From an uncultured Gammaproteobacteria bacterium (GTDB taxonomy: Bacteria; Pseudomonadota; Gammaproteobacteria; Arenicellales; JAANXG01), in NCBI GenBank assembly GCA_947259395.1, contig CAMYMN010000017.1, forward strand, positions 21,419-79,185: a stretch of DNA of 57,767 nt. The letters are read 5' to 3'. Positions 1-57,767 of the stretch are shown one piece after another (positions within the stretch are counted from its first letter, which is position 1; each line of letters opens with the position of its first letter). The position numbers and the translations under genes are program-made. The notes under the pieces were generated by a model. The model did not search any database and was not told where the DNA came from. It saw only the letters and a list, made by a program, of their open reading frames with translations.

Positions 1-1344
1 TTCACGCTTGAGACCCTCGCGAAATGCCCACGGCCCGACTTGTTGCCGCATCCAGCGTTCCAAATACGGCTTGGCGGTCTCCCACAAATCCAGCTGTGGA
101 TATAACTGCCGGCCCAGGCCTTCGATGTTCAGCAAGGTCTTTTGCAATAACACCAGTTGCGGCTGAATCGGCATTTCGAAACGTCTCGCAGTTTGAAACA
201 GTTGCACAACGAGTTTGCCAAAAGATATCTCACTGATCGGCTTCGCGAACACAGGCTCGCACACCGTTCTAATCGCTCCCTCGAACTCATCCACCCGGGT
301 GTGCGCAGGCACCCATCCGGCATGTAAGTGAGCCTCCGCCACCGCCCGGTAGTCGCGGTTAAAAAATCCGAGGAAGTTCTCCGCCAGATAGCGTTTATCC
401 TTGTCGTCCAACGTCCCCATGATGCCGAAGTCAACGGCTCGATACTGGCCCGACTCGGAGACGAAGATGTTACCGGGATGCATATCTGCATGGAAAAATC
501 CATCGCGAAACGCTTGCGTAAAAAATATCTCGACACCGTCATGCGCCAGCTTGCGCATATCAATACCCGCTGCCTTCAAAGCCTCCATATCCCGGATCGG
601 GATACCATAGATGCGCTCCATGACCATCACCTCCCTGGTGGTGACATTCCAGTAAACTCGCGGAATATAGATAATGTCGGAATCTTCGAAATTGGAACGC
701 AGCTGGCTAGCGTTCGCCGCCTCCCGTCTCAAGTCCAGTTCATTGTGAATGGTCTTGTTGTATTCGTCGACTATGTCAACCGGACGCAGGCGTGGGCCCT
801 CATCCCAATATCTCTCCGCCAATCGCGCTACTGTGTAAAGCAAGGATAAATCACGTTCGATAACCAGTTGAATGTCGGGACGCAGCACCTTGACGACCAC
901 TTCGGTGCCGTCCAGCAGATTCGCTGCGTGAACCTGAGCCACGGACGCCGACGCGATGGGCTGTGATTCAAAAGACGCGAAGTATCGTTCCAGCGGCGCA
1001 CCATAAGCCTTTTCGATAACGGCCTTTGCCACGTCACCTGGAAATGGGGGGACCTGATCCTGGAGTTTACTGAGTTCCATGGCGATATCCACCGACAAAA
1101 GATCCGGCCGGGTGGATAACATCTGCCCGAATTTCACGAATACCGGGCCAAGTTCCTCCAGAGCCTCCCGCAGCCGCTCGCCGCGCGGCTTTCTAATGGA
1201 GCGGCGCCAACGCCAGGGCATTAAATATGAGATGTAACGGTACGGGCGAAACAGGTGAATGGCGGTAACGAAATCATCCAAACCATGTTTTACAAACACC
1301 TGAGTTATACGCAGGAGCCTAAAAAACTGGGGTGTGCGTATCAT
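1..1344 (-). CDS. ubiB: UbiB, ubiquinone biosynthesis ABC1-family atypical kinase (3' end beyond window)
   Basis: Member of the ABC1/ADCK/UbiB atypical kinase family, an inner-membrane-associated ATPase needed for ubiquinone biosynthesis. 448 residues are visible of a protein usually near 545 aa, so the C-terminal part with the membrane segments lies outside the window. The family KxGQ motif is at residues 71-74 (KFGQ), the Ala-rich nucleotide loop at about 131-139 (ASASVAQVH), the ATP-binding Lys in VVVKVLRP near 152, and the catalytic loop HADMHPGN near 285. The ATG shares an ATGA overlap with the ubiJ stop, so translation is probably coupled. It is the last gene of a ubiE-ubiJ-ubiB run in the order known from E. 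coli. The identification is secure. Confidence 0.95.
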   Translation of the reverse strand, partial: MIRTPQFFRLLRITQVFVKHGLDDFVTAIHLFRPYRYISYLMPWRWRRSIRKPRGERLREALEELGPVFVKFGQMLSTRPDLLSVDIAMELSKLQDQVPPFPGDVAKAVIEKAYGAPLERYFASFESQPIASASVAQVHAANLLDGTEVVVKVLRPDIQLVIERDLSLLYTVARLAERYWDEGPRLRPVDIVDEYNKTIHNELDLRREAANASQLRSNFEDSDIIYIPRVYWNVTTREVMVMERIYGIPIRDMEALKAAGIDMRKLAHDGVEIFFTQAFRDGFFHADMHPGNIFVSESGQYRAVDFGIMGTLDDKDKRYLAENFLGFFNRDYRAVAEAHLHAGWVPAHTRVDEFEGAIRTVCEPVFAKPISEISFGKLVVQLFQTARRFEMPIQPQLVLLQKTLLNIEGLGRQLYPQLDLWETAKPYLERWMRQQVGPWAFREGLKRE

Positions 1345-1937
1345 GACAATAAAGCTTGTAACCGTTGCACCCGCTGTTCTAGCCGATCTGCAGCGGCACG
1401 CAACTTATCCACCGCATTAGTAAATCGGGCCACGCTCGACGCAGACGCAAGAAGACGGGCCTCTTCCTGCAGAAATTCAGAGACATTGCGTTCCGCTGTA
1501 TGATGCGCGTTCCGCCCCCAATCGTTGAACCCCCGAACCAGATTCCCAGTTTGATGCGCGGTTACATCACCGACATATCGCGATAATAATTCTTCCCAGT
1601 CGATGTTCACTTCCTCGACAATTCGTTGCAGGCTTTGGCCCAGCTCGACGTCGCCTATGATTTCCAGCTTACCTTCGCGAAATAGCGTTACCTGCAGCCC
1701 ACGCAGTCCCAGTTGGGCAAAGGCAATGGGCGAGCCAGCTAATGTGACATCGGGTTCTTGTTCCGACACCTCACGAATCGTAATGCCGGTTTCGCCAGGT
1801 GACAAATACAGCTTCCTGTCTATACCAACCAGTTCCAGGCAGATCACCTTTCCCTCGAACTGTTGAAATCGCTGCAGCGCGTCCGGATCCAGACGCAGTA
1901 GCCGGTTCCCGATGGACTCAAGCAGATTGGTAATCAT
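1341..1937 (-). CDS. ubiJ: UbiJ, ubiquinone biosynthesis accessory factor (SCP2 domain)
   Basis: 198 aa protein with an N-terminal sterol-carrier-protein-2 (SCP2) fold region (about residues 15-115) and a C-terminal helical region rich in Ala, Arg and Gln that should form a coiled coil. UbiJ (formerly YigP) binds lipid and, with UbiK, organises the soluble complex of late ubiquinone enzymes. Recognition rests on the SCP2-like opening, the length and its position between ubiE and ubiB. Its stop overlaps the ubiB start by four bases, and 53 bp separate it from ubiE upstream. Confidence 0.9.
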   Translation of the reverse strand: MITNLLESIGNRLLRLDPDALQRFQQFEGKVICLELVGIDRKLYLSPGETGITIREVSEQEPDVTLAGSPIAFAQLGLRGLQVTLFREGKLEIIGDVELGQSLQRIVEEVNIDWEELLSRYVGDVTAHQTGNLVRGFNDWGRNAHHTAERNVSEFLQEEARLLASASSVARFTNAVDKLRAAADRLEQRVQRLQALLS

Positions 1938-1990
1938 AGAATGCCACTCTCGGCTGATCGGTCATTATCAGTATCCTGAGGTGTTATGAA

Positions 1991-2749
1991 TCAAACCTTG
2001 TAGCCAGTGTGCACCGCTACAATTCCCCCACTTAAATTAGAATAATCGACTCGCGCGAATCCAGCCGATTCCATCATCGACTGCAGCTCAGTCTGGGTCG
2101 GCTGTTTACGTATCGACTCCACCAAATACTGGTAACTGGCTTTGTCACCGACTACCAACCGCCCCACTTGCGGTAACACATTGAACGAATAAAGATCATA
2201 GAGCTTGCGCAACCATTTTGTGGTAGGTCTGGAAAACTCGAGGACCAGGATGCGGCCTCCCGGCCGTAAGCACCGATATATGGCTTTCAGGGCCACTTGT
2301 TGGCGGGTCACGTTGCGTAACCCAAATCCAATGCTGACACAATGGAAATAATTTTCGCGAAACGGCAAGTGCTCGGCATCTGACTGGACATATAACACAT
2401 TGCCGATGATCCCGGCATCGGTAAGGCGCTTGCGTCCACGTTGCAACATCGCCTCGCTGATATCCGTGCATACCACTAATCCCGACTCGCCCACCAAGCG
2501 GGCAAATTTCCGCGCCAGGTCGCCGCTGCCGGCAGCAACATCCAACACCCGGTTTCCCGATCGGAGGCCGCTCAACCCTACCGCAAATTGCTTCCAGGCC
2601 CTATGTACACCGAACGACATCAGGTCGTTCATCAGATCGTATTTATCTGCCACTGACCGGAAAACTTCCGCAACCAAGCGTGGCTTGTCTTCTTCCCGCA
2701 CGTCCCGAAAGCCGAAATGGGTGGTCTTATCGTGACCTGGCTCAGTCAC
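1991..2749 (-). CDS. ubiE: UbiE, ubiquinone/menaquinone C-methyltransferase
   Basis: 252 aa class I SAM-dependent methyltransferase that carries out the C-methylation step of ubiquinone (and, where present, menaquinone) synthesis. It has the UbiE-type N-terminus (THFGFRDV), the SAM-binding motif [12 protein letters not shown] near residue 68, the family segment SIGFGLRNV, and a C-terminus ending in HTGYKV. The start is GTG. It overlaps the end of the upstream DUF971 gene by 8 bp, which suggests coupling. Confidence 0.96.
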
Positions 2750-3137
2750 TGCTCATCATCTCGTCATAGGGTTGAGGGTCCCGGTGGTGGCCTGCGTCAG
2801 CCAGGCGTTGGAGGTAGTCCGCCCAGTACTGCTGACGGTTTACTCCTAGCTCATACAGGGTCTGCCACGAAAATATTCCGGTGTCATGTCCGTCGTCGAA
2901 GCGCAGCATTACGGCGTAGGTACCCACCGGTTCTACGGCAACAATGTTTACCTTTTCTTTGCCGATTTGAAGCACTTCCTGCCCCGGACCGTGCCCACGT
3001 ACTTCCGCAGATGGCGAATAGACACGCAAGTACTCGCATGGCAACTCAAATTTGCTGCCGTCATCGAACACGGTCTCCAGAATCCGTGATTGCTGGTGGA
3101 GCGTAATGTCGGTTGGTGTCGCTTTTTTGTCAGGCAT
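2742..3137 (-). CDS. DUF971 / gamma-butyrobetaine-hydroxylase-like N-terminal domain protein
   Basis: 131 aa protein of the DUF971 family, a small beta-rich domain also found at the N-terminus of gamma-butyrobetaine hydroxylases. Typical elements are the opening around [12 protein letters not shown], the segment [15 protein letters not shown], and [20 protein letters not shown]. The biochemical role is not established; in gammaproteobacteria the gene often lies near ubiE. Here it overlaps ubiE by 8 bp and follows hemB by 39 bp, consistent with a quinone/haem supply operon. Confidence 0.85.
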
Positions 3138-3176
3138 CGGCTACGTCAGTTTCGGTGCTGTAGTTTCTTGCGTCGC

Positions 3177-4226
<1,050 letters not shown>

Positions 4227-4257
4227 TTATCGTCTCATTATCCACGAGATGCGCAAA

Positions 4258-4383
4258 GTGCCAAAATCGCAAAACCATAAACTCCTGTTTCCGGCACCAA
4301 CCACTTTGGTGTCCGCAACGCACCAAAAGCGGAAAACTATAAACGACCCCTATCCCGGCACCAACAGCTTTGATATCCACAAC
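4258..4383. repeat. Two imperfect tandem copies of a ~63-bp unit upstream of a hypothetical gene
   Basis: Copy 1 is 4258-4319 and copy 2 is 4320-4383. They share blocks such as the CCAAAA start, the AAAC-ATAAAC stretch, CCGGCACCAAC, CTTTG and TATCCACAAC/TGTCCGCAAC. They lie between the divergent hemB and the gene at 4433, so they could be a duplicated promoter or operator segment. No ORF crosses them in a convincing way. Confidence 0.7.
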
Positions 4384-4432
4384 GCTTGCAGATTCACGGT
4401 AATATGGGAAAAATACGTTCCGGAGGCAATCC

Positions 4433-4810
4433 ATGTCTGTCATTGTTGATTTCACCGACCCTGAACTCGACACCATAAAGGACCTTCTACAGTTGCGGTT
4501 CAAGGAATCGGTGGAGGTTCACCTTGCGGATGTCGAGTTGCGTTTGGATTCATCATCGGACGAATTGACCGAGTGTCCAGCGGTGTTTTGGCAAGCGCGG
4601 AATTGCAGCTTTGTGGTGGCTAAAACGGCTTCTGATGAGTTCCGATGCCAGTTTTTCTACGAGCCCACTGATCAGTTTACCACCGGCCAAACCAAGTACG
4701 ATGACATTGGCACGTGTGTGGCTACGTTGTTACAAGTCCAGTCGGACAGCGAACGCGAACGTGACGGCGTGATCTCGGGTTCCACGGGCGAAGATTTGCA
4801 GTACAAGTAA
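4433..4810 (+). CDS. Hypothetical acidic protein upstream of PPi-phosphofructokinase
   Basis: 125 aa, not recognised. It is acidic and soluble (opening MSVIVDFTDPELD), with no signal peptide or membrane segment. It contains two Cys (ECPAVFW and RNCSF) and a C-terminal DDIGTCVATLLQVQ helix. A GGAGG ribosome-binding site lies seven bases ahead of the ATG. It ends 39 bp before the phosphofructokinase start on the same strand, so co-transcription is likely and a role near that enzyme is possible. No catalytic motif is visible. Confidence 0.7.
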   Translation: MSVIVDFTDPELDTIKDLLQLRFKESVEVHLADVELRLDSSSDELTECPAVFWQARNCSFVVAKTASDEFRCQFFYEPTDQFTTGQTKYDDIGTCVATLLQVQSDSERERDGVISGSTGEDLQYK

Positions 4811-4849
4811 ACACACTCCAGGTTTCAATTTTCAATTAAGAGGGGAATC

Positions 4850-6121
4850 ATGCCAAAGTCCAGGCCAAAAAATGCGTTTTATGCCCAGTCCGGCGGTGTT
4901 ACCGCAGTTATTAACGCCAGCGCCTCCGGTGTGATTGAGACCGCGCGTAAACACAAGAACAAGATCGGCAAGGTCTACGCTGGGCGTAACGGCATTATCG
5001 GCGCCCTCACGGAAGATCTCATTGATACCAGCCGGGAGACACCGCGTGCGATCGCGGCGTTACGCCATACACCCTCCGGTGCGTTCGGTTCCTGCCGCTA
5101 CAAACTAAAGAGCCTGGAGGAAAACAGGCGTGAGTACCAACGGTTGATAGAAGTGTTCGCGGCCCACGATATCGGATATTTTTTCTATAACGGCGGAGGT
5201 GACTCTGCGGATACCTGTTTGAAGGTGTCGCAACTGTCGGAGACCATGGGGTATCCGATCCAGGCCATTCATGTGCCAAAGACGGTGGATAACGACCTGC
5301 CAATCACGGATAACTGCCCCGGGTTCGGCTCAGTGGCCAAGTACATCGCGGTCTCGACACGCGAAGCCAGCTTTGATGTTGCGAGCATGGCGAAGACCTC
5401 CACCAAGGTGTTCATAATCGAAGTGATGGGCCGTCATGCGGGCTGGATCGCCGCAGCCGGCGGCCTCGCGTCCAGTGCAGACACCGAGATCCCGATATTG
5501 ATCTTGTTTCCGGAAGTGAGGTTCGACCGAAAAAAATTCATGCAAAAGGTGGATCAGCTGGTAAAAAAACACGGCTACGTTTCGGTGGTTGTGTCCGAGG
5601 GCGTAAAGGGGCCTGATGATAAGTTTTTGTCCGATCAAGGTTTGAAGGATGCCTTCGGTCATGCGCAACTCGGCGGCGTGGCACCGGTGGTGGCGAACAT
5701 GGTCAAACAGGACTTGGATCTCAAATATCACTGGGCGGTAGCCGATTACTTGCAGCGCGCAGCGCGTCATATTGCGTCCAAGACCGATGTTGACCAGGCC
5801 TATGCAGTGGGGCGACAAGCAGTACGTATGGCTCTAAAGGGCGACAATGCGGTGATGCCGGCGATCAAACGGGTATCCAACCAGCCCTACAAATGGAAAA
5901 TTGAAAAGGCGCCGTTGCACAAAGTCGCCAATGTCGAAAAAATGATGCCGAAAAATTTCATAACCCGGGATGGTTTCGGCATCACCGACAAATGTCGTGA
6001 ATATCTGACACCGCTCATCAAGGGCGAAGATTACCCCCCTTATAAAAACGGTATGCCGCAATACATCCGACTCAAGAACGCGCCGGTAAAAAAGAAGCTG
6101 AAAAGCCGGTTCACGCCCTAA
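4850..6121 (+). CDS. Pyrophosphate-dependent 6-phosphofructokinase (PPi-PFK)
   Basis: 423 aa PfkA-superfamily enzyme that interconverts fructose 6-phosphate and fructose 1,6-bisphosphate. The donor-site segment is GGGDS (residues 115-119), with Asp at the position where ATP enzymes have Gly (GGDGS), and the catalytic loop is PKTVDND (143-149), with Lys before Thr. Both are hallmarks of the diphosphate-using clade. GRHAGWIAA and the long C-terminal extension also fit long PPi-type enzymes of methanotrophs. An AGAGGGG Shine-Dalgarno precedes the ATG. The gene lies close to hppA, which fits a metabolism that reuses PPi. PPi specificity is inferred from motifs. Confidence 0.9.
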   Translation: MPKSRPKNAFYAQSGGVTAVINASASGVIETARKHKNKIGKVYAGRNGIIGALTEDLIDTSRETPRAIAALRHTPSGAFGSCRYKLKSLEENRREYQRLIEVFAAHDIGYFFYNGGGDSADTCLKVSQLSETMGYPIQAIHVPKTVDNDLPITDNCPGFGSVAKYIAVSTREASFDVASMAKTSTKVFIIEVMGRHAGWIAAAGGLASSADTEIPILILFPEVRFDRKKFMQKVDQLVKKHGYVSVVVSEGVKGPDDKFLSDQGLKDAFGHAQLGGVAPVVANMVKQDLDLKYHWAVADYLQRAARHIASKTDVDQAYAVGRQAVRMALKGDNAVMPAIKRVSNQPYKWKIEKAPLHKVANVEKMMPKNFITRDGFGITDKCREYLTPLIKGEDYPPYKNGMPQYIRLKNAPVKKKLKSRFTP

Positions 6122-6185
6122 ACGATGCACCGAAGCGAATACTGTACCGCCGGTGTTTCGCTCAGGCGCAAACGAATGCTGCGCA

Positions 6186-6386
6186 ATGACCCTCGATAAG
6201 GCCTACGAATTGTTACAGGTGCAAGCCGATTTCGGCGGTTTCTACAACCGCAACTCGGCGCGATTGATTCTTGCCGAGGTGCAAAAGGAGCATGGCCAAG
6301 CGGCGGTGGACCGGCTAATTCGCGATCTAGATCTAGAGCGCATCTTTCAGTTCCAGCCCGGCACACAATTCAAGTCTACGGCGTGA
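6186..6386 (+). CDS. Small conserved-looking protein downstream of PPi-PFK
   Basis: 66 aa from the ATG at 6186 (MTLDKAYELLQVQADFGG). A longer reading from 6153 exists, but its extra residues look like spurious 5' sequence. The product is soluble and mostly helical with no known motif. It starts 64 bp after the PPi-PFK stop on the same strand and is probably in that operon. Function unknown. Confidence 0.65.
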   Translation: MTLDKAYELLQVQADFGGFYNRNSARLILAEVQKEHGQAAVDRLIRDLDLERIFQFQPGTQFKSTA

Positions 6387-6497
6387 CCACGTCTAACCCG
6401 TCATTTTCACTAAACCGCGTCTTGCGTCAGTATCCGGGACGTGGGCGCAGCTCAAGTCCCTTTGCCATCATATGGGATCGTTGGTGCAATACACGCG

Positions 6498-6953
6498 CTA
6501 AGTCACGGTTTTCTTGGCCCGTAGTAGACGCATCGCCAGCGCCAGCAAGAAGATGATGATCGCGAGAATGCCCAACTCGGCGAGCGCCGCCTGAAACGCA
6601 GGATCTTGGATGTTCGCGTGGCCGGCACTCTCGGCGGTGATGATGAGCATGCGCCGAATTGAGGCAATTACGCCAACGATAAGAAACGGCTCGACTTCTA
6701 GCAACTGCGTGCGCGTGATCCTGCCTACGGTGTAAATGATTTCGGCCACCATCAGCACCAGCAGTACGCGGTCCAAGAGATGGACCATGGCACGCACGTA
6801 GTCGCCTTCGAATATCTTGGAACCCATCTCGATTACCGCGGTAAGGAGCAAGCCGCCGGCCGCCAGCACCAGGATGAAGCCGGCGGTGAGATAGATGTAG
6901 TGTTCGGCGCGTTCGAGAATGCGGACGTCTGCAGGCGAGTCTTGGTTAGTCAT
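6498..6953 (-). CDS. PsiE-like phosphate-starvation-inducible membrane protein
   Basis: 151 aa integral membrane protein with four hydrophobic segments (about residues 18-43, 60-78, 90-106 and 123-142). The pattern LLDRVLLVLMVAEIIYTV followed by VEPFLIVGVIASIRRMLII matches the PsiE family. PsiE responds to phosphate starvation in E. coli, but its molecular function is unknown. It sits on the same strand as hppA, with 142 bp between hppA's stop and its start, in a neighbourhood concerned with phosphate and pyrophosphate. Confidence 0.8.
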   Translation of the reverse strand: MTNQDSPADVRILERAEHYIYLTAGFILVLAAGGLLLTAVIEMGSKIFEGDYVRAMVHLLDRVLLVLMVAEIIYTVGRITRTQLLEVEPFLIVGVIASIRRMLIITAESAGHANIQDPAFQAALAELGILAIIIFLLALAMRLLRAKKTVT

Positions 6954-7095
6954 GGCCGGCCCCCGGGGTAGTTGCGCGCGCTAGTGTATCAGCGATGTGG
7001 ATGGAATTGACCGCATTATGCATGGCAGATCCGTTCGCCATGCACCCACCGGAACGCCGCATACCGGGACCGATGCTGGGCCATTCAGCTCCCGC

Positions 7096-9105
7096 TCAAC
7101 CCAATAGCGGTGCAATTACCAAGCTCACGATCGCCATAACGTTGATCAGGATGTTCATCGACGGTCCCGAGGTATCCTTGAACGGGTCACCGACGGTATC
7201 ACCGACCACCGTCGCCTTGTGGGTATCGGAGCCCTTGCCGCCGAGATTTCCGCGCTCCACATACTTTTTGGCGTTATCCCAGGCGCCACCCGCATTGGCC
7301 ATGGTCAGAGCCAGCAATACGCAGCCAAGCAATGCGCCCCCGAGCATGCCACCCAGGGACTCGGGCCCGAGGACGAAACCCACCACCACCGGGGCTGCGA
7401 CCGCCAACACGCCGGGCGGCACCATGCGCTTGAGCGCGGCGTCGGTGGCGATCTCGATACACCGCTCATTGTCCGGTTGCGCCTCACCTTCCAGCAACCC
7501 GGGGATCTCCTTGAATTGACGGCGAATCTCTTTGATCATGTCAAACGCCGCGTCGCCCACTGCTTGCATGGTCATACTACCGACCAGAAACGGAAAGATG
7601 CCGCCGATGAACATCCCGGCGAGCACCCAGGGATTATTGATTTGCAGGCTGAAATCCGCGATCTGGTGGGACACCACCTCGATGTAGGCGGTAATGATGG
7701 CCAGCGCCGCCAGCGCCGCGGCACCGATGGCAAACCCCTTGCCGATTGCGGCGGTGGTATTGCCGAGTTCGTCCAGCGAATCGGTAATCTTACGCGTGTC
7801 CTCTCCCAGGCCGGCCATCTCAGCGATACCGCCGGCATTGTCTGCCACCGGCCCATAGGCATCGATCGCCATGGTGATACCGACGGTGGCGAGCATGCCC
7901 ACCGCAGCGATGCCCACTCCGTAAAGTCCCACCAGCTGACTCGAGATCAGAATAATGGCGCTGAGCGACAACAGCGGCACGACCACCGATTGCATGCCGG
8001 TGGCGATGCCAGTAATCATCACTGTCGCCGGGCCGGTTTCTCCGCCCTCGGCAATCTTCCGAACCGGATTACCGGCGGTGTAGTACTCGGTCACCAGACC
8101 GATAATGATGCCACCGACGGCGCCCACCAGTACTGACACCCACACCAGCATGCTGGCATCGGAAATAGCGATCACCAAAAACGCGACGACGATAAACAAC
8201 ACCGATGCACCCATGGTACCGATACGCAACGCGACTTCCGGTGACTTACTTGAATATCGCCATACCAGATAGATCCCGCCGATGGAGCACAATATCCCTA
8301 CCGAGGCCATCATCAATGGCAAGAACATCAGCGTCGACTGCGGTCCGACGGCCTCTATTTCCGCTGTCCCCATGGTCGAGGCAATGGCGATGGTGGCGAT
8401 CATGGCGCCGCAGTAGGACTCGAAGATGTCCGATCCCATACCGGCCACGTCACCCACGTTGTCTCCGACGTTGTCGGCAATAACGCCGGGGTTGCGCGGG
8501 TCGTCCTCAGGGATCCCTGCTTCCACCTTGCCGACGAGATCCGCGCCGACATCGGCGCTCTTGGTAAAAATACCGCCGCCAACGCGGGAGAACAACGCCA
8601 CCGAGGATGCACCCATGCCAAAACCGTGAATCACGTGGGCGGTGTGTGGGTCGCCGCCAAAAAACAGGTACAGCAGCCCGAGCCCCAACAGACCCATGGC
8701 CGCCACCGTGAGCCCCATGATGGAGCCCCCGAAGAACGCCACCGTTAATGCCTGCGGGGCACCCTGGTCATGGGCGGCGGTGGTGGTACGCACATTCGCT
8801 TGGGTAGCGGTGTACATACCGATGTAACCGGCGCTCCCCGAGCACAGCGCCCCAACGATGAATGCGAACGCGGTGCGCCAACCCAGCGGTGAGAAAAGAA
8901 TGAGCAAAATGACGACCGCCGAGAAAATCGACAAGATCTTGTATTCACGGCGCATGAACACCATCGCACCGTTGTGAATGGCATCACCGATCTCAACGAC
9001 TTTACCGGTGCCCGGGGCATACTCCAGGACCATTTGAAAAATCTTGTATGCTGCGAACAAGCCGCCTATGCCAAGAAGAGTCGGAATCAATGCTTCGAAC
9101 GACAT
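7096..9105 (-). CDS. hppA: HppA, membrane-bound ion-translocating pyrophosphatase
   Basis: 669 aa polytopic inner-membrane enzyme that couples hydrolysis of PPi to outward pumping of H+ or Na+. The substrate-binding signature [22 protein letters not shown] is followed by NVGDNVGD, and a second acidic cluster near the C-terminus reads [19 protein letters not shown]. The segment [10 protein letters not shown] (about residues 446-455) has Ala where K+-independent enzymes have Lys, so this should be a K+-dependent pump. Whether it moves H+ or Na+ cannot be decided from what I see. AAGGGGA precedes the ATG. It could use, or in reverse regenerate, the PPi handled by the nearby PPi-PFK. Confidence 0.96.
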
Positions 9106-9286
9106 AATTTCCCCTTATTATGCTTGGTATAGTTATACTCTGGTGCCGTTTGATGTCAGGATTATGGCTACCATCGGATTATCGGATTCACTCTTTGTAT
9201 CCCCGCCATGCGATGGTCCGGCTGCTGCGTGGATACGGAAACGGCGAATCGCATATCATAACCCACTTAACTCAAGCTAATCATCC

Positions 9287-9454
9287 ATGAGCCTCGAGCA
9301 AGTACAACCGGGCACGTCCGTCCCGGAAGAAAAAGACGTCGAGGCCGGAAAATGGTTAAAGATCCGCGGCTGGGTCGGCCCCGAAGACGCGAAAAATGAA
9401 ATCTTTACTTCTGTGGATCGCTATCAAAATGCGGTCACAAAACCGGCATTTTAA
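9287..9454 (+). pseudogene. ppa: Internally deleted remnant of soluble inorganic pyrophosphatase (ppa)
   Basis: 55-codon open frame whose first ~14 residues (MSLEQVQPGTSVPE) match the N-terminus of family I soluble pyrophosphatase. The remainder (from about EKDVEAGKWLKIRGW to the end) matches that enzyme's extreme C-terminus, which in E. coli reads KDLEKGKWVKVEGW. The roughly 120 residues between, with all the metal and PPi-binding Asp residues, are missing. The product cannot be a pyrophosphatase. It lies divergently from hppA, 181 bp away. The family match is from memory of Ppa sequences; an assembly deletion is the main alternative. Confidence 0.75.
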
Positions 9455-9475
9455 TAATCTGAAATTTTAGCAGGG

Positions 9476-10378
9476 CTACTCCTTTTTCTTCGCCCTTGGG
9501 TGTGCACGGTCATAGACCTTCGCCAGGTGCTGAAAATCCAAATGCGTATACACCTGTGTCGTGCGGATATTGGCATGGCCCAGCAGTTCCTGGACCGCCC
9601 TAAGTTCACCGCTGGATTCCAGCAAGTGAGTCGCAAAACTGTGGCGCAGCACATGGGGATGCACCGACACACCTAAACCCTGGCGTTTCCCCCAGTGCTT
9701 GATTCGCTGTTGCACCCCACGCGGCGTCATGCGCCCTCCTTTCCTGGTTACAAACAACGCCGCTTCGTCCTCACTAGCCATGTGCGCGCGTTGCGGCAAC
9801 CACTCCGCGATGGCCCGCATCGCTAGACGCCCCACGGGAACTTCTCGTGTCTTACCACCTTTGCCGCGAACACGGACCAAGGCCTGCTTACGGTCTAGCT
9901 GTGGCAGATCGAGGCCGATCAACTCCGACAAGCGCAGTCCCGATGAATAGAACAACTCCATGATTGCCCGGTCCCGCAACGCCAGCGGTTCTTTAGCCTG
10001 CACCGCGACCAGCAAAAACACCTGGTCCACCGTCAACGCCGCGGGTAAACGCCTTTCTGATTTCGGGGCACGTATACCGGTGAAGGGATTATTGTTGGTT
10101 TCGCGTTCACGGATAAGGTAGCGATAGAAACTACGTACCGCCGACAGAGCACGTTGGATACTACGTCCCGATAAACCGGATTTATGTAAGTGGGTAATGA
10201 AGGAACGGGCCCCGTGCACATCGAGTTGCCGCCAAACGTCGACTGTTTCGCGATTACAATACTCCACCAGACCTTGAAGATCCCGGGCGTAAGCGGATTG
10301 TGTATGTTCAGACATGCGCCGTTCGACGCGCAGATACCCCAAAAAATCGTCTAGCTGTTTCTGGGATTCCGGCGACAC
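9476..10378 (-). CDS. xerC: XerC, tyrosine site-specific recombinase
   Basis: 300 aa recombinase that with XerD resolves chromosome dimers at dif. It has the N-terminal SAM-like core-binding domain (about 5-95) and the catalytic domain with Arg in SSGLRLSEL, Lys in VRGKGGKTREVP, HxxR in HVLRHSFATH, His in LLGHANI and the nucleophile Tyr in TTQVYTHLD. Length and the dapF-DUF484-xerC order identify housekeeping XerC rather than a phage integrase. The start is six bases past the DUF484 stop. Confidence 0.95.
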   Translation of the reverse strand: MSPESQKQLDDFLGYLRVERRMSEHTQSAYARDLQGLVEYCNRETVDVWRQLDVHGARSFITHLHKSGLSGRSIQRALSAVRSFYRYLIRERETNNNPFTGIRAPKSERRLPAALTVDQVFLLVAVQAKEPLALRDRAIMELFYSSGLRLSELIGLDLPQLDRKQALVRVRGKGGKTREVPVGRLAMRAIAEWLPQRAHMASEDEAALFVTRKGGRMTPRGVQQRIKHWGKRQGLGVSVHPHVLRHSFATHLLESSGELRAVQELLGHANIRTTQVYTHLDFQHLAKVYDRAHPRAKKKE

Positions 10379-10384
10379 CGTTAT

Positions 10385-11083
10385 TCAGCCGAGCAGCCGC
10401 TTGAAAACTACACCGATGACAACGCCCAAGCGGTCTAGAAACAACGTGCCGAGATCGGCGCGGAATCGGCTTTCATCCGGTGATGCGAGTGCCAGCACCC
10501 CTAACGGATCACCGATCCCCAGCGGTACTAACGCGCAAGAACCCACTTGTTCCGCTCGATCTGCGAATAAGTACTTCAGCACCTGACTTGGAAGGCGATC
10601 ATCGCAAACACTTCTTCCATGAGCAACGCGCGCATGTAGTTGTTGGTAGTCGATATCGGCTTCGTCGGTAATTTCAGTACGCGCCTGCCGTTCGTTATTA
10701 TTAGTTGAGATTCGTATTACTACTAACGGCAGATCAAATTGTTCCTTGATTGTGCCTGGCAATACATCTAATGCGGTGTCCAGATTGTTCTGAACGATTG
10801 CCGCCAATACTACCTCATGCAGTTGCTGATTAAGAGACTCGTTCTGCTTGGCAGTCTTGATCAACGCGCGTAACTTTTTTCTCAGCGCCCCGTTGTTCTC
10901 ACGCAGCACGTCAACTTGCCTTTCGATTAGTGACACACCGTCGCCTGATTCGTGGGGCACCTGCATGTCGATGAGTAAGTCCGGATGTCGGTCCAGGAAA
11001 TCCCGGTGACTGCGTAAATAATCGATGAGACGTTGCTCTTCCTGCAGATTCTCGGTTTGATCGAAGTTTGGTTTCTGCGTCAT
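10385..11083 (-). CDS. DUF484 family protein
   Basis: 232 aa from the ATG at 11083, which is preceded by GGAGGG; a longer frame to 11185 would run into dapF. DUF484 proteins have an N-terminal helical region (here EEQRLIDYLRSHRDFLDRHPDLL) followed by a coiled coil (about 60-90) and a GAF-like domain. The function is unknown. The gene conventionally sits between dapF and xerC, as here, with 20 bp to dapF and 6 bp to xerC. Confidence 0.9.
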   Translation of the reverse strand: MTQKPNFDQTENLQEEQRLIDYLRSHRDFLDRHPDLLIDMQVPHESGDGVSLIERQVDVLRENNGALRKKLRALIKTAKQNESLNQQLHEVVLAAIVQNNLDTALDVLPGTIKEQFDLPLVVIRISTNNNERQARTEITDEADIDYQQLHARVAHGRSVCDDRLPSQVLKYLFADRAEQVGSCALVPLGIGDPLGVLALASPDESRFRADLGTLFLDRLGVVIGVVFKRLLG

Positions 11084-11103
11084 TTGCCCTCCGGCCGTCG
11101 CAT

Positions 11104-11940
11104 TTATAAGGTCAGTTTTAGTTCCCCTTCGAAAACGGATTGCGCGGGTCCCGTCATATACACCGGCTGTGCGTTGCCGGACCACTGGACCTGCACACGA
11201 CCACCGGGTAGATCCACGATCACCGATTCGTCCAGCAAAGCACGTCTTCTACCCGCCACCACTGCAGCGCAGGCGCCGCTCCCGCACGCCGGAGTCTCTC
11301 CTACCCCGCGCTCGTAAACTCGCAAGCGAATATGGTTACGATCGCACACCTGCATGAATCCGGCATTGACCCGTTCTGGGAAGCGTTGATGGCGCTCGAT
11401 CATTGGACCCTGTTCAGCTACCGGGGCCCGGTCCACATCTTCGACGACACGTACTGCGTGGGGATTGCCCAATGACAGCGCTGATATTTCAATTTCGCCA
11501 TCTTCTAGGGCCAAATCGTACACGTCTTGCCGATTTGTTGCGATAAACGGAATATCTTCCGGCGCAAATCGTGGCACCGCCATATTCACGCGCACCTGAT
11601 CGTCATCCAGAACATTCAGGGTCATCACGTCAGCAGCGGTCTCGACCCTGATCTCGGTCTTATTCGTCAAACCGGTATCGCGTACGAAGAGTGCGACGCA
11701 ACGGGCTCCATTACCGCATTGCGCAACTTCCCCGCCGTCGGCGTTTATAATACGGAACCGAAAATCCACATCAGGGCGTGACGGATTTTCTACCAGGAGA
11801 ATCTGGTCGCAGCCCACGCCCCACCGCCGGTCGGCGATCCGTCGCGCTTGCTGACGACCGATGTCAACTACCTGTGATATCGCGTCAACCACAACGAAGT
11901 CGTTGCCAAGCGCTTGCATCTTGGTGAACTTTATACCCAT
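11104..11940 (-). CDS. dapF: DapF, diaminopimelate epimerase
   Basis: 278 aa. Converts LL- to meso-diaminopimelate for lysine and peptidoglycan synthesis. The two catalytic cysteines are in CGNGARC (near residue 75) and ACGSGACA (near 219). The N-terminal FTKMQALGNDFVV and the segment GNPHAV are family signatures. First gene of the dapF-DUF484-xerC operon. Confidence 0.97.
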   Translation of the reverse strand: MGIKFTKMQALGNDFVVVDAISQVVDIGRQQARRIADRRWGVGCDQILLVENPSRPDVDFRFRIINADGGEVAQCGNGARCVALFVRDTGLTNKTEIRVETAADVMTLNVLDDDQVRVNMAVPRFAPEDIPFIATNRQDVYDLALEDGEIEISALSLGNPHAVRVVEDVDRAPVAEQGPMIERHQRFPERVNAGFMQVCDRNHIRLRVYERGVGETPACGSGACAAVVAGRRRALLDESVIVDLPGGRVQVQWSGNAQPVYMTGPAQSVFEGELKLTL

Positions 11941-11994
11941 TCGTCACACAGACTGTTGTATAGTTATTCGCCACATCGTTCCTAGAAGTTACCG

Positions 11995-12267
11995 GTGAAA
12001 TCCTACATCACAGAAAAATTTCACGACTTGAAGTCCCACCCCAAAAAAGGGGTGCGTATCTCCGCCGGTATTCTACTCGTGACGGGGGGTATTTTTGGAG
12101 CCTTACCGGTGCTCGGATTCTGGATGTTGCCCTTGGGGCTCATCCTGTTGTCCGTGGACTTCCCATGGGCTAAGAGGATACTCGCCACACTGAAGCAGTG
12201 GTGGTACAGACTCAAAGCGGTGGCCGGGTATCGAGCACCCAACATCGAGCCACCGCAAAAAGACTAA
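11995..12267 (+). CDS. Small inner-membrane protein
   Basis: 90 aa with GTG start, basic N-terminus (KSHPKKGVR) and a hydrophobic stretch of about 40 residues from position 20 that can form two transmembrane helices (GVRISAGILLVTGGIFGA and LGFWMLPLGLILLSVDF). The C-terminal tail is basic and cytoplasmic-looking. It resembles small PGPGW-type membrane proteins, but the match is weak. It is divergent from dapF and overlaps the convergent methyltransferase gene by 4 bp. Confidence 0.65.
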   Translation: MKSYITEKFHDLKSHPKKGVRISAGILLVTGGIFGALPVLGFWMLPLGLILLSVDFPWAKRILATLKQWWYRLKAVAGYRAPNIEPPQKD

Positions 12268-12941
12268 CCGGCAGATAACCTGCCGTGAACCGCAAGATGT
12301 CGGTCACTGATTCGCCCCACATTGAAATGCGATAAGCCTGCCGCGATCAGCTGTTCCTGTACTTCATCCTCGCGATAGGCCGCCAGCAGCGAGTGATAGA
12401 AATCCCGCTTCAAGATCTCGGGCTCGTTTCCCGAGTATTGCTCCACGATCTGGTTTGCGGCATGTTGCGATCGCGGCCTTCTAAGATCCATAACCAACAC
12501 CGGTGCGTGGATTTTGGCGTACAGCGAAATTGCGCGCCATAGCGTCTCGGGCGCATTCAGGTGATGCAACAGGCTGTTACTAATTACCGCGTCAAAAGGT
12601 CCCTGGTTGACGCCGGGGCCAGGCTGTTGCCCGATTCGCCAGCAAAGCGTGCTAATACGGGTCGCCATTCCGGCACGCTCAATAGCGCGATCAGCCAGTG
12701 TGATCATTGATTGCGCGCCATCAACTGCCACCACGTTCAGCGCCGGATACAAGCGGGCGAATCGAATTGGTATGTCAGCCGGCCCGCAACCGACATCCAA
12801 CAAACGTCCGCGGTTGAAGTTCGGGAAACAGCGAACAAACGTATCCACAAATAATGCGTTCGGTTGCTCGAAGTCAGCCTCGGCATAGGCACGGGCCTGA
12901 TCAGGCTCATCCATCAATTCCGGTTCGGGAACGCGCTTCAT
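12264..12941 (-). CDS. Class I SAM-dependent methyltransferase
   Basis: 225 aa. Motif I LLDVGCGPADIPIRFA is at about residues 47-62, motif II VVAVDGAQSMI at 70-80, and FDAVISNSLLHHLN at 115-128 is the post-motif region. The substrate cannot be told from the sequence. It stands alone on its strand, convergent with the small membrane protein. Confidence 0.85.
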   Translation of the reverse strand: MKRVPEPELMDEPDQARAYAEADFEQPNALFVDTFVRCFPNFNRGRLLDVGCGPADIPIRFARLYPALNVVAVDGAQSMITLADRAIERAGMATRISTLCWRIGQQPGPGVNQGPFDAVISNSLLHHLNAPETLWRAISLYAKIHAPVLVMDLRRPRSQHAANQIVEQYSGNEPEILKRDFYHSLLAAYREDEVQEQLIAAGLSHFNVGRISDRHLAVHGRLSAG

Positions 12942-13035
12942 TTTCGGGACACCGTCTCGGTACCTTGTTGGCGATGCCGGTTGTACAATTTCTGCGCAAT
13001 TGCCACGAGATGGGCGGGTAACATAACGGCAGTCA

Positions 13036-13380
13036 ATGCAAGATTTAGTTTTCGTCTACGGTACTCTACGGCGCGGCCAGCGAAACCATTATATGCTGGA
13101 CACGTCCTGTTTTCTCGGATTGCACGTTACCAAACCCTGTTACACGATGCTGGATCTTGGTACTTACCCGGGGGTTGTACCTGGCGGCGACTGTGCGATC
13201 ACCGGCGAGCTTTACCGCGTGACTGCAACAACTCTCGCAACATTGGACGAACTCGAGGATTATCCGCACCGGTATGACCGCGTAGTGCTCGCGACTGAGC
13301 GTGGCCGCGCCTGGATATATCTGTACCGGCACCGGACCGGAAGTGAGCGCACCATTACCTGCGGGGACTGGTTGCGCTGA
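13036..13380 (+). CDS. Gamma-glutamylcyclotransferase-like (GGCT/AIG2 fold) protein
   Basis: 114 aa. The N-terminal VFVYGTLRRGQRNH is the GGCT/AIG2 substrate-cradle motif. The acidic residue in LDELEDYPHRYDRVV is at the position of the catalytic Glu. Such enzymes cyclise gamma-glutamyl amines or peptides to 5-oxoproline; small YtfP-type members often lack a defined substrate. Convergent with cysQ, 13 bp apart. Confidence 0.85.
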   Translation: MQDLVFVYGTLRRGQRNHYMLDTSCFLGLHVTKPCYTMLDLGTYPGVVPGGDCAITGELYRVTATTLATLDELEDYPHRYDRVVLATERGRAWIYLYRHRTGSERTITCGDWLR

Positions 13381-13405
13381 AACGCGATGGCGATTACCGC
13401 GTTTC
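13379..13405. terminator. Hairpin between convergent GGCT and cysQ genes
   Basis: Perfect 8-bp inverted repeat GAAACGCG / CGCGTTTC (13379-13386 and 13398-13405) with an 11-nt loop, at the ends of two convergent genes and overlapping both stop codons. There is no long T tract, so termination is an inference from position. Confidence 0.4.
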
Positions 13406-14227
13406 TTCGATCCCTTCGAGCAGGCTGTACCAATCATAATCCCCCGAGCCGCTGGCAATGAACCATGAATTCAATAACGAATTCTTGTTGTAACGCAGCG
13501 TAACCCCATGGCGGTCTGTCAGCTTACCGCCGGCCGACTCGAGCACACATTGAGCCGCCGCCGTATCCCATTCATAGGTCGGCCCCAACCGCGGATACAC
13601 GTCGCCGCGGCCCTCCGCAACGATGCAGATCTTGAGGGCGCTGCCCATGCTAATGGAGTCGTATCCACCTTCCCGATCCTTGAGCCGCGACAAGAACTTG
13701 GCCAGAGCATCCCGGCCATGAGAGCGGCTAGCCACTACCTGAGGCGGTCCGCCACGATATTGATTCACCTGGATGCGCTGTGCCTCGCCATCACCACTAT
13801 CCCGATAAGCCGGACCCCCCGCATGGGACCAGTGGGTCAGGCCCTTGACCGGCGTATGCACCACACCCAGTACTGGCCGGTGACCGTCGATCAAAGCGAT
13901 ATTGACGGTGAATTCACCGTTGCGCTTTACGAATTCCCGCGTACCATCCAACGGGTCGACTAACCAGAACTGACGCCACTGTTTCCGGTCACCGTGAGTT
14001 TCTGATGCCGACTCCTCCGATAACACCGGGAGGTGACCCTCAAGGACGGCCAATTCCCGACATATAATCTCATGGGAAGCGCGATCAGCGGTCGTCAGCG
14101 GCGTTCCGTCTGTCTTGGTATGGACATCGAAACCGCGCTCGTAAATGTCAAGTATTCGCTCCCCTGCTTGCCGCGCTATTCGCGCGACTTCCGGGATCAA
14201 TTCTATGAGTTGTTTGTCGGTGAACAT
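13394..14227 (-). CDS. cysQ: CysQ, 3'(2'),5'-bisphosphate nucleotidase
   Basis: 277 aa member of the lithium-sensitive inositol-monophosphatase-like superfamily. It hydrolyses 3'-phosphoadenosine 5'-phosphate to AMP, removing a by-product of sulfate assimilation and sulfation. Metal-binding residues are in LSEESA (near 70), VDPLDGTREFVKRNGEFTV (near 90-108) and YEWDTAAAQCVLE (near 218). The start overlaps the end of nudE by 25 bp. Confidence 0.93.
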   Translation of the reverse strand: MFTDKQLIELIPEVARIARQAGERILDIYERGFDVHTKTDGTPLTTADRASHEIICRELAVLEGHLPVLSEESASETHGDRKQWRQFWLVDPLDGTREFVKRNGEFTVNIALIDGHRPVLGVVHTPVKGLTHWSHAGGPAYRDSGDGEAQRIQVNQYRGGPPQVVASRSHGRDALAKFLSRLKDREGGYDSISMGSALKICIVAEGRGDVYPRLGPTYEWDTAAAQCVLESAGGKLTDRHGVTLRYNKNSLLNSWFIASGSGDYDWYSLLEGIEETR

Positions 14228-14769
14228 CTGTCGTCCAAATGATGTTGAAGTAGATACAACGCGGCGATACTCCGCGCCTCCAGGAAGTCTTGTTGTTCTA
14301 AAAGCGATGCAAAATCATCAATCTTCCACGGCACCACTTCGATCGGCTCGGGCTCGTCACCGGGAATGAGTTTGGGATATAGATCTTCTGCCAGCACAAT
14401 GTGGGTCTCAAAGTTAGCATACCCAGGGGCCACCGACAGTGTCTTCAACACGGTCAAACGCCGCGAACCATGCCCGATCTCTTCCTTGATTTCGCGGTCC
14501 GCCGCGGATTCGGCAGACTCGCCTTCCTCCATCAGCCCTTTGGGGAAGCCCAGCTCGTAGCGGTCCACGCCGGCGGCGTACTCACGAATCAGCAGCACCG
14601 TATCCACATCCAGCAAAGGTATAATCATCACCGTGCCTCCGCCGCGGCTGCGTAACCGCTCATAGTCGACTTCGGCGCCGTTGGCGAATCGAAGATTCAC
14701 ACGCTCGATGGAGAACACACGGGTATCGGCGATGATTTGCTTATGTAAGACCGCGGGTTTTTTGGTCAT
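14203..14769 (-). CDS. nudE: NudE, ADP-sugar/ADP-compound Nudix hydrolase
   Basis: 188 aa from the ATG at 14769 (MTKKPAVLHKQ), chosen because it matches the usual NudE N-terminus; the upstream codons of a longer frame look non-coding. The Nudix box reads GLMEEGESAESAADREIKEEIG (G-x5-E-x7-REUxEExG). The preceding ELGFPKG and the SVAPGYANFETHIVLAEDL region fit NudE, which cleaves ADP-ribose, NADH and Ap3A. The cysQ/nudE pair diverges from yrfG, as in enterobacteria. Confidence 0.92.
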   Translation of the reverse strand: MTKKPAVLHKQIIADTRVFSIERVNLRFANGAEVDYERLRSRGGGTVMIIPLLDVDTVLLIREYAAGVDRYELGFPKGLMEEGESAESAADREIKEEIGHGSRRLTVLKTLSVAPGYANFETHIVLAEDLYPKLIPGDEPEPIEVVPWKIDDFASLLEQQDFLEARSIAALYLLQHHLDDRCSPTNNS

Positions 14770-14867
14770 CGAGTCACGGTGATGCGCATTTCGAGGCATT
14801 ATAACCGCGTTGTAAATTAAACACCGCGGAATTACGAGCGAATAAATACGCAAGAAAACAGAACACC

Positions 14868-15548
14868 ATGGTTCACTGGGACAACATCGATACCGTGCTG
14901 CTGGACATGGACGGCACTTTGCTGGACTTGCACTTTGACAATCACTTTTGGTTGACTCATGTACCACACCGTTTTGCCAACAAACACGGTATGGGTATTG
15001 AACAGGCCATGCATGAACTACTTTCCCGGTATCGTGAAGTGGAGGGTTCCCTAGATTGGTATTGCGTGGACTACTGGTCTGACGAACTCGGCTTGGATAT
15101 CGTTCAGTTGAAGCACGAGATGTCTCACAAAATATCTATTAGACCCAAGGTCATTCAATTTCTCGAGGCTTTGCGCGGTCTGAACATCGATGTACGCTTA
15201 GTGACCAACGCCCACGAAAAGGCCATTCAGGTCAAAATGAGATATACCGGACTGACGCCACATTTCAACATGATCGTTTGCTCACATGACATCGGCGCCC
15301 CTAAAGAGGCGCCTGAATTCTGGAATCTGTTGCACCAGCGGTATCCGTTCGATTCCCAGCGGACAATGTTCATCGACGACAATCTAGACGTGTTGCGAGC
15401 CGCCCGTGGCTACGGCGTTCGTTATCTGTTCGCTATCTATCAGCCGGACTCACAGCAACCGGTTCGGGAAGTGGAAGAGTTTCGCGCGATTCGCTCATTT
15501 GACGAGATCATGCCCAACACCAAACTTGCCAACACCGAAAACGAATAG
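14868..15548 (+). CDS. yrfG: YrfG-like HAD hydrolase, GMP/IMP nucleotidase
   Basis: 226 aa HAD-superfamily phosphatase. Motif I is LLDMDGTLLDL (residues 11-21) with the canonical DxD, motif II VTNAHE, the lysine of motif III in GAPKEAPEFW, and motif IV FIDDNLDV. Length and the neighbouring nudE match YrfG, which dephosphorylates GMP and IMP. There is a weak purine-rich ribosome-binding site ahead of the ATG. Confidence 0.9.
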   Translation: MVHWDNIDTVLLDMDGTLLDLHFDNHFWLTHVPHRFANKHGMGIEQAMHELLSRYREVEGSLDWYCVDYWSDELGLDIVQLKHEMSHKISIRPKVIQFLEALRGLNIDVRLVTNAHEKAIQVKMRYTGLTPHFNMIVCSHDIGAPKEAPEFWNLLHQRYPFDSQRTMFIDDNLDVLRAARGYGVRYLFAIYQPDSQQPVREVEEFRAIRSFDEIMPNTKLANTENE

Positions 15549-15563
15549 CACGCGTCAATAATA

Positions 15564-15650
15564 ATGCGTGTTGACTTCAACATTGACTCAGACGGTATCA
15601 TCACGTTGTTACCGCACAATATCAGCTTGCACCGGAAAATAGCTCTATGA
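15564..15650 (+). CDS. Possible 28-codon ORF overlapping the rraA start
   Basis: A short frame beginning [11 protein letters not shown] whose TGA overlaps the rraA ATG as ATGA. It could be a small protein or a leader that couples translation into rraA. It has no obvious Shine-Dalgarno, so it may be chance. Confidence 0.3.
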
Positions 15651-16138
15651 AAACGGCGGACTTATATGATGACCACGGGGATCGGCTGCAGGTGGTTGCC
15701 CCCGCATTCGTAAACTACGGGGCGCGACGTGCGTTTTCCGGTCGGATCACGACATTGAAACTGTTTGAAGACAACACGCTGGTTAGGGAAACCCTGAATC
15801 AGCCCGGTGCCGGCAAAGTGTTAGTGGTAGATGGAGGTGGTTCATTACGCTGCGCTCTGCTCGGCGATCAGCTGGCACAGCTGGCGGTAGATAACGGTTG
15901 GTCCGGAATTATCGTCAATGGCTGCATCCGGGATGCAGATATGATTCGCACCATGGATGTCGGCGTCAAGGCGCTAAACACGAATCCCGCCAAAAGCGCT
16001 AAACGCGGCGAGGGACAGCGGGACATAGTGGTTAACTTCGCGGGGGCAAGTTTCACGCCCGGCGCCTACGTGTATGCGGATACCGATGGTATCGTCGTAT
16101 CCGAAACGAGTTTGAACGAGTCGGAGCCAAACACATGA
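15647..16138 (+). CDS. rraA: RraA family protein (RNase E activity regulator / HMG aldolase-like)
   Basis: 163 aa. RraA binds RNase E and inhibits it in E. coli; family members can also be 4-hydroxy-4-methyl-2-oxoglutarate aldolases. Signatures are [14 protein letters not shown] at the N-terminus, [17 protein letters not shown] (near 60-76), and [20 protein letters not shown] (near 93-112), which carries the aldolase-type Arg and Asp. The length fits RraA proper. It overlaps the next gene by four bases. Confidence 0.92.
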
Positions 16139-16482
16139 TTGTGATCGAAGATCTTAAGGATGTCTTGAAAGTACATGTCTACGCAGAGTTCACATTGGAC
16201 GATTTCCGTGAATTCGAAGACGCGGTGACCAGTGAGCTCCGCGAATACGAGCATGTCAACGTCTTGTTCGATCTGACCAATATGGAGCGTTTCAGTATGG
16301 ACATGGCCCTGGAGGAACTTAAATTTAACAAGCAGCATGCCCGTGATTATGAACGTATTGCCGTGGTCACCGACAACCAGTGGCACGCCTGGGTCGGCTG
16401 GCTTGCCGGCGCCTTCGTAGACGCCGAGGTTCAACAATTCGACGATCTGGACAGCGCCGGCACTTGGTTGGAAACCGGTTGA
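16135..16482 (+). CDS. SpoIIAA/STAS-like protein
   Basis: 115 aa protein of the SpoIIAA-like (DUF3478-type) family, with alternating beta strands and helices: [43 protein letters not shown] and [21 protein letters not shown]. Related proteins have a STAS-like fold and bind lipid or small ligands; the role is unknown. Its ATG shares ATGA with the rraA stop, so the two are probably made together. Confidence 0.8.
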
Positions 16483-16526
16483 GCCGCTAAGCCAGTCTCG
16501 GCATAGTTGCATTGATTGTATGCACG

Positions 16527-17624
16527 ATGAGCATGACGCCGATTGACTGCTACCAGGCCGACTTGGGAAAGGAGGATTTTCGGCACGATCCAGCGCAGGA
16601 ACAAACAGTATTACGCTTGCAGCAGTTGTATGAGGACCTAATCAAACGGCCTGCAGCGAAGCGCGGTTTGTTGTCGTGGATCACAAACAGGATTGCCCAT
16701 GAACAGGCGGTACGCGGCCTGTATTTGTGGGGAGGTGTTGGCCGCGGCAAGACCTATCTCATGGACATGTTCTTTGATTGCCTGCCGTTTACTGCCAAAA
16801 AGCGTACCCACTTTCACCGATTTATGAACAAGACCCACAAGCAACTGAAGACCTTGCGCGAGCAGACAGACCCCCTGGCTATCGTCGCGCAACGATTCGC
16901 GGACTCGGCCAGGGTGCTGTGCTTTGATGAGTTCATTGTCAAAGACATCGGTGATGCAATGATACTGGGCGGACTTCTCAAACACCTGCTGTCGCGTAAG
17001 ATAGTGCTGGTGGCTACGTCAAACATCCCGCCCGACGAGCTATACAAAGACGGTTTGCAACGCGATCGCTTCCAGCCCGCAATTGAACTCATAAAAGAGC
17101 ATACAAAGGTCGTGCAGGTTACCGGTAAGGTCGATTACAGGCTGCAATTTTTGGATCGCGCTAACACCTACTTCAGCCCGCTAGGCGACGCCGCTGAAAC
17201 CGGCCTGTTACATAATTTCGAGCACATTGCGCCGGAACTCGGTATCGACGGTGTGGCGCTAGAAATCGAGGGGCGCGAGGTAAAAACTGTTCGTCATGCT
17301 GGCGATGTGGTGTGGTTTGATTTTGAAGTATTGTGCGCCGGTCCACGCTCGCAAGACGACTACCTCGAGATCGCGCGGTGCTTCCATACCGTGTTTGTAT
17401 CAGAAATACCCCGCCTGGATGCCGAATCTGACGATCAGGCGCGCCGTCTAATTAATTTGGTTGACATCTTGTACGATCACAACGTAAAGCTGCTGGTCTC
17501 CGCAGCAGCCGCGCCGCACGAGTTGTATGTTGGAACACGGATGCGTGATGAATTCGCTCGCACCACGAGCCGGCTCACGGAAATGCAGACCCACGAATAC
17601 CTTGCCAAGACGCACATCGCTTAA
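16527..17624 (+). CDS. zapE: ZapE/AFG1-like ATPase
   Basis: 365 aa from the ATG at 16527 (MSMTPIDCYQ). A TTG at 16512 and an ATG at 16533 are alternatives. The AFG1-family Walker A is GGVGRGKT, Walker B is VLCFDEFIVKD, and the family segments FHRFMNKTHKQL and SDDQARRLINLVDILYDHNVKL are present. In E. coli ZapE (YhcM) interacts with FtsZ and affects constriction under stress; mitochondrial AFG1 acts in protein quality control. It is cytosolic or membrane-peripheral, with no signal. Confidence 0.92.
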   Translation: MSMTPIDCYQADLGKEDFRHDPAQEQTVLRLQQLYEDLIKRPAAKRGLLSWITNRIAHEQAVRGLYLWGGVGRGKTYLMDMFFDCLPFTAKKRTHFHRFMNKTHKQLKTLREQTDPLAIVAQRFADSARVLCFDEFIVKDIGDAMILGGLLKHLLSRKIVLVATSNIPPDELYKDGLQRDRFQPAIELIKEHTKVVQVTGKVDYRLQFLDRANTYFSPLGDAAETGLLHNFEHIAPELGIDGVALEIEGREVKTVRHAGDVVWFDFEVLCAGPRSQDDYLEIARCFHTVFVSEIPRLDAESDDQARRLINLVDILYDHNVKLLVSAAAAPHELYVGTRMRDEFARTTSRLTEMQTHEYLAKTHIA

Positions 17625-17662
17625 CCACCGCGCGAGCGAGCACTTTAGGGAGCCATTGAAAC

Positions 17663-19081
17663 GTGAAAGACATACCGGTTGATCGCACGGTGGATGTCGC
17701 CATTATCGGCGCCGGGACCGCCGGCCTGGCGGCGATGTCCCAAGTCCGCCGGGCCACCGAAAACTTTGTGTTGATTAACGGCGGCGAGTTGGGCACCACC
17801 TGCGCCCGGGTGGGATGTATGCCATCCAAGGCGATCATTCAGGTCGCCGAGGATTTTCACCGCCGGCACACCTTTGACCGCGTCGGCATTGGCGGCGAAG
17901 ATAAATTGACACTGGACATCCCCGAGGCGATGGAACACACGCGGGATTTGCGCGACATCTTTGTCGACCGGGTGCTGGCGGGCACCACCGATAACCTCGG
18001 CGATCAGTTCATCGATGGCTACGCGCGTTTTGTTGAACCCGATGTACTCGAGGTGGCAGGCCATCGGATTCGCGCCGCTCGCATCGTCATCGCCACCGGT
18101 TCCCATCCCGTGGTGCCCGAATCATGGCAAGTGTTCGCCGACCGGGTGTTGACCACCGATAATTTTTTCGAACAAGACGACTTGCCCAGCTCGGTCGCAG
18201 TGGCGGGTCTCGGGGTTATCGGTCTCGAGCTTGGCCAGGCCCTGAGCCGTATGGGCGTGGCGGTCACCGGAGTGGATATGCTGGAGACCATCGGCGGCAT
18301 CACCGATCCGGTGGTGAACGAGACCGCCTTGACGCTGATTGGTAAGGAATTTCCCCTGTGGCTCGGCCACCCGGTGAAGGGGCGGGACGACGGCGACAAG
18401 TTGCTGATCACAAGCGGCAATCAAAGCGTTCACATCGACAAGATTCTCGCTTGCCTTGGGCGACGCCCGAACCTGGATCGGCTGGGTCTGGAACGCATCG
18501 GCATCGACACCGACGCGCGCGGGATGCCGCAACATGATCCCCACACCATGCAGATTCCCGGTATGCCGATATTCATTGCCGGCGACGTCAATGCCGAGCG
18601 TCAGATCCTGCACGAAGCCGCCGACGAAGGCCGAATCGCGGGCAGTAACGCGGTAGCCGCCGAGGTTGCCGGCTATCGACGCCGAACCCCGTTGGCGATC
18701 ACCTTCACCGATCCCAACATTGCTCATGTGGGATTACCCTTTTCCGAACTCGACGCAGAACAGGTGGTGATCGGAGAGATCCGTTTCGGTCCGGTGGGCC
18801 GCGCACTGCTGATGGGCAGAAACAAAGGGGTACTGCGTGTCTATGCGCATCGTCAACACGGACGGTTGCTGGGCGCCTCGATGATCGCGCCGAAAGGCGA
18901 GCACTTGGCCCATCTACTGGCCTGGTCTATTCAACAGCACCAAAATGTGTTCGATCTGCTCAAGATGCCATTCTATCACCCCGCCATCGAGGAAGGGCTA
19001 CAAGCGGCGCTACGGGATCTTAAAAAACAGGTGGTGGATCAATCCGAGGACGTTCTGGAACTTGCGCGGCTGGATGGGTGA
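17663..19081 (+). CDS. Dihydrolipoamide-dehydrogenase-like pyridine nucleotide-disulfide oxidoreductase
   Basis: 472 aa with GTG start and an AGGGAG ribosome-binding site. The FAD-binding motif VAIIGAGTAGLAA is at 12-24, the redox-active disulfide in GTTCARVGCMPSKA (about 45-58), the NAD-binding GLGVIGLELGQAL near 187, the second FAD motif IFIAGDVNAERQILHEAADEGR near 311, and the C-terminal HPAIEEGL with the His-Glu pair. It lacks a lipoyl domain and does not sit beside 2-oxoacid dehydrogenase genes. It belongs to the LpdA-like branch often annotated dihydrolipoyl dehydrogenase, and the physiological substrate is unsure. Confidence 0.88.
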   Translation: MKDIPVDRTVDVAIIGAGTAGLAAMSQVRRATENFVLINGGELGTTCARVGCMPSKAIIQVAEDFHRRHTFDRVGIGGEDKLTLDIPEAMEHTRDLRDIFVDRVLAGTTDNLGDQFIDGYARFVEPDVLEVAGHRIRAARIVIATGSHPVVPESWQVFADRVLTTDNFFEQDDLPSSVAVAGLGVIGLELGQALSRMGVAVTGVDMLETIGGITDPVVNETALTLIGKEFPLWLGHPVKGRDDGDKLLITSGNQSVHIDKILACLGRRPNLDRLGLERIGIDTDARGMPQHDPHTMQIPGMPIFIAGDVNAERQILHEAADEGRIAGSNAVAAEVAGYRRRTPLAITFTDPNIAHVGLPFSELDAEQVVIGEIRFGPVGRALLMGRNKGVLRVYAHRQHGRLLGASMIAPKGEHLAHLLAWSIQQHQNVFDLLKMPFYHPAIEEGLQAALRDLKKQVVDQSEDVLELARLDG

Positions 19082-19086
19082 GCGCC

Positions 19087-19122
19087 AGCCCGCATTTTGT
19101 ACCAACGCACAATATGCGGGCT
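19087..19122. terminator. 9-bp-stem hairpin between convergent genes
   Basis: Perfect inverted repeat AGCCCGCAT / ATGCGGGCT (19087-19095 and 19114-19122) with an 18-nt loop. It lies between the flavoprotein gene and the convergent gene that ends at 19121. It could stop transcription from both sides, but there is no T run. Confidence 0.45.
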
Positions 19123-19618
19123 ACGGTGTCGTGTAATTGAGTGGTCCGGTTCTCCACTCGGTTTTGGTCACTGGTATCAAGCTACGAACGAATTCCGTGT
19201 CCCGGTAAGCAAGAAAGGTCAGGTACAGCAGCACCGTTAACAATATCACCGTATATATCGTTCCAATGCGCTTCAGCTTTCTACTTGGTAACGGCTGATA
19301 GACACCCAGTTCGCGCGGGTTGAGCGCGTCTCGCTCGTGTAGTTCGATTACCTTGCGTGTATAGCGCCGCACCCATACCGGTATTTGTTGATTGAACATG
19401 TAGTTCGCGAAATGCGATTCCGAAACCTGCGGCTTGGGTAAATGACCAAACCATTCCTTGTAGGCCAATTTGAAGACGTCATATTCCTTGATCTCGAGCA
19501 ACGATGAAGCCTGCAACAGATCCCACAGGTCCGGATCGATGTCCTCGTCGAAATACTGGCGGCGATCGTAGTTAAGACGCTGTAACCATTGCTGCAATCG
19601 GAAGATATTTGCTCTCAT
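19121..19618 (-). CDS. Hypothetical protein with C-terminal membrane anchor
   Basis: 165 aa from the ATG at 19618 (MRANIFRLQQWLQRLNYDRRQYF). A longer frame to 19768 is possible, but its extra N-terminus is low-complexity and unconvincing. The first ~115 residues are charged and soluble; one transmembrane helix (about 122-142, TIYTVILLTVLLYLTFLAY) is followed by a short tail. Not recognised. It is convergent with the flavoprotein gene. Confidence 0.6.
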   Translation of the reverse strand: MRANIFRLQQWLQRLNYDRRQYFDEDIDPDLWDLLQASSLLEIKEYDVFKLAYKEWFGHLPKPQVSESHFANYMFNQQIPVWVRRYTRKVIELHERDALNPRELGVYQPLPSRKLKRIGTIYTVILLTVLLYLTFLAYRDTEFVRSLIPVTKTEWRTGPLNYTTP

Positions 19619-19871
19619 ACGCAACACCGATGTGAGTGGGACGGCGCCCGGGAGACGGCGGATCAGTACCGGCCACTCCGCGCAACGACGTGCATATGAA
19701 CCGTTGGCCCGGCTTTGCGATATGCCGTCCCGCTCGGAAATTGTCGGCCACAAGCTGCCAAGAAGCAAGGCGAACTCAAGGTCCGCGCGCAGCCGCCGGT
19801 GGACATATTTTCAACAACCGTACTTTCCTTGTATCTTTACCTATGGTCCCTAACCCCGCGAGCGCATTAAG

Positions 19872-20609
19872 GTGCCTGATTTAACCCCGCCGATTTTGAT
19901 CTTGTTTGACTGGCACGCGACCCTGGCCGACACCATGGAGGCGATGTACGCGGCGATGGATGACATGTTAGCCGAGCTCGATACCCTCGCGCTGCGGGCG
20001 CGGCTCACGCCGCCGGACAAGAGTAGAACCGAAGACGATCGCAGATTGGTGGCCTACGTCAACGAACACCGACGACTGCATCCCAAGCTCAAGTCGGAGA
20101 AGAAAGTCTCGCGCACCGATCTCTTGGAGGTGTTGTTCGGACCGGACGAGGAGGCCAAACGGCTCGCCCACGAAGCCTTTAATCGGCACTACCGTAATCA
20201 CTATGGTGGTGTCACACCTTTTGAGCCTGGCATTCGCGAAGTGATTGAGGCACTCAAGGCAATGGGCGTAAAGGTCGGAATATTGACCAACCGTGTACAT
20301 GAGTTCTTGGCGCACGAATTGGAACAGATCGACGCCGGCGGTTGGGACGACCTGTTCGAGATCGTCGTCGCCGGTGACGACACCGAGCGGCTGAAACCAT
20401 GGCCGGATCCGGTGCTCAAGGCGCTGCGGACATCTGGTACGTTGGCGACAGCACCACCGACACCATGTCCGCGAAGGCCGCGGGGATCACCAATGTGTTT
20501 TACAACGGCGCTAACTGGGAACCGAAGTGGATTTCCAAGATTTTTCCGGATACCCCGGATCATCCCCATCGGCCGGACCATGTGGTCAACAACTTCAACG
20601 AGCTGTTGA
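19872..20609 (+). pseudogene. HAD-like hydrolase, first copy, frameshifted
   Basis: From the GTG at 19872 the frame encodes a HAD-superfamily domain with motif I LFDWHATLAD (Asp13, and His15 at the usual acid/base Asp position), motif II GILTNR and motif III lysine in ERLKPWPDP. After KPWPDPVLKAL (about 20433) the frame departs from the family and reads junk to a stop at 20609, while motif IV (WYVGDSTTDT) continues in the +2 frame from about 20429. Alignment with copy 2 shows a 25-nt deletion at the junction: 8 nt remain of 33. Restoring it would give one ~542-aa two-domain protein. Confidence 0.7.
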
Positions 20610-21475
20610 CGCTGGTAAGCCAATGCTGGGATCAACACAAAGAGCGCGAAATTGAGAAACTCATCGCACCCACCGTGATCTTGTTTGATTGGCATGCGAC
20701 CCTGGTTGACACCCTGGACGCGATGTACCACGCCGTGGACGACATGTTGATGCAGCTCGAGCCCCTCGGGTTGGTGGAACGCCTGATCGATCCACAGCAA
20801 AGCAAGAATGTCGATGATCAGAAACTGGTGGAGTACGTAAAGGAAAACTACGCGCTCCATCCCAAAGTCAAATCAGCGCGCAAGATATCGCGTACCGACA
20901 TCTTTGAAATATTGTTCGGCGAGGATTATGAGGCCAAGCAGACTGCCCATGAGGCATTCAACATCTGCTACCGGTTACACTACGGCGCAGTGGAACCACT
21001 AGAAGAAGAGATACCCAAGATGCTCCGACGCTTACGAACCCTCGGCATCAAGACCGGCGTTTTGAGCAATCGAGACCGTGAATTTCTTGAGCACGAACTG
21101 GGCGCAGTGGACGGAGTCGGGTGGATCGATCTGTTTGACACCATCGTTGCCGGTGACGATCCGCAGCGGCGAAAACCGGAACCCGATCCCATTTTCAAGG
21201 CGCTCGATAATCTCGATGTCGCTCCCGGCGCGGATTGCTGGTACGTGGGCGACAGCACCACCGATACCATCGCCGCCAAAAACGCGCGCGCCACGAGCAT
21301 ATTTTATAACGGCGCCAAGTGGGACAAAGCATGGCTGGCGAAGATCTTTCCCGGCACCAGCCGCCATCCCCATCGACCGGATATGGTGGTCAACGACTTC
21401 CGCGAACTCTTGCGTGTGGTGGAACGGCTGATAGCGCACCCCGGGCCCGCGGCGGAATCTGTCAGCGGGCGGTGA
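20399..21475 (+). CDS. HAD-like hydrolase: tail of copy 1 fused to complete copy 2
   Basis: This open frame begins inside copy 1 (its motif IV WYVGDSTTDTMSA near residue 13) and continues through a linker into a complete second HAD domain. That domain has motif I LFDWHATLVD, motif II GVLSNR, lysine in QRRKPEPDP and motif IV WYVGDSTTDTIAA. As in copy 1, motif I is DWHAT, with His two residues after the nucleophile instead of Asp. Other HAD enzymes with non-Asp there include phosphonatase (DWAGT) and haloacid dehalogenases, so the reaction may not be simple phosphate-ester hydrolysis. A start within the linker upstream of about 20670 could make copy 2 alone. Confidence 0.75.
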   Translation: MAGSGAQGAADIWYVGDSTTDTMSAKAAGITNVFYNGANWEPKWISKIFPDTPDHPHRPDHVVNNFNELLTLVSQCWDQHKEREIEKLIAPTVILFDWHATLVDTLDAMYHAVDDMLMQLEPLGLVERLIDPQQSKNVDDQKLVEYVKENYALHPKVKSARKISRTDIFEILFGEDYEAKQTAHEAFNICYRLHYGAVEPLEEEIPKMLRRLRTLGIKTGVLSNRDREFLEHELGAVDGVGWIDLFDTIVAGDDPQRRKPEPDPIFKALDNLDVAPGADCWYVGDSTTDTIAAKNARATSIFYNGAKWDKAWLAKIFPGTSRHPHRPDMVVNDFRELLRVVERLIAHPGPAAESVSGR

Positions 21476-21506
21476 ACTTCGCGGTCACCAGCGTGTCGTT
21501 ATTATC

Positions 21507-22493
21507 GTGCCCCCCACCGTGACAGATCGCGCCAAATTCAGCCGTCCGCTGACCCTCGTATTGCTGCTCGGAGTGCTCGCCGGTGCCCCCAATCCGGTGG
21601 GGGCACAACAAGACGCAACGATCGTCGACGTGGGCGACAGCCGCCTGCACGTGGTCATCGAGGATTCTGAGTTCCGTTTAGCGCAGCGAGACATCATTGA
21701 CTGGATACGGCGCAGTGCGGATATCGTCGCCAATTATTATGCACGCTTCCCGACCAAGCGGGCCTATATCGGGGTGCGCGCGGCGGCCGGTGCCGGCGTC
21801 AAAAACGGACGCGCCCTGAGGCACGGTCCCACGGTAAACATCACCATGGGCGTCGAATCCACGTCCCGCGATCTGGACGTGGACTGGATATTGATTCACG
21901 AACTGATCCATTTGGCATTCCCCCGCGTGCCGGACCGTCATCATTGGATCGAGGAGGGGCTTGCGGTGTACGTGGAATCCATCGCGCGCGCGAACGCGGG
22001 GACATTGACCCCGGAACAGGTGTGGCGCGGGTTCGTGCAAGGCATGCCCCACGGGCTGCCGCGCGCCGGCGACCGGGGCCTGGATTTCACGCCCACCTGG
22101 GGGCGCACCTATTGGGGCGGCGCGCTGTTTTGCCTTTTGGCCGACATCGATATCCGCAAGGCGAGCGGCGGAAAAATGACCCTGCGTGATGCGCTGCGTG
22201 GCATCGTCAACGCCGGATTTGACATGACCGATCAGGTCGACTCGCTACCGACAATGCTGAAAATCGCCGACGCAGCCACCAAAACCCCGGCGCTGACCAT
22301 ACTTTACGAACGCATGAAGGACTCCCCCACGGCCATTGATCTGTCGTCCCTGTGGCATCAACTCGGTATCGACACCCAGCAACAGGAAATAAAATTCAAT
22401 GATCGCGCGCCCCTGGCGGCGCTGCGCGCCGCGATTACCGCCGGGGACCGTGCGCGCGCCGCTGAGCGGCATTACAAGGAATTCACGTATTGA
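21507..22493 (+). CDS. Secreted gluzincin-type zinc peptidase-like protein
   Basis: 328 aa with GTG start and a hydrophobic signal segment (LTLVLLLGVLAGAPNPVGAQ, about residues 15-34) with a likely cleavage after GAQ. HELIHL near 130 is an HExxH zinc motif, and IEEGLAVYVE about 20 residues later supplies a third zinc ligand in the gluzincin manner. The cleaved substrate is unknown. It lies 31 bp after the HAD gene and 56 bp before msrB on the same strand. Confidence 0.75.
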   Translation: MPPTVTDRAKFSRPLTLVLLLGVLAGAPNPVGAQQDATIVDVGDSRLHVVIEDSEFRLAQRDIIDWIRRSADIVANYYARFPTKRAYIGVRAAAGAGVKNGRALRHGPTVNITMGVESTSRDLDVDWILIHELIHLAFPRVPDRHHWIEEGLAVYVESIARANAGTLTPEQVWRGFVQGMPHGLPRAGDRGLDFTPTWGRTYWGGALFCLLADIDIRKASGGKMTLRDALRGIVNAGFDMTDQVDSLPTMLKIADAATKTPALTILYERMKDSPTAIDLSSLWHQLGIDTQQQEIKFNDRAPLAALRAAITAGDRARAAERHYKEFTY

Positions 22494-22549
22494 ACTGAGG
22501 CTGCGAGTTGGCGTCTAATGCCACAATGAACACCGGGGAAAAACCGACC

Positions 22550-23056
22550 ATGAAACGACGCAGCTTCTTGTTAGGCGTGCTGGGTTTGAGTGCAACGGCA
22601 CTCGGCACCACGCGTATCCTCAGCGCCGGAACCACAGATCAGAACCGCAAACCCATCGAGAAGATCCATAAAACCGATGCCGAGTGGAAACGACAACTGA
22701 CGCCGAGCCAATATCGCGTGTTGCGCGAAGAGGGTACCGAACGACCGTTTACCAGTCCGCTGGATAAGGAATACGGTAAGGGCGTATACGTATGCGCGGG
22801 ATGTGGCTTGGAGTTGTTCCTATCCGAGACCAAGTACGACAGCGGCACCGGCTGGCCGAGTTTTTATGCGCCTATCGAGGGCCACCTGGAAACCAAGACC
22901 GATTTCAAAATCATTTATCCACGTACCGAGTACCACTGCGCGCGTTGTGGCGGCCATCAAGGTCACGTATTCAACGACGGCCCACCCCCCACCGGCAAGC
23001 GCTGGTGCAATAACGGCGTCGCGCTGCGATTTATCCCGGCAGAGCCCCACTCATAG
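22550..23056 (+). CDS. msrB: MsrB, peptide-methionine (R)-S-oxide reductase with Tat-like signal
   Basis: 168 aa from the ATG at 22550. Earlier starts at 22508 (TTG) and 22526 (ATG) exist, but this one begins directly with the twin-arginine-like signal MKRRSFLLGVLGLSATALG and has GGGGA upstream. The mature part has the zinc pairs CAGC and CARC, the substrate motif GTGWPSF and the catalytic Cys in KRWCNNGVALRF. An exported MsrB would repair oxidised methionine in envelope proteins. Export is inferred from the signal. Confidence 0.9.
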   Translation: MKRRSFLLGVLGLSATALGTTRILSAGTTDQNRKPIEKIHKTDAEWKRQLTPSQYRVLREEGTERPFTSPLDKEYGKGVYVCAGCGLELFLSETKYDSGTGWPSFYAPIEGHLETKTDFKIIYPRTEYHCARCGGHQGHVFNDGPPPTGKRWCNNGVALRFIPAEPHS

Positions 23057-23599
23057 TTCGCTAAGCAATTATCACGCGGGGCGCAACAAGCGTTGCACCC
23101 ACTTGCGACGTGATGATCGCGTCGGACGCCTGCGGCTCGGAGCCGCGCTGGAGCGCAACTCGAGGCGTTCGAGTACGAGACCACCCCGGAACAGTCCGGC
23201 CTCTATAGCTTTATGTGAGTCCGGCAGGCCCGGTGTATACAACGTTCATGGAATTCACAGCTAGCGCAATATCCGGGTCAGTATTCGTGCGTTCAGTCTC
23301 AAAAGTGAGACACCGCGTTGCAAGAATCATTCCGAGCATCACGGTGGGATTTATGGTCAACCAAATAACGCATGAATCATGATCCTGGCGATCCTTGCCC
23401 AAAAGCAGATACCATAGCGATAACGGGCCGCTAGACTACCGGGTTCGTCGGGCAACATTGCCAGCGTGTCGGGTCTATCGTTTAACCGCCCCCGGTAAGC
23501 GATTGAACCGCGCCGAAGTGGAATCGTCCCGGGGTAATTGGATATCATGCATTTTCGCCGACTGGGTAGATTGCTCAACTGTCGGAGGGGGGTAGAGCT
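23057..23599. other. Gene-poor stretch (543 bp)
   Basis: No supported gene, RNA or mobile element. Short frames on both strands have no ribosome-binding site or family resemblance. The 3' end carries the CGGAGG ribosome-binding site and presumably the promoter of the next gene. Confidence 0.5.
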
Positions 23600-24154
23600 A
23601 TGAAGACACGAAACTCGTTGCTGCGACTGTCTACGGTGGTGCTGGTAATTGTGATGGGATCGGCGCCTACCTCGTATGGGGCCGAGGCAACTATGGTGGG
23701 GGTATATGAGGATTGCCAATTCATGACCGGCAGCGTCTTTGTAGAAGGAGACGATCTGTCTGCCGAAGAGAAGGCAAGTGCATCAGCGGCAGTGGAGTCC
23801 GCAATTATCCGTTATGGCTTCGATGGGGCGCTGCCCTATGCCAGCAGGGCTCTGAAACGCTACGGTATTCAAGCCATCAAGATTAAAAGGCAGGGTTATG
23901 CCGGCTGCAGCAACATCACCAGTGGTAAATTCGTTCAAGCAATTGGTAACTATTGCGGCGAGCGCCTGGTCAGCGCCGAGATACGGGTCGACGGAAAGGT
24001 CATGGTCAAGAAAACCGGCGGCCTGTCGTCCTTTGAGGCGTTTGTTGATGAGTCATTGCTGGAGTTGCGGCGTCAGGGGATCTGGGACCGACCGCGTGTT
24101 GAAGTCAACAGCGAAGGCGCGTGCGAGCCCGCGCGTCCCGCTGATCAGAGCTGA
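23600..24154 (+). CDS. Hypothetical exported protein
   Basis: 184 aa with a clear Sec signal peptide (MKTRNSLLRLSTVVLVIVMG..., cleavage probably after SYGAEA near 28-30) and a strong GGAGGGGGG ribosome-binding site. The mature part is a mixed alpha/beta domain with four Cys (EDCQF, AGCSN, NYCGE, EGACE) that could form two disulfides in the periplasm. Not recognised. Confidence 0.75.
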   Translation: MKTRNSLLRLSTVVLVIVMGSAPTSYGAEATMVGVYEDCQFMTGSVFVEGDDLSAEEKASASAAVESAIIRYGFDGALPYASRALKRYGIQAIKIKRQGYAGCSNITSGKFVQAIGNYCGERLVSAEIRVDGKVMVKKTGGLSSFEAFVDESLLELRRQGIWDRPRVEVNSEGACEPARPADQS

Positions 24155-24757
24155 ACATAACGCTAGCCGGCCGTCACCGTACATTGTTTGTCGGGCGCCC
24201 GCCCACATAGCGAGGTCCCCGCGCCTAACCCAGGTCCTGGTGATCAGGATATCCCGGCAGCAATGTCGTGGAATGCGTTGATGCTCAATGGCGGTGGCGG
24301 TGAATTTTGTGGCGCTGGCGAAGGCCCGCTTGCTGTCGCCAAAAAAAGGCCGGCGGCCGACACGGATCGACCACCGACCCACTACCCCACCTATCCGAAA
24401 GGCGGGACAACACAACTATTAAGGAATTTTCTTCCGGCGATGGCCGGAACTACCCCTACCCGAAAAGACTGCTACCAAATATAAGTATAGACCAGCGCGA
24501 GGAAAGCGTAAGAGTAATGGGTGTGATGCACCGCACTCCGGCCTCACGTGATTGTTGGCCCTGCGGATTATTGCGGCTACACTTTGTTCATGGATCTCAA
24601 CCCCCTCCCGGTTCTCAACCCCGGGAACGGGTGAGACGCCCTAAGTACCCGGAGCATGCCGAGTCTGTCGTCCGCTATGTTCAAGGCGATCGATTTCAAA
24701 CTATTGCATTATCCGGATTTCACCAGTAAGTTAAGAGTCTCACTGTGGGGGTGAGAT
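24155..24757. other. Gene-poor stretch (603 bp)
   Basis: No gene I can support. Open frames of 60-140 codons overlap one another in different frames and lack ribosome-binding sites. A short inverted repeat (TCTCAC / GTGAGA, about 24738-24756) sits just before the next start codon and might affect its translation. Confidence 0.45.
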
Positions 24758-24976
24758 ATGACGGAAAACGAAGATCGAAACCGTTTTGCCGTGACAAATC
24801 AGATAGTTATTTCGTCTCGGTATTCTGGCTCTGAGCGCCGTAGAAAGGAACGCCGTGGAAAATCCGATCGCCGTGATGTGCACCGGGCAGACGGCAAGGT
24901 TTCGCGACGCACCGGGAGGGGACGCCGGAGGGGTGAGAAGCTGGGGCTATTTCTGCGGGACGTGGCCAAGAAATAG
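24758..24976 (+). CDS. Small arginine-rich protein
   Basis: 72 aa. Residues 28-60 are strongly basic, with Arg/Lys clusters (SERRRKERRG, SDRR, SRRTGRGRRRG). This suggests nucleic-acid or membrane-surface binding. GGGGGTGAG precedes the ATG. There is no family match, and a chance reading of GC-rich DNA is possible. Confidence 0.45.
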   Translation: MTENEDRNRFAVTNQIVISSRYSGSERRRKERRGKSDRRDVHRADGKVSRRTGRGRRRGEKLGLFLRDVAKK

Positions 24977-25253
24977 CCGGCGCCGTGCACGGCCGGCCGG
25001 ATTGTGTGTGTGCTCCGCCACGCGGGCTAGAGTCACGTTCTTAAATGCTTCTAAAGATACACTGGGCGCCTGGCGGTGCGCAGTGGTCACGTCGATACCC
25101 GAAAGGCAAATGCCCGCCGGATGGGCTGGTGGTCCTCCCATTACTACGCGGCCGCCAAGGTGGTGCGCCGCACCGCAGGGATCACCTCGAATAGGGTAAT
25201 AAGAAGCAATTTACCAGGCTCAACGGCCAACCAGCGAGCCCAATAACGATTAT

Positions 25254-26165
25254 CTACAGGTTCCGAGAATCGATTTCCACGCGGCGACTCGCGAGCCGGG
25301 TCGCTATGTAGATACCGGCGAATATAAAGCTGATACCAACGAGGTGAAACAACGCCAAACGTTCCCCGAGGAAGATTATTGCCAACACGGCGACAAATAC
25401 CGGGACTAAATTGACGAATAGACCCGCCAAGTTCGCGCCACCAGCGTGAACCGCACGGTTCCAAAACACGTAGGCCAGAACCGAAGGAAAAATGCTTACG
25501 TAGCCCAACATGAGAACAGCATCGCGGTCCAACACAAATGTTTTTCCATGCGTTAAATCCCATGCATAAAACGGAATGATCCCGGCGATACCCAACACGA
25601 TGAGCATGGTCAATAGCCCAACCTGATCGATATCTGCGGGCAGGCGCCTGAGAAGCACCGAATACACCGCCCACCCCAGCACCGCAACCAGAATCAAACC
25701 GTCCCCAACATTCACACTAAGATCAATCAGCGTCTCGATGTCTGCACCGCTGATAACATAAAGCACTCCCACTGCAGCCAACAACGCGCCACTGTATTGA
25801 TATGCGTTGGATTTTTCATGGCCGGTCAATGTCGTTAACAACAATATGATGATCGGCAACGAAGCGCTGATGATGCCGACATTGATTGCCGACGTCCAAT
25901 TTAGCGCCCAATATTGAAAGGTGTTGTAAATAGTGACACTCAGAAAAGCGATCACTAGCAAATACTTCCAATTGTTCCGGTAAAACTTCCACTGCCGGCA
26001 CACGGCACGGAACCCAAAAGGCAAGATAATGATCAAGGCAATTACCCAACGCCAAAAAGACAGCGTGAATGGCGGGATGTGTCCACTTGCGATCTTGCCA
26101 ACGATGGCATTGCCGGCCCAAAAAAACACACACAGGGTCAGTAGTACATGGGGAGGCATAGACAT
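25254..26165 (-). CDS. EamA/DMT-superfamily transporter
   Basis: 303 aa with ten predicted membrane helices arranged as two EamA repeats: repeat 1 begins VLLTLCVFFWAGNAIVGKIASG, and repeat 2 follows LSVNVGDGLILVAVLGWAVYSVLLRR. The signatures FSFWRW-like (TLSFWRWVIAL) and GVILISxG-like (AVGVLYVISGAD) fit drug/metabolite transporters. The substrate is unknown. It stands alone on the minus strand. Confidence 0.88.
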   Translation of the reverse strand: MSMPPHVLLTLCVFFWAGNAIVGKIASGHIPPFTLSFWRWVIALIIILPFGFRAVCRQWKFYRNNWKYLLVIAFLSVTIYNTFQYWALNWTSAINVGIISASLPIIILLLTTLTGHEKSNAYQYSGALLAAVGVLYVISGADIETLIDLSVNVGDGLILVAVLGWAVYSVLLRRLPADIDQVGLLTMLIVLGIAGIIPFYAWDLTHGKTFVLDRDAVLMLGYVSIFPSVLAYVFWNRAVHAGGANLAGLFVNLVPVFVAVLAIIFLGERLALFHLVGISFIFAGIYIATRLASRRVEIDSRNL

Positions 26166-26585
26166 TAGTCACGCGTTTGTATTCGTAAACGAAATGAAGC
26201 CGCGATCTTCGCTATCGCACCGATCCGGGTCAAGCCGCTGATCTAGGCTGAATGTTGCACCAAGGCACCCTGCCCCGGATCTTGCCAAGCAACGTGGAGA
26301 GTCGAATCTCGCCATGTCACACCAAAGAAACTGCGTCTGTCACTGGTGTATAGCAGTAAATAGGGGGCAGGGTACATCCCGATGCTGATTGCAGGCGGTG
26401 CAAGCGGGTCGACGAGCGATGCTTCAGACCTAATTCGCCTTGAACCCAAGATACGCGCGTGTATGGCGGCAACACTGCATCACAGGTAACGATGATAATT
26501 CGACAATCGTTCTGAGTTTAATTATCGTAGCGAACGTCCCATGACCCAGGCATGCAATAAAAAATTGTGAATCGGTAACGCAATA
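26166..26585. other. Gene-poor stretch (420 bp) with a spaced inverted repeat
   Basis: No supported gene. A 10-bp inverted repeat ACCCTGCCCC / GGGGCAGGGT lies at 26267-26276 and 26364-26373, too far apart for a simple terminator. A 68-codon minus-strand frame spans it but has no recognisable family. Confidence 0.4.
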
Positions 26586-27461
26586 ATGAGATGGAGAACC
26601 GGAAGACGCAGCAGCAATATTGAGGATCGCCGTGGTCGCAGTCCCGTTCGCGGCATGTCGCGGGGCGTCAAGTTTGGCGGCGGATTCGGCCTGTTAGCGC
26701 TGGTGGCGGTCCTGTTTCTCGGTGGGAACCCCACCCAGATCCTCAACATGCTCGCCGGCGGCGGTGGGTCGATGAGTCCGCAACCGCAGCGGCAAGAAGC
26801 CCCGCGGCCAGGTGCGCCCGGGGACGAGGGAGCGCAGTTTGTGTCCGTGGTGCTGGCGGATACCGAGGATACCTGGAATGCTCTGTTCCGATCCGCCGGG
26901 GCACGTTATCAGCCACCGAAGCTGGTGTTGTATACCGATGGCGTGCAGTCCGCGTGTGGCTTCAGCTCGGCGGCAACCGGTCCGTTTTATTGTCCCCCCG
27001 ATCAGAAGGTCTACATTGACCTGGGATTCTTCCGTCAGTTACGGCAGTTCGGCGCGTCCGGTGATTTCGCTCAGGCCTATGTCATCAGTCATGAGATCGC
27101 GCATCACGTTCAGAACCTGCTGGGGACGTCGCAACAAGTCAGGCAATTGCAAGCACAGGCCCCGCAGTCCCAGGCTAACGCACTGTCGGTGCTCACCGAG
27201 CTGCAGGCGGATTGCTACGCCGGGGTGTGGGCGCATCACGCGCACAAACAACGGCGAATTCTCGAACCCGGGGATGCCGAGGAGGGCCTGCGCGCCGCGG
27301 CATCGGTGGGAGATGACCGCATGCAGCAGATGGCCGGCCGACGCATTCAGCCGGAGTCCTTCACCCACGGATCCGCGGAACAACGCATGCATTGGTTCCG
27401 CACCGGCTTAACGACCGGCAGACTGGACGCCTGCGACACCTTTGCCCAGGCCAGCCGCTGA
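26586..27461 (+). CDS. YpfJ-type neutral zinc metallopeptidase family protein
   Basis: 291 aa. It has an N-terminal basic segment, one membrane helix (GGFGLLALVAVLFLGGNP, about 32-50) and then a Gly/Pro/Gln-rich linker. The catalytic domain carries HEIAHH (near 166) and the downstream ELQADCYAGVWAHH, which supplies the third ligand. Family features ACGFSSAATGPFYCPPDQKVYIDLGFF are present. The family is annotated as neutral zinc metallopeptidase; its substrates are unknown. Membrane-anchored with the enzyme probably periplasmic. Confidence 0.9.
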   Translation: MRWRTGRRSSNIEDRRGRSPVRGMSRGVKFGGGFGLLALVAVLFLGGNPTQILNMLAGGGGSMSPQPQRQEAPRPGAPGDEGAQFVSVVLADTEDTWNALFRSAGARYQPPKLVLYTDGVQSACGFSSAATGPFYCPPDQKVYIDLGFFRQLRQFGASGDFAQAYVISHEIAHHVQNLLGTSQQVRQLQAQAPQSQANALSVLTELQADCYAGVWAHHAHKQRRILEPGDAEEGLRAAASVGDDRMQQMAGRRIQPESFTHGSAEQRMHWFRTGLTTGRLDACDTFAQASR

Positions 27462-27517
27462 CGCGGCAACCGAAACGCTCGCCCGTGGCGAGTGATCGAG
27501 CACGATTGGCATAGCTG

Positions 27518-28360
27518 ATGGAAACTGGCGTTTTCCTGCTGGTCCTGGTCGCTGCGCTACTGCACGCAGTTTGGAACGCGGCCGTCAAGTTCGATGATGA
27601 CCGGCTGGGTGCAATGGCGGTTTTGGTCCTTGGCTGTGGTCTGCTCGCCGCACTCGCGTTGCCATGGGTGGATCATCCAGCACCGGCCAGCTGGCCGTTT
27701 CTCGCCGCTTCGCTAGCGTGTCATTTCGGCTACAAAATAGCTCTAGTGCGCGCCTACAGCCACGGTGGCTTTGCCCAGGTCTATCCAATTGCGCGCGGGG
27801 TGGCGCCGTTGCTGGTGACCCTGTGGGCGGTGGGTTTGTTTGGTGAATCGATAACCCCAGCGCAAGTCACCGCAATCGGCGCCGTCATCATCGGCGTGTT
27901 AATCCTCGCCCTGCGCGGCCAGGGCCTTCTGACCCATGACCGGCGCGCTGTCGGCTACGCATTGCTCACCGCACTGTTCATCAGCGGCTACACGGTGTTC
28001 GATGGCATCGGTGTGCGCCACGCCGGCGGCCCACACGGCTATATCGTGTGGTTGTTCATCCTCGATGCGATTCCGTTTTTGTTACTCGCGGTCGGCATTC
28101 ATAAAACACAAACGTTGGAGATCATGCGCACCAGGTGGCGCCTGGGTCTCGTCGCCGGAGGGATGTCGCTTGCCGCCTACTGGTTGGTCGTGTGGGCGAT
28201 GAGCCTGGCCTCGATACCGGTGGTGTCCGCGTTGCGCGAAACATCCATTGTATTCGCGGCATTGATCGGCATTTTCCTGTTCAAGGAACCAATGGGCATC
28301 CGCCACTTCGCAGCCGCGGTATCGGTCGCCGCCGGCGTAATTATCCTGCGCGCGTATTAA
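27518..28360 (+). CDS. EamA/DMT-superfamily transporter
   Basis: 280 aa, about nine to ten membrane helices. Repeat 1 has LLHAVWNAAVK and YSHGGFAQVYPIARGVAPLLVTLWA; repeat 2 ends with ETSIVFAALIGIFLFKEPMG. This is the EamA subgroup often found beside amino acid or phosphonate genes, but the substrate cannot be assigned. It is convergent with tauC. Confidence 0.87.
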   Translation: METGVFLLVLVAALLHAVWNAAVKFDDDRLGAMAVLVLGCGLLAALALPWVDHPAPASWPFLAASLACHFGYKIALVRAYSHGGFAQVYPIARGVAPLLVTLWAVGLFGESITPAQVTAIGAVIIGVLILALRGQGLLTHDRRAVGYALLTALFISGYTVFDGIGVRHAGGPHGYIVWLFILDAIPFLLLAVGIHKTQTLEIMRTRWRLGLVAGGMSLAAYWLVVWAMSLASIPVVSALRETSIVFAALIGIFLFKEPMGIRHFAAAVSVAAGVIILRAY

Positions 28361-28418
28361 CTCGCATGTTGCAGGTGAAACCGGTTGCTTATCAGTCGAT
28401 GCAAACCACTGATTGACG

Positions 28419-29291
28419 CTACATCTGGCCTTTCCAGGGCACCAGAAGACGCTCGATCCAACGCATGAGCAAATCGAACAGATAAGCGATGATGCCAATG
28501 ACGATGATCCCCATGATCACCACATCGGTAACCAGGAACTCTGACGCATTCAGCACCATATATCCCAAGCCGGCCTCGGCCGCCACCATCTCCGCCGCAA
28601 CCAGGGTGGTCCAACCGAAACCAATACCGATGCGCATGCCGGTCAATATCTCCGGCATCGCACCTTTTAGAATGACATGCAAGATGACCTGGACACGGGT
28701 CGCCCCCAGCGAGTAAGCGGCGTGGATCTGCTCGATCGACACCGAACGCACGCCGGCACGGGCATTCAGGGCCATGGGGGCAAACATGGCAAGATAAATC
28801 AGGATCAACTTCGATGTCTCGCCGATTCCGAACCAAATGATCGTCAACGGCAGGTAGGCAAGCGGGGGAATCGGTCGATAGAACTCGATCGGCGGATCAA
28901 AAATCCCGCGCATCACGCGATTAACACCCATGAATATGCCGACGGGAATGGCGGTCAGCGCCGCGGCAAAAAATGCGCCGAACACCCGGCCCATACTCCA
29001 CAAGGTGTGTTGCATCAGGTTGGACCCGCCAAAACCTTCGGTGGCGACTTCGACAAATTTATCGAACACCATCGCCGGCGACGGCAGAAACAGCGGTTTG
29101 ATCAGACCCAACGCGGTGACCGCGTACCACAACAGGAACAATCCAAGGCTCGATGCTACGCTGATCGCCACGCTGCTGCCCTGACCCGGCGCTCCGTAGG
29201 ACTCGCCGGGTTTGGCCGGACCTTTTGAAAAGACGTTGGCGATGGCGCTCAACACACCGCCCTTGGGTACCGTTACCGCAGTATCAGACAT
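28419..29291 (-). CDS. tauC: TauC-like ABC transporter permease
   Basis: 290 aa from the ATG at 29291, which has GAGGCGATC just ahead of it. It is an inner-membrane permease of the taurine/nitrate/sulfonate family, with about six helices and the permease EAA loop ([26 protein letters not shown]). [22 protein letters not shown] is a family signature. Its start lies inside the end of tauB (8-bp overlap), and it forms the membrane channel with TauA and TauB. Confidence 0.9.
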
Positions 29292-30126
29292 GATCGCCTC
29301 CCCCGGCCAGTTCATCGCCGTGGATTATGCTCAACACCTTTTCCCGCACCTCGATGAAATCCGCGCTGGACTTTATCGCACGCGCGTCGCGGCAATCGAA
29401 GAAACGCTGTTGGAAATCGAGGTCGTAGGTATGGGTGATGCGGCCCGGCCGGGGTGACATCACCACCAACCGGGTAGCCATGAACAACGCCTCTTCGACG
29501 CTGTGGGTGATGAAGAAAATCATCTTGCCGGTCTCGCGCCAAACGTCGAGGATCAATTCCTGCAGGTTCTCCCGCGTCAACGCATCCAACGCGCCAAGAG
29601 GCTCATCCATGAGCAACATCGCCGGGTTACTGGTGAGCGCCCGCGCGATCCCGACGCGCTGCTGCATACCGCCGGATAACTGGTACACGGCGTGATGGTG
29701 AAAGTCCTCAAGACCCACCAGCGCAAGATATTTGCTCGCGGTCTCATTTCTTTCCGGTTTGGACATGCCCTGAAGCTTGAGCCCGAACTCGGCGTTTTCG
29801 AGCACCGTGAGCCACGGCAGCAGGGCATGCTTCTGAAACACCACGCCACGATCGGCGCCCGGTCCGGTGACCACGTGGTTGACCACACCCCGTTCCTTTC
29901 CGGGACCCTCGACCACCTCTTGATCGAGCGTGACACGACCCGCACTCGGGGCGATAAAGCCGGCCATCAGATTGAGCAATGTGGTCTTACCGCAGCCGGA
30001 GGCGCCGAGGGCAACGACAAAATCACCGTCGCTGATATCGATATTGATATTTTCCAGAGCGTGAACCTCCTCTCCTGGTTTGCGCCCCGGATAAACGACA
30101 GTTACACCATCTACCTGTAAACCCAT
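29284..30126 (-). CDS. tauB: TauB-like ABC transporter ATP-binding protein
   Basis: 280 aa. The Walker A is GASGCGKTT (near 38-46), the Q-loop [14 protein letters not shown], the ABC signature [15 protein letters not shown] and Walker [15 protein letters not shown], with the H-loop His in ITHSVEEAL. It supplies ATP-driven import through TauC. It begins 62 bp after the tauA stop, with a hairpin in that gap. Confidence 0.92.
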
Positions 30127-30157
30127 GGGTGTTCACCTTCGATTGGTAACAAAAGAA

Positions 30158-30179
30158 AGGGGTGACCGAAGTCACCCCT
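30158..30179 (-). terminator. Intrinsic terminator/attenuator between tauA and tauB
   Basis: Perfect 9-bp stem AGGGGTGAC / GTCACCCCT enclosing a TTCG tetraloop as read on the minus strand, followed downstream by TTCTTTTGTT. It sits just after the tauA stop and before tauB. A partial terminator here would give more binding protein than ATPase and permease, a common arrangement in ABC importers. Confidence 0.75.
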
Positions 30180-30188
30180 GAAACCGTG

Positions 30189-31211
30189 TTACATCTTGGA
30201 TGCCGCCTCTGCATAGCTCGCATTCACGAACGCGCCATAGTCCGGCTGCAGGGACGGTATCTTCTTTTGCTCCTTCAGAAACTCTGAGGTGAACTTCAGT
30301 GCACGCGCGGCGCCGCCATCTGCGCCACCACCCAGCCACGCGGGTGAAATCTGCTCTTGCAAAGTCGGAAAGCTGTACAAGGCCAGCACCCCGGGAACAT
30401 CTTCGGCTTTGCCACCCGCCATCTTGACGATCTTCTTGACCATATCGGAGTCTGGGGTCCAAGCACCGGGGTTACTGCGATAGGCCTCATCGGCCGCGGC
30501 GATGATGTTGACGAATTTGGCCATGAACTCGGCGTTTTCCTCGCCGAACTTACGGTCCACCACCAGCCCATCGAAGGTGCACTTGCCCCATTTACACAAC
30601 TGCCCGGACGTAATCAGCACCTTGCCATCTTGTTTGATGCGTCCAAGGGCGGGGTCCCACACGAATGCGGCATCGATGTCGCCCCGTTGCCAGGCGGCGG
30701 CAATGGCATTGGGCTGCATGTTCAGGATCCTGACGTCATTGGGGCTGATACCGAACTGCTCCATGGCGAACATCGTATGAAAGTGCGTGGTCGACACGAA
30801 CGGCACACCGAGTTTCTTGCCCTTGAGATCTTGCGGCGCAGTGATGCCGGAACCATTACGCACGACGAGGGCCTCTGCAGACGCAATGTCCTCGGTGACC
30901 CAGAACAACTGCATATCGACGCCGCGACTGACGCCGGCGGCGATCGGACTGGAGCCGGCCAAAGCAATGTGCACATCACCCGATGCCATGGCAGTGATCA
31001 CCTTGGCTCCGGAATCAAATTTGCGCCAGTTGATCTTATAACCGGTGGCCTTTTCGAATTCGCCATCGGCAATGGCTACCTTCCATGGGTTGTAAATAAG
31101 CTGATAGCCGACCGTCAGTTCTTTTGCTGCGAAGCTGGTGCCGGTTGCCAGTGCCCATAACAACATTGGCAAGCCAATACCACGAACGATGAATTTCACA
31201 AACTTGTTCAT
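30189..31211 (-). CDS. tauA: TauA-like periplasmic substrate-binding protein
   Basis: 340 aa from the ATG at 31211, preceded by GGAGGAGATG. Signal peptide about residues 1-29 (MNKFVKFIVRGIGLPMLLWALATGTSFAA). The mature part follows E. coli TauA closely in pattern: WRKFDSGAKVITAMASGDV, ALAGSSPIAAG, GVPFVSTTHFHTM and NMQPNAIAAAWQRGDIDAAFVWDPA. It binds taurine or a similar small sulfonate or amine in the periplasm; exact specificity is not decidable here. Confidence 0.92.
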   Translation of the reverse strand: MNKFVKFIVRGIGLPMLLWALATGTSFAAKELTVGYQLIYNPWKVAIADGEFEKATGYKINWRKFDSGAKVITAMASGDVHIALAGSSPIAAGVSRGVDMQLFWVTEDIASAEALVVRNGSGITAPQDLKGKKLGVPFVSTTHFHTMFAMEQFGISPNDVRILNMQPNAIAAAWQRGDIDAAFVWDPALGRIKQDGKVLITSGQLCKWGKCTFDGLVVDRKFGEENAEFMAKFVNIIAAADEAYRSNPGAWTPDSDMVKKIVKMAGGKAEDVPGVLALYSFPTLQEQISPAWLGGGADGGAARALKFTSEFLKEQKKIPSLQPDYGAFVNASYAEAASKM

Positions 31212-31324
31212 TAGACATCTCCTCCTAAGGTAGTTAAATGCGACATGCGCTTCCATCCGTAGTCGGCTTTCCTATTAGTTTTGCGCCGTGACAATTCGGC
31301 ATCTGTTATGCGCACACCGTCGCG

Positions 31325-32680
31325 CTACTGTACTACATATTCGCCAAGTACATCACGAAGTATTCCACACATCTCATCGATGTGGCGTTTCTCGGAGATC
31401 AATGGCGGTGCGAGAATACCCGCATCACCGGTGGTCTTGAGGTGCAGGCCGGCATCAAACAACCGCTTCTGCACCTCATGTCCGCGCGCCCCGGGTACAG
31501 AATCCGGCAACAGATCAAAACCGGCAATCAGTCCAAAGCCACGAACGTCGCTAACCACCGCTATTTCAGACAGGGTCAATACCGAGTCCAGAAAATAATC
31601 AGACAACTCTGCCGCACGCGCAAATAGATCTTCCCGCGCGTAGATATCCAGCGCCGCGAGGCTCGCGGCACATGCCGCCGGATGCGCCGAAAACGTATAC
31701 CCATGAAAAAGCTCTACCGCACCGCGCGGTGCCGCTTCGACAATGGTGTGGTACACATCTTCGCGCACCGCCACAGCGCCCATGGGCTGCGCACCGTTGG
31801 TGATCGCTTTGGCCATGGTCATGACATCGGGGGTCACGCCAAAACTTTGCGCACCGAACGCCTTTCCGGTGCGTCCGAAGCCGCAGATCACCTCATCAAA
31901 CACCAACAAGATGCGGTGTTCATCACAAATCTCCCGGATGCGCTGTAAATAGCCTTTGGGCGGCACCAACACCCCGGTTGAGCCCGCAATCGGCTCGATG
32001 AAACACGCGGCAATATTGCCGCCACCGTAAAGATCCACCAGGCGTTGCAGGTCTTCGGCAAGCTCGACGCCGTGATCAGGCTGGCCTGTGACGAAACGAT
32101 GCTCCGGTAACCACGTGTGCCTCAGGTGCACCACCCCCGGCAGGCTGGGACCGAATGACTCTCTATTTTTGACCATGCCGCTCAGCGAGGTGCCGCCGAG
32201 ATTGACGCCGTGGTAAGCCCGCTCCCGCGACACGAACATGTAGCGTTGCCCGTCGCCGCGGGCCCGATGGTAAGCCGAACAGATCTTCATCGCGGTGTCG
32301 ATCGCCTCGGACCCGGAATTTACGAAGAACACGCGGTTGAGGTCCGCCGGAGTCAACCCGGCTATGCGTTGCGCTAGCTCAAACGACAACGGGTGGCTGC
32401 GCAGGAAAGAGGGCGTGTAGTCCAGTTCGTTGAGCTGCCGGGCGACCGCCTCGGATATTTCCGCGCGGCAATGGCCGGCGGCGCAAGTGAACAATCCGGA
32501 ACAACCATCTAAAATCTTGTCCCCTTTGTGGTTCCAGAAATACATGCCTTCGGCCCGGACAAACAATCTCGGATCGTTTTTGAACTCACGGTTACCGGTA
32601 AACGGCAACCAGTGATGCTGCAGCGCATCGGGCGCCGCGATCGGGCTGTGATCATCTACCACACGTTTTGCCTTACCCAT
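31325..32680 (-). CDS. Class III omega-aminotransferase (beta-alanine/taurine:pyruvate type)
   Basis: 451 aa from the ATG at 32680, with GGAG upstream; an in-frame GTG lies at 32695. PLP enzyme with FFVNSGSEAIDTAMKICSAY, the family motif LLVFDEVICGFGRTG, and the PLP lysine in TMAKAITNGAQPMG. The N-terminal HHWLPFTGNREFKNDPR and HGYTFSAHPAACAA resemble omega-amino-acid:pyruvate aminotransferases. It would transfer the amino group of a terminal amine such as beta-alanine, hypotaurine or taurine to pyruvate, giving a semialdehyde and alanine. It is 113 bp upstream of tauA on the same strand. Confidence 0.88.
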   Translation of the reverse strand: MGKAKRVVDDHSPIAAPDALQHHWLPFTGNREFKNDPRLFVRAEGMYFWNHKGDKILDGCSGLFTCAAGHCRAEISEAVARQLNELDYTPSFLRSHPLSFELAQRIAGLTPADLNRVFFVNSGSEAIDTAMKICSAYHRARGDGQRYMFVSRERAYHGVNLGGTSLSGMVKNRESFGPSLPGVVHLRHTWLPEHRFVTGQPDHGVELAEDLQRLVDLYGGGNIAACFIEPIAGSTGVLVPPKGYLQRIREICDEHRILLVFDEVICGFGRTGKAFGAQSFGVTPDVMTMAKAITNGAQPMGAVAVREDVYHTIVEAAPRGAVELFHGYTFSAHPAACAASLAALDIYAREDLFARAAELSDYFLDSVLTLSEIAVVSDVRGFGLIAGFDLLPDSVPGARGHEVQKRLFDAGLHLKTTGDAGILAPPLISEKRHIDEMCGILRDVLGEYVVQ

Positions 32681-32941
32681 CGACCTGCACTCCACGGCTG
32701 AATCTGCCTATGCAGCGCAAGCCTACACTCTGAGACTGGCCACGGATAGGGCCCGGCGGACCGCTAGTTGCGCCCGTTCATGAAAAAAACTCCGTTTACC
32801 GGGGTCGCCCGGCGGCGGCCGTCATAACGCGATTGGGCTCGACAAAACTCTTCGCGTCTTGGAAGATAAAACCAGCCGCCCTTTGGGGCGCTCGGTGTTG
32901 TTAACCAACCCATAGATGACTCTACGTGCGGGAGGTGGACC

Positions 32942-34063
32942 TTGTTAATCGGCGTTCCAAAGGAAATCAAAGACCATGAATACCGGGTCGGCCTGGCGCC
33001 AGCCGGAGTTCGCGAGGCGGTGCACCATGGCCATCGAGTCATAGTTGAACACGACGCGGGAGTGGGCATTGGGGTCACCGATGCCGAGTATGAGACCGCC
33101 GGTGCCACCATTACGCACGCGGCCGCGGAGATCTTTGCGCAAGCCGAGTTGGTCGTCAAAGTGAAGGAACCACAATCCGGCGAACGGGTGATGTTGCGCG
33201 CGGATCAAATACTGTTTACTTATCTGCACCTGGCTCCGGACCCAGAGCAAACCAAAGACCTGGTGGCGAGCGACGCGGTATGCATCGCCTACGAGACGGT
33301 GACCTCGCCCCATGGTGGGCTGCCGCTGTTGGCGCCGATGTCCGAAGTCGCCGGCCGCATGGCGATCCAAGCGGGCGCCTATTGCCTCGAACATCCCCAC
33401 GGCGGGCTTGGAATGCTGTTGGGTGGCGTACCCGGTGTGGATCCGGCCAAGGTCGTGATTCTGGGCGGCGGCGTGGTCGGAACCCACGCCGCCCATATCG
33501 CGGTGGGCATGGGGGCAGACGTTTGGGTCCTCGACCGTAATCCAGACGTATTGACGACCCACTGGCGCCAGTTCGGGCGCTCGACGAACACGGTGTTCGC
33601 CACCCGGGACTCTATCGAGCGGCACGTGCTCATGGCCGAATTGGTGGTGGGCGGCGTTCTGGTTCCCGGCGCCGCGGCGCCGAAGCTGGTCAGCGCCGAC
33701 ACCCTCCGGCAGATGAAACCCGGCGCCGTGGTGGTGGACGTGGCGATCGATCAGGGGGGGTGTTTCGAGACATCGCGGCCGACGACCCATGCCGAACCCA
33801 CCTACGTCGTCGATGACGTCGTCCACTACTGCGTGACCAATATGCCGGGGGGTGTGCCGCGCACCTCCACGTTTGCGCTCAACAACGTCACCCTGCCCCA
33901 TGTGATCACACTCGCGGATAAGGGCTACAAGAAAGCGCTGATTGACGATCCACATCTGCGCAATGGTCTCAACGTCATCCACGGCCACGTGACCTGTAAA
34001 GAGGTGGCCCATGATCTGGATTATGAGTACCGGGATCCGATGGAGATATTGCAAGCTAACTAA
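32942..34063 (+). CDS. ald: Ald, alanine dehydrogenase
   Basis: 373 aa with TTG start and GGGAGGTGG just upstream. NAD-dependent oxidative deamination of L-alanine to pyruvate and ammonium. The N-terminal [18 protein letters not shown], Lys in VVKVKEPQ, catalytic His in [11 protein letters not shown], the NAD motif [14 protein letters not shown] (near 171) and [19 protein letters not shown] identify it. It is transcribed away from the aminotransferase, whose alanine product it would recycle to pyruvate. Confidence 0.96.
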
Positions 34064-34301
34064 GAATCGGCGCGATCCAAGTCCAGCCTGTGGGCCACAC
34101 ACGCGGCGCCCAAGCGTCGCATGTATGCTCTATGACAACGCCGCGCATTACTCGATAAACACATCTGCAATCAATGAGATGGATACCATGCTGCGGGTGG
34201 CGCGCAGACCCGAGCCGGAATTTCGATCAGCGGGGACGCGACGGTCAATCTTGTCTACAATGGTCACGCCCAGAACCAATGACCATCCCGGGAGATCATA
34301 G

Positions 34302-35822
34302 ATGACAGCGAAACTGAAGCCGTTTGCGTTACATCATTTCATCAATGGCAACAAGGTCGCGGGACAAAGCGGCCGTGCCGGCGACGTGTACAATCCGGCG
34401 ACCGGGGAGGTCGCTAAGCATGCGCCGTTTGCCAACGCGGATGAAGTGCGAAGTGCCATTAGCGCCGCGGTCGACGCTTTTGCGGGCTGGTCGCAGACAC
34501 CGCCCGCCCAGCGGGCACAAGTCATGTTCGCATACCGGGATCTGGTGAAGAAAAATATTCAGGAACTGGGGGAGATCGTATCCAGTGAACATGGCAAGAC
34601 TATCGAAGACGCCAAGGGATCGATCACGCGCGGCGTGGAGGTGGTCGAATTCGCTTGCGGTATCCCACAACTACTCAAAGGTGAATATACCCAGGCCGTA
34701 GCCACCAATGTCGATAGTTATTCGGTCCGCCAGCCGGTAGGGGTGTGTGCCGGTATCACGCCGTTCAACTTTCCAGCCATGGTGCCGATGTGGATGTTTC
34801 CGGTCGCCATCGCATGCGGCAACAGCTTTGTACTCAAGCCCTCCGAAAAGGACCCGTCTTGTTCTCTGCGCATGGCCGAGTTGATGCAACAGGCGGGGCT
34901 TCCGGACGGCGTACTGAACGTGGTCATCGGCGACAAGGAAGCGGTGGACGCGCTATTGACCGACCCGCGGGTCGCTGCGGTGAGCTTTGTCGGCTCCACG
35001 CCGGTCGGCGAGTACATCTACCGCACCGGCTGCGCCCATGGGAAACGCGTTCAGGCCTTGTGCGGGGCAAAAAACCACATGGTGGTCATGCCTGACGCGG
35101 ACATGGAACAAGTGACCGACGCGGTGATGGGATCGGCGTTTGGATCGGCGGGTGAACGCTGTATGGCGATCTCGGTAGTGGTCGCGGTGGGCGATGATAC
35201 CGCCGACGAGTTGATCGATCGCTTGGCGCCCCGTGTTCGCGACCTCAAGATTGGTCCATATACGGACGAGTCGGCGGAGATGGGTCCGTTGGTCACCCCC
35301 GAACACCAACAGAAGGTGCGCAATTACGTCGACATCGGCGTGGACGAAGGTGCCAATCTGGTCGTCGATGGCCGGAATGTCGTGGTCGATGGTCATGAAA
35401 ACGGCGCGTTCCTCGGCGGCTGCCTGTTCGACGATGTCAAACCCGCAATGAAGATCTACAAGGAAGAAATATTCGGTCCGGTGCTGAGCGTGGTACGGGC
35501 CGAAGACTATGCGCAGGCGGTGAAGCTGGTCAACGAGCACGAATACGGCAACGGCGCCGCTATATTCACCCGAGACGGCGATTGCGCTCGGGATTTCACC
35601 GCGCGAATCAGGATCGGCATGGTCGGTGTGAACGTGCCGATACCAGTGCCCGTGGCCTATCACAGCTTTGGCGGCTGGAAGCGTTCGCTGTTTGGCGATC
35701 ACTTTATACACGGACCCGAGGGGGTGCGGTTTTACACGCGCATGAAGACCATCACCGCGAGATGGCCGTCGGGTATCAAGGACGGCGCGGTGTTTCATTT
35801 CAAGGCGGGCGGCGAGCACTGA
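34302..35822 (+). CDS. mmsA: MmsA-like CoA-acylating (methyl)malonate-semialdehyde dehydrogenase
   Basis: 506 aa. Aldehyde dehydrogenase family, MMSDH branch. ITPFNFPAMVPMWMFPVAIACGN, SFVGSTPVGEYIY and the catalytic Cys in GSAGERCMAISV are characteristic, and PVPVAYHSFGGWKRSLFGD is the usual C-terminal segment. Such enzymes convert malonate or methylmalonate semialdehyde and CoA to acetyl- or propionyl-CoA, CO2 and NADH. With the aminotransferase it would take beta-alanine to acetyl-CoA; another aldehyde is possible in the taurine context. Confidence 0.93.
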   Translation: MTAKLKPFALHHFINGNKVAGQSGRAGDVYNPATGEVAKHAPFANADEVRSAISAAVDAFAGWSQTPPAQRAQVMFAYRDLVKKNIQELGEIVSSEHGKTIEDAKGSITRGVEVVEFACGIPQLLKGEYTQAVATNVDSYSVRQPVGVCAGITPFNFPAMVPMWMFPVAIACGNSFVLKPSEKDPSCSLRMAELMQQAGLPDGVLNVVIGDKEAVDALLTDPRVAAVSFVGSTPVGEYIYRTGCAHGKRVQALCGAKNHMVVMPDADMEQVTDAVMGSAFGSAGERCMAISVVVAVGDDTADELIDRLAPRVRDLKIGPYTDESAEMGPLVTPEHQQKVRNYVDIGVDEGANLVVDGRNVVVDGHENGAFLGGCLFDDVKPAMKIYKEEIFGPVLSVVRAEDYAQAVKLVNEHEYGNGAAIFTRDGDCARDFTARIRIGMVGVNVPIPVPVAYHSFGGWKRSLFGDHFIHGPEGVRFYTRMKTITARWPSGIKDGAVFHFKAGGEH

Positions 35823-36122
35823 TTAACGCGAATAAACAGCCGCACAATTAGGAGCAACGATTCTTTGTTGCATCATCCACGCGTGCTAGTCATTCGAAAG
35901 GATCAGTGACGGCGGTGGTGGGCACGCGCAATGCCAGCGTGTAAAATTTTGTTTCCGTCTGCGATGGGCGTTTGCACACCGTGAGCGATGTGTTTTAATC
36001 ACCGTGCGCGGTTCGAGTTATTCCATCCGTAAACCACACCCATCTGTTAGGTTAGAATATCGCACCTACATGCACCGCGAATCTTATGCCGGACCGAAAT
36101 TGACAAGAGGAAGATAAAAGAG
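35823..36122. other. Intergenic region upstream of OmpA-like gene (300 bp)
   Basis: AT-richer than its neighbours, with no gene. It probably holds the mmsA transcript end and the promoter of the OmpA-like gene; AGAGGAAGA (about 36105-36113) and AAAGAG are purine-rich tracts ahead of the ATG. No hairpin with a T tract is evident. Confidence 0.5.
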
Positions 36123-37073
36123 ATGAGAAAGTTAGGCGTATTGGGATCTGCAATCCTCATGAGTATTTATGTCCATTCTGCTTGGGCCGGGTCCGCGGGT
36201 AATGTTTACCTAGGTTTGGGAGCCAGCGCGCTGGCGTTGGATAATTCCCGGGTGGTTGATATTCCAACCAGCTCTCCCGGTCACTCATCCAAGATGTTCA
36301 ACGGAATCCTTGGATATCAGTTCAACCATCAGTGGGCGCTAGACCTGACACTGGGAACCGATTTCAGCGGTGAAGTGGGTACTGACCAAGCGCAGATAAA
36401 TGGTTATCGGTTTTTTGGCGTCAACAAGTGGAAACCCTACCTCTCGGCCGGAGTCAGTGCCTTTGACGTCGAAAACGCTACTGACAGCAGCACGCAGCAG
36501 ATTCAGGGCGGTTTCGGAGTGTCGGGAGATCTATCGAATAACCTCGAACTGCGTTTGGGATACCAGGTTTTTGCCGACCTGGGCGATGAGTCAAATACCG
36601 ATAAGGCGATAGGGTTGACTCTCAACTGGCATTTGCGAAAACCCAAAGCTGTGGCTGTATCGCAGCCTGTGCCGGTGGCGCAACCCGAGTCTGCCCCTCG
36701 GCAGAAACAGGTGGTTGATACCTATGAACTTGTGGTGGAGTTTGACTTTGACAAGTATGACATCAGAAAAGTCTATACACCGCAGTTTGAAGAAATCGCG
36801 AAAGTTCTTAACGAGAGCCCGGATATCAGTATGACTATTGAAGGACATACTGATTGGATCGGTAGCGAAAAGTACAACCAAGGGTTATCGCAGCGCCGCG
36901 CTAATGCGGTGAAGAACAAGTTCATTCAAGACTACGGCATCGAGCGGAGTCGCATCAGTACGGTGGGATATGGTGAGACCCGACCAATTGCAGACAACAA
37001 TACCACTGCGGGTCGACAAAGAAACCGGCGAGCCATCTCCGTAATCTTAAGACCACGTATAGGGACGCAGTAA
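36123..37073 (+). CDS. OmpA-family outer-membrane protein
   Basis: 316 aa. Signal peptide 1-22 (cleavage after SAWA), then a beta-barrel of about 150 residues with alternating hydrophobic strands (VYLGLGASALAL, LGYQFNHQWALDLTLG, LELRLGYQVFADLGD). A Pro/Gln-rich linker (AVSQPVPVAQPESAPRQ) leads to a C-terminal OmpA peptidoglycan-binding domain with EFDFDKYDI, IEGHTDWIGSEKYNQGLSQRRANAV and GYGETRPIADN. It probably links the outer membrane to the cell wall. Confidence 0.92.
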   Translation: MRKLGVLGSAILMSIYVHSAWAGSAGNVYLGLGASALALDNSRVVDIPTSSPGHSSKMFNGILGYQFNHQWALDLTLGTDFSGEVGTDQAQINGYRFFGVNKWKPYLSAGVSAFDVENATDSSTQQIQGGFGVSGDLSNNLELRLGYQVFADLGDESNTDKAIGLTLNWHLRKPKAVAVSQPVPVAQPESAPRQKQVVDTYELVVEFDFDKYDIRKVYTPQFEEIAKVLNESPDISMTIEGHTDWIGSEKYNQGLSQRRANAVKNKFIQDYGIERSRISTVGYGETRPIADNNTTAGRQRNRRAISVILRPRIGTQ

Positions 37074-37314
37074 CCGCGAGACACATTACTGCACGTTGCA
37101 GCGAGGACCCCAGCGCCGGGGGGATGGCATCAAGCATGCATGGAGACAGGCACTCGATTCGACTCGCCATCCATGCAAAACGGCTGGCCACTACTCGTGG
37201 ATTCGACCAACAGAGGCGGTTATTCTTCCTATACCTTGTTGACGATGCACGTTCGCCCCGAAGACACAGGAGGCTGCCAGATGGAACCGCTCGATCGTGT
37301 ACACGCCTTGTTAT

Positions 37315-37725
37315 TCAGACCGTGGGCCATACGACTACCACTAGAAAGTGCGCGACTGGAAACAGCGCGACCAGCAGAATGATCCAGTAAAAGCGCTTCG
37401 CGGCCCAGTCGTGACGATTACGCCGAATCTTAACGACTGCAAGGATCCAGATTGCCAGCAGACCCAGTAGTAGCGCGGGAAGGATGATCATGGCTGCCCA
37501 GGCGTCGAAGCCGCTCAGATCGAGCATGCCATAGTACACAGAGATCAGTCCCAGTAAGGTGACGATGAGCAGAATCCGCAAGGAAATCGCGCGCGGGTTG
37601 CTCATAAAGAATAGCCGGGCGCGTTTGAACAGGTTGGCCCGGATAAGGATGATCACGGCAAGCGCGATTGCGCCGACCCACCAGTATTCCCTGACAAAAG
37701 CCAACAACGACCATTGCGCCGACAT
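37315..37725 (-). CDS. Small polytopic membrane protein, unknown
   Basis: 136 aa with four hydrophobic helices (about 11-27, 46-67, 77-98 and 112-134), interrupted by basic loops (KRAR, KIRRNRHD). Positive charges alternate as expected for an inner-membrane protein. No family recognised. It is convergent with the OmpA-like gene across a 241-bp gap. Confidence 0.65.
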   Translation of the reverse strand: MSAQWSLLAFVREYWWVGAIALAVIILIRANLFKRARLFFMSNPRAISLRILLIVTLLGLISVYYGMLDLSGFDAWAAMIILPALLLGLLAIWILAVVKIRRNRHDWAAKRFYWIILLVALFPVAHFLVVVVWPTV

Positions 37726-38166
37726 GTGTTATCCCGCCAGTGTATTGAGTCAATGACCGGGCGTTTACGTCATTGAGTCTAGCAGCCTCTCGGAATCAGG
37801 CGGGCGATTAGCTCTGTTCTCATTTTACTGACCGCAGAATATGCCGTTGGCGGGATCAATCTGTGGCATCGGTGTCTACGATTACGGTCGACACGATGGC
37901 TGCGAACCCTGTTGCTGCCTGTTGTGTGATCGCCTGGAGGAGACAGGCTCTGTCCTGGCGACTTACGAGGAACATCGCCGCATTTGTTGTCGAACGAAAA
38001 GGAAATGAATATGATTCGCACCTCTCGGAACAGTTTGAAGTGTTGCGGGTAGCAGTTTCGACGTAAGCACACGACGTCTTGGTGTGTGACAGATATCGTC
38101 TACACAACAAATTCTCTGCTGGTACTGCCAATTAACTCATGAAGTTAATGTAGGAATTCTTTGGAG
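37726..38166. other. Gene-poor stretch (441 bp) upstream of cytochrome-nqr operon
   Basis: No supported gene; overlapping short frames on both strands look accidental. The 3' part is AT-rich and ends in TAGGAATTC, the ribosome-binding site of the cytochrome gene. The promoter of the cytochrome-nqr operon is expected here. Confidence 0.5.
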
Positions 38167-38796
38167 ATGGAAAACGTTTCGACGACTACCAAACGCGCTG
38201 GACAATACATGCCATCTGTTTGCCTGATGTTTGCGGTAGTCATCTCAATGGCGCAAGTGGTGGAGTCTAAACGCGAACCCATATATACCGACAAGGGCAC
38301 CAAAGCCTGTTTGGTGTGCCACTCCGGGGAGAAGATCCGTACTGTTCAAACCGGCGTGCATGGTGAGATTAATCCGATGGCTAAGCACGGTTGTGAGGAT
38401 TGTCACGGCCCCGGCAGTTTCCATGTGTCCCGGGCGCATGGCGGTAAGGGCTTCCCGTCCATGGTCCTGTTCAGTAGGGATGCCAATTCCTCGTCACGGG
38501 ACGACCAGGTTCGCGCCTGCCTTAGTTGCCATACGCAGGAAGCGGGGGGTATAAAACCGGTCGTGTTTCTCGGCAGCGCGCATGACACGCCCTTGGTAAG
38601 TTGCCCGACCTGTCATTCGATTCATACCGACTCGGATCGCATGGCAGACCAGGCCCAGCAGACCACGACGTGCTATGGCTGCCATTCCGACAAAAAAGCC
38701 GAGCATCCCCGTTTTAAGGGCACGACGATCACGTTCGATGATCTGAAATGCTCGACCTGTCACAATGTGCACAAGCTCGTGGCAGACGGCCAGTGA
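38167..38796 (+). CDS. Six-haem c-type cytochrome linked to nqr
   Basis: 209 aa from the ATG at 38167 (a TTG at 38161 is also well placed after AGGA). An N-terminal hydrophobic segment (PSVCLMFAVVISMAQVVES, 16-34) serves as signal or anchor. Six CxxCH haem sites are visible at residues 48-52, 76-80, 118-122, 146-150, 169-173 and 195-199. Spacing and segments such as HGCEDCHGPGSFHVSRAHGG and SCPTCHSIHTDSD resemble DmsE/MtrA-type multihaem cytochromes, but this is shorter than the decahaem forms. It ends 31 bp before nqrA on the same strand, so a periplasmic electron-transfer role alongside Nqr is likely. Confidence 0.88.
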   Translation: MENVSTTTKRAGQYMPSVCLMFAVVISMAQVVESKREPIYTDKGTKACLVCHSGEKIRTVQTGVHGEINPMAKHGCEDCHGPGSFHVSRAHGGKGFPSMVLFSRDANSSSRDDQVRACLSCHTQEAGGIKPVVFLGSAHDTPLVSCPTCHSIHTDSDRMADQAQQTTTCYGCHSDKKAEHPRFKGTTITFDDLKCSTCHNVHKLVADGQ

Positions 38797-38827
38797 CTGA
38801 CTCCACCTAGCTGCCGGACGCTTATCG

Positions 38828-40189
38828 ATGGTGCGGACGATACGAATCCGAAGGGGCTTGGATATTCCCGTCGCCGGTACTCCGGAGCAGTCAATCCATG
38901 ACGGACCGGAGCACACCCAGGTTGCGCTCGACGGCCGTGATTACCCGGGCCTGAAACCCAGAATGCTGGTCGCACCCGGTGACCAGGTCGACCTGGGTCA
39001 GCCGCTGTTCATCGATAAACGGGATCCGCAGGTCCGCTACACCGCCCCGGGCAAGGGCACCGTAGTGGCCGTGAACCGTGGCGCCCGGCGCGCGCTCGAA
39101 TGCATCGAGATCAAGCTCGAGGAAGGCGGCGGTTTGCAGGCGATGTTCGACCCGCTGACCGACGACGACATTGCGCGTCGGGATCGTGCGGAGCTCGCGT
39201 CGCGGCTGCAGCAATCAGGCCTGTGGACCGCTTTGCGCACACGACCTTACAGCTGTGTGCCGCGGTCAGACAGTGTTCCACGCTCGATTTTCGTCACCGC
39301 CATCGACACCGCGCCGCTTTGTGCCGACCCGCGTGTGGTCATTGACCCCAATGTCGACGCCTTCACGACCGGGCTGCGCGTGTTAGCCAGACTAACCGCA
39401 GGTGCGGTTTACTTGTGCACTGGGACCGGTTGGGACACTGCAGTGGGTGACGTGGAGCGCGTGCAGCGTGTTGAATTTCAAGGACCCCACCCCGCCGGTC
39501 TGGCGGGCACCCACATTCATTTGCTAGATCCTGCAGGTGTTGAACGGATTGTCTGGTACATCGGTTATCAGGATGTCATCGCCATCGGACATACGATGAC
39601 CTCGGGGACGGTCGACACCCGGCGGGTGATCGCCCTCGCTGGTGACCGCGTGCGCAAACCCCGGCTCTTATCAGCGCGCGTGGGCGTCTCGACCGACGAC
39701 ATCGTGCGGGGCGAGATCGACGAACCGGGTTCCTGCCGGGTGATTTCAGGTTCTTTGTTGACCGGCCGCAAAGCCGCCGGCGGCAATGCCTACCTGGGGC
39801 GCTATCACAATCAGGTGTGCGTCATCCGTGAAGGTGGCGAACGGCGCAGGTTTGGCTGGCTGGGCCTGTGGCCGCGGCGGTACAGTGCCGGCACGACGAT
39901 TCTGAAGCGCAGCGGGCACCGCAGAAAACTCGCCTTCGACACCGCCATGAACGGGCGCTACACGAGCATGCTGCCGATGCGCGTGTTCGAGCGCGTGATG
40001 CCCCTCGACATCTTGCCATCGCCGTTGTTCCGGGCGTTACTGGTCAAGGACACCGACCAGGCCCAGGCACTGGGCTGTCTGGAGCTGGATGAAGAAGACC
40101 TTGCGCTGTGCTCGTTCCTGTGCCCGGCAAAGCAGGACTACGGCGCTGCTTTGCGCATGAATCTCGATGAAATAGAACGCGGCGGCTGA
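38828..40189 (+). CDS. nqrA: NqrA, Na+-translocating NADH:quinone reductase subunit A
   Basis: 453 aa soluble subunit of Na+-NQR, docked on the cytoplasmic face, with the NqrA/RnfC barrel-sandwich region. IRRGLDIPVAG at the N-terminus, KPRMLVAPGDQVDLGQPLFIDK and YTAPGKGTVVAVNRGARRAL are family segments; the C-terminus has PMRVFERVMPLDILPSPLFRALL. First nqr gene; its TGA shares one base with the nqrB ATG. Confidence 0.96.
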   Translation: MVRTIRIRRGLDIPVAGTPEQSIHDGPEHTQVALDGRDYPGLKPRMLVAPGDQVDLGQPLFIDKRDPQVRYTAPGKGTVVAVNRGARRALECIEIKLEEGGGLQAMFDPLTDDDIARRDRAELASRLQQSGLWTALRTRPYSCVPRSDSVPRSIFVTAIDTAPLCADPRVVIDPNVDAFTTGLRVLARLTAGAVYLCTGTGWDTAVGDVERVQRVEFQGPHPAGLAGTHIHLLDPAGVERIVWYIGYQDVIAIGHTMTSGTVDTRRVIALAGDRVRKPRLLSARVGVSTDDIVRGEIDEPGSCRVISGSLLTGRKAAGGNAYLGRYHNQVCVIREGGERRRFGWLGLWPRRYSAGTTILKRSGHRRKLAFDTAMNGRYTSMLPMRVFERVMPLDILPSPLFRALLVKDTDQAQALGCLELDEEDLALCSFLCPAKQDYGAALRMNLDEIERGG

Positions 40190-41358
40190 TGTCCGAGATC
40201 AGAAGAAATCTCTCGTTGATGACAGACCGCTTCTTTTGGTCATCGAGGCGGTCGACGATCACCGGTCCACACATCAGAGACGCAAGCAATGTGCAACGTG
40301 TGTGGAATTATTTCGTCATCGCCAGCCTGCCGACGTGGGTGATCGGCACGTGGAGCCTCGGACACCAGACCAATCTGGCGATCGCCGCTTTCGGCCTGGA
40401 GCGGGTGCCCGGGTGGCGGGCCGGGGTGCTGCGCCAGTTCAGCATCGGTTTCGACGCCTTCAATCCCTTGGCCTGCTTCATGCATGGGTTGTTGTATTTT
40501 CTGCCAATATTCGGATTGGCTTTGCTCGTCGGTGCGTTTTGGCAGGCGTTGTTCGCGAAGCTGCGTCACACGGAGCCCGACGAAGGCCTACTCGTGATTG
40601 CGTGGTTGTTCGCCCTGCTCATGCCCGCCACCGCCCCGATGTATCAGGTAGCCGTGGGCATGACCTTCGGCATCGTGGTGGGCAAGTTGATTTACGGCGG
40701 TTCGGGACGCTACCTGTTCAACCCCGCGCTGCTCGGTGCGGCGTTTTTGGTGTTTTCATACCCCACATTGATGTACGGGGAGAATCCCTGGGTGCCGGTG
40801 GCGGGCTATGACCAGCCGACGGTCCTGGAGCTGGTCAAGGAAGAGGGCGGTATCAGCGTAATACCCGCCGTGGGTTACAGCTTCTGGCAGATGTTCATCG
40901 GTGATCAACCGGGCCCAATTGGTATCGTGTCTTCGCTGGGCGCCGTGATCGGGGCGCTGTTTTTGATCTGGACCGCGGTCGCGTCGTGGCGGGTGATGGC
41001 GGGTGCAATCATCGGATTGATTGTCACCGCGACCTTGTTCAGCGCGATCGCGCCCGAAAACGAGTTGTTCGCCGTCCCCTGGTATTGGCAGCTGGTGATG
41101 GGCGGCGTGATGTTCGGCGTGGTGTTTATCGCAACCGATCCGGTCGCCGGCCCCATGACCGATCCCGGTCGGTGGGCCTTTGGCGTGATCGTGGGCGTAC
41201 TGACGGTGGTCATCCGCGCGACGAATCCCGCGTATTACGAAGGCGTGCTATTCGCTATTCTGCTGGCGAGCGTGTTTTCACCGTTGATCGATTTCATAGC
41301 CACGGATAGAAACATCCAACGGCGCTTGCAACGCCAGCAAGGTGGTGCCGATGGATAA
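40189..41358 (+). CDS. nqrB: NqrB, Na+-NQR membrane subunit B with altered flavinylation site
   Basis: 389 aa, about ten membrane helices, slightly shorter than typical (~410 aa). NqrB forms part of the Na+ path and normally carries FMN phosphoester-linked to the Thr of an SGAT motif. At the matching place this protein reads GYDQPTVLE: Thr211 (codon 40819-40821) is kept, but S-G-A is replaced by D-Q-P (208-210). GRYLFNPALLGAAFLVFSYP before it and PGPIGIVSSLGAVIGALFLIWTAVASWR after it align well, so the region is not frameshifted. The stop overlaps the nqrC start. Confidence 0.95.
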   Translation: MSEIRRNLSLMTDRFFWSSRRSTITGPHIRDASNVQRVWNYFVIASLPTWVIGTWSLGHQTNLAIAAFGLERVPGWRAGVLRQFSIGFDAFNPLACFMHGLLYFLPIFGLALLVGAFWQALFAKLRHTEPDEGLLVIAWLFALLMPATAPMYQVAVGMTFGIVVGKLIYGGSGRYLFNPALLGAAFLVFSYPTLMYGENPWVPVAGYDQPTVLELVKEEGGISVIPAVGYSFWQMFIGDQPGPIGIVSSLGAVIGALFLIWTAVASWRVMAGAIIGLIVTATLFSAIAPENELFAVPWYWQLVMGGVMFGVVFIATDPVAGPMTDPGRWAFGVIVGVLTVVIRATNPAYYEGVLFAILLASVFSPLIDFIATDRNIQRRLQRQQGGADG

Positions 41359-42169
41359 TAACGACCCCAGAAAGGCGGTCATCGTCGTCGCCCTGGTGGC
41401 GGTGGTTTGCTCGTCATTGGTGTCCGCCGCCGTGGTGCTGCTGCGCCCCGTTCACCTCAATAACCAGCTGCTCGAGCGCAGCCGCAACATCATGCAACTC
41501 ACCGGGCTGATCGAACCGGGGCAGACGCTCGAGGACGCTAAAATGCTGGCGTTGTTCAAGCGCCTGGATGTGCGCATGGTAGATATCGACCAGGGCGCGT
41601 TCGATGGGTCCATGGACCCGAAAACCTTTGACCAGCGGCGCGCCGCCGGCGATCCGCAGCTCGGCGTCGCCGTTCCAGCGGGCCGGGACCTGGCAAGACT
41701 GGGCACCCGCAGCCGGTATGCACCGGTGTACCTGGTCTGGGATGAAAACCAACTCCAGCGCATCATCCTGCCGATCCGCGGCGCCGGGATGTGGTCGATG
41801 TTGTACGGCTACCTTGCGTTGGAGTCAGATATGAACACCGTCGCCGCCGCCAGTTTCTACGAACAGACCGAAACGCCCGGCCTCGGCGACCAGATCACGC
41901 GGCCGGACTGGCTGGCCAAGTGGCGCGGCCGCAAGGTGTACGACGAGCTTGGCGATCCGGTGTTCGCCGTCGGTCCCGGCAGAATCGCGCCCGATTCGTC
42001 GGCGGCACTGCATCGCGTCGACGCGCTGACCGGGGCGACCATCACCGGCGACGCCGTCACCTCGCTGGTGCACTACTGGCTGGGTCCGCACGGATTCCAG
42101 CTGCTGCTGAATCAGCTGCGCGAACAACCACCGACACAGGCCGCAACAGCGGCTGGCGGGGATTCCTGA
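41351..42169 (+). CDS. nqrC: NqrC, Na+-NQR subunit C (FMN-binding)
   Basis: 272 aa from the ATG at 41351 (AAGGTGG upstream; a GTG at 41342 is in frame). One N-terminal membrane helix (AVIVVALVAVVCSSLVSAAVVLL) and a periplasmic FMN-binding domain. The flavinylation motif is TGATIT in DALTGATITGDAV near residue 234, so the acceptor Thr is intact, in contrast to NqrB. The signature YGYLALESDMNTVAAASFYEQTETPGLGDQI is typical. Confidence 0.94.
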   Translation: MDNNDPRKAVIVVALVAVVCSSLVSAAVVLLRPVHLNNQLLERSRNIMQLTGLIEPGQTLEDAKMLALFKRLDVRMVDIDQGAFDGSMDPKTFDQRRAAGDPQLGVAVPAGRDLARLGTRSRYAPVYLVWDENQLQRIILPIRGAGMWSMLYGYLALESDMNTVAAASFYEQTETPGLGDQITRPDWLAKWRGRKVYDELGDPVFAVGPGRIAPDSSAALHRVDALTGATITGDAVTSLVHYWLGPHGFQLLLNQLREQPPTQAATAAGGDS

Positions 42170-42171
42170 CC

Positions 42172-42831
42172 ATGTCACTCAAACAATACGTCACGGCACC
42201 ACTGCTGAAAGAGAACCCGGTCACGCTGCACGTACTGGGTATCTGCGCCGCGCTCGCGATCACCAATTCCCTCACCTCATCGTTGATCATGAGCGTGGCC
42301 TTGACCACGGTGCTCATCATCTCGAACGCCACCATCAGCCTGATCCGCCACCACCTGCCCAATAGCGTGCGCATGATCGTGCAGATCACCATCATCGCCT
42401 CGTCGGTCACGGTGATCGACCAGTTGCTTACCGCCTACCTGCCCACCGCCGCCAGCGCGCTCAGCGTGTACATCAGCCTGATCGTGACCAACTGCATCGT
42501 ACTCGGGCGCGCCGAGGCGTGCGCCATGAACCATGGGGTGCGCCGCAGTATCGCGGACGCCATCGGCAACGGCCTGGGCTACAGCGCCATACTGATCTTC
42601 GTGGCCACGATCCGCGAACTGTTCGGCAACGGCTCGCTGATGGGGGTGAAGATCCTGGAGCTGGCCCGCGACGGCGGTTGGTTCCAACCCAACGAGATGC
42701 TGATGCTGGCGCCCAGCGCGTTTTTTATCATCGGTTTCATGGTGTGGGGCATACGCAGTTGGAAACCCGAACAGCGGGAGCAGCCGGAATTCAAATCCAT
42801 GGTCGCGCCGCGGGAGGTGGAAGGGCAATGA
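42172..42831 (+). CDS. nqrD: NqrD, Na+-NQR subunit D
   Basis: 219 aa from the ATG at 42172, two bases after the nqrC stop. Six membrane helices; the half-channel motif [20 protein letters not shown] carries the conserved Cys that in Na+-NQR coordinates the membrane Fe centre with NqrE. The stop overlaps the nqrE start (ATGA). Confidence 0.95.
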
Positions 42832-43436
42832 CTGGTTTCATCGAAATCTTTTTCCGTGCGGTTTTCATTGAAAATCTCGCGCTGGCGTATTTCCTCGGCA
42901 TGTGCACATTCCTCGCGGTATCGAAACAGATCAAGACCACGCTGGGTCTGGGCGTCGCGGTGATCGTGGTCGAAGGTATCAGCGTTCCACTCAATAACCT
43001 GATCTACAACCTGCTGCTCAGGCAGGGTGCCCTGAGCTGGGTGGGTCTGGGCCACCTCGATTTCAGCTTCCTCGGGCTGCTCAGCCAGATCGCGGTGATC
43101 GCCGCTATGATCCAGATTCTGGAGATCGTGTTGCACAAGTTCGTCCCCGCGCTTTACAACACCCTGGGTATCTACTTGCCGCTGCTCACCGTCAACTGCG
43201 CCATTCTGGGCGCCTCACTGTTCATGGTGCAACGCGACTACAGCTTTGTGGAAAGCGTGGCCTACGGCGTGGGGGTGGGCGTTGGGTGGGCGCTCGCCAT
43301 TGTCGCGCTCGCCGGTCTGCGCGAGAAAATGAAATACAGCGACATCCCGGAAGGCCTGCAGGGTCTGGGGATCACGTTCATCACCACTGGCCTGATTTCC
43401 CTGGCGTTCATCGGCCTTGCGGGTATTCAATTTTAG
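42828..43436 (+). CDS. nqrE: NqrE, Na+-NQR subunit E
   Basis: 202 aa from the ATG at 42828. Six membrane helices; [34 protein letters not shown] and [18 protein letters not shown] contain the conserved Cys residues of the intramembrane iron site. ATGA overlap with nqrD and 5 bp before nqrF. Confidence 0.95.
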
Positions 43437-43441
43437 GGCCG

Positions 43442-44662
43442 ATGTTGGAAATCATACTCAGCGTGGTGTTGTTCACCGGTATCTTGCTGGTGCTGACGTT
43501 GCTGATATTGCAGGTCAGAGCCAGGCTGGTTCACCAGGGTGACGTGCACATCATCGCCAATGAAGAGCGCGACCTCACCGTGCCGGCGGGTAACCGGCTG
43601 CTTGGCACGCTGGCGGATGCCGGAATCTTCGTGCCCTCCGCCTGCGGCGGCGGCGGTACCTGTGGCCAATGCAAGGTGAAAGTGCTGGAAGGCGGCGGGT
43701 CGCTGCTGCCGACCGAAGCCTCGTTGATCTCCAAGCGGGAAGCCGCGGAAGGCGAACGCCTGGCATGTCAGGTGACGGTCACCGAGGACATGCGCATCCA
43801 GGTTCCCGAGGACGTATTCGGCGTGAAGAAGTGGGAGTGTAAGGTCCGTTCGAACCACAACGTCGCAACCTTTATCAAGGAACTGGTGTTGGAGCTCCCC
43901 GCGGGTGAGAAGCTCGATTTCAAAGCCGGCGGCTATATCCAGATCGAGTGCCCGCCTCACAAACTGAGCTACTCGAGCTTCGATATCAAAGAGGAATACC
44001 GGGCGGAGTGGGAACGACATGGCCTGTTGAAATTGCACTCCGACGTAAAACAACCGGCGACGCGCGCCTATTCGATGGCCAACTATCCGGATGAAAACGA
44101 GATTATCATGCTCAACGTGCGCATCGCCACGCCACCACCCGATGCCCCCAAAGCACCGACGGGCATCATGTCGTCTTATATCTTCAACCGGAAGCCCGGG
44201 GATACGGTAACGGTGTCGGGGCCTTATGGTGAATTCTTCGCCAAGGACACCGATGCCGAGATGGTGTTCATCGGGGGCGGGGCGGGCATGGCGCCGATGC
44301 GCTCGCACATCTTCGACCAGTTGAAGCGATTGAAGAGCACGCGCACAATGACCTTCTGGTACGGCGCGCGAAGTCTGCGGGAGGCCTTTTATGTGGAGGA
44401 GTTCGACGAACTCGCCGAGAAGCACCCCAATTTCAGCTGGCATCTTGCCTTGTCCGACCCGCTCCCGGGAGACAATTGGCAGGGGTTGACCGGATTCATC
44501 CATGACGTATTGTATAACGAGTACCTCGAACAACACCCGGCGCCCGAGGATTGCGAATATTACATGTGTGGGCCACCGATGATGAACGCCGCGGTCATCA
44601 AGCTATTGGATGATCTCGGCGTGGAGGAAGAAAACATCCTGCTCGACGACTTCGGGAACTGA
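43442..44662 (+). CDS. nqrF: NqrF, Na+-NQR NADH-binding subunit F
   Basis: 406 aa from the ATG at 43442. N-terminal membrane anchor (2-24), a [2Fe-2S] ferredoxin domain with [12 protein letters not shown] plus the later RLACQV Cys, then an FAD domain ([12 protein letters not shown]) and an NADH domain with [17 protein letters not shown] and [13 protein letters not shown]. Entry point for electrons from NADH. Four bases before nqrM. Confidence 0.96.
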
Positions 44663-44666
44663 CCGG

Positions 44667-44861
44667 ATGGCAACATTCATTGGCACCTTGATCATTGTAA
44701 CGCTTTGCTGCCTGGCCCTGGCCCTGGGCCTGCTGGTCGCCGGAAAACCGCTGTCCGGGGGCTGTGGAAAGACATTGCCCGGCAAGCTGCGCTGCCTCGT
44801 CTGCCCCCATCGGCGCCGGGGCGAGTGCAAGGACCGTTCGCTCGAGGGGGAGTCGCGATGA
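44667..44861 (+). CDS. nqrM: NqrM, Na+-NQR maturation protein
   Basis: 64 aa from the ATG at 44667; it has one membrane helix (about 3-25) and four Cys after it (GGCGKT, RCLVCPH, GECKD). NqrM (DUF539) is needed to assemble the NqrD/E iron centre and usually follows nqrF, as here. The stop overlaps the next start (ATGA). apbE, the flavin transferase needed for NqrB/C, is not in the window. Confidence 0.88.
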   Translation: MATFIGTLIIVTLCCLALALGLLVAGKPLSGGCGKTLPGKLRCLVCPHRRRGECKDRSLEGESR

Positions 44862-45262
44862 AAAAGAGATCCATGATCGTCCGGGACTACATGGTGGAAA
44901 AATTGATCACTCTGGATCCCGAAACCGATGTTCTGCAGGCGGCCCACACCCTGATAAAGAATCAGATTTCCGGCGCCCCCGTTGTCGACAACACCGGCAG
45001 GCTGGTCGGCATCCTCACCGAGCGCGATGTCCTGTCATTGGCGGTGCAAGCGTACTACCACGGGACCCTGGGCGGTATCGTCAAGGACCATATGGCCGAC
45101 CAACCGCAGAGCGTTGGACCCGATGACAGCGTGCTGGACGTTGCCCAGTCTTTCATCAACGGACGATTCCACCGTTACCCCGTGGTAGAGGATGGCCGCC
45201 TGGTTGGGGTCATCAGCCGCAGCGACGTCATGCGCGCCCTGGGTGAGTACTATCCGTTGTAA
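44858..45262 (+). CDS. CBS-domain pair protein at the end of the nqr operon
   Basis: 134 aa from the ATG at 44858, with GAGGGGGAG upstream. Two CBS motifs: residues 8-65 (VRDYMVEKLITLDPETDVLQAAHTLIKNQISGAPVVD) and 78-134 (VKDHMADQPQSVGPDDSVLDVAQSFINGRFHRYPVVEDGRLVGVISRSD). CBS pairs bind adenosine nucleotides, so this protein could sense energy state; regulation of Nqr is inference from operon position only. Confidence 0.85.
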   Translation: MKKRSMIVRDYMVEKLITLDPETDVLQAAHTLIKNQISGAPVVDNTGRLVGILTERDVLSLAVQAYYHGTLGGIVKDHMADQPQSVGPDDSVLDVAQSFINGRFHRYPVVEDGRLVGVISRSDVMRALGEYYPL

Positions 45263-45361
45263 AAGAAAACCTTACCGGGACAACAAACTACACTGAATCA
45301 GTATCCTTACCTGGGCCGACCTATACCTTCTCTCCATCCTGAGTGGGCATAGAATTCGCAG

Positions 45362-46546
45362 CTAGATCACTGCTTCTTTCTGGAACTGGACAATGTCCTC
45401 GTCGCGATAACCGAGGCTGCGCAGGACCTCGTGGTTGTGCTCTCCCGCTGCCGGCACCGGGTCCATCCGTACCTCGGCGCCGTGCATCACCACCGGGGGG
45501 AGCAGGGCTTGCAGCGGCCCCACCGGTGAACCGATGGTGCGCCAACGATCGCGGGCTCGTAGCTGCGCGTGGTCCCAGAACTCCTGCATCGTGTTGATTT
45601 GGGCATTGGCGATCTTGGCTGCGTCGAGGCGTGCGATAACCTCATTTACCGATAGCTCAGAAAAGGCGGAAGCGATCAACCCGTCCATTTCCTCTCGGTT
45701 CGCGACCCGTTGCGAGTTGCCCTGGAAGCGGGCGTCGGCGGCGAGTTCGGGTTGGTGTATCACCTCGCGGCAAAACGCCTGCCATTCCCGCTCATTCTGA
45801 ATCCCCAGCATCACTAGGCGACGGTCCCCGGTCGGGTAGGGTCCGTAGGGCGCGATGGTCGCGTGACTCAACCCGGTGCGCGGCGGTGCGGTGCCGCCAT
45901 AGGCCGTGTAATAGGCGGGATAACCCATCCATTCCCCGAGCGCATCGAACAGCGACACATCGAACACCGTGCCCTGGCCGGTTTTTTCACGCCGATACAA
46001 GGCGGTCAAGATGCCGCTGTAGGCGTACATGCCGGCGGCGATATCGGCAATGGAGACGCCCACCTTGGCCATGTCGGCATCGGTACCGGTGGTGGACACC
46101 ACACCCGTCTCGCACTGGACCAACAGGTCATAGGCCTTCTTGTGCTCGTATGGACCACCTTTCCCGTAACCGGAGACATTGCACTGGATCAACCGCGGAT
46201 GGCGTTGCGCAACATCGGCTGAGTCCAATCCGGCCCGCGCGGCGGCACCGGGCGCCAGGTTTTGCACGAATACGTCTGCGCGGGTCAGCAACCGATGGAG
46301 CACGTCACTGGCCAGCGGATGCTTGATATCCAAGGTCAAACTTTTTTTGGAGCGGTTGAGCCACACAAAATGACTCGACATGCCGTTAACGGTTTCGTCG
46401 TAGTACCGTGCGAAATCGCCACCTCCTGGCCGTTCAATCTTAATTACCGCCGCCCCGAGGTCGGCGAGTTGGCGCGTCGCAAACGGTGCGGACACCGCCT
46501 GTTCCAATGACATCACATTGACACCATCCAGAGGCAGCACGGTCAA
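45362..46546 (-). CDS. CoA-transferase family III (CaiB/BaiF type)
   Basis: 394 aa from a TTG at 46546 whose TTGA overlaps the acyl-CoA dehydrogenase stop; a GTG at 46540 is equally plausible. Family III CoA-transferase with SLEQAVSAPFATRQLADLGAAVIKIERPGGGDFARYYD near the N-terminus and LSLFDALGEWM-type and YGPYPTGDRRLVMLGIQNEREW segments. The catalytic Asp should be that in NLAPGAAARAGLDSAD or nearby. It would activate a carboxylate using another acyl-CoA as donor. Last gene of a four-gene overlapping operon. Confidence 0.9.
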   Translation of the reverse strand: MTVLPLDGVNVMSLEQAVSAPFATRQLADLGAAVIKIERPGGGDFARYYDETVNGMSSHFVWLNRSKKSLTLDIKHPLASDVLHRLLTRADVFVQNLAPGAAARAGLDSADVAQRHPRLIQCNVSGYGKGGPYEHKKAYDLLVQCETGVVSTTGTDADMAKVGVSIADIAAGMYAYSGILTALYRREKTGQGTVFDVSLFDALGEWMGYPAYYTAYGGTAPPRTGLSHATIAPYGPYPTGDRRLVMLGIQNEREWQAFCREVIHQPELAADARFQGNSQRVANREEMDGLIASAFSELSVNEVIARLDAAKIANAQINTMQEFWDHAQLRARDRWRTIGSPVGPLQALLPPVVMHGAEVRMDPVPAAGEHNHEVLRSLGYRDEDIVQFQKEAVI

Positions 46547-47700
46547 AATGACCTCGGCAGACCGAGTATGTGCTCTGCGATGTAAGACAAAATCAGATTT
46601 GTGGAGATCGGCGCTACTTGGAACAGACGCGTCTCGCGAAACTTTCGCTCCACGTCGTATTCGCTGGCAAATCCATACCCACCGTGGGTCTGCAACGCGG
46701 CGTTGGCGGCCTCCCATGAGGCATCGGCGGCTAATAATTTGGCCATGTTGGCCTCGGCGCCGCAGGGTAACCCGCCATCGAACAACTTGGCGGCGCGATA
46801 GCGCATCAGGTCGGCGGCACGCACGTTAGCATAGGCGTGGGCCAGTGGAAACTGAATTCCCTGGTTTTGGCCGATGGGCCGGTCGAACACCACGCGTTCC
46901 CGCGCATAGGCGGTTGCGCGTTCGATGAACCAGTCGCCGTCCCCGATGCACTCCGCAGCAATCAGGATGCGCTCCGCATTTAAACCGTCGAGCAGATAAC
47001 GAAATCCTCTGCCCTGCTCTCCGATTATGTTGTCTTCGGGCACTTCGAGCTCGTCGAAATACAACTCATTGGTTTCGTGGTTGATCATGGTGTCGATGGG
47101 CTTCACCGTCAGCCCGTTACCGACGGCTTCGCGCAGATCTACAAGAAACACCGACAGGCCTTCGGTCTTTTTGCTGACCTGTTCAATCGGGGTGGTGCGC
47201 GCGAACAACAGCATCAAGTCCGAATGCTGCACCCGCGAGGTCCACACCTTTTGGCCGTTGATGATGTAGCGGTCACCGTTGCGGATAGCGGTGGTGCGGA
47301 TCTTGGTGGTGTCGGTGCCGGCACTCGGTTCGGTGACCGCAAATGCCTGCAGCCGTAGTTCACCACTGGCGATCTTCGGTAGATAGCGTTGTTTTTGTTG
47401 CTCCGATCCGTGGCGCAGCACGGTGCCCATGGTATACATCTGGGCATGACAGGCCGCCGCGTTACCACCGCTGCGGTTGATCTGCTCGAGAATCACCGAT
47501 GCCTCGGTGATACCCAGCCCGGAGCCGCCGTATTGCTCCGGTATCAACGCCGCCAGCCATCCGGCCTCGGTGAGCGCCCGCACGAACTCCTCTGGGTATC
47601 GGCGTTCCTGATCGATACCACGCCAATACTCATCCGGATAGCGACGACAAAGATCGGCGATCGGGTCGCGCAGTTCGCTGTGATTGTGAGATCCGGTCAC
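46543..47700 (-). CDS. Acyl-CoA dehydrogenase
   Basis: 385 aa from the GTG at 47700, which overlaps the preceding stop as GTGA. FAD-dependent; AFAVTEPSAGTDTTKI, KVWTSRVQHSDLMLLFARTT and the C-terminal THGGYGFASEYDVERKFRETRLFQVAPISTN are signatures. The residue at the catalytic-base position differs among subfamilies and I do not assign it. Substrate unknown. Confidence 0.93.
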   Translation of the reverse strand: MTGSHNHSELRDPIADLCRRYPDEYWRGIDQERRYPEEFVRALTEAGWLAALIPEQYGGSGLGITEASVILEQINRSGGNAAACHAQMYTMGTVLRHGSEQQKQRYLPKIASGELRLQAFAVTEPSAGTDTTKIRTTAIRNGDRYIINGQKVWTSRVQHSDLMLLFARTTPIEQVSKKTEGLSVFLVDLREAVGNGLTVKPIDTMINHETNELYFDELEVPEDNIIGEQGRGFRYLLDGLNAERILIAAECIGDGDWFIERATAYARERVVFDRPIGQNQGIQFPLAHAYANVRAADLMRYRAAKLFDGGLPCGAEANMAKLLAADASWEAANAALQTHGGYGFASEYDVERKFRETRLFQVAPISTNLILSYIAEHILGLPRSF

Positions 47701-49112
47701 ACCACGACTCCCGCAGCATCTTGTTTGCGGCGCGCGTGCAATCCCGGGGCGAAGATTGAATCGACGCGTTCTATGTCCCGCAAACTCCACGCCAGTCCGA
47801 TTAAGTCGCGCACCTCATCCGGCGTAGCCGCCTGCCGAAAGGCCGCCAGCCGCAGCGCCTTGTCCTCCAGTTCGGAACGGCTGAGCGGATTATCGGGATC
47901 CCCCTTGGGTGCATCTATCCGCTCGTCGTAGACCCGCCCATCGCGGGTCGTCACACTCACCTTGCCGAGCCAGCGCTGTGGATACGCCGCGTCGACTTCC
48001 GGATCACACACCATGACCACGCGCCGGCTCCAATCACGAATCAACGGGTCATGCAACGCCGCGTCGTCAAAATCATCGACCCCGGCGCGGCCGCGGACGG
48101 CCATCAACGCCAACACAAATCCCATGCAGAATTTCGCCTGGTGCACGGTCCGCGGCTCACGCACCGGCCCGAGCACGTCGATCGCGGCCTGGTGCACGTG
48201 GGCGTCCACCCGGGCAATGTCTTGCGGTCCCAATCGATGGCTGTGCATCAATTCACCAAGCGCGTCGGCGGCGGGGTGCGTGTGGCGGCACGAGGCATGA
48301 TACTTGAATGAGGTCTCGGTCAGCGCCCACCGCTGTCCCAATTGGTCGGCGAGGCGGCCGGGATCGGCATCCACCGACATCCCCGCGGCCATACCCTGGT
48401 TGCCGGTCAGGATCTGGTGCGCCCCGGTCAAGCCGTCGCCGGCGACATACGCCGACAACAATCCGTCGGCGGCGGCCTTAGCGGTGTGGAGCTGCTTGGA
48501 GTCGGCGCCCTCGCGCAAGAACTCCCACAGGCCCGCAGCCTGAGTCCCCGCATTCCCCAGCGCATGCAGCATGGTGTCCGCATCGAGTTTCAACAAACGC
48601 GCCACGCCGGCGGCGGCGGCCAGCGTTCCCGCGGTGCCGGTGGTGTGGAACACGCGATAATGGGAGCGACCGAGAAACTCGCCAATGCGGATACCGGCCT
48701 CATAACCAGCCGTTACCGCGGTTATCAGATCCGGCCCGCTGGCGCCGACCGATTGACCGGCCGCCAACACCGCGGGAAATACCACCGTCCCCGGATGGAA
48801 CACCGAGCCGTTATGGACATCGTCCTGCTCCACCACGTGCGAGCTGGCGGCATTAACCAGCGCCGCGAACAATGGCGAGGTGCGCCGCCGTGACACCAGG
48901 ATCTCACTGGATCCGGTGGTCGGGCCCATGGTTTCGGCGCAGCGCTCCAAGGCGACTACCGGGCGCGCCGCCTTACCCGCCAACGCTGCCGCGATCCAAT
49001 CCAAGAATAGTTCCTCGGTGCGTGCCACCACCTCTTCGGGCAGCATCGCGAACGACAAGTTGGCCAGGAATGCCGCGAGGTCTCGCGTCACGTCTTGTGT
49101 GGTTTCACTCAT
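47697..49112 (-). CDS. MmgE/PrpD family protein
   Basis: 471 aa. Family includes 2-methylcitrate dehydratase and cis-aconitate decarboxylase. ASSHVVEQDDVHNGSVFHPGTVVFPAVLA (near 90-120), ALGNAGTQAAGLWEFLREGADSKQLH and KYHASCRHTHPAADAL are typical of the family. It may dehydrate or decarboxylate a tricarboxylic or dicarboxylic acid. ATGA overlap with maoC upstream. Confidence 0.92.
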   Translation of the reverse strand: MSETTQDVTRDLAAFLANLSFAMLPEEVVARTEELFLDWIAAALAGKAARPVVALERCAETMGPTTGSSEILVSRRRTSPLFAALVNAASSHVVEQDDVHNGSVFHPGTVVFPAVLAAGQSVGASGPDLITAVTAGYEAGIRIGEFLGRSHYRVFHTTGTAGTLAAAAGVARLLKLDADTMLHALGNAGTQAAGLWEFLREGADSKQLHTAKAAADGLLSAYVAGDGLTGAHQILTGNQGMAAGMSVDADPGRLADQLGQRWALTETSFKYHASCRHTHPAADALGELMHSHRLGPQDIARVDAHVHQAAIDVLGPVREPRTVHQAKFCMGFVLALMAVRGRAGVDDFDDAALHDPLIRDWSRRVVMVCDPEVDAAYPQRWLGKVSVTTRDGRVYDERIDAPKGDPDNPLSRSELEDKALRLAAFRQAATPDEVRDLIGLAWSLRDIERVDSIFAPGLHARRKQDAAGVVV

Positions 49113-49615
49113 GCCTGGTTGTTCGGCTCATGTCGCGGGATCTGTGGTGCAAAGTCTCGTTTATACACCATGAGGGTGCGTTTAAAACTGATCACCACCT
49201 TGCCATCCTGGTTATAGCCGGTGGTACTGACAGTGACGATACCCAAATTTTGCCGCGACTTCGACTCGCGTACGGTCAACACCTCGGACTGCGAATAAAT
49301 GGTGTCTCCCTCGAACACCGGATTGGGTAACTTGACCGCGTCCCAGGCGAGATTCGCAAACACGTTTTGCGAGATGTCGGTAACGCTTTGCCCGGTCACC
49401 AGCGCCAAGGTAAAGGTCGAGTCGACCAGCGGCTGACCGAATTCGGTCTGCTTCGAATAGTGGTGATCGAAGTGAATCGGCGCCGTATTCTGTGTCAACA
49501 GCGTAAACCAGATGTTGTCGGTGGTGGTGACCGTGCGCCCCAGCGGGTGACGATAGATATCGCCCACTTCGAAATCTTCAAAAAACCGCCCGCGCCAACC
49601 TTCCTTTACTGCCAT
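49109..49615 (-). CDS. MaoC-like (R)-specific enoyl-CoA hydratase/dehydratase
   Basis: 168 aa hot-dog-fold hydratase. FFEDFEVGDIYRHPLGRTVTTTDNIWFTLLTQNTAPIHFD contains the Asp and His of the MaoC hydratase motif. Family members hydrate enoyl-CoA or dehydrate hydroxyacyl-CoA, including itaconyl- and mesaconyl-CoA types. First of the four overlapping genes. Confidence 0.9.
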   Translation of the reverse strand: MAVKEGWRGRFFEDFEVGDIYRHPLGRTVTTTDNIWFTLLTQNTAPIHFDHHYSKQTEFGQPLVDSTFTLALVTGQSVTDISQNVFANLAWDAVKLPNPVFEGDTIYSQSEVLTVRESKSRQNLGIVTVSTTGYNQDGKVVISFKRTLMVYKRDFAPQIPRHEPNNQA

Positions 49616-49679
49616 ATGTCGTTCACTCCCATAGCTAGATAGAGGTCGTTTTTACACATCCTGGATATCACCGGTGTAG

Positions 49680-50525
49680 TCAGACACCACGCGCAATGGC
49701 CGATTCGAGCAGCGCCAGGAAATCTTCATCGTCGCGAACCTGTGAGATTTCAGCGGAGGTCACGGTATAGCCGTGCGGCTTGGCGATGGACTCATAGCGT
49801 GGAACGCGGGCATGAAATAACCGCGGAAACACCCATCGCGTGAAATCATCTGGGTCAATCTCATCGTGGTTAGACAAACCGTGATCCTCAAGGTAAGCAC
49901 TTAATTGTTGCTCTAAAAAGGCCGGCCGGTAGTAGAGCGGTTTGGGATCGGCTTCCGCACGCTCGATCAACTCAGCTTCATCCTGCGCGGTGACCTGAAT
50001 GTAAAGAATCAGCGTGTTTTCGATAAGCACGTCCATCGAGCCGGGATCCTCCAATTCACACAAGCTACCGCCCACGTCATTGACGAAGTTTTTGTAACCA
50101 TAGATCTGTTGCGACTTGCGGATAAAATCCGGCACATCCTTCATCGCCGCGATCTCCCCCAGCCGATACAATTCCTGGCGCCGTTCGAACTCCGCAATGG
50201 GCAGACCCCCTTTGCCCGGATCTCCAGGTTTGCCGATAAAACTCATCACCGCCTCCAGATTATCCACGGTGATGTTGTGACCGATATAGATAGAGTCAGA
50301 CCGCAGCAGGTCGCGCAGGAACGGCATTGCCATCGCCTGCTGCTTGATATTGTCGAGTATCGGTTCGTCGAGATATCGCGTTCCAATACGATAGTCTCCC
50401 GAGTAGTGAAACCAGTCGTGCCGGCGCAGTATGGTCGAAAGATGCGTCTTGCCTACGCCGGACATCCCCAGCAGGGTGATGCTCTTGTTCGCCCAGTTAT
50501 TGAAGTCCTCGACGCCGAGTTTCAT
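49680..50525 (-). CDS. P-loop NTPase of unknown function
   Basis: 281 aa. Walker A GMSGVGKTHLS is at residues 19-29; ILYIQVTAQDEAELIERAE near 170-190 may include a Walker B-like strand, but no clear DE box is seen. No signal or membrane helix. Resembles small kinase-like ATPases. It lies 64 bp upstream of maoC and on the same strand, so it may belong to that operon. Confidence 0.8.
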   Translation of the reverse strand: MKLGVEDFNNWANKSITLLGMSGVGKTHLSTILRRHDWFHYSGDYRIGTRYLDEPILDNIKQQAMAMPFLRDLLRSDSIYIGHNITVDNLEAVMSFIGKPGDPGKGGLPIAEFERRQELYRLGEIAAMKDVPDFIRKSQQIYGYKNFVNDVGGSLCELEDPGSMDVLIENTLILYIQVTAQDEAELIERAEADPKPLYYRPAFLEQQLSAYLEDHGLSNHDEIDPDDFTRWVFPRLFHARVPRYESIAKPHGYTVTSAEISQVRDDEDFLALLESAIARGV

Positions 50526-50556
50526 GAATACTGCCTCTTGGGTTCGACCATCGGTA

Positions 50557-51462
50557 TCAATCGACGACGGGCGCCGGTTGTACGCGCTTGCTGCCGAATT
50601 GCTGCAATATATTTCCCGCCACGATAAACACCAGTCCCACCAGCGTCGACGCCAGGATCTTCTCGCCGACTAGAAAATGAATAAAAATCAGTGACAAAAA
50701 AGGCGAGAAGAATATCAAGTTCGCTACGCTAGCCGTAGTACGCGCCAAACGCAATGCGTTGAGCCACAACACGAAAGCTATACTCATCTCGAACAATCCC
50801 ACATAAGCCGCGCCCAGCAAACCCATGGTGTGTTCGACATGAAGGTCTGATAAAACAACCACCACTACAAATATTAGGGGTAAACCGAACACAAAATTTA
50901 GAAATAAGCTTGCCACCGGATCTTTCTTTCCCTTGGTATTGTAAATCCAGTACAGCGCCCAAATCACGGTACTACCCAGGGCGAGTGCCACCCCGATAGT
51001 GTTGCTAAACCGTAACGACAACAGGTCGCCATGAGTGGAGATAATGACGACGCCTACGTAACTGATCAAGATGGCTAATAACTGCCTTATCGTGATGCGT
51101 TGCTTGAGTAAGGGAATGGACAATAAAGTGAGTGTTATGGCCCAGGTGTAGTTCAAGGGTTGCGCCTCCTGCGCCGGCAATAGATCGTAGGCCTTGAACA
51201 GCACCAGGTAGTACAAGAACGGATTCAAAATCCCCAACATCGCCGAATGCATCAGATCGCGCCGCGAATAAGTCCGCAATAGGTAGAGCTTTTTTTGGAT
51301 GAGTAAGATCGCAAACAAGGTAATCACTGATACCAGGTTTGCGAAAAACAAAAGTTGGACGGGATCCATATAACGGAGTGACAGCTTGAACGCGGAAGCA
51401 ACGGTCGACCACAACAACACAGTCATTGCCGCGAATAAGTAGGCCTTGTGTTGATTGGTCAT
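50557..51462 (-). CDS. EamA/DMT-superfamily transporter
   Basis: 301 aa, about ten helices in two EamA repeats (FAAMTVLLWSTVASAFKLSLRYMDP and GVALALGSTVIWALYWIYNTKGKKDP). Third DMT transporter in the window. It is 31 bp upstream of the P-loop gene on the same strand and could export or import a product of the neighbouring pathway, but this is inference. Confidence 0.88.
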   Translation of the reverse strand: MTNQHKAYLFAAMTVLLWSTVASAFKLSLRYMDPVQLLFFANLVSVITLFAILLIQKKLYLLRTYSRRDLMHSAMLGILNPFLYYLVLFKAYDLLPAQEAQPLNYTWAITLTLLSIPLLKQRITIRQLLAILISYVGVVIISTHGDLLSLRFSNTIGVALALGSTVIWALYWIYNTKGKKDPVASLFLNFVFGLPLIFVVVVVLSDLHVEHTMGLLGAAYVGLFEMSIAFVLWLNALRLARTTASVANLIFFSPFLSLIFIHFLVGEKILASTLVGLVFIVAGNILQQFGSKRVQPAPVVD

Positions 51463-51517
51463 AGAGTCACGCCACAGACAATAGCGTCAGTTATAGCATA
51501 GTGTCTGCGACTATAAG

Positions 51518-51546
51518 GACGGGCCGGCAACAGATGCCGGCCCGTC
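51518..51546 (-). terminator. Strong 12-bp-stem hairpin downstream of secreted protein gene
   Basis: Perfect inverted repeat GACGGGCCGGCA / TGCCGGCCCGTC (51518-51529 and 51535-51546) with a 5-nt loop. On the minus strand it follows the stop of the gene at 51572 and precedes the DMT transporter. The downstream T content is low, so it is only probably a terminator. Confidence 0.6.
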
Positions 51547-51571
51547 AGTAACGTGCATCTACTCAAGTGGC

Positions 51572-52090
51572 TCAGGGTGAGTCGTCCAGCACTGCAATAT
51601 CACTGCTCGGCCACCGCCGGTAATCACGGCGATGGTTGCCACGACTTCGATATGTGAGGCGGCGGTGACGGGTGTGACGGGTCTCATATCTAAGATCCCG
51701 AAACGACTGGTGCAACCGGCGTATCGCTCGGTAGGTGCGGCGCGACTGTGGCAGATAGGCATGACGGTATTCGCCGCGAAAATCATGAAAACGAGCAGCG
51801 AGCTCTGCGAACTTTCGTCGCTGATACCGGTACGGCTCGTAGTTTTCGAGGGTACGTCGGTAATGTCTCGCGGCATGAATGAGCTCGCGCGCCGATTTCG
51901 TCAGATAAGCGCGGCCCAGCGTACGGTAGAGGTAACGATGCATTTGTTTCGCGGACTTTTCAAATTGATAAGCCGCGTGCACCACCCCCGGGTGATGTGA
52001 ATGATCGAACTGCCGAGCCTGGGCCTGGCCGATACTCAATAGTGCGATGCCGAACAGCGGCAGGACGAATTTTAATACATACTTGCTCAT
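51572..52090 (-). CDS. Exported Arg/Tyr/His-rich protein
   Basis: 172 aa. Signal peptide 1-25 (cleavage after AQA). The mature part has many RxYR-like elements (HRYLYRTLGRAYL, RYQRRKF, SRRTYRAIRRLHQSFRD) and His pairs, giving a strongly basic, probably helical periplasmic protein that might bind anions, haem or nucleic acid. Not recognised. Confidence 0.65.
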   Translation of the reverse strand: MSKYVLKFVLPLFGIALLSIGQAQARQFDHSHHPGVVHAAYQFEKSAKQMHRYLYRTLGRAYLTKSARELIHAARHYRRTLENYEPYRYQRRKFAELAARFHDFRGEYRHAYLPQSRRTYRAIRRLHQSFRDLRYETRHTRHRRLTYRSRGNHRRDYRRWPSSDIAVLDDSP

Positions 52091-52119
52091 GGCCGTCTCC
52101 TTTCCAAGGGTTTATTGGA

Positions 52120-52143
52120 GTAACCCGCAAGTTATCGGGTTAC
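52120..52143 (-). terminator. Short hairpin between two small secreted-protein genes
   Basis: 8-bp inverted repeat GTAACCCG / CGGGTTAC (52120-52127 and 52136-52143), 8-nt loop. It lies between the GlcG-like gene and the next gene on the minus strand. It lacks a T tract. Confidence 0.35.
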
Positions 52144-52225
52144 GCGCTACCTTAGCGTACCGGCCATGAACCAGTACTGAACCGCGTATGAACTAACGCT
52201 GAACGAAACTGAAACAAAAAAACCG

Positions 52226-52729
52226 CTACAAGGACATCTCGAGTTCCGCGGTAATCGCCTCCAGGCCGGCGCTGGCGCATTCCTCATCCGTTTTACCGGA
52301 CGGTGCACCGCTGACACCAATACCGCCGATGATGGTTCCGCCGGCGGCGATCGGCAAACCGCCAGCGGACAATATGATCCCCTCTATCTTGCCCGGAGAA
52401 AACGGTGAAGTGAACCGGTTTTCGAGTTGTGACGTCGGCGTATTGAAATTCATTGCCGCGTAGGCTTTTTGCTGGGCGACGTCTACGGTGAGCGGCATCG
52501 CAAGGGTGTCACGCAACACCACCTGTTGCCGACCGCCTCGGTCCACTAGTGCGACCGTAATGTTCATGCCCTTTTGCCGACAGGCGTGGATCGTGGCCAT
52601 CGCGGCTTGTGCTGCCATATCCAGGCTCAGCCGTTGAATCGGAATCGTCACCGGCGTTTCCTCGGCGGCGTGCGACAGTGTGGTGTTCAAAAATACAATA
52701 GCGGCAGCGGCGAGTACACCGTACTTCAT
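52226..52729 (-). CDS. Exported GlcG/HbpS-family protein
   Basis: 167 aa. Signal peptide 1-22 (cleavage after SHA). The HbpS/GlcG (DUF336) fold follows: LSLDMAAQAAMATIHACRQKGMNITVALVDRGGRQQVVLRD, then GGLPIAAGGTIIGGIGVSGAPSGKTDEECA. HbpS binds haem in Streptomyces and GlcG-type proteins are linked to glycolate and other operons; the ligand here is unknown. Confidence 0.88.
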   Translation of the reverse strand: MKYGVLAAAAIVFLNTTLSHAAEETPVTIPIQRLSLDMAAQAAMATIHACRQKGMNITVALVDRGGRQQVVLRDTLAMPLTVDVAQQKAYAAMNFNTPTSQLENRFTSPFSPGKIEGIILSAGGLPIAAGGTIIGGIGVSGAPSGKTDEECASAGLEAITAELEMSL

Positions 52730-52793
52730 TTCATGCTCCTTTGTGTCATAAATAATTTATCTGGTTTCGCAAACGCAGGGCTTGCAGATCATA

Positions 52794-53381
52794 TCAAAGC
52801 TGGCGGTGGCCCGAACCGCCATCCGGCACGTAGCGCTCGAACACACGTACACATAGGCTAAACGCCGCATCGGGTATCACCGGTTTGGCCGCCTTACATT
52901 GCCGTTCATAGATGTCCATTACCTTGGGGGAGATCCTTTTCTTGTGCGGAATTTGCTCCAAGGTATTGGCGACTTCGATCTCGACCAAAGCGCTCAGAGT
53001 CTCCGGTGACACTTCGAGCAACTCTCCGTTGACCTTGTTCAACAGTGATATATTTGTTGCACCAATATTTGCAAAAAAACTATCACGGTCGCATGTGCTG
53101 AACAAGAAAACCAAGTGCTCCGTTGTAGCGCCAATCACACTGCGAACATAGCTTCGTTGACTGCGATCAAGCAGCGCATGTGCAAAAGTTTGTGTTCCGT
53201 AGATGCTGTGAAACAAACCGGCAATGCGAGTCACCTCGTGACTACCCCAGTGCGTTAACAGTTCGTACGTGCCCCGCAGATGATCCAGCAAGGTACGACC
53301 GGAGTGCGGCACTTGGTGGGCTCCAACGTGATAAAGCAATTGCCGGTACGCGTCGTTCAAAAGCGAACTACCGACGGGCAT
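52794..53381 (-). CDS. HD-like/DUF6817-type hypothetical protein
   Basis: 195 aa, cytosolic. Repeated His and Asp residues in VGAHQVPHSGRTLLDHLRGTYELL and AGLFHSIYGTQTF resemble degenerate HD-phosphohydrolase-like domains of the DUF6817 kind. The function is unknown. It ends 64 bp before the GlcG-like gene and starts 6 bp after the FmdB-like stop. Confidence 0.65.
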   Translation of the reverse strand: MPVGSSLLNDAYRQLLYHVGAHQVPHSGRTLLDHLRGTYELLTHWGSHEVTRIAGLFHSIYGTQTFAHALLDRSQRSYVRSVIGATTEHLVFLFSTCDRDSFFANIGATNISLLNKVNGELLEVSPETLSALVEIEVANTLEQIPHKKRISPKVMDIYERQCKAAKPVIPDAAFSLCVRVFERYVPDGGSGHRQL

Positions 53382-53387
53382 TACCCG

Positions 53388-53645
53388 TTAATTCAATCCA
53401 CATACGCCCCCGTAGCATGATACAGCGGCGTCACACGATGGCCCCTCGGGATTCTTGAGCACGCTGCTGTTGACCACATTTCCAGCACTGATCAAACGCT
53501 CGACCGGCGTATCCGGCGCTACGTCGCCAGTATCGATCCCGCTAGCGGCGCATAATTCGCCCCAGCAGCGCAGTTTGTCGTGAATGGAGTGACGGACTTC
53601 AACGACTCGGCCGGTGGCGCGACAGAGATAATCATAGGTCGGCAT
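53388..53645 (-). CDS. FmdB-like zinc-ribbon protein
   Basis: 85 aa. The N-terminus MPTYDYLCRATGRVVEVRHS is the FmdB zinc-ribbon opening, although the first CxxC is reduced to a single Cys. WGELC and the C-terminal SCDAAVSCYGGVC supply further Cys. FmdB was described as a regulator of formamidase in a methylotroph, but most family members are uncharacterised. Confidence 0.8.
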   Translation of the reverse strand: MPTYDYLCRATGRVVEVRHSIHDKLRCWGELCAASGIDTGDVAPDTPVERLISAGNVVNSSVLKNPEGPSCDAAVSCYGGVCGLN

Positions 53646-54263
53646 GGCTTTGAAACTCTGTTCCGCTGCGAGATATTTATTATACCGTCGTTAAACGGCC
53701 TGTCATCCGGGCATCAATCCTAGATCTGGCTCATTAGCTGTGCCGCCGACCGGCGGCACCAACCTGCGCTGCCGTCGTGACCACGACCAGACCCTCATCC
53801 TTTTAATAAGTATCGCAAATTCAATACGTTGTGATACCCTGCTTCGTGGGTCCCCGCGTTGTCCCCGCCCAGCAGCGGCTCACTACGGGTCTGAGGATGA
53901 TGTCGCTGGTGTTTGCGTTGCGCCGCGATCATGTCCGTACTATGTTGAGTTGTCCGCCACAGCGCCATGGTTAGGGGCTTGCCGTGAGTGCGGTCCAAAG
54001 GTCCTAGGTACACAACCATAGCCGTTGTGAAGCGGCCTTAGGTCTGACCTTGTATTTGCCGCCGGACTGCTAGAATTAAGATAATTAACTGTCAAAATAA
54101 TATCCTAGGATTATAGGGGGTTTTTGGGAAAACGCAGCCGCAAATTGCGTGTACCAATCACCAGTAATCAATCGGCGGGTCGTCGCACGCTCGCGACATC
54201 AGCCAGCTATGGTATGAATGCCCGGCAACAAAATTGACGCGCTGACGGCGATTAAACAATACG
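53646..54263. other. Gene-poor stretch (618 bp)
   Basis: No supported gene. Short frames on both strands conflict and have no ribosome-binding site. Contains an 8-bp hairpin GTGCCGCC / GGCGGCAC (53740-53759) and a 10-bp palindrome ATCCTAGGAT (54102-54111); neither has an obvious partner gene. Confidence 0.45.
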
Positions 54264-54551
54264 ATGACGGAGAAACGCGACGCTCCACGACTGACTATCG
54301 GTGCCCCGATACGTTTTCGTATGAACGATAACCACCGATATGCGAATGGCGTGGTGGTCGACATGAGTCGCACCGGGGTGCTACTCGAAAGCGATCAGGA
54401 TCTTGAACTCGGAACCAAAATTGACGCCGAGATCCAAGAAGAACAAAATGGGGCGATCTTACGATTCAGTGGGGTAATCGTGCGAATCGAGCAAACCGGA
54501 GTACACAATACGCGATACGGATGTCGGTTTGAGCTTTCGGTAGATAATTAG
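54264..54551 (+). CDS. PilZ-domain protein
   Basis: 95 aa single-domain PilZ protein, a probable cyclic-di-GMP receptor. The binding motif RxxxR is RDAPR near the N-terminus, and (D/N)xSxxG is DMSRTG near 33-38. The C-terminal strands (GAILRFSGVIVRIEQ, RYGCRFEL) fit the fold. It may regulate motility, adhesion or secretion; no partner gene is adjacent. Confidence 0.9.
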   Translation: MTEKRDAPRLTIGAPIRFRMNDNHRYANGVVVDMSRTGVLLESDQDLELGTKIDAEIQEEQNGAILRFSGVIVRIEQTGVHNTRYGCRFELSVDN

Positions 54552-54681
54552 CACAACGCGATCGCGCTATCCATCCTTGCGTCACCGGCCCGCAGCGAGC
54601 GAACATGGCCTCCACGGGGCCACCCCCGAGCGGATGACAGTCACCGCCCATCGCGCGTTGAAACCACGTCTACACAGAGTT

Positions 54682-54701
54682 TTCAAATTTTTAAATTTGA
54701 A
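54682..54701. promoter_or_regulatory. AT-rich perfect palindrome upstream of beta/gamma-crystallin gene
   Basis: TTCAAATTT-TT-AAATTTGAA, a 9-bp inverted repeat with 2-bp centre, 54 bp before the next ATG. TATGAT at 54717-54722 could be a -10 element, but no -35 at good spacing is evident. It may be an operator. Confidence 0.4.
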
Positions 54702-54755
54702 TTTAGACCGCTCAGCTATGATAGCAGCGCAAATTCGAACTAACGAGATACGATC

Positions 54756-55481
54756 ATGATTGTATTAATGAATAAACCAAGCGCATTGCTTTTGGCTGCG
54801 TTGTTGCTGATACCGTTGATGGCTTCGGCTGAGGGGGTAGTGTGCTTGTACAAGAATCCCAATTTTCAAGGCGATCACATCTGCCATGATGGAGATGTCA
54901 TGAACTTCGCAAATATACACCTGAATGACGCGGTGTCATCGGTCAAACTTTACGGCGAGGCACGCGTACGCTTTTACGAACATGCTGGTTTGGGCGGTCG
55001 CAGCGTATTAGTGCAGGATGACGTTGAGCGTTTGGGTCCAAGGCTCGATGATCAGTTCTCTTCAATGCAATTCGTCTCAGCAGACCGTCGAGATTATCAA
55101 TATTGGGACGATGATGAAACGCGCGGCCGGCCGGAAACCGCTGCTGGTTATTGGCGGCGACGAGGCCAGGATGACCTAGGTGCGCCGTATTCGCAAAGCT
55201 GGCAACGCCGCAGGGGCGCTGACAGGGGTGTCGCCGGCGTATGCGTATACGAACATTGGGACTTTAAGGGATGGGAACGCTGCTTTGCCGAGGGCCATCC
55301 GAATTTCCGAGAGTTGGGTATCGACAATCTTGTTTCCTCAATAAAGGTTGTTGGCAATGTCAAGGCGCAACTCTTCGAGCATAAAGGTTTTCAAGGTTAC
55401 AAACGGGTGTTCACCAAGAGTGATCCGCGCCTCAACCATCGTGATAATGACGCGTATTCGTCTATCGTGGTAACGAGATAA
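54756..55481 (+). CDS. Exported two-domain beta/gamma-crystallin protein
   Basis: 241 aa from the ATG at 54756; the ATG at 54768 (MNKPSALLLAALLL) is an alternative. Signal peptide about 1-25 (cleavage after ASA). Domain 1 (about 28-108) has two calcium motifs (N/D)(N/D)xx(S/T)S: NDAVSS and DDQFSS. Domain 2 (about 163-241) has DNLVSS and NDAYSS. An acidic/Arg-rich linker joins them. Microbial members bind Ca2+ and are often extracytoplasmic; the function here is unknown. Confidence 0.88.
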   Translation: MIVLMNKPSALLLAALLLIPLMASAEGVVCLYKNPNFQGDHICHDGDVMNFANIHLNDAVSSVKLYGEARVRFYEHAGLGGRSVLVQDDVERLGPRLDDQFSSMQFVSADRRDYQYWDDDETRGRPETAAGYWRRRGQDDLGAPYSQSWQRRRGADRGVAGVCVYEHWDFKGWERCFAEGHPNFRELGIDNLVSSIKVVGNVKAQLFEHKGFQGYKRVFTKSDPRLNHRDNDAYSSIVVTR

Positions 55482-55614
55482 CGACTCCCGTTATCAGACC
55501 AAGGAACCGGGCTCTGGTGTAATATGCGGCTAGAGTGTGTGTTCAGTCATTAACACTGGCAACGCACCGCCGCGACGGCGCAGAACAGCATAAATATTCC
55601 GGAAGGAGGATACC

Positions 55615-56715
55615 GTGACCGCAAAACTGATATCCCTTGCCCTTCAAGGAGGCGGCGCCCATGGTGCATTTACTTGGGGCGTGCTCGAAAGGTTACTCGA
55701 AGACCAACGTGTCGAGATCGACGGCATCAGTGGCACCAGCGCCGGGGCAATCAACGCGGCGGTGCTTGCGGACGGTTATCACAAAAACGGACGCGCCGGC
55801 GCGGTCGAGGCCCTGGAGAACTTTTGGCGCGCCATGAGCACCTATGGTTCATTCAATCCATATCACTCGGGTCTACTTAATCCCACCGGACCAACTTGGC
55901 CACCGACGATCATGTGGCTGGACATGCTGTCTCATCTCGTCTCTCCGTATCAGCTCAATCCGTTCAATATCAACCCTTTGAAAGATGTGTTGACCAACAC
56001 CATCGATTTCGATTGCCTGCGTCACTGCTCTGAACTCAAGCTTTTCGTCTCCGCTACCAATATACGCACCAATCGACTGCGGATCTTTACCAACACGGAA
56101 CTCAGCGTCGACGCTTTGCTCGCGTCGGCGTGCGTGCCACAAATTCACCACACGGTGGAAGTGGATAGCGAGTATTATTGGGACGGAGGATTTACCGGTA
56201 ACCCGGTATTGGAACCGTTGGTCAACGATTGCGACGCCAACGATATCTTGATCGTTCAGATCAACCCCACTCACCGTGACGAAGTTCCAGTTACCGCCCA
56301 GGAAATCACCGACCGCTTAAATGAAATCACTTTCAACTCGAATTTGATGCGTGAAATTCGCCATATTGCCGAAATCACGCGGTTGATCGAAGCCGGCGTG
56401 GTTAATGATCCCAGGTTTCACCGCACTTATTTTCATCTCGTTCACGCCAACGAGGAGATGAAGCGATACGGCCTGCACACGAAATACGATACCGCTTGGT
56501 CGTTCCTAACCAAACTTCGGGATATCGGTCGTTCCGAGTCGGAAGCTTGGTTGGCGGCTAATTTCGATACGCTAGGCAAGCGCAGCAGCTTGTCTCTACA
56601 AGAGTGGGCCCCCAAGTATTGGCACCGCACTCAGAAAACTACAACGGCCGGTATTGCAGAAAACGTCACTACAAATATTGACAACGTTAAGCCGTTCGCA
56701 AAGAAACGGCGATAA
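55615..56715 (+). CDS. Patatin-like phospholipase
   Basis: 366 aa, GTG start with GGAAGGAGG upstream. Patatin-fold serine lipase: oxyanion loop LQGGGAHGAFTWGVLE near 8-24, nucleophile Ser in GTSAG (near 42), and catalytic Asp in DGG of YWDGGFTGN near 188. It has no signal peptide. Probably hydrolyses membrane phospholipids or lipid esters. Confidence 0.93.
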   Translation: MTAKLISLALQGGGAHGAFTWGVLERLLEDQRVEIDGISGTSAGAINAAVLADGYHKNGRAGAVEALENFWRAMSTYGSFNPYHSGLLNPTGPTWPPTIMWLDMLSHLVSPYQLNPFNINPLKDVLTNTIDFDCLRHCSELKLFVSATNIRTNRLRIFTNTELSVDALLASACVPQIHHTVEVDSEYYWDGGFTGNPVLEPLVNDCDANDILIVQINPTHRDEVPVTAQEITDRLNEITFNSNLMREIRHIAEITRLIEAGVVNDPRFHRTYFHLVHANEEMKRYGLHTKYDTAWSFLTKLRDIGRSESEAWLAANFDTLGKRSSLSLQEWAPKYWHRTQKTTTAGIAENVTTNIDNVKPFAKKRR

Positions 56716-57101
56716 CGCAAAGCGGTTTCACCGAGGGTGATGGTTGCGCATTAAAGCTCGATGATCAACCCAAGCTGCTCATTGCCCAGGTAACTGGCGA
56801 GCTGTCCAGGACGCCGTTAACCCGCGTATTGCACCGACTGTCTTTGCGGCATCCGGTCCACCGACATTGGCTGGATTGCGAAGGGCGCGATGCGTACATT
56901 GATGAATCTGCTCACGTCACAATCAGCAGATTTATTTTACCACCACGAAGAAGAATGCTGACTAGAGAGACCGTGCAACCTTTACCGCCATGTCTGAAGG
57001 TGCACCGTCAACGGCCGATAATGCTTGCACATGAATACGTTATCTTGTTAAGAAAGGAGGTTGTTTCTTACGCTATGTAATTTGCTAAACGTTTAACACC
57101 C
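56716..57101. other. Intergenic region (386 bp) with an orphan ribosome-binding site
   Basis: No supported gene. AAAGGAGG at 57053-57060 has no proper ORF behind it: after 14 bases comes ATGTAA, and a 12-codon TTG frame follows directly. The next real gene starts 42 bp downstream with only a weak site of its own. Confidence 0.5.
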
Positions 57102-57767
57102 ATGTCAAAAGCGCGGAGCGTCACTTTCGGTTGGCAGTTTGCGGTTCCGGTAGATCGCATCTGGTCAGTATTGGCCGACACCTCACGCTTTAACGAAGCG
57201 GCCGGTTTCCCAGCGCATGAAATTGAAGCGATCCCGCAACCAGACGGATCGGTCAACTTCGTCGCCCGCGCTAAGCTCGGTCCGCTAACCATAACCTGGG
57301 ATGATGAACCTCAAAACTGGGTTGCCAATCGATGGTTTCGTCATTGCATCAGGTTCCACAACGGGCCATTTAAGTATCTCTGCCTCACATTTCGACTTCG
57401 TCCCAACGGTGGTGGCAGCCACGGCGAGTACACCATCGAAATCGAACCTGCCAATGTCCTCGGCCGGCTGCTGTTGGGTCCCGGTTTTTTCAAAAGAATA
57501 TACGAAAAATTCACCAAGCTGTTCGCAGAAGCGGAAGCGTATTGCGAAGCATGGCGGGAGACCAAGTTCGAATTCGCACCACCGGCGCTGCCAAAAGACG
57601 CGGCACAACGGGCGGCACAAATTGCGGAACAGATCGAGTCAACACGGCGCGGTCACGATCTTGCCCATAAACTGGTGGATTACGTAATCACCAGGCCCCA
57701 AGCCGACATCGCAAACATTCGCCCGTTGGCACTGGCACAATTATGGGATGTGCCGGAACGCTATGCC
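57102..57767 (+). CDS. Probable adenylate/guanylate-cyclase-type protein, N-terminal part (runs off the window)
   Basis: 222 codons visible from the ATG at 57102. The N-terminus (FGWQFAVPVDRIWSVLADTSRFNEAAGFP) and SHGEYTIEIEP fit a START/SRPBCC-like region followed by a segment resembling DUF5939, a combination usually ahead of a class III adenylate/guanylate cyclase domain. The cyclase domain itself would lie beyond the edge, so that part is inference. Confidence 0.6.
   Translation, partial: MSKARSVTFGWQFAVPVDRIWSVLADTSRFNEAAGFPAHEIEAIPQPDGSVNFVARAKLGPLTITWDDEPQNWVANRWFRHCIRFHNGPFKYLCLTFRLRPNGGGSHGEYTIEIEPANVLGRLLLGPGFFKRIYEKFTKLFAEAEAYCEAWRETKFEFAPPALPKDAAQRAAQIAEQIESTRRGHDLAHKLVDYVITRPQADIANIRPLALAQLWDVPERYA

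Follow-up and report, generated by a model that had tools for sequence, protein, structure and literature searches.

What is the short open frame that lies between hppA and xerC in the window (the whole stretch of 57,767 nucleotides analysed here, from the genome of an uncultured gammaproteobacterium, G000), and does its condition say anything about how this organism handles pyrophosphate (PPi)? The frame comprises 55 codons (9287-9454, forward strand, ATG to TAA). An earlier note on this DNA had read it as the two joined ends of ppa, the gene of a family I soluble pyrophosphatase (PPase), and had seen in it a lineage that stopped hydrolysing PPi with a soluble enzyme and came to depend on the membrane enzyme HppA and a PPi-dependent phosphofructokinase (PPi-PFK).

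The frame translates as MSLEQVQPGTSVPE-E-KDVEAGKWLKIRGWVGPEDAKNEIFTSVDRYQNAVTKPAF, with 14 N-terminal codons starting at the original ATG (9287..9328), a single junction codon (9329-9331), and 40 C-terminal codons (9332-9451) followed by the stop that ends at 9454. In a profile search, residues 15-48 matched positions 142-175/176 of the NCBIfam inorganic diphosphatase model PRK01250.1 (E 2.8e-6), while the match to Pfam PF00719 was not significant (E 0.11, 12.7 bits, cut-off 23.5). Intact Ppa proteins from relatives in the same order (18 found and 17 used, L015 being omitted, its open frame having run on) aligned with the C-terminal part in tblastn, with a best E of 1.3e-11 and 49-58% identity among the 14 matches listed. 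Over residues 16-47, 19 of 32 positions are equal to the consensus of these 17 proteins and the maximum reached in 100,000 shuffles was 11, which rules out a chance resemblance; residues 14-55 additionally share 62% identity with the end of a ppa pseudogene in the family member G006. The N-terminal piece, at 14 codons, is not long enough for a profile search, and its assignment rests on DNA of the same genus: by eye, a similar start region is seen in G002, G004 and G005, continuing in the first and last of these into recognisable Ppa sequence. The earlier reading of the frame as the start of Ppa joined to its C-terminus is in this way borne out.

Compared with canonical bacterial family I Ppa (PRK01250.1, PF00719), the likeness covers the N-terminal 14 and C-terminal 40 residues, but about 125 central residues are gone, the catalytic Asp among them, and the frame reaches 27.3 bits against PRK01250.1, below the family cut-off of 200. 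Neither the DxDPxD nor the DxxxxDxK stretch, which we take to hold the catalytic Asp residues of family I PPases, occurs within the 55 residues. Loss of these residues and the in-frame character of the deletion had both been proposed before and are upheld, whereas the proposed size of about 120 codons needs correction to nearer 125. The frame is homologous to an intact gene found in the same slot of relatives and lacks its essential parts, as a pseudogene does. Its product, devoid of the catalytic part, would be unable to hydrolyse PPi, and we infer that the frame is without function, even though it is still open, keeps its ATG and may be translated. Region 9287-9454 is very probably the dead remnant of a canonical family I ppa, left by one in-frame deletion, whose loss was tolerated through a second family I enzyme and HppA.

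As had also been described, the remnant lies back to back with hppA (7096..9105, reverse strand), whose start lies 181 bp off on the other strand and which encodes a membrane ion-translocating pyrophosphatase of 669 aa that matches PF03030 (844.6 bits), NF001961 (1091.8 bits, cut-off 926) and TIGR01104 (765, cut-off 651.9). The PPi-PFK gene (4850..6121, forward strand; 423 aa; NF010675, 661.4 bits, cut-off 273) is found 3.2 kb from the remnant and about 1 kb from hppA, and a gene of the phosphate-starvation-inducible PsiE family stands between PPi-PFK and hppA (6498..6953, reverse strand; PF06146, 36.1 bits, cut-off 23.9). The right flank of the slot is formed by a xerC-type tyrosine recombinase gene (9476..10378, reverse strand), named from reading its sequence, which has matches in 21 of the 21 genomes searched and was used as anchor of the slot in relatives.

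A search of 60 genomes, G000 included, returned full-length canonical ppa in 18 relatives. Because in 13 of these 18 the gene is divergent to hppA and within 1 kb of it, the divergent ppa-hppA pair is probably the ancestral arrangement of the slot, and the remnant agrees in position with the canonical ppa of order relatives. In G000, a canonical family I ppa would formerly have stood divergent beside hppA. The family of G000, f1, counts 13 genomes, and in 12 of them the hppA-xerC slot could be read together with its two flanks; in the remaining one, G009, hppA was not detected. Recognisable ppa remains are present in five of these slots (G000, G002, G004, G005 and G006) and were not found in the other seven (G001, G003, G007, G008, G010, G011 and G012), that of G001 holding a run of N in which a remnant could be hidden. 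The same G001 slot displays an inverted repeat (L081, 896-1148) with 35-nt arms, 86% complementary and separated by 183 nt that include the N run, which resembles a small non-autonomous mobile element.

The lesions differ from one relative to another. G002 and G005 keep at least about 60 N-terminal ppa codons without a recognisable C-terminal part and, by eye, have lost one base at an identical position, which changes the frame, G005 having an extra frame change ahead of it. In G004, about 20 N-terminal codons give way to unrelated DNA, as read by eye; its tblastn match is weak (E 0.1), and the call as a remnant rests on DNA likeness around the ATG. G006 has a ppa of almost full length that lacks a start codon where one would be expected and, by eye, changes frame in mid-gene. 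Outside the family, the 97% complete G054 carries a canonical ppa that is almost complete in length but broken up among several frames, divergent to the adjacent hppA (G054:C17:219500-224500, L103, about 3041-3542), and no other PF00719 match was found in that genome. These remnants are like that of G000 in being of the same gene, beside hppA and apparently non-functional, but they bear frame changes, loss of the start, 3' truncation or substitution by unrelated DNA, whereas G000 has an in-frame internal deletion. The comparison of relatives that the earlier note had proposed shows ppa damaged at this slot in several of them, whereas a match covering both ppa ends was found in G000 only among the 60 genomes, there resting on one MAG (86.6% complete, 3.85% contamination, 222 contigs). 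That a full-length ppa exists here in the organism and the deletion arose in assembly, collapse or binning is conceivable for a single MAG in so many contigs; nonetheless, the flanks are continuous with those of genus mates and the 11 further slots read in the family show either a broken ppa or none that can be recognised, so that we regard such an artefact as very improbable. A true deletion is retained: a single in-frame internal event of about 125 codons would have joined the first 14 to the last 40 codons, and decay of the same locus by different lesions in relatives would fit relaxed selection on a redundant gene.

Substitutions in the retained parts bear on when ppa ceased to matter. Between the remnants of G002 and G005, 32 codons show 6, 6 and 5 differences at codon positions 1, 2 and 3, an evenness that, as expected, gives no sign of selection. 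Between G000 and G006, the 40 C-terminal codons show 10, 5 and 32 differences, a pair for which dS was not computable, and against four intact relatives the C-terminus of G000 shows 8, 5 and 19, 10, 9 and 21, 14, 8 and 19, and 10, 11 and 22 differences over 32 codons. Since these C-terminal differences fall mostly at third positions, selection acted on the ppa of G000 through most of its past, and the deletion is probably late. An earlier inactivating change, common to relatives, may have lain in the middle that is now deleted; the forks of the XerC tree are weak.

The open frame, its original ATG and the well conserved C-terminal motif could also be seen as traits of a micro-protein that has been retained, for example by binding another Ppa subunit. 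Such a product has little to recommend it, considering that (i) the joined form occurs in no other of the 60 genomes, (ii) about one third of random deletions keep the frame, and (iii) there is no close relative with a joined frame on which selection could be measured; we deem it highly unlikely and keep to a dead remnant.

Whether the loss of ppa left the organism without a soluble PPase is answered by its own genome. The profile search for an intact gene elsewhere, which the earlier note had advised, returned one PF00719 gene on another contig (C7:17334-17834, E 2e-42), with a 206-residue protein that scores 301 bits against NF001886 (the PRK00642.1 equivalog, cut-off 247) and so belongs to the PRK00642-type family I PPases. 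The stretches KYELDK, VDR, GDQDPLD, ADDKIIAV and TYK of this protein presumably form part of the active site. They align with like stretches of the solved structures 6we5 and 5ls0. From its sequence, the gene is predicted to encode an intact enzyme, the second family I PPase of G000 and a member of another subfamily. The idea that G000 has lost soluble PPase is rejected, and the proposed end of soluble PPi hydrolysis in this lineage is not supported; the earlier note had itself named an intact gene elsewhere as refuting it. By gene content, HppA does not stand alone as PPase in G000 either, given the intact PF00719 gene on C7; a match to the family II domain DHHA2 was not found. Loss of ppa would have been tolerable because two other PPases remain, the PRK00642-type enzyme and HppA, and redundancy as the cause of that loss is the most economical reading for G000.

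This second Ppa is open in seven of the 13 genomes of the family (G000, G001, G003, G004, G006, G007 and G010), broken over several frames in G011 (L099, G011:C107, 858-1452), and without a real match in the other five searched (G002, G005, G008, G009 and G012). Pairwise comparison of the C7 gene gave a dN of 0.057 and a dS of 0.812 with G001, and 0.074 and 0.996 with G007, dS being not computable for three of the five pairs (G003, G004 and G010); the gene is constrained. Two copies were noted in the single MAG of G003 (C77 and C48, one cut by a contig end), which could reflect duplication or bin mixing.

As for the membership of C7 in this genome, most best DNA matches over 19 kb of the contig, 14 candidates being scored per genome, are to the same genus (G001 94%, G002 93%, G004 92%, G005 87%, etc.), and the contig resembles the DNA of this genus, although it could derive from another species of the genus present in the bin. 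Synteny could not tie the second Ppa to G000, its neighbourhood not being conserved in relatives; pairwise identities and a tree of this protein are compatible with membership without deciding it. An acyl-CoA ligase-like protein encoded on C7 (L100, G000:C7 13520-15148) shows 87% identity in G017 against 60-63% in genus mates, and is closest to family f6, that of G017, rather than to its own; horizontal transfer, loss in the genus and bin mixing are all possible.

An alternative is that ppa was shed in a turn towards saving PPi, its sole users then being HppA and PPi-PFK, and a soluble hydrolase having become a waste. Their proximity in G000, both over family cut-offs, and the sister genomes G002 and G005, with ppa remnants and no second Ppa detected, speak for such a shift, and a precedent is available in Clostridium thermocellum, which according to PMC7657619 has PPi-PFK and a proton-pumping PPase and no soluble PPase. 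Against it, G000 keeps its intact and constrained second enzyme, and of the 60 genomes 53 give a match to HppA and 56 to PPi-PFK, the majority of genomes whose canonical ppa is intact being included. HppA is matched in 26 of the 29 genomes with a PF00719 match (E <= 0.001; in three of these, G005, G011 and G054, the match is to a remnant, divergent or broken sequence) and in 27 of the 31 without. Near-universal in the genomes searched, HppA and PPi-PFK are not markers of ppa loss, and the 60-genome counts rule out their presence as its predictor; judged by gene content, their presence would permit ppa loss without predicting it. A shift to PPi conservation is consequently an improbable explanation for G000, for which a redundant, decayed ppa is preferred.

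The notion of HppA as sole PPase may nonetheless fit some relatives. No family II PPase (DHHA2) match was obtained in any of the 60 genomes. The 27 in which HppA was matched but PF00719 was not (E <= 0.001) include the single-contig G035 and G040; completeness reaches 90% or more in 23 of the 27 and is lower in G026, G052, G055 and G058, and the HppA match is partial or split in G016, G026 and G052. When the PF00719 limit was raised to E 10 for eight genomes, G008, G012, G035, G022 and G020 still gave no match, G040 gave one at 0.4, G002 gave its remnant (0.0015) and one at 0.8 at a contig edge, and G005 gave its remnant and a divergent gene only. With families I and II searched, an intact soluble PPase was not found in G002, G005 or G054, the genomes that this notion may suit; G002 and G005, which jointly inherited a damaged ppa and in which the second Ppa is undetected, are the cleanest cases. 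Divergent PF00719-like frames occur in G003:C34 (L097) and G005:C86 (L098), with DGDLLD or DSDLLD and YDDKLV; as replacement PPases they were set aside for absence of the KYE stretch, and they perhaps encode a PPase-fold protein with another function. In G012 (G012:C167:6575-8459) the hppA match falls into two pieces (profile 3-60 and 123-645), and the gene may be damaged or misassembled.

For the taxonomic order to which G000 belongs, one of uncultured Gammaproteobacteria, a scenario as likely to be right as wrong has the ppa of an ancestral divergent ppa-hppA pair lost repeatedly and independently, leaving HppA as the sole recognisable PPase, coupled to PPi-PFK, in some lineages (G002/G005, G054, G035 and G040), with G000 showing one such loss at an early stage, still buffered by the second soluble enzyme. 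The locus offers a visible decay series that begins with the intact ppa-hppA pair, passes through forms with changed frames or truncation, and ends where no ppa can be recognised. The remnant of G000 is real and, by itself, ordinary; its worth is that of one step in this series, the more interesting pattern being in the relatives. PMC9959109 reports that the membrane PPase of R. rubrum replaces the essential soluble enzyme in engineered E. coli and that a soluble PPase accompanies the membrane one in every species known to have the latter. Two anaerobes without soluble PPase are reported in PMC7657619, and several relatives of G000 look like further exceptions to the membrane-plus-soluble rule. 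The series makes it testable whether an ion-pumping PPase can replace the soluble enzyme in nature, as the R. rubrum enzyme does in the engineered E. coli (PMC9959109). Among the titles and abstract openings of the papers listed by our searches, no report was found of ppa pseudogenes or ppa loss beside hppA.

With respect to described systems, G000 shares PPi-PFK and an HppA-type PPase with C. thermocellum, where, according to PMC7657619, the soluble enzyme is absent, whereas a second one is intact here. PPi-PFK adjoining hppA is described, in excerpts of PMC8269255 and PMC6908572, for sulfur-oxidising chemosynthetic symbionts, and G000 has the two genes as neighbours as well; those excerpts make no mention of soluble ppa loss, and the likeness is in gene neighbourhood alone. 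Across the 51 genomes tabulated here, hppA and PPi-PFK lie less than 5 kb apart on the same contig in 21, further apart on the same contig in four and on different contigs in 26; in some of these last, such as G029 and G034 with their long contigs, the two genes are truly apart.
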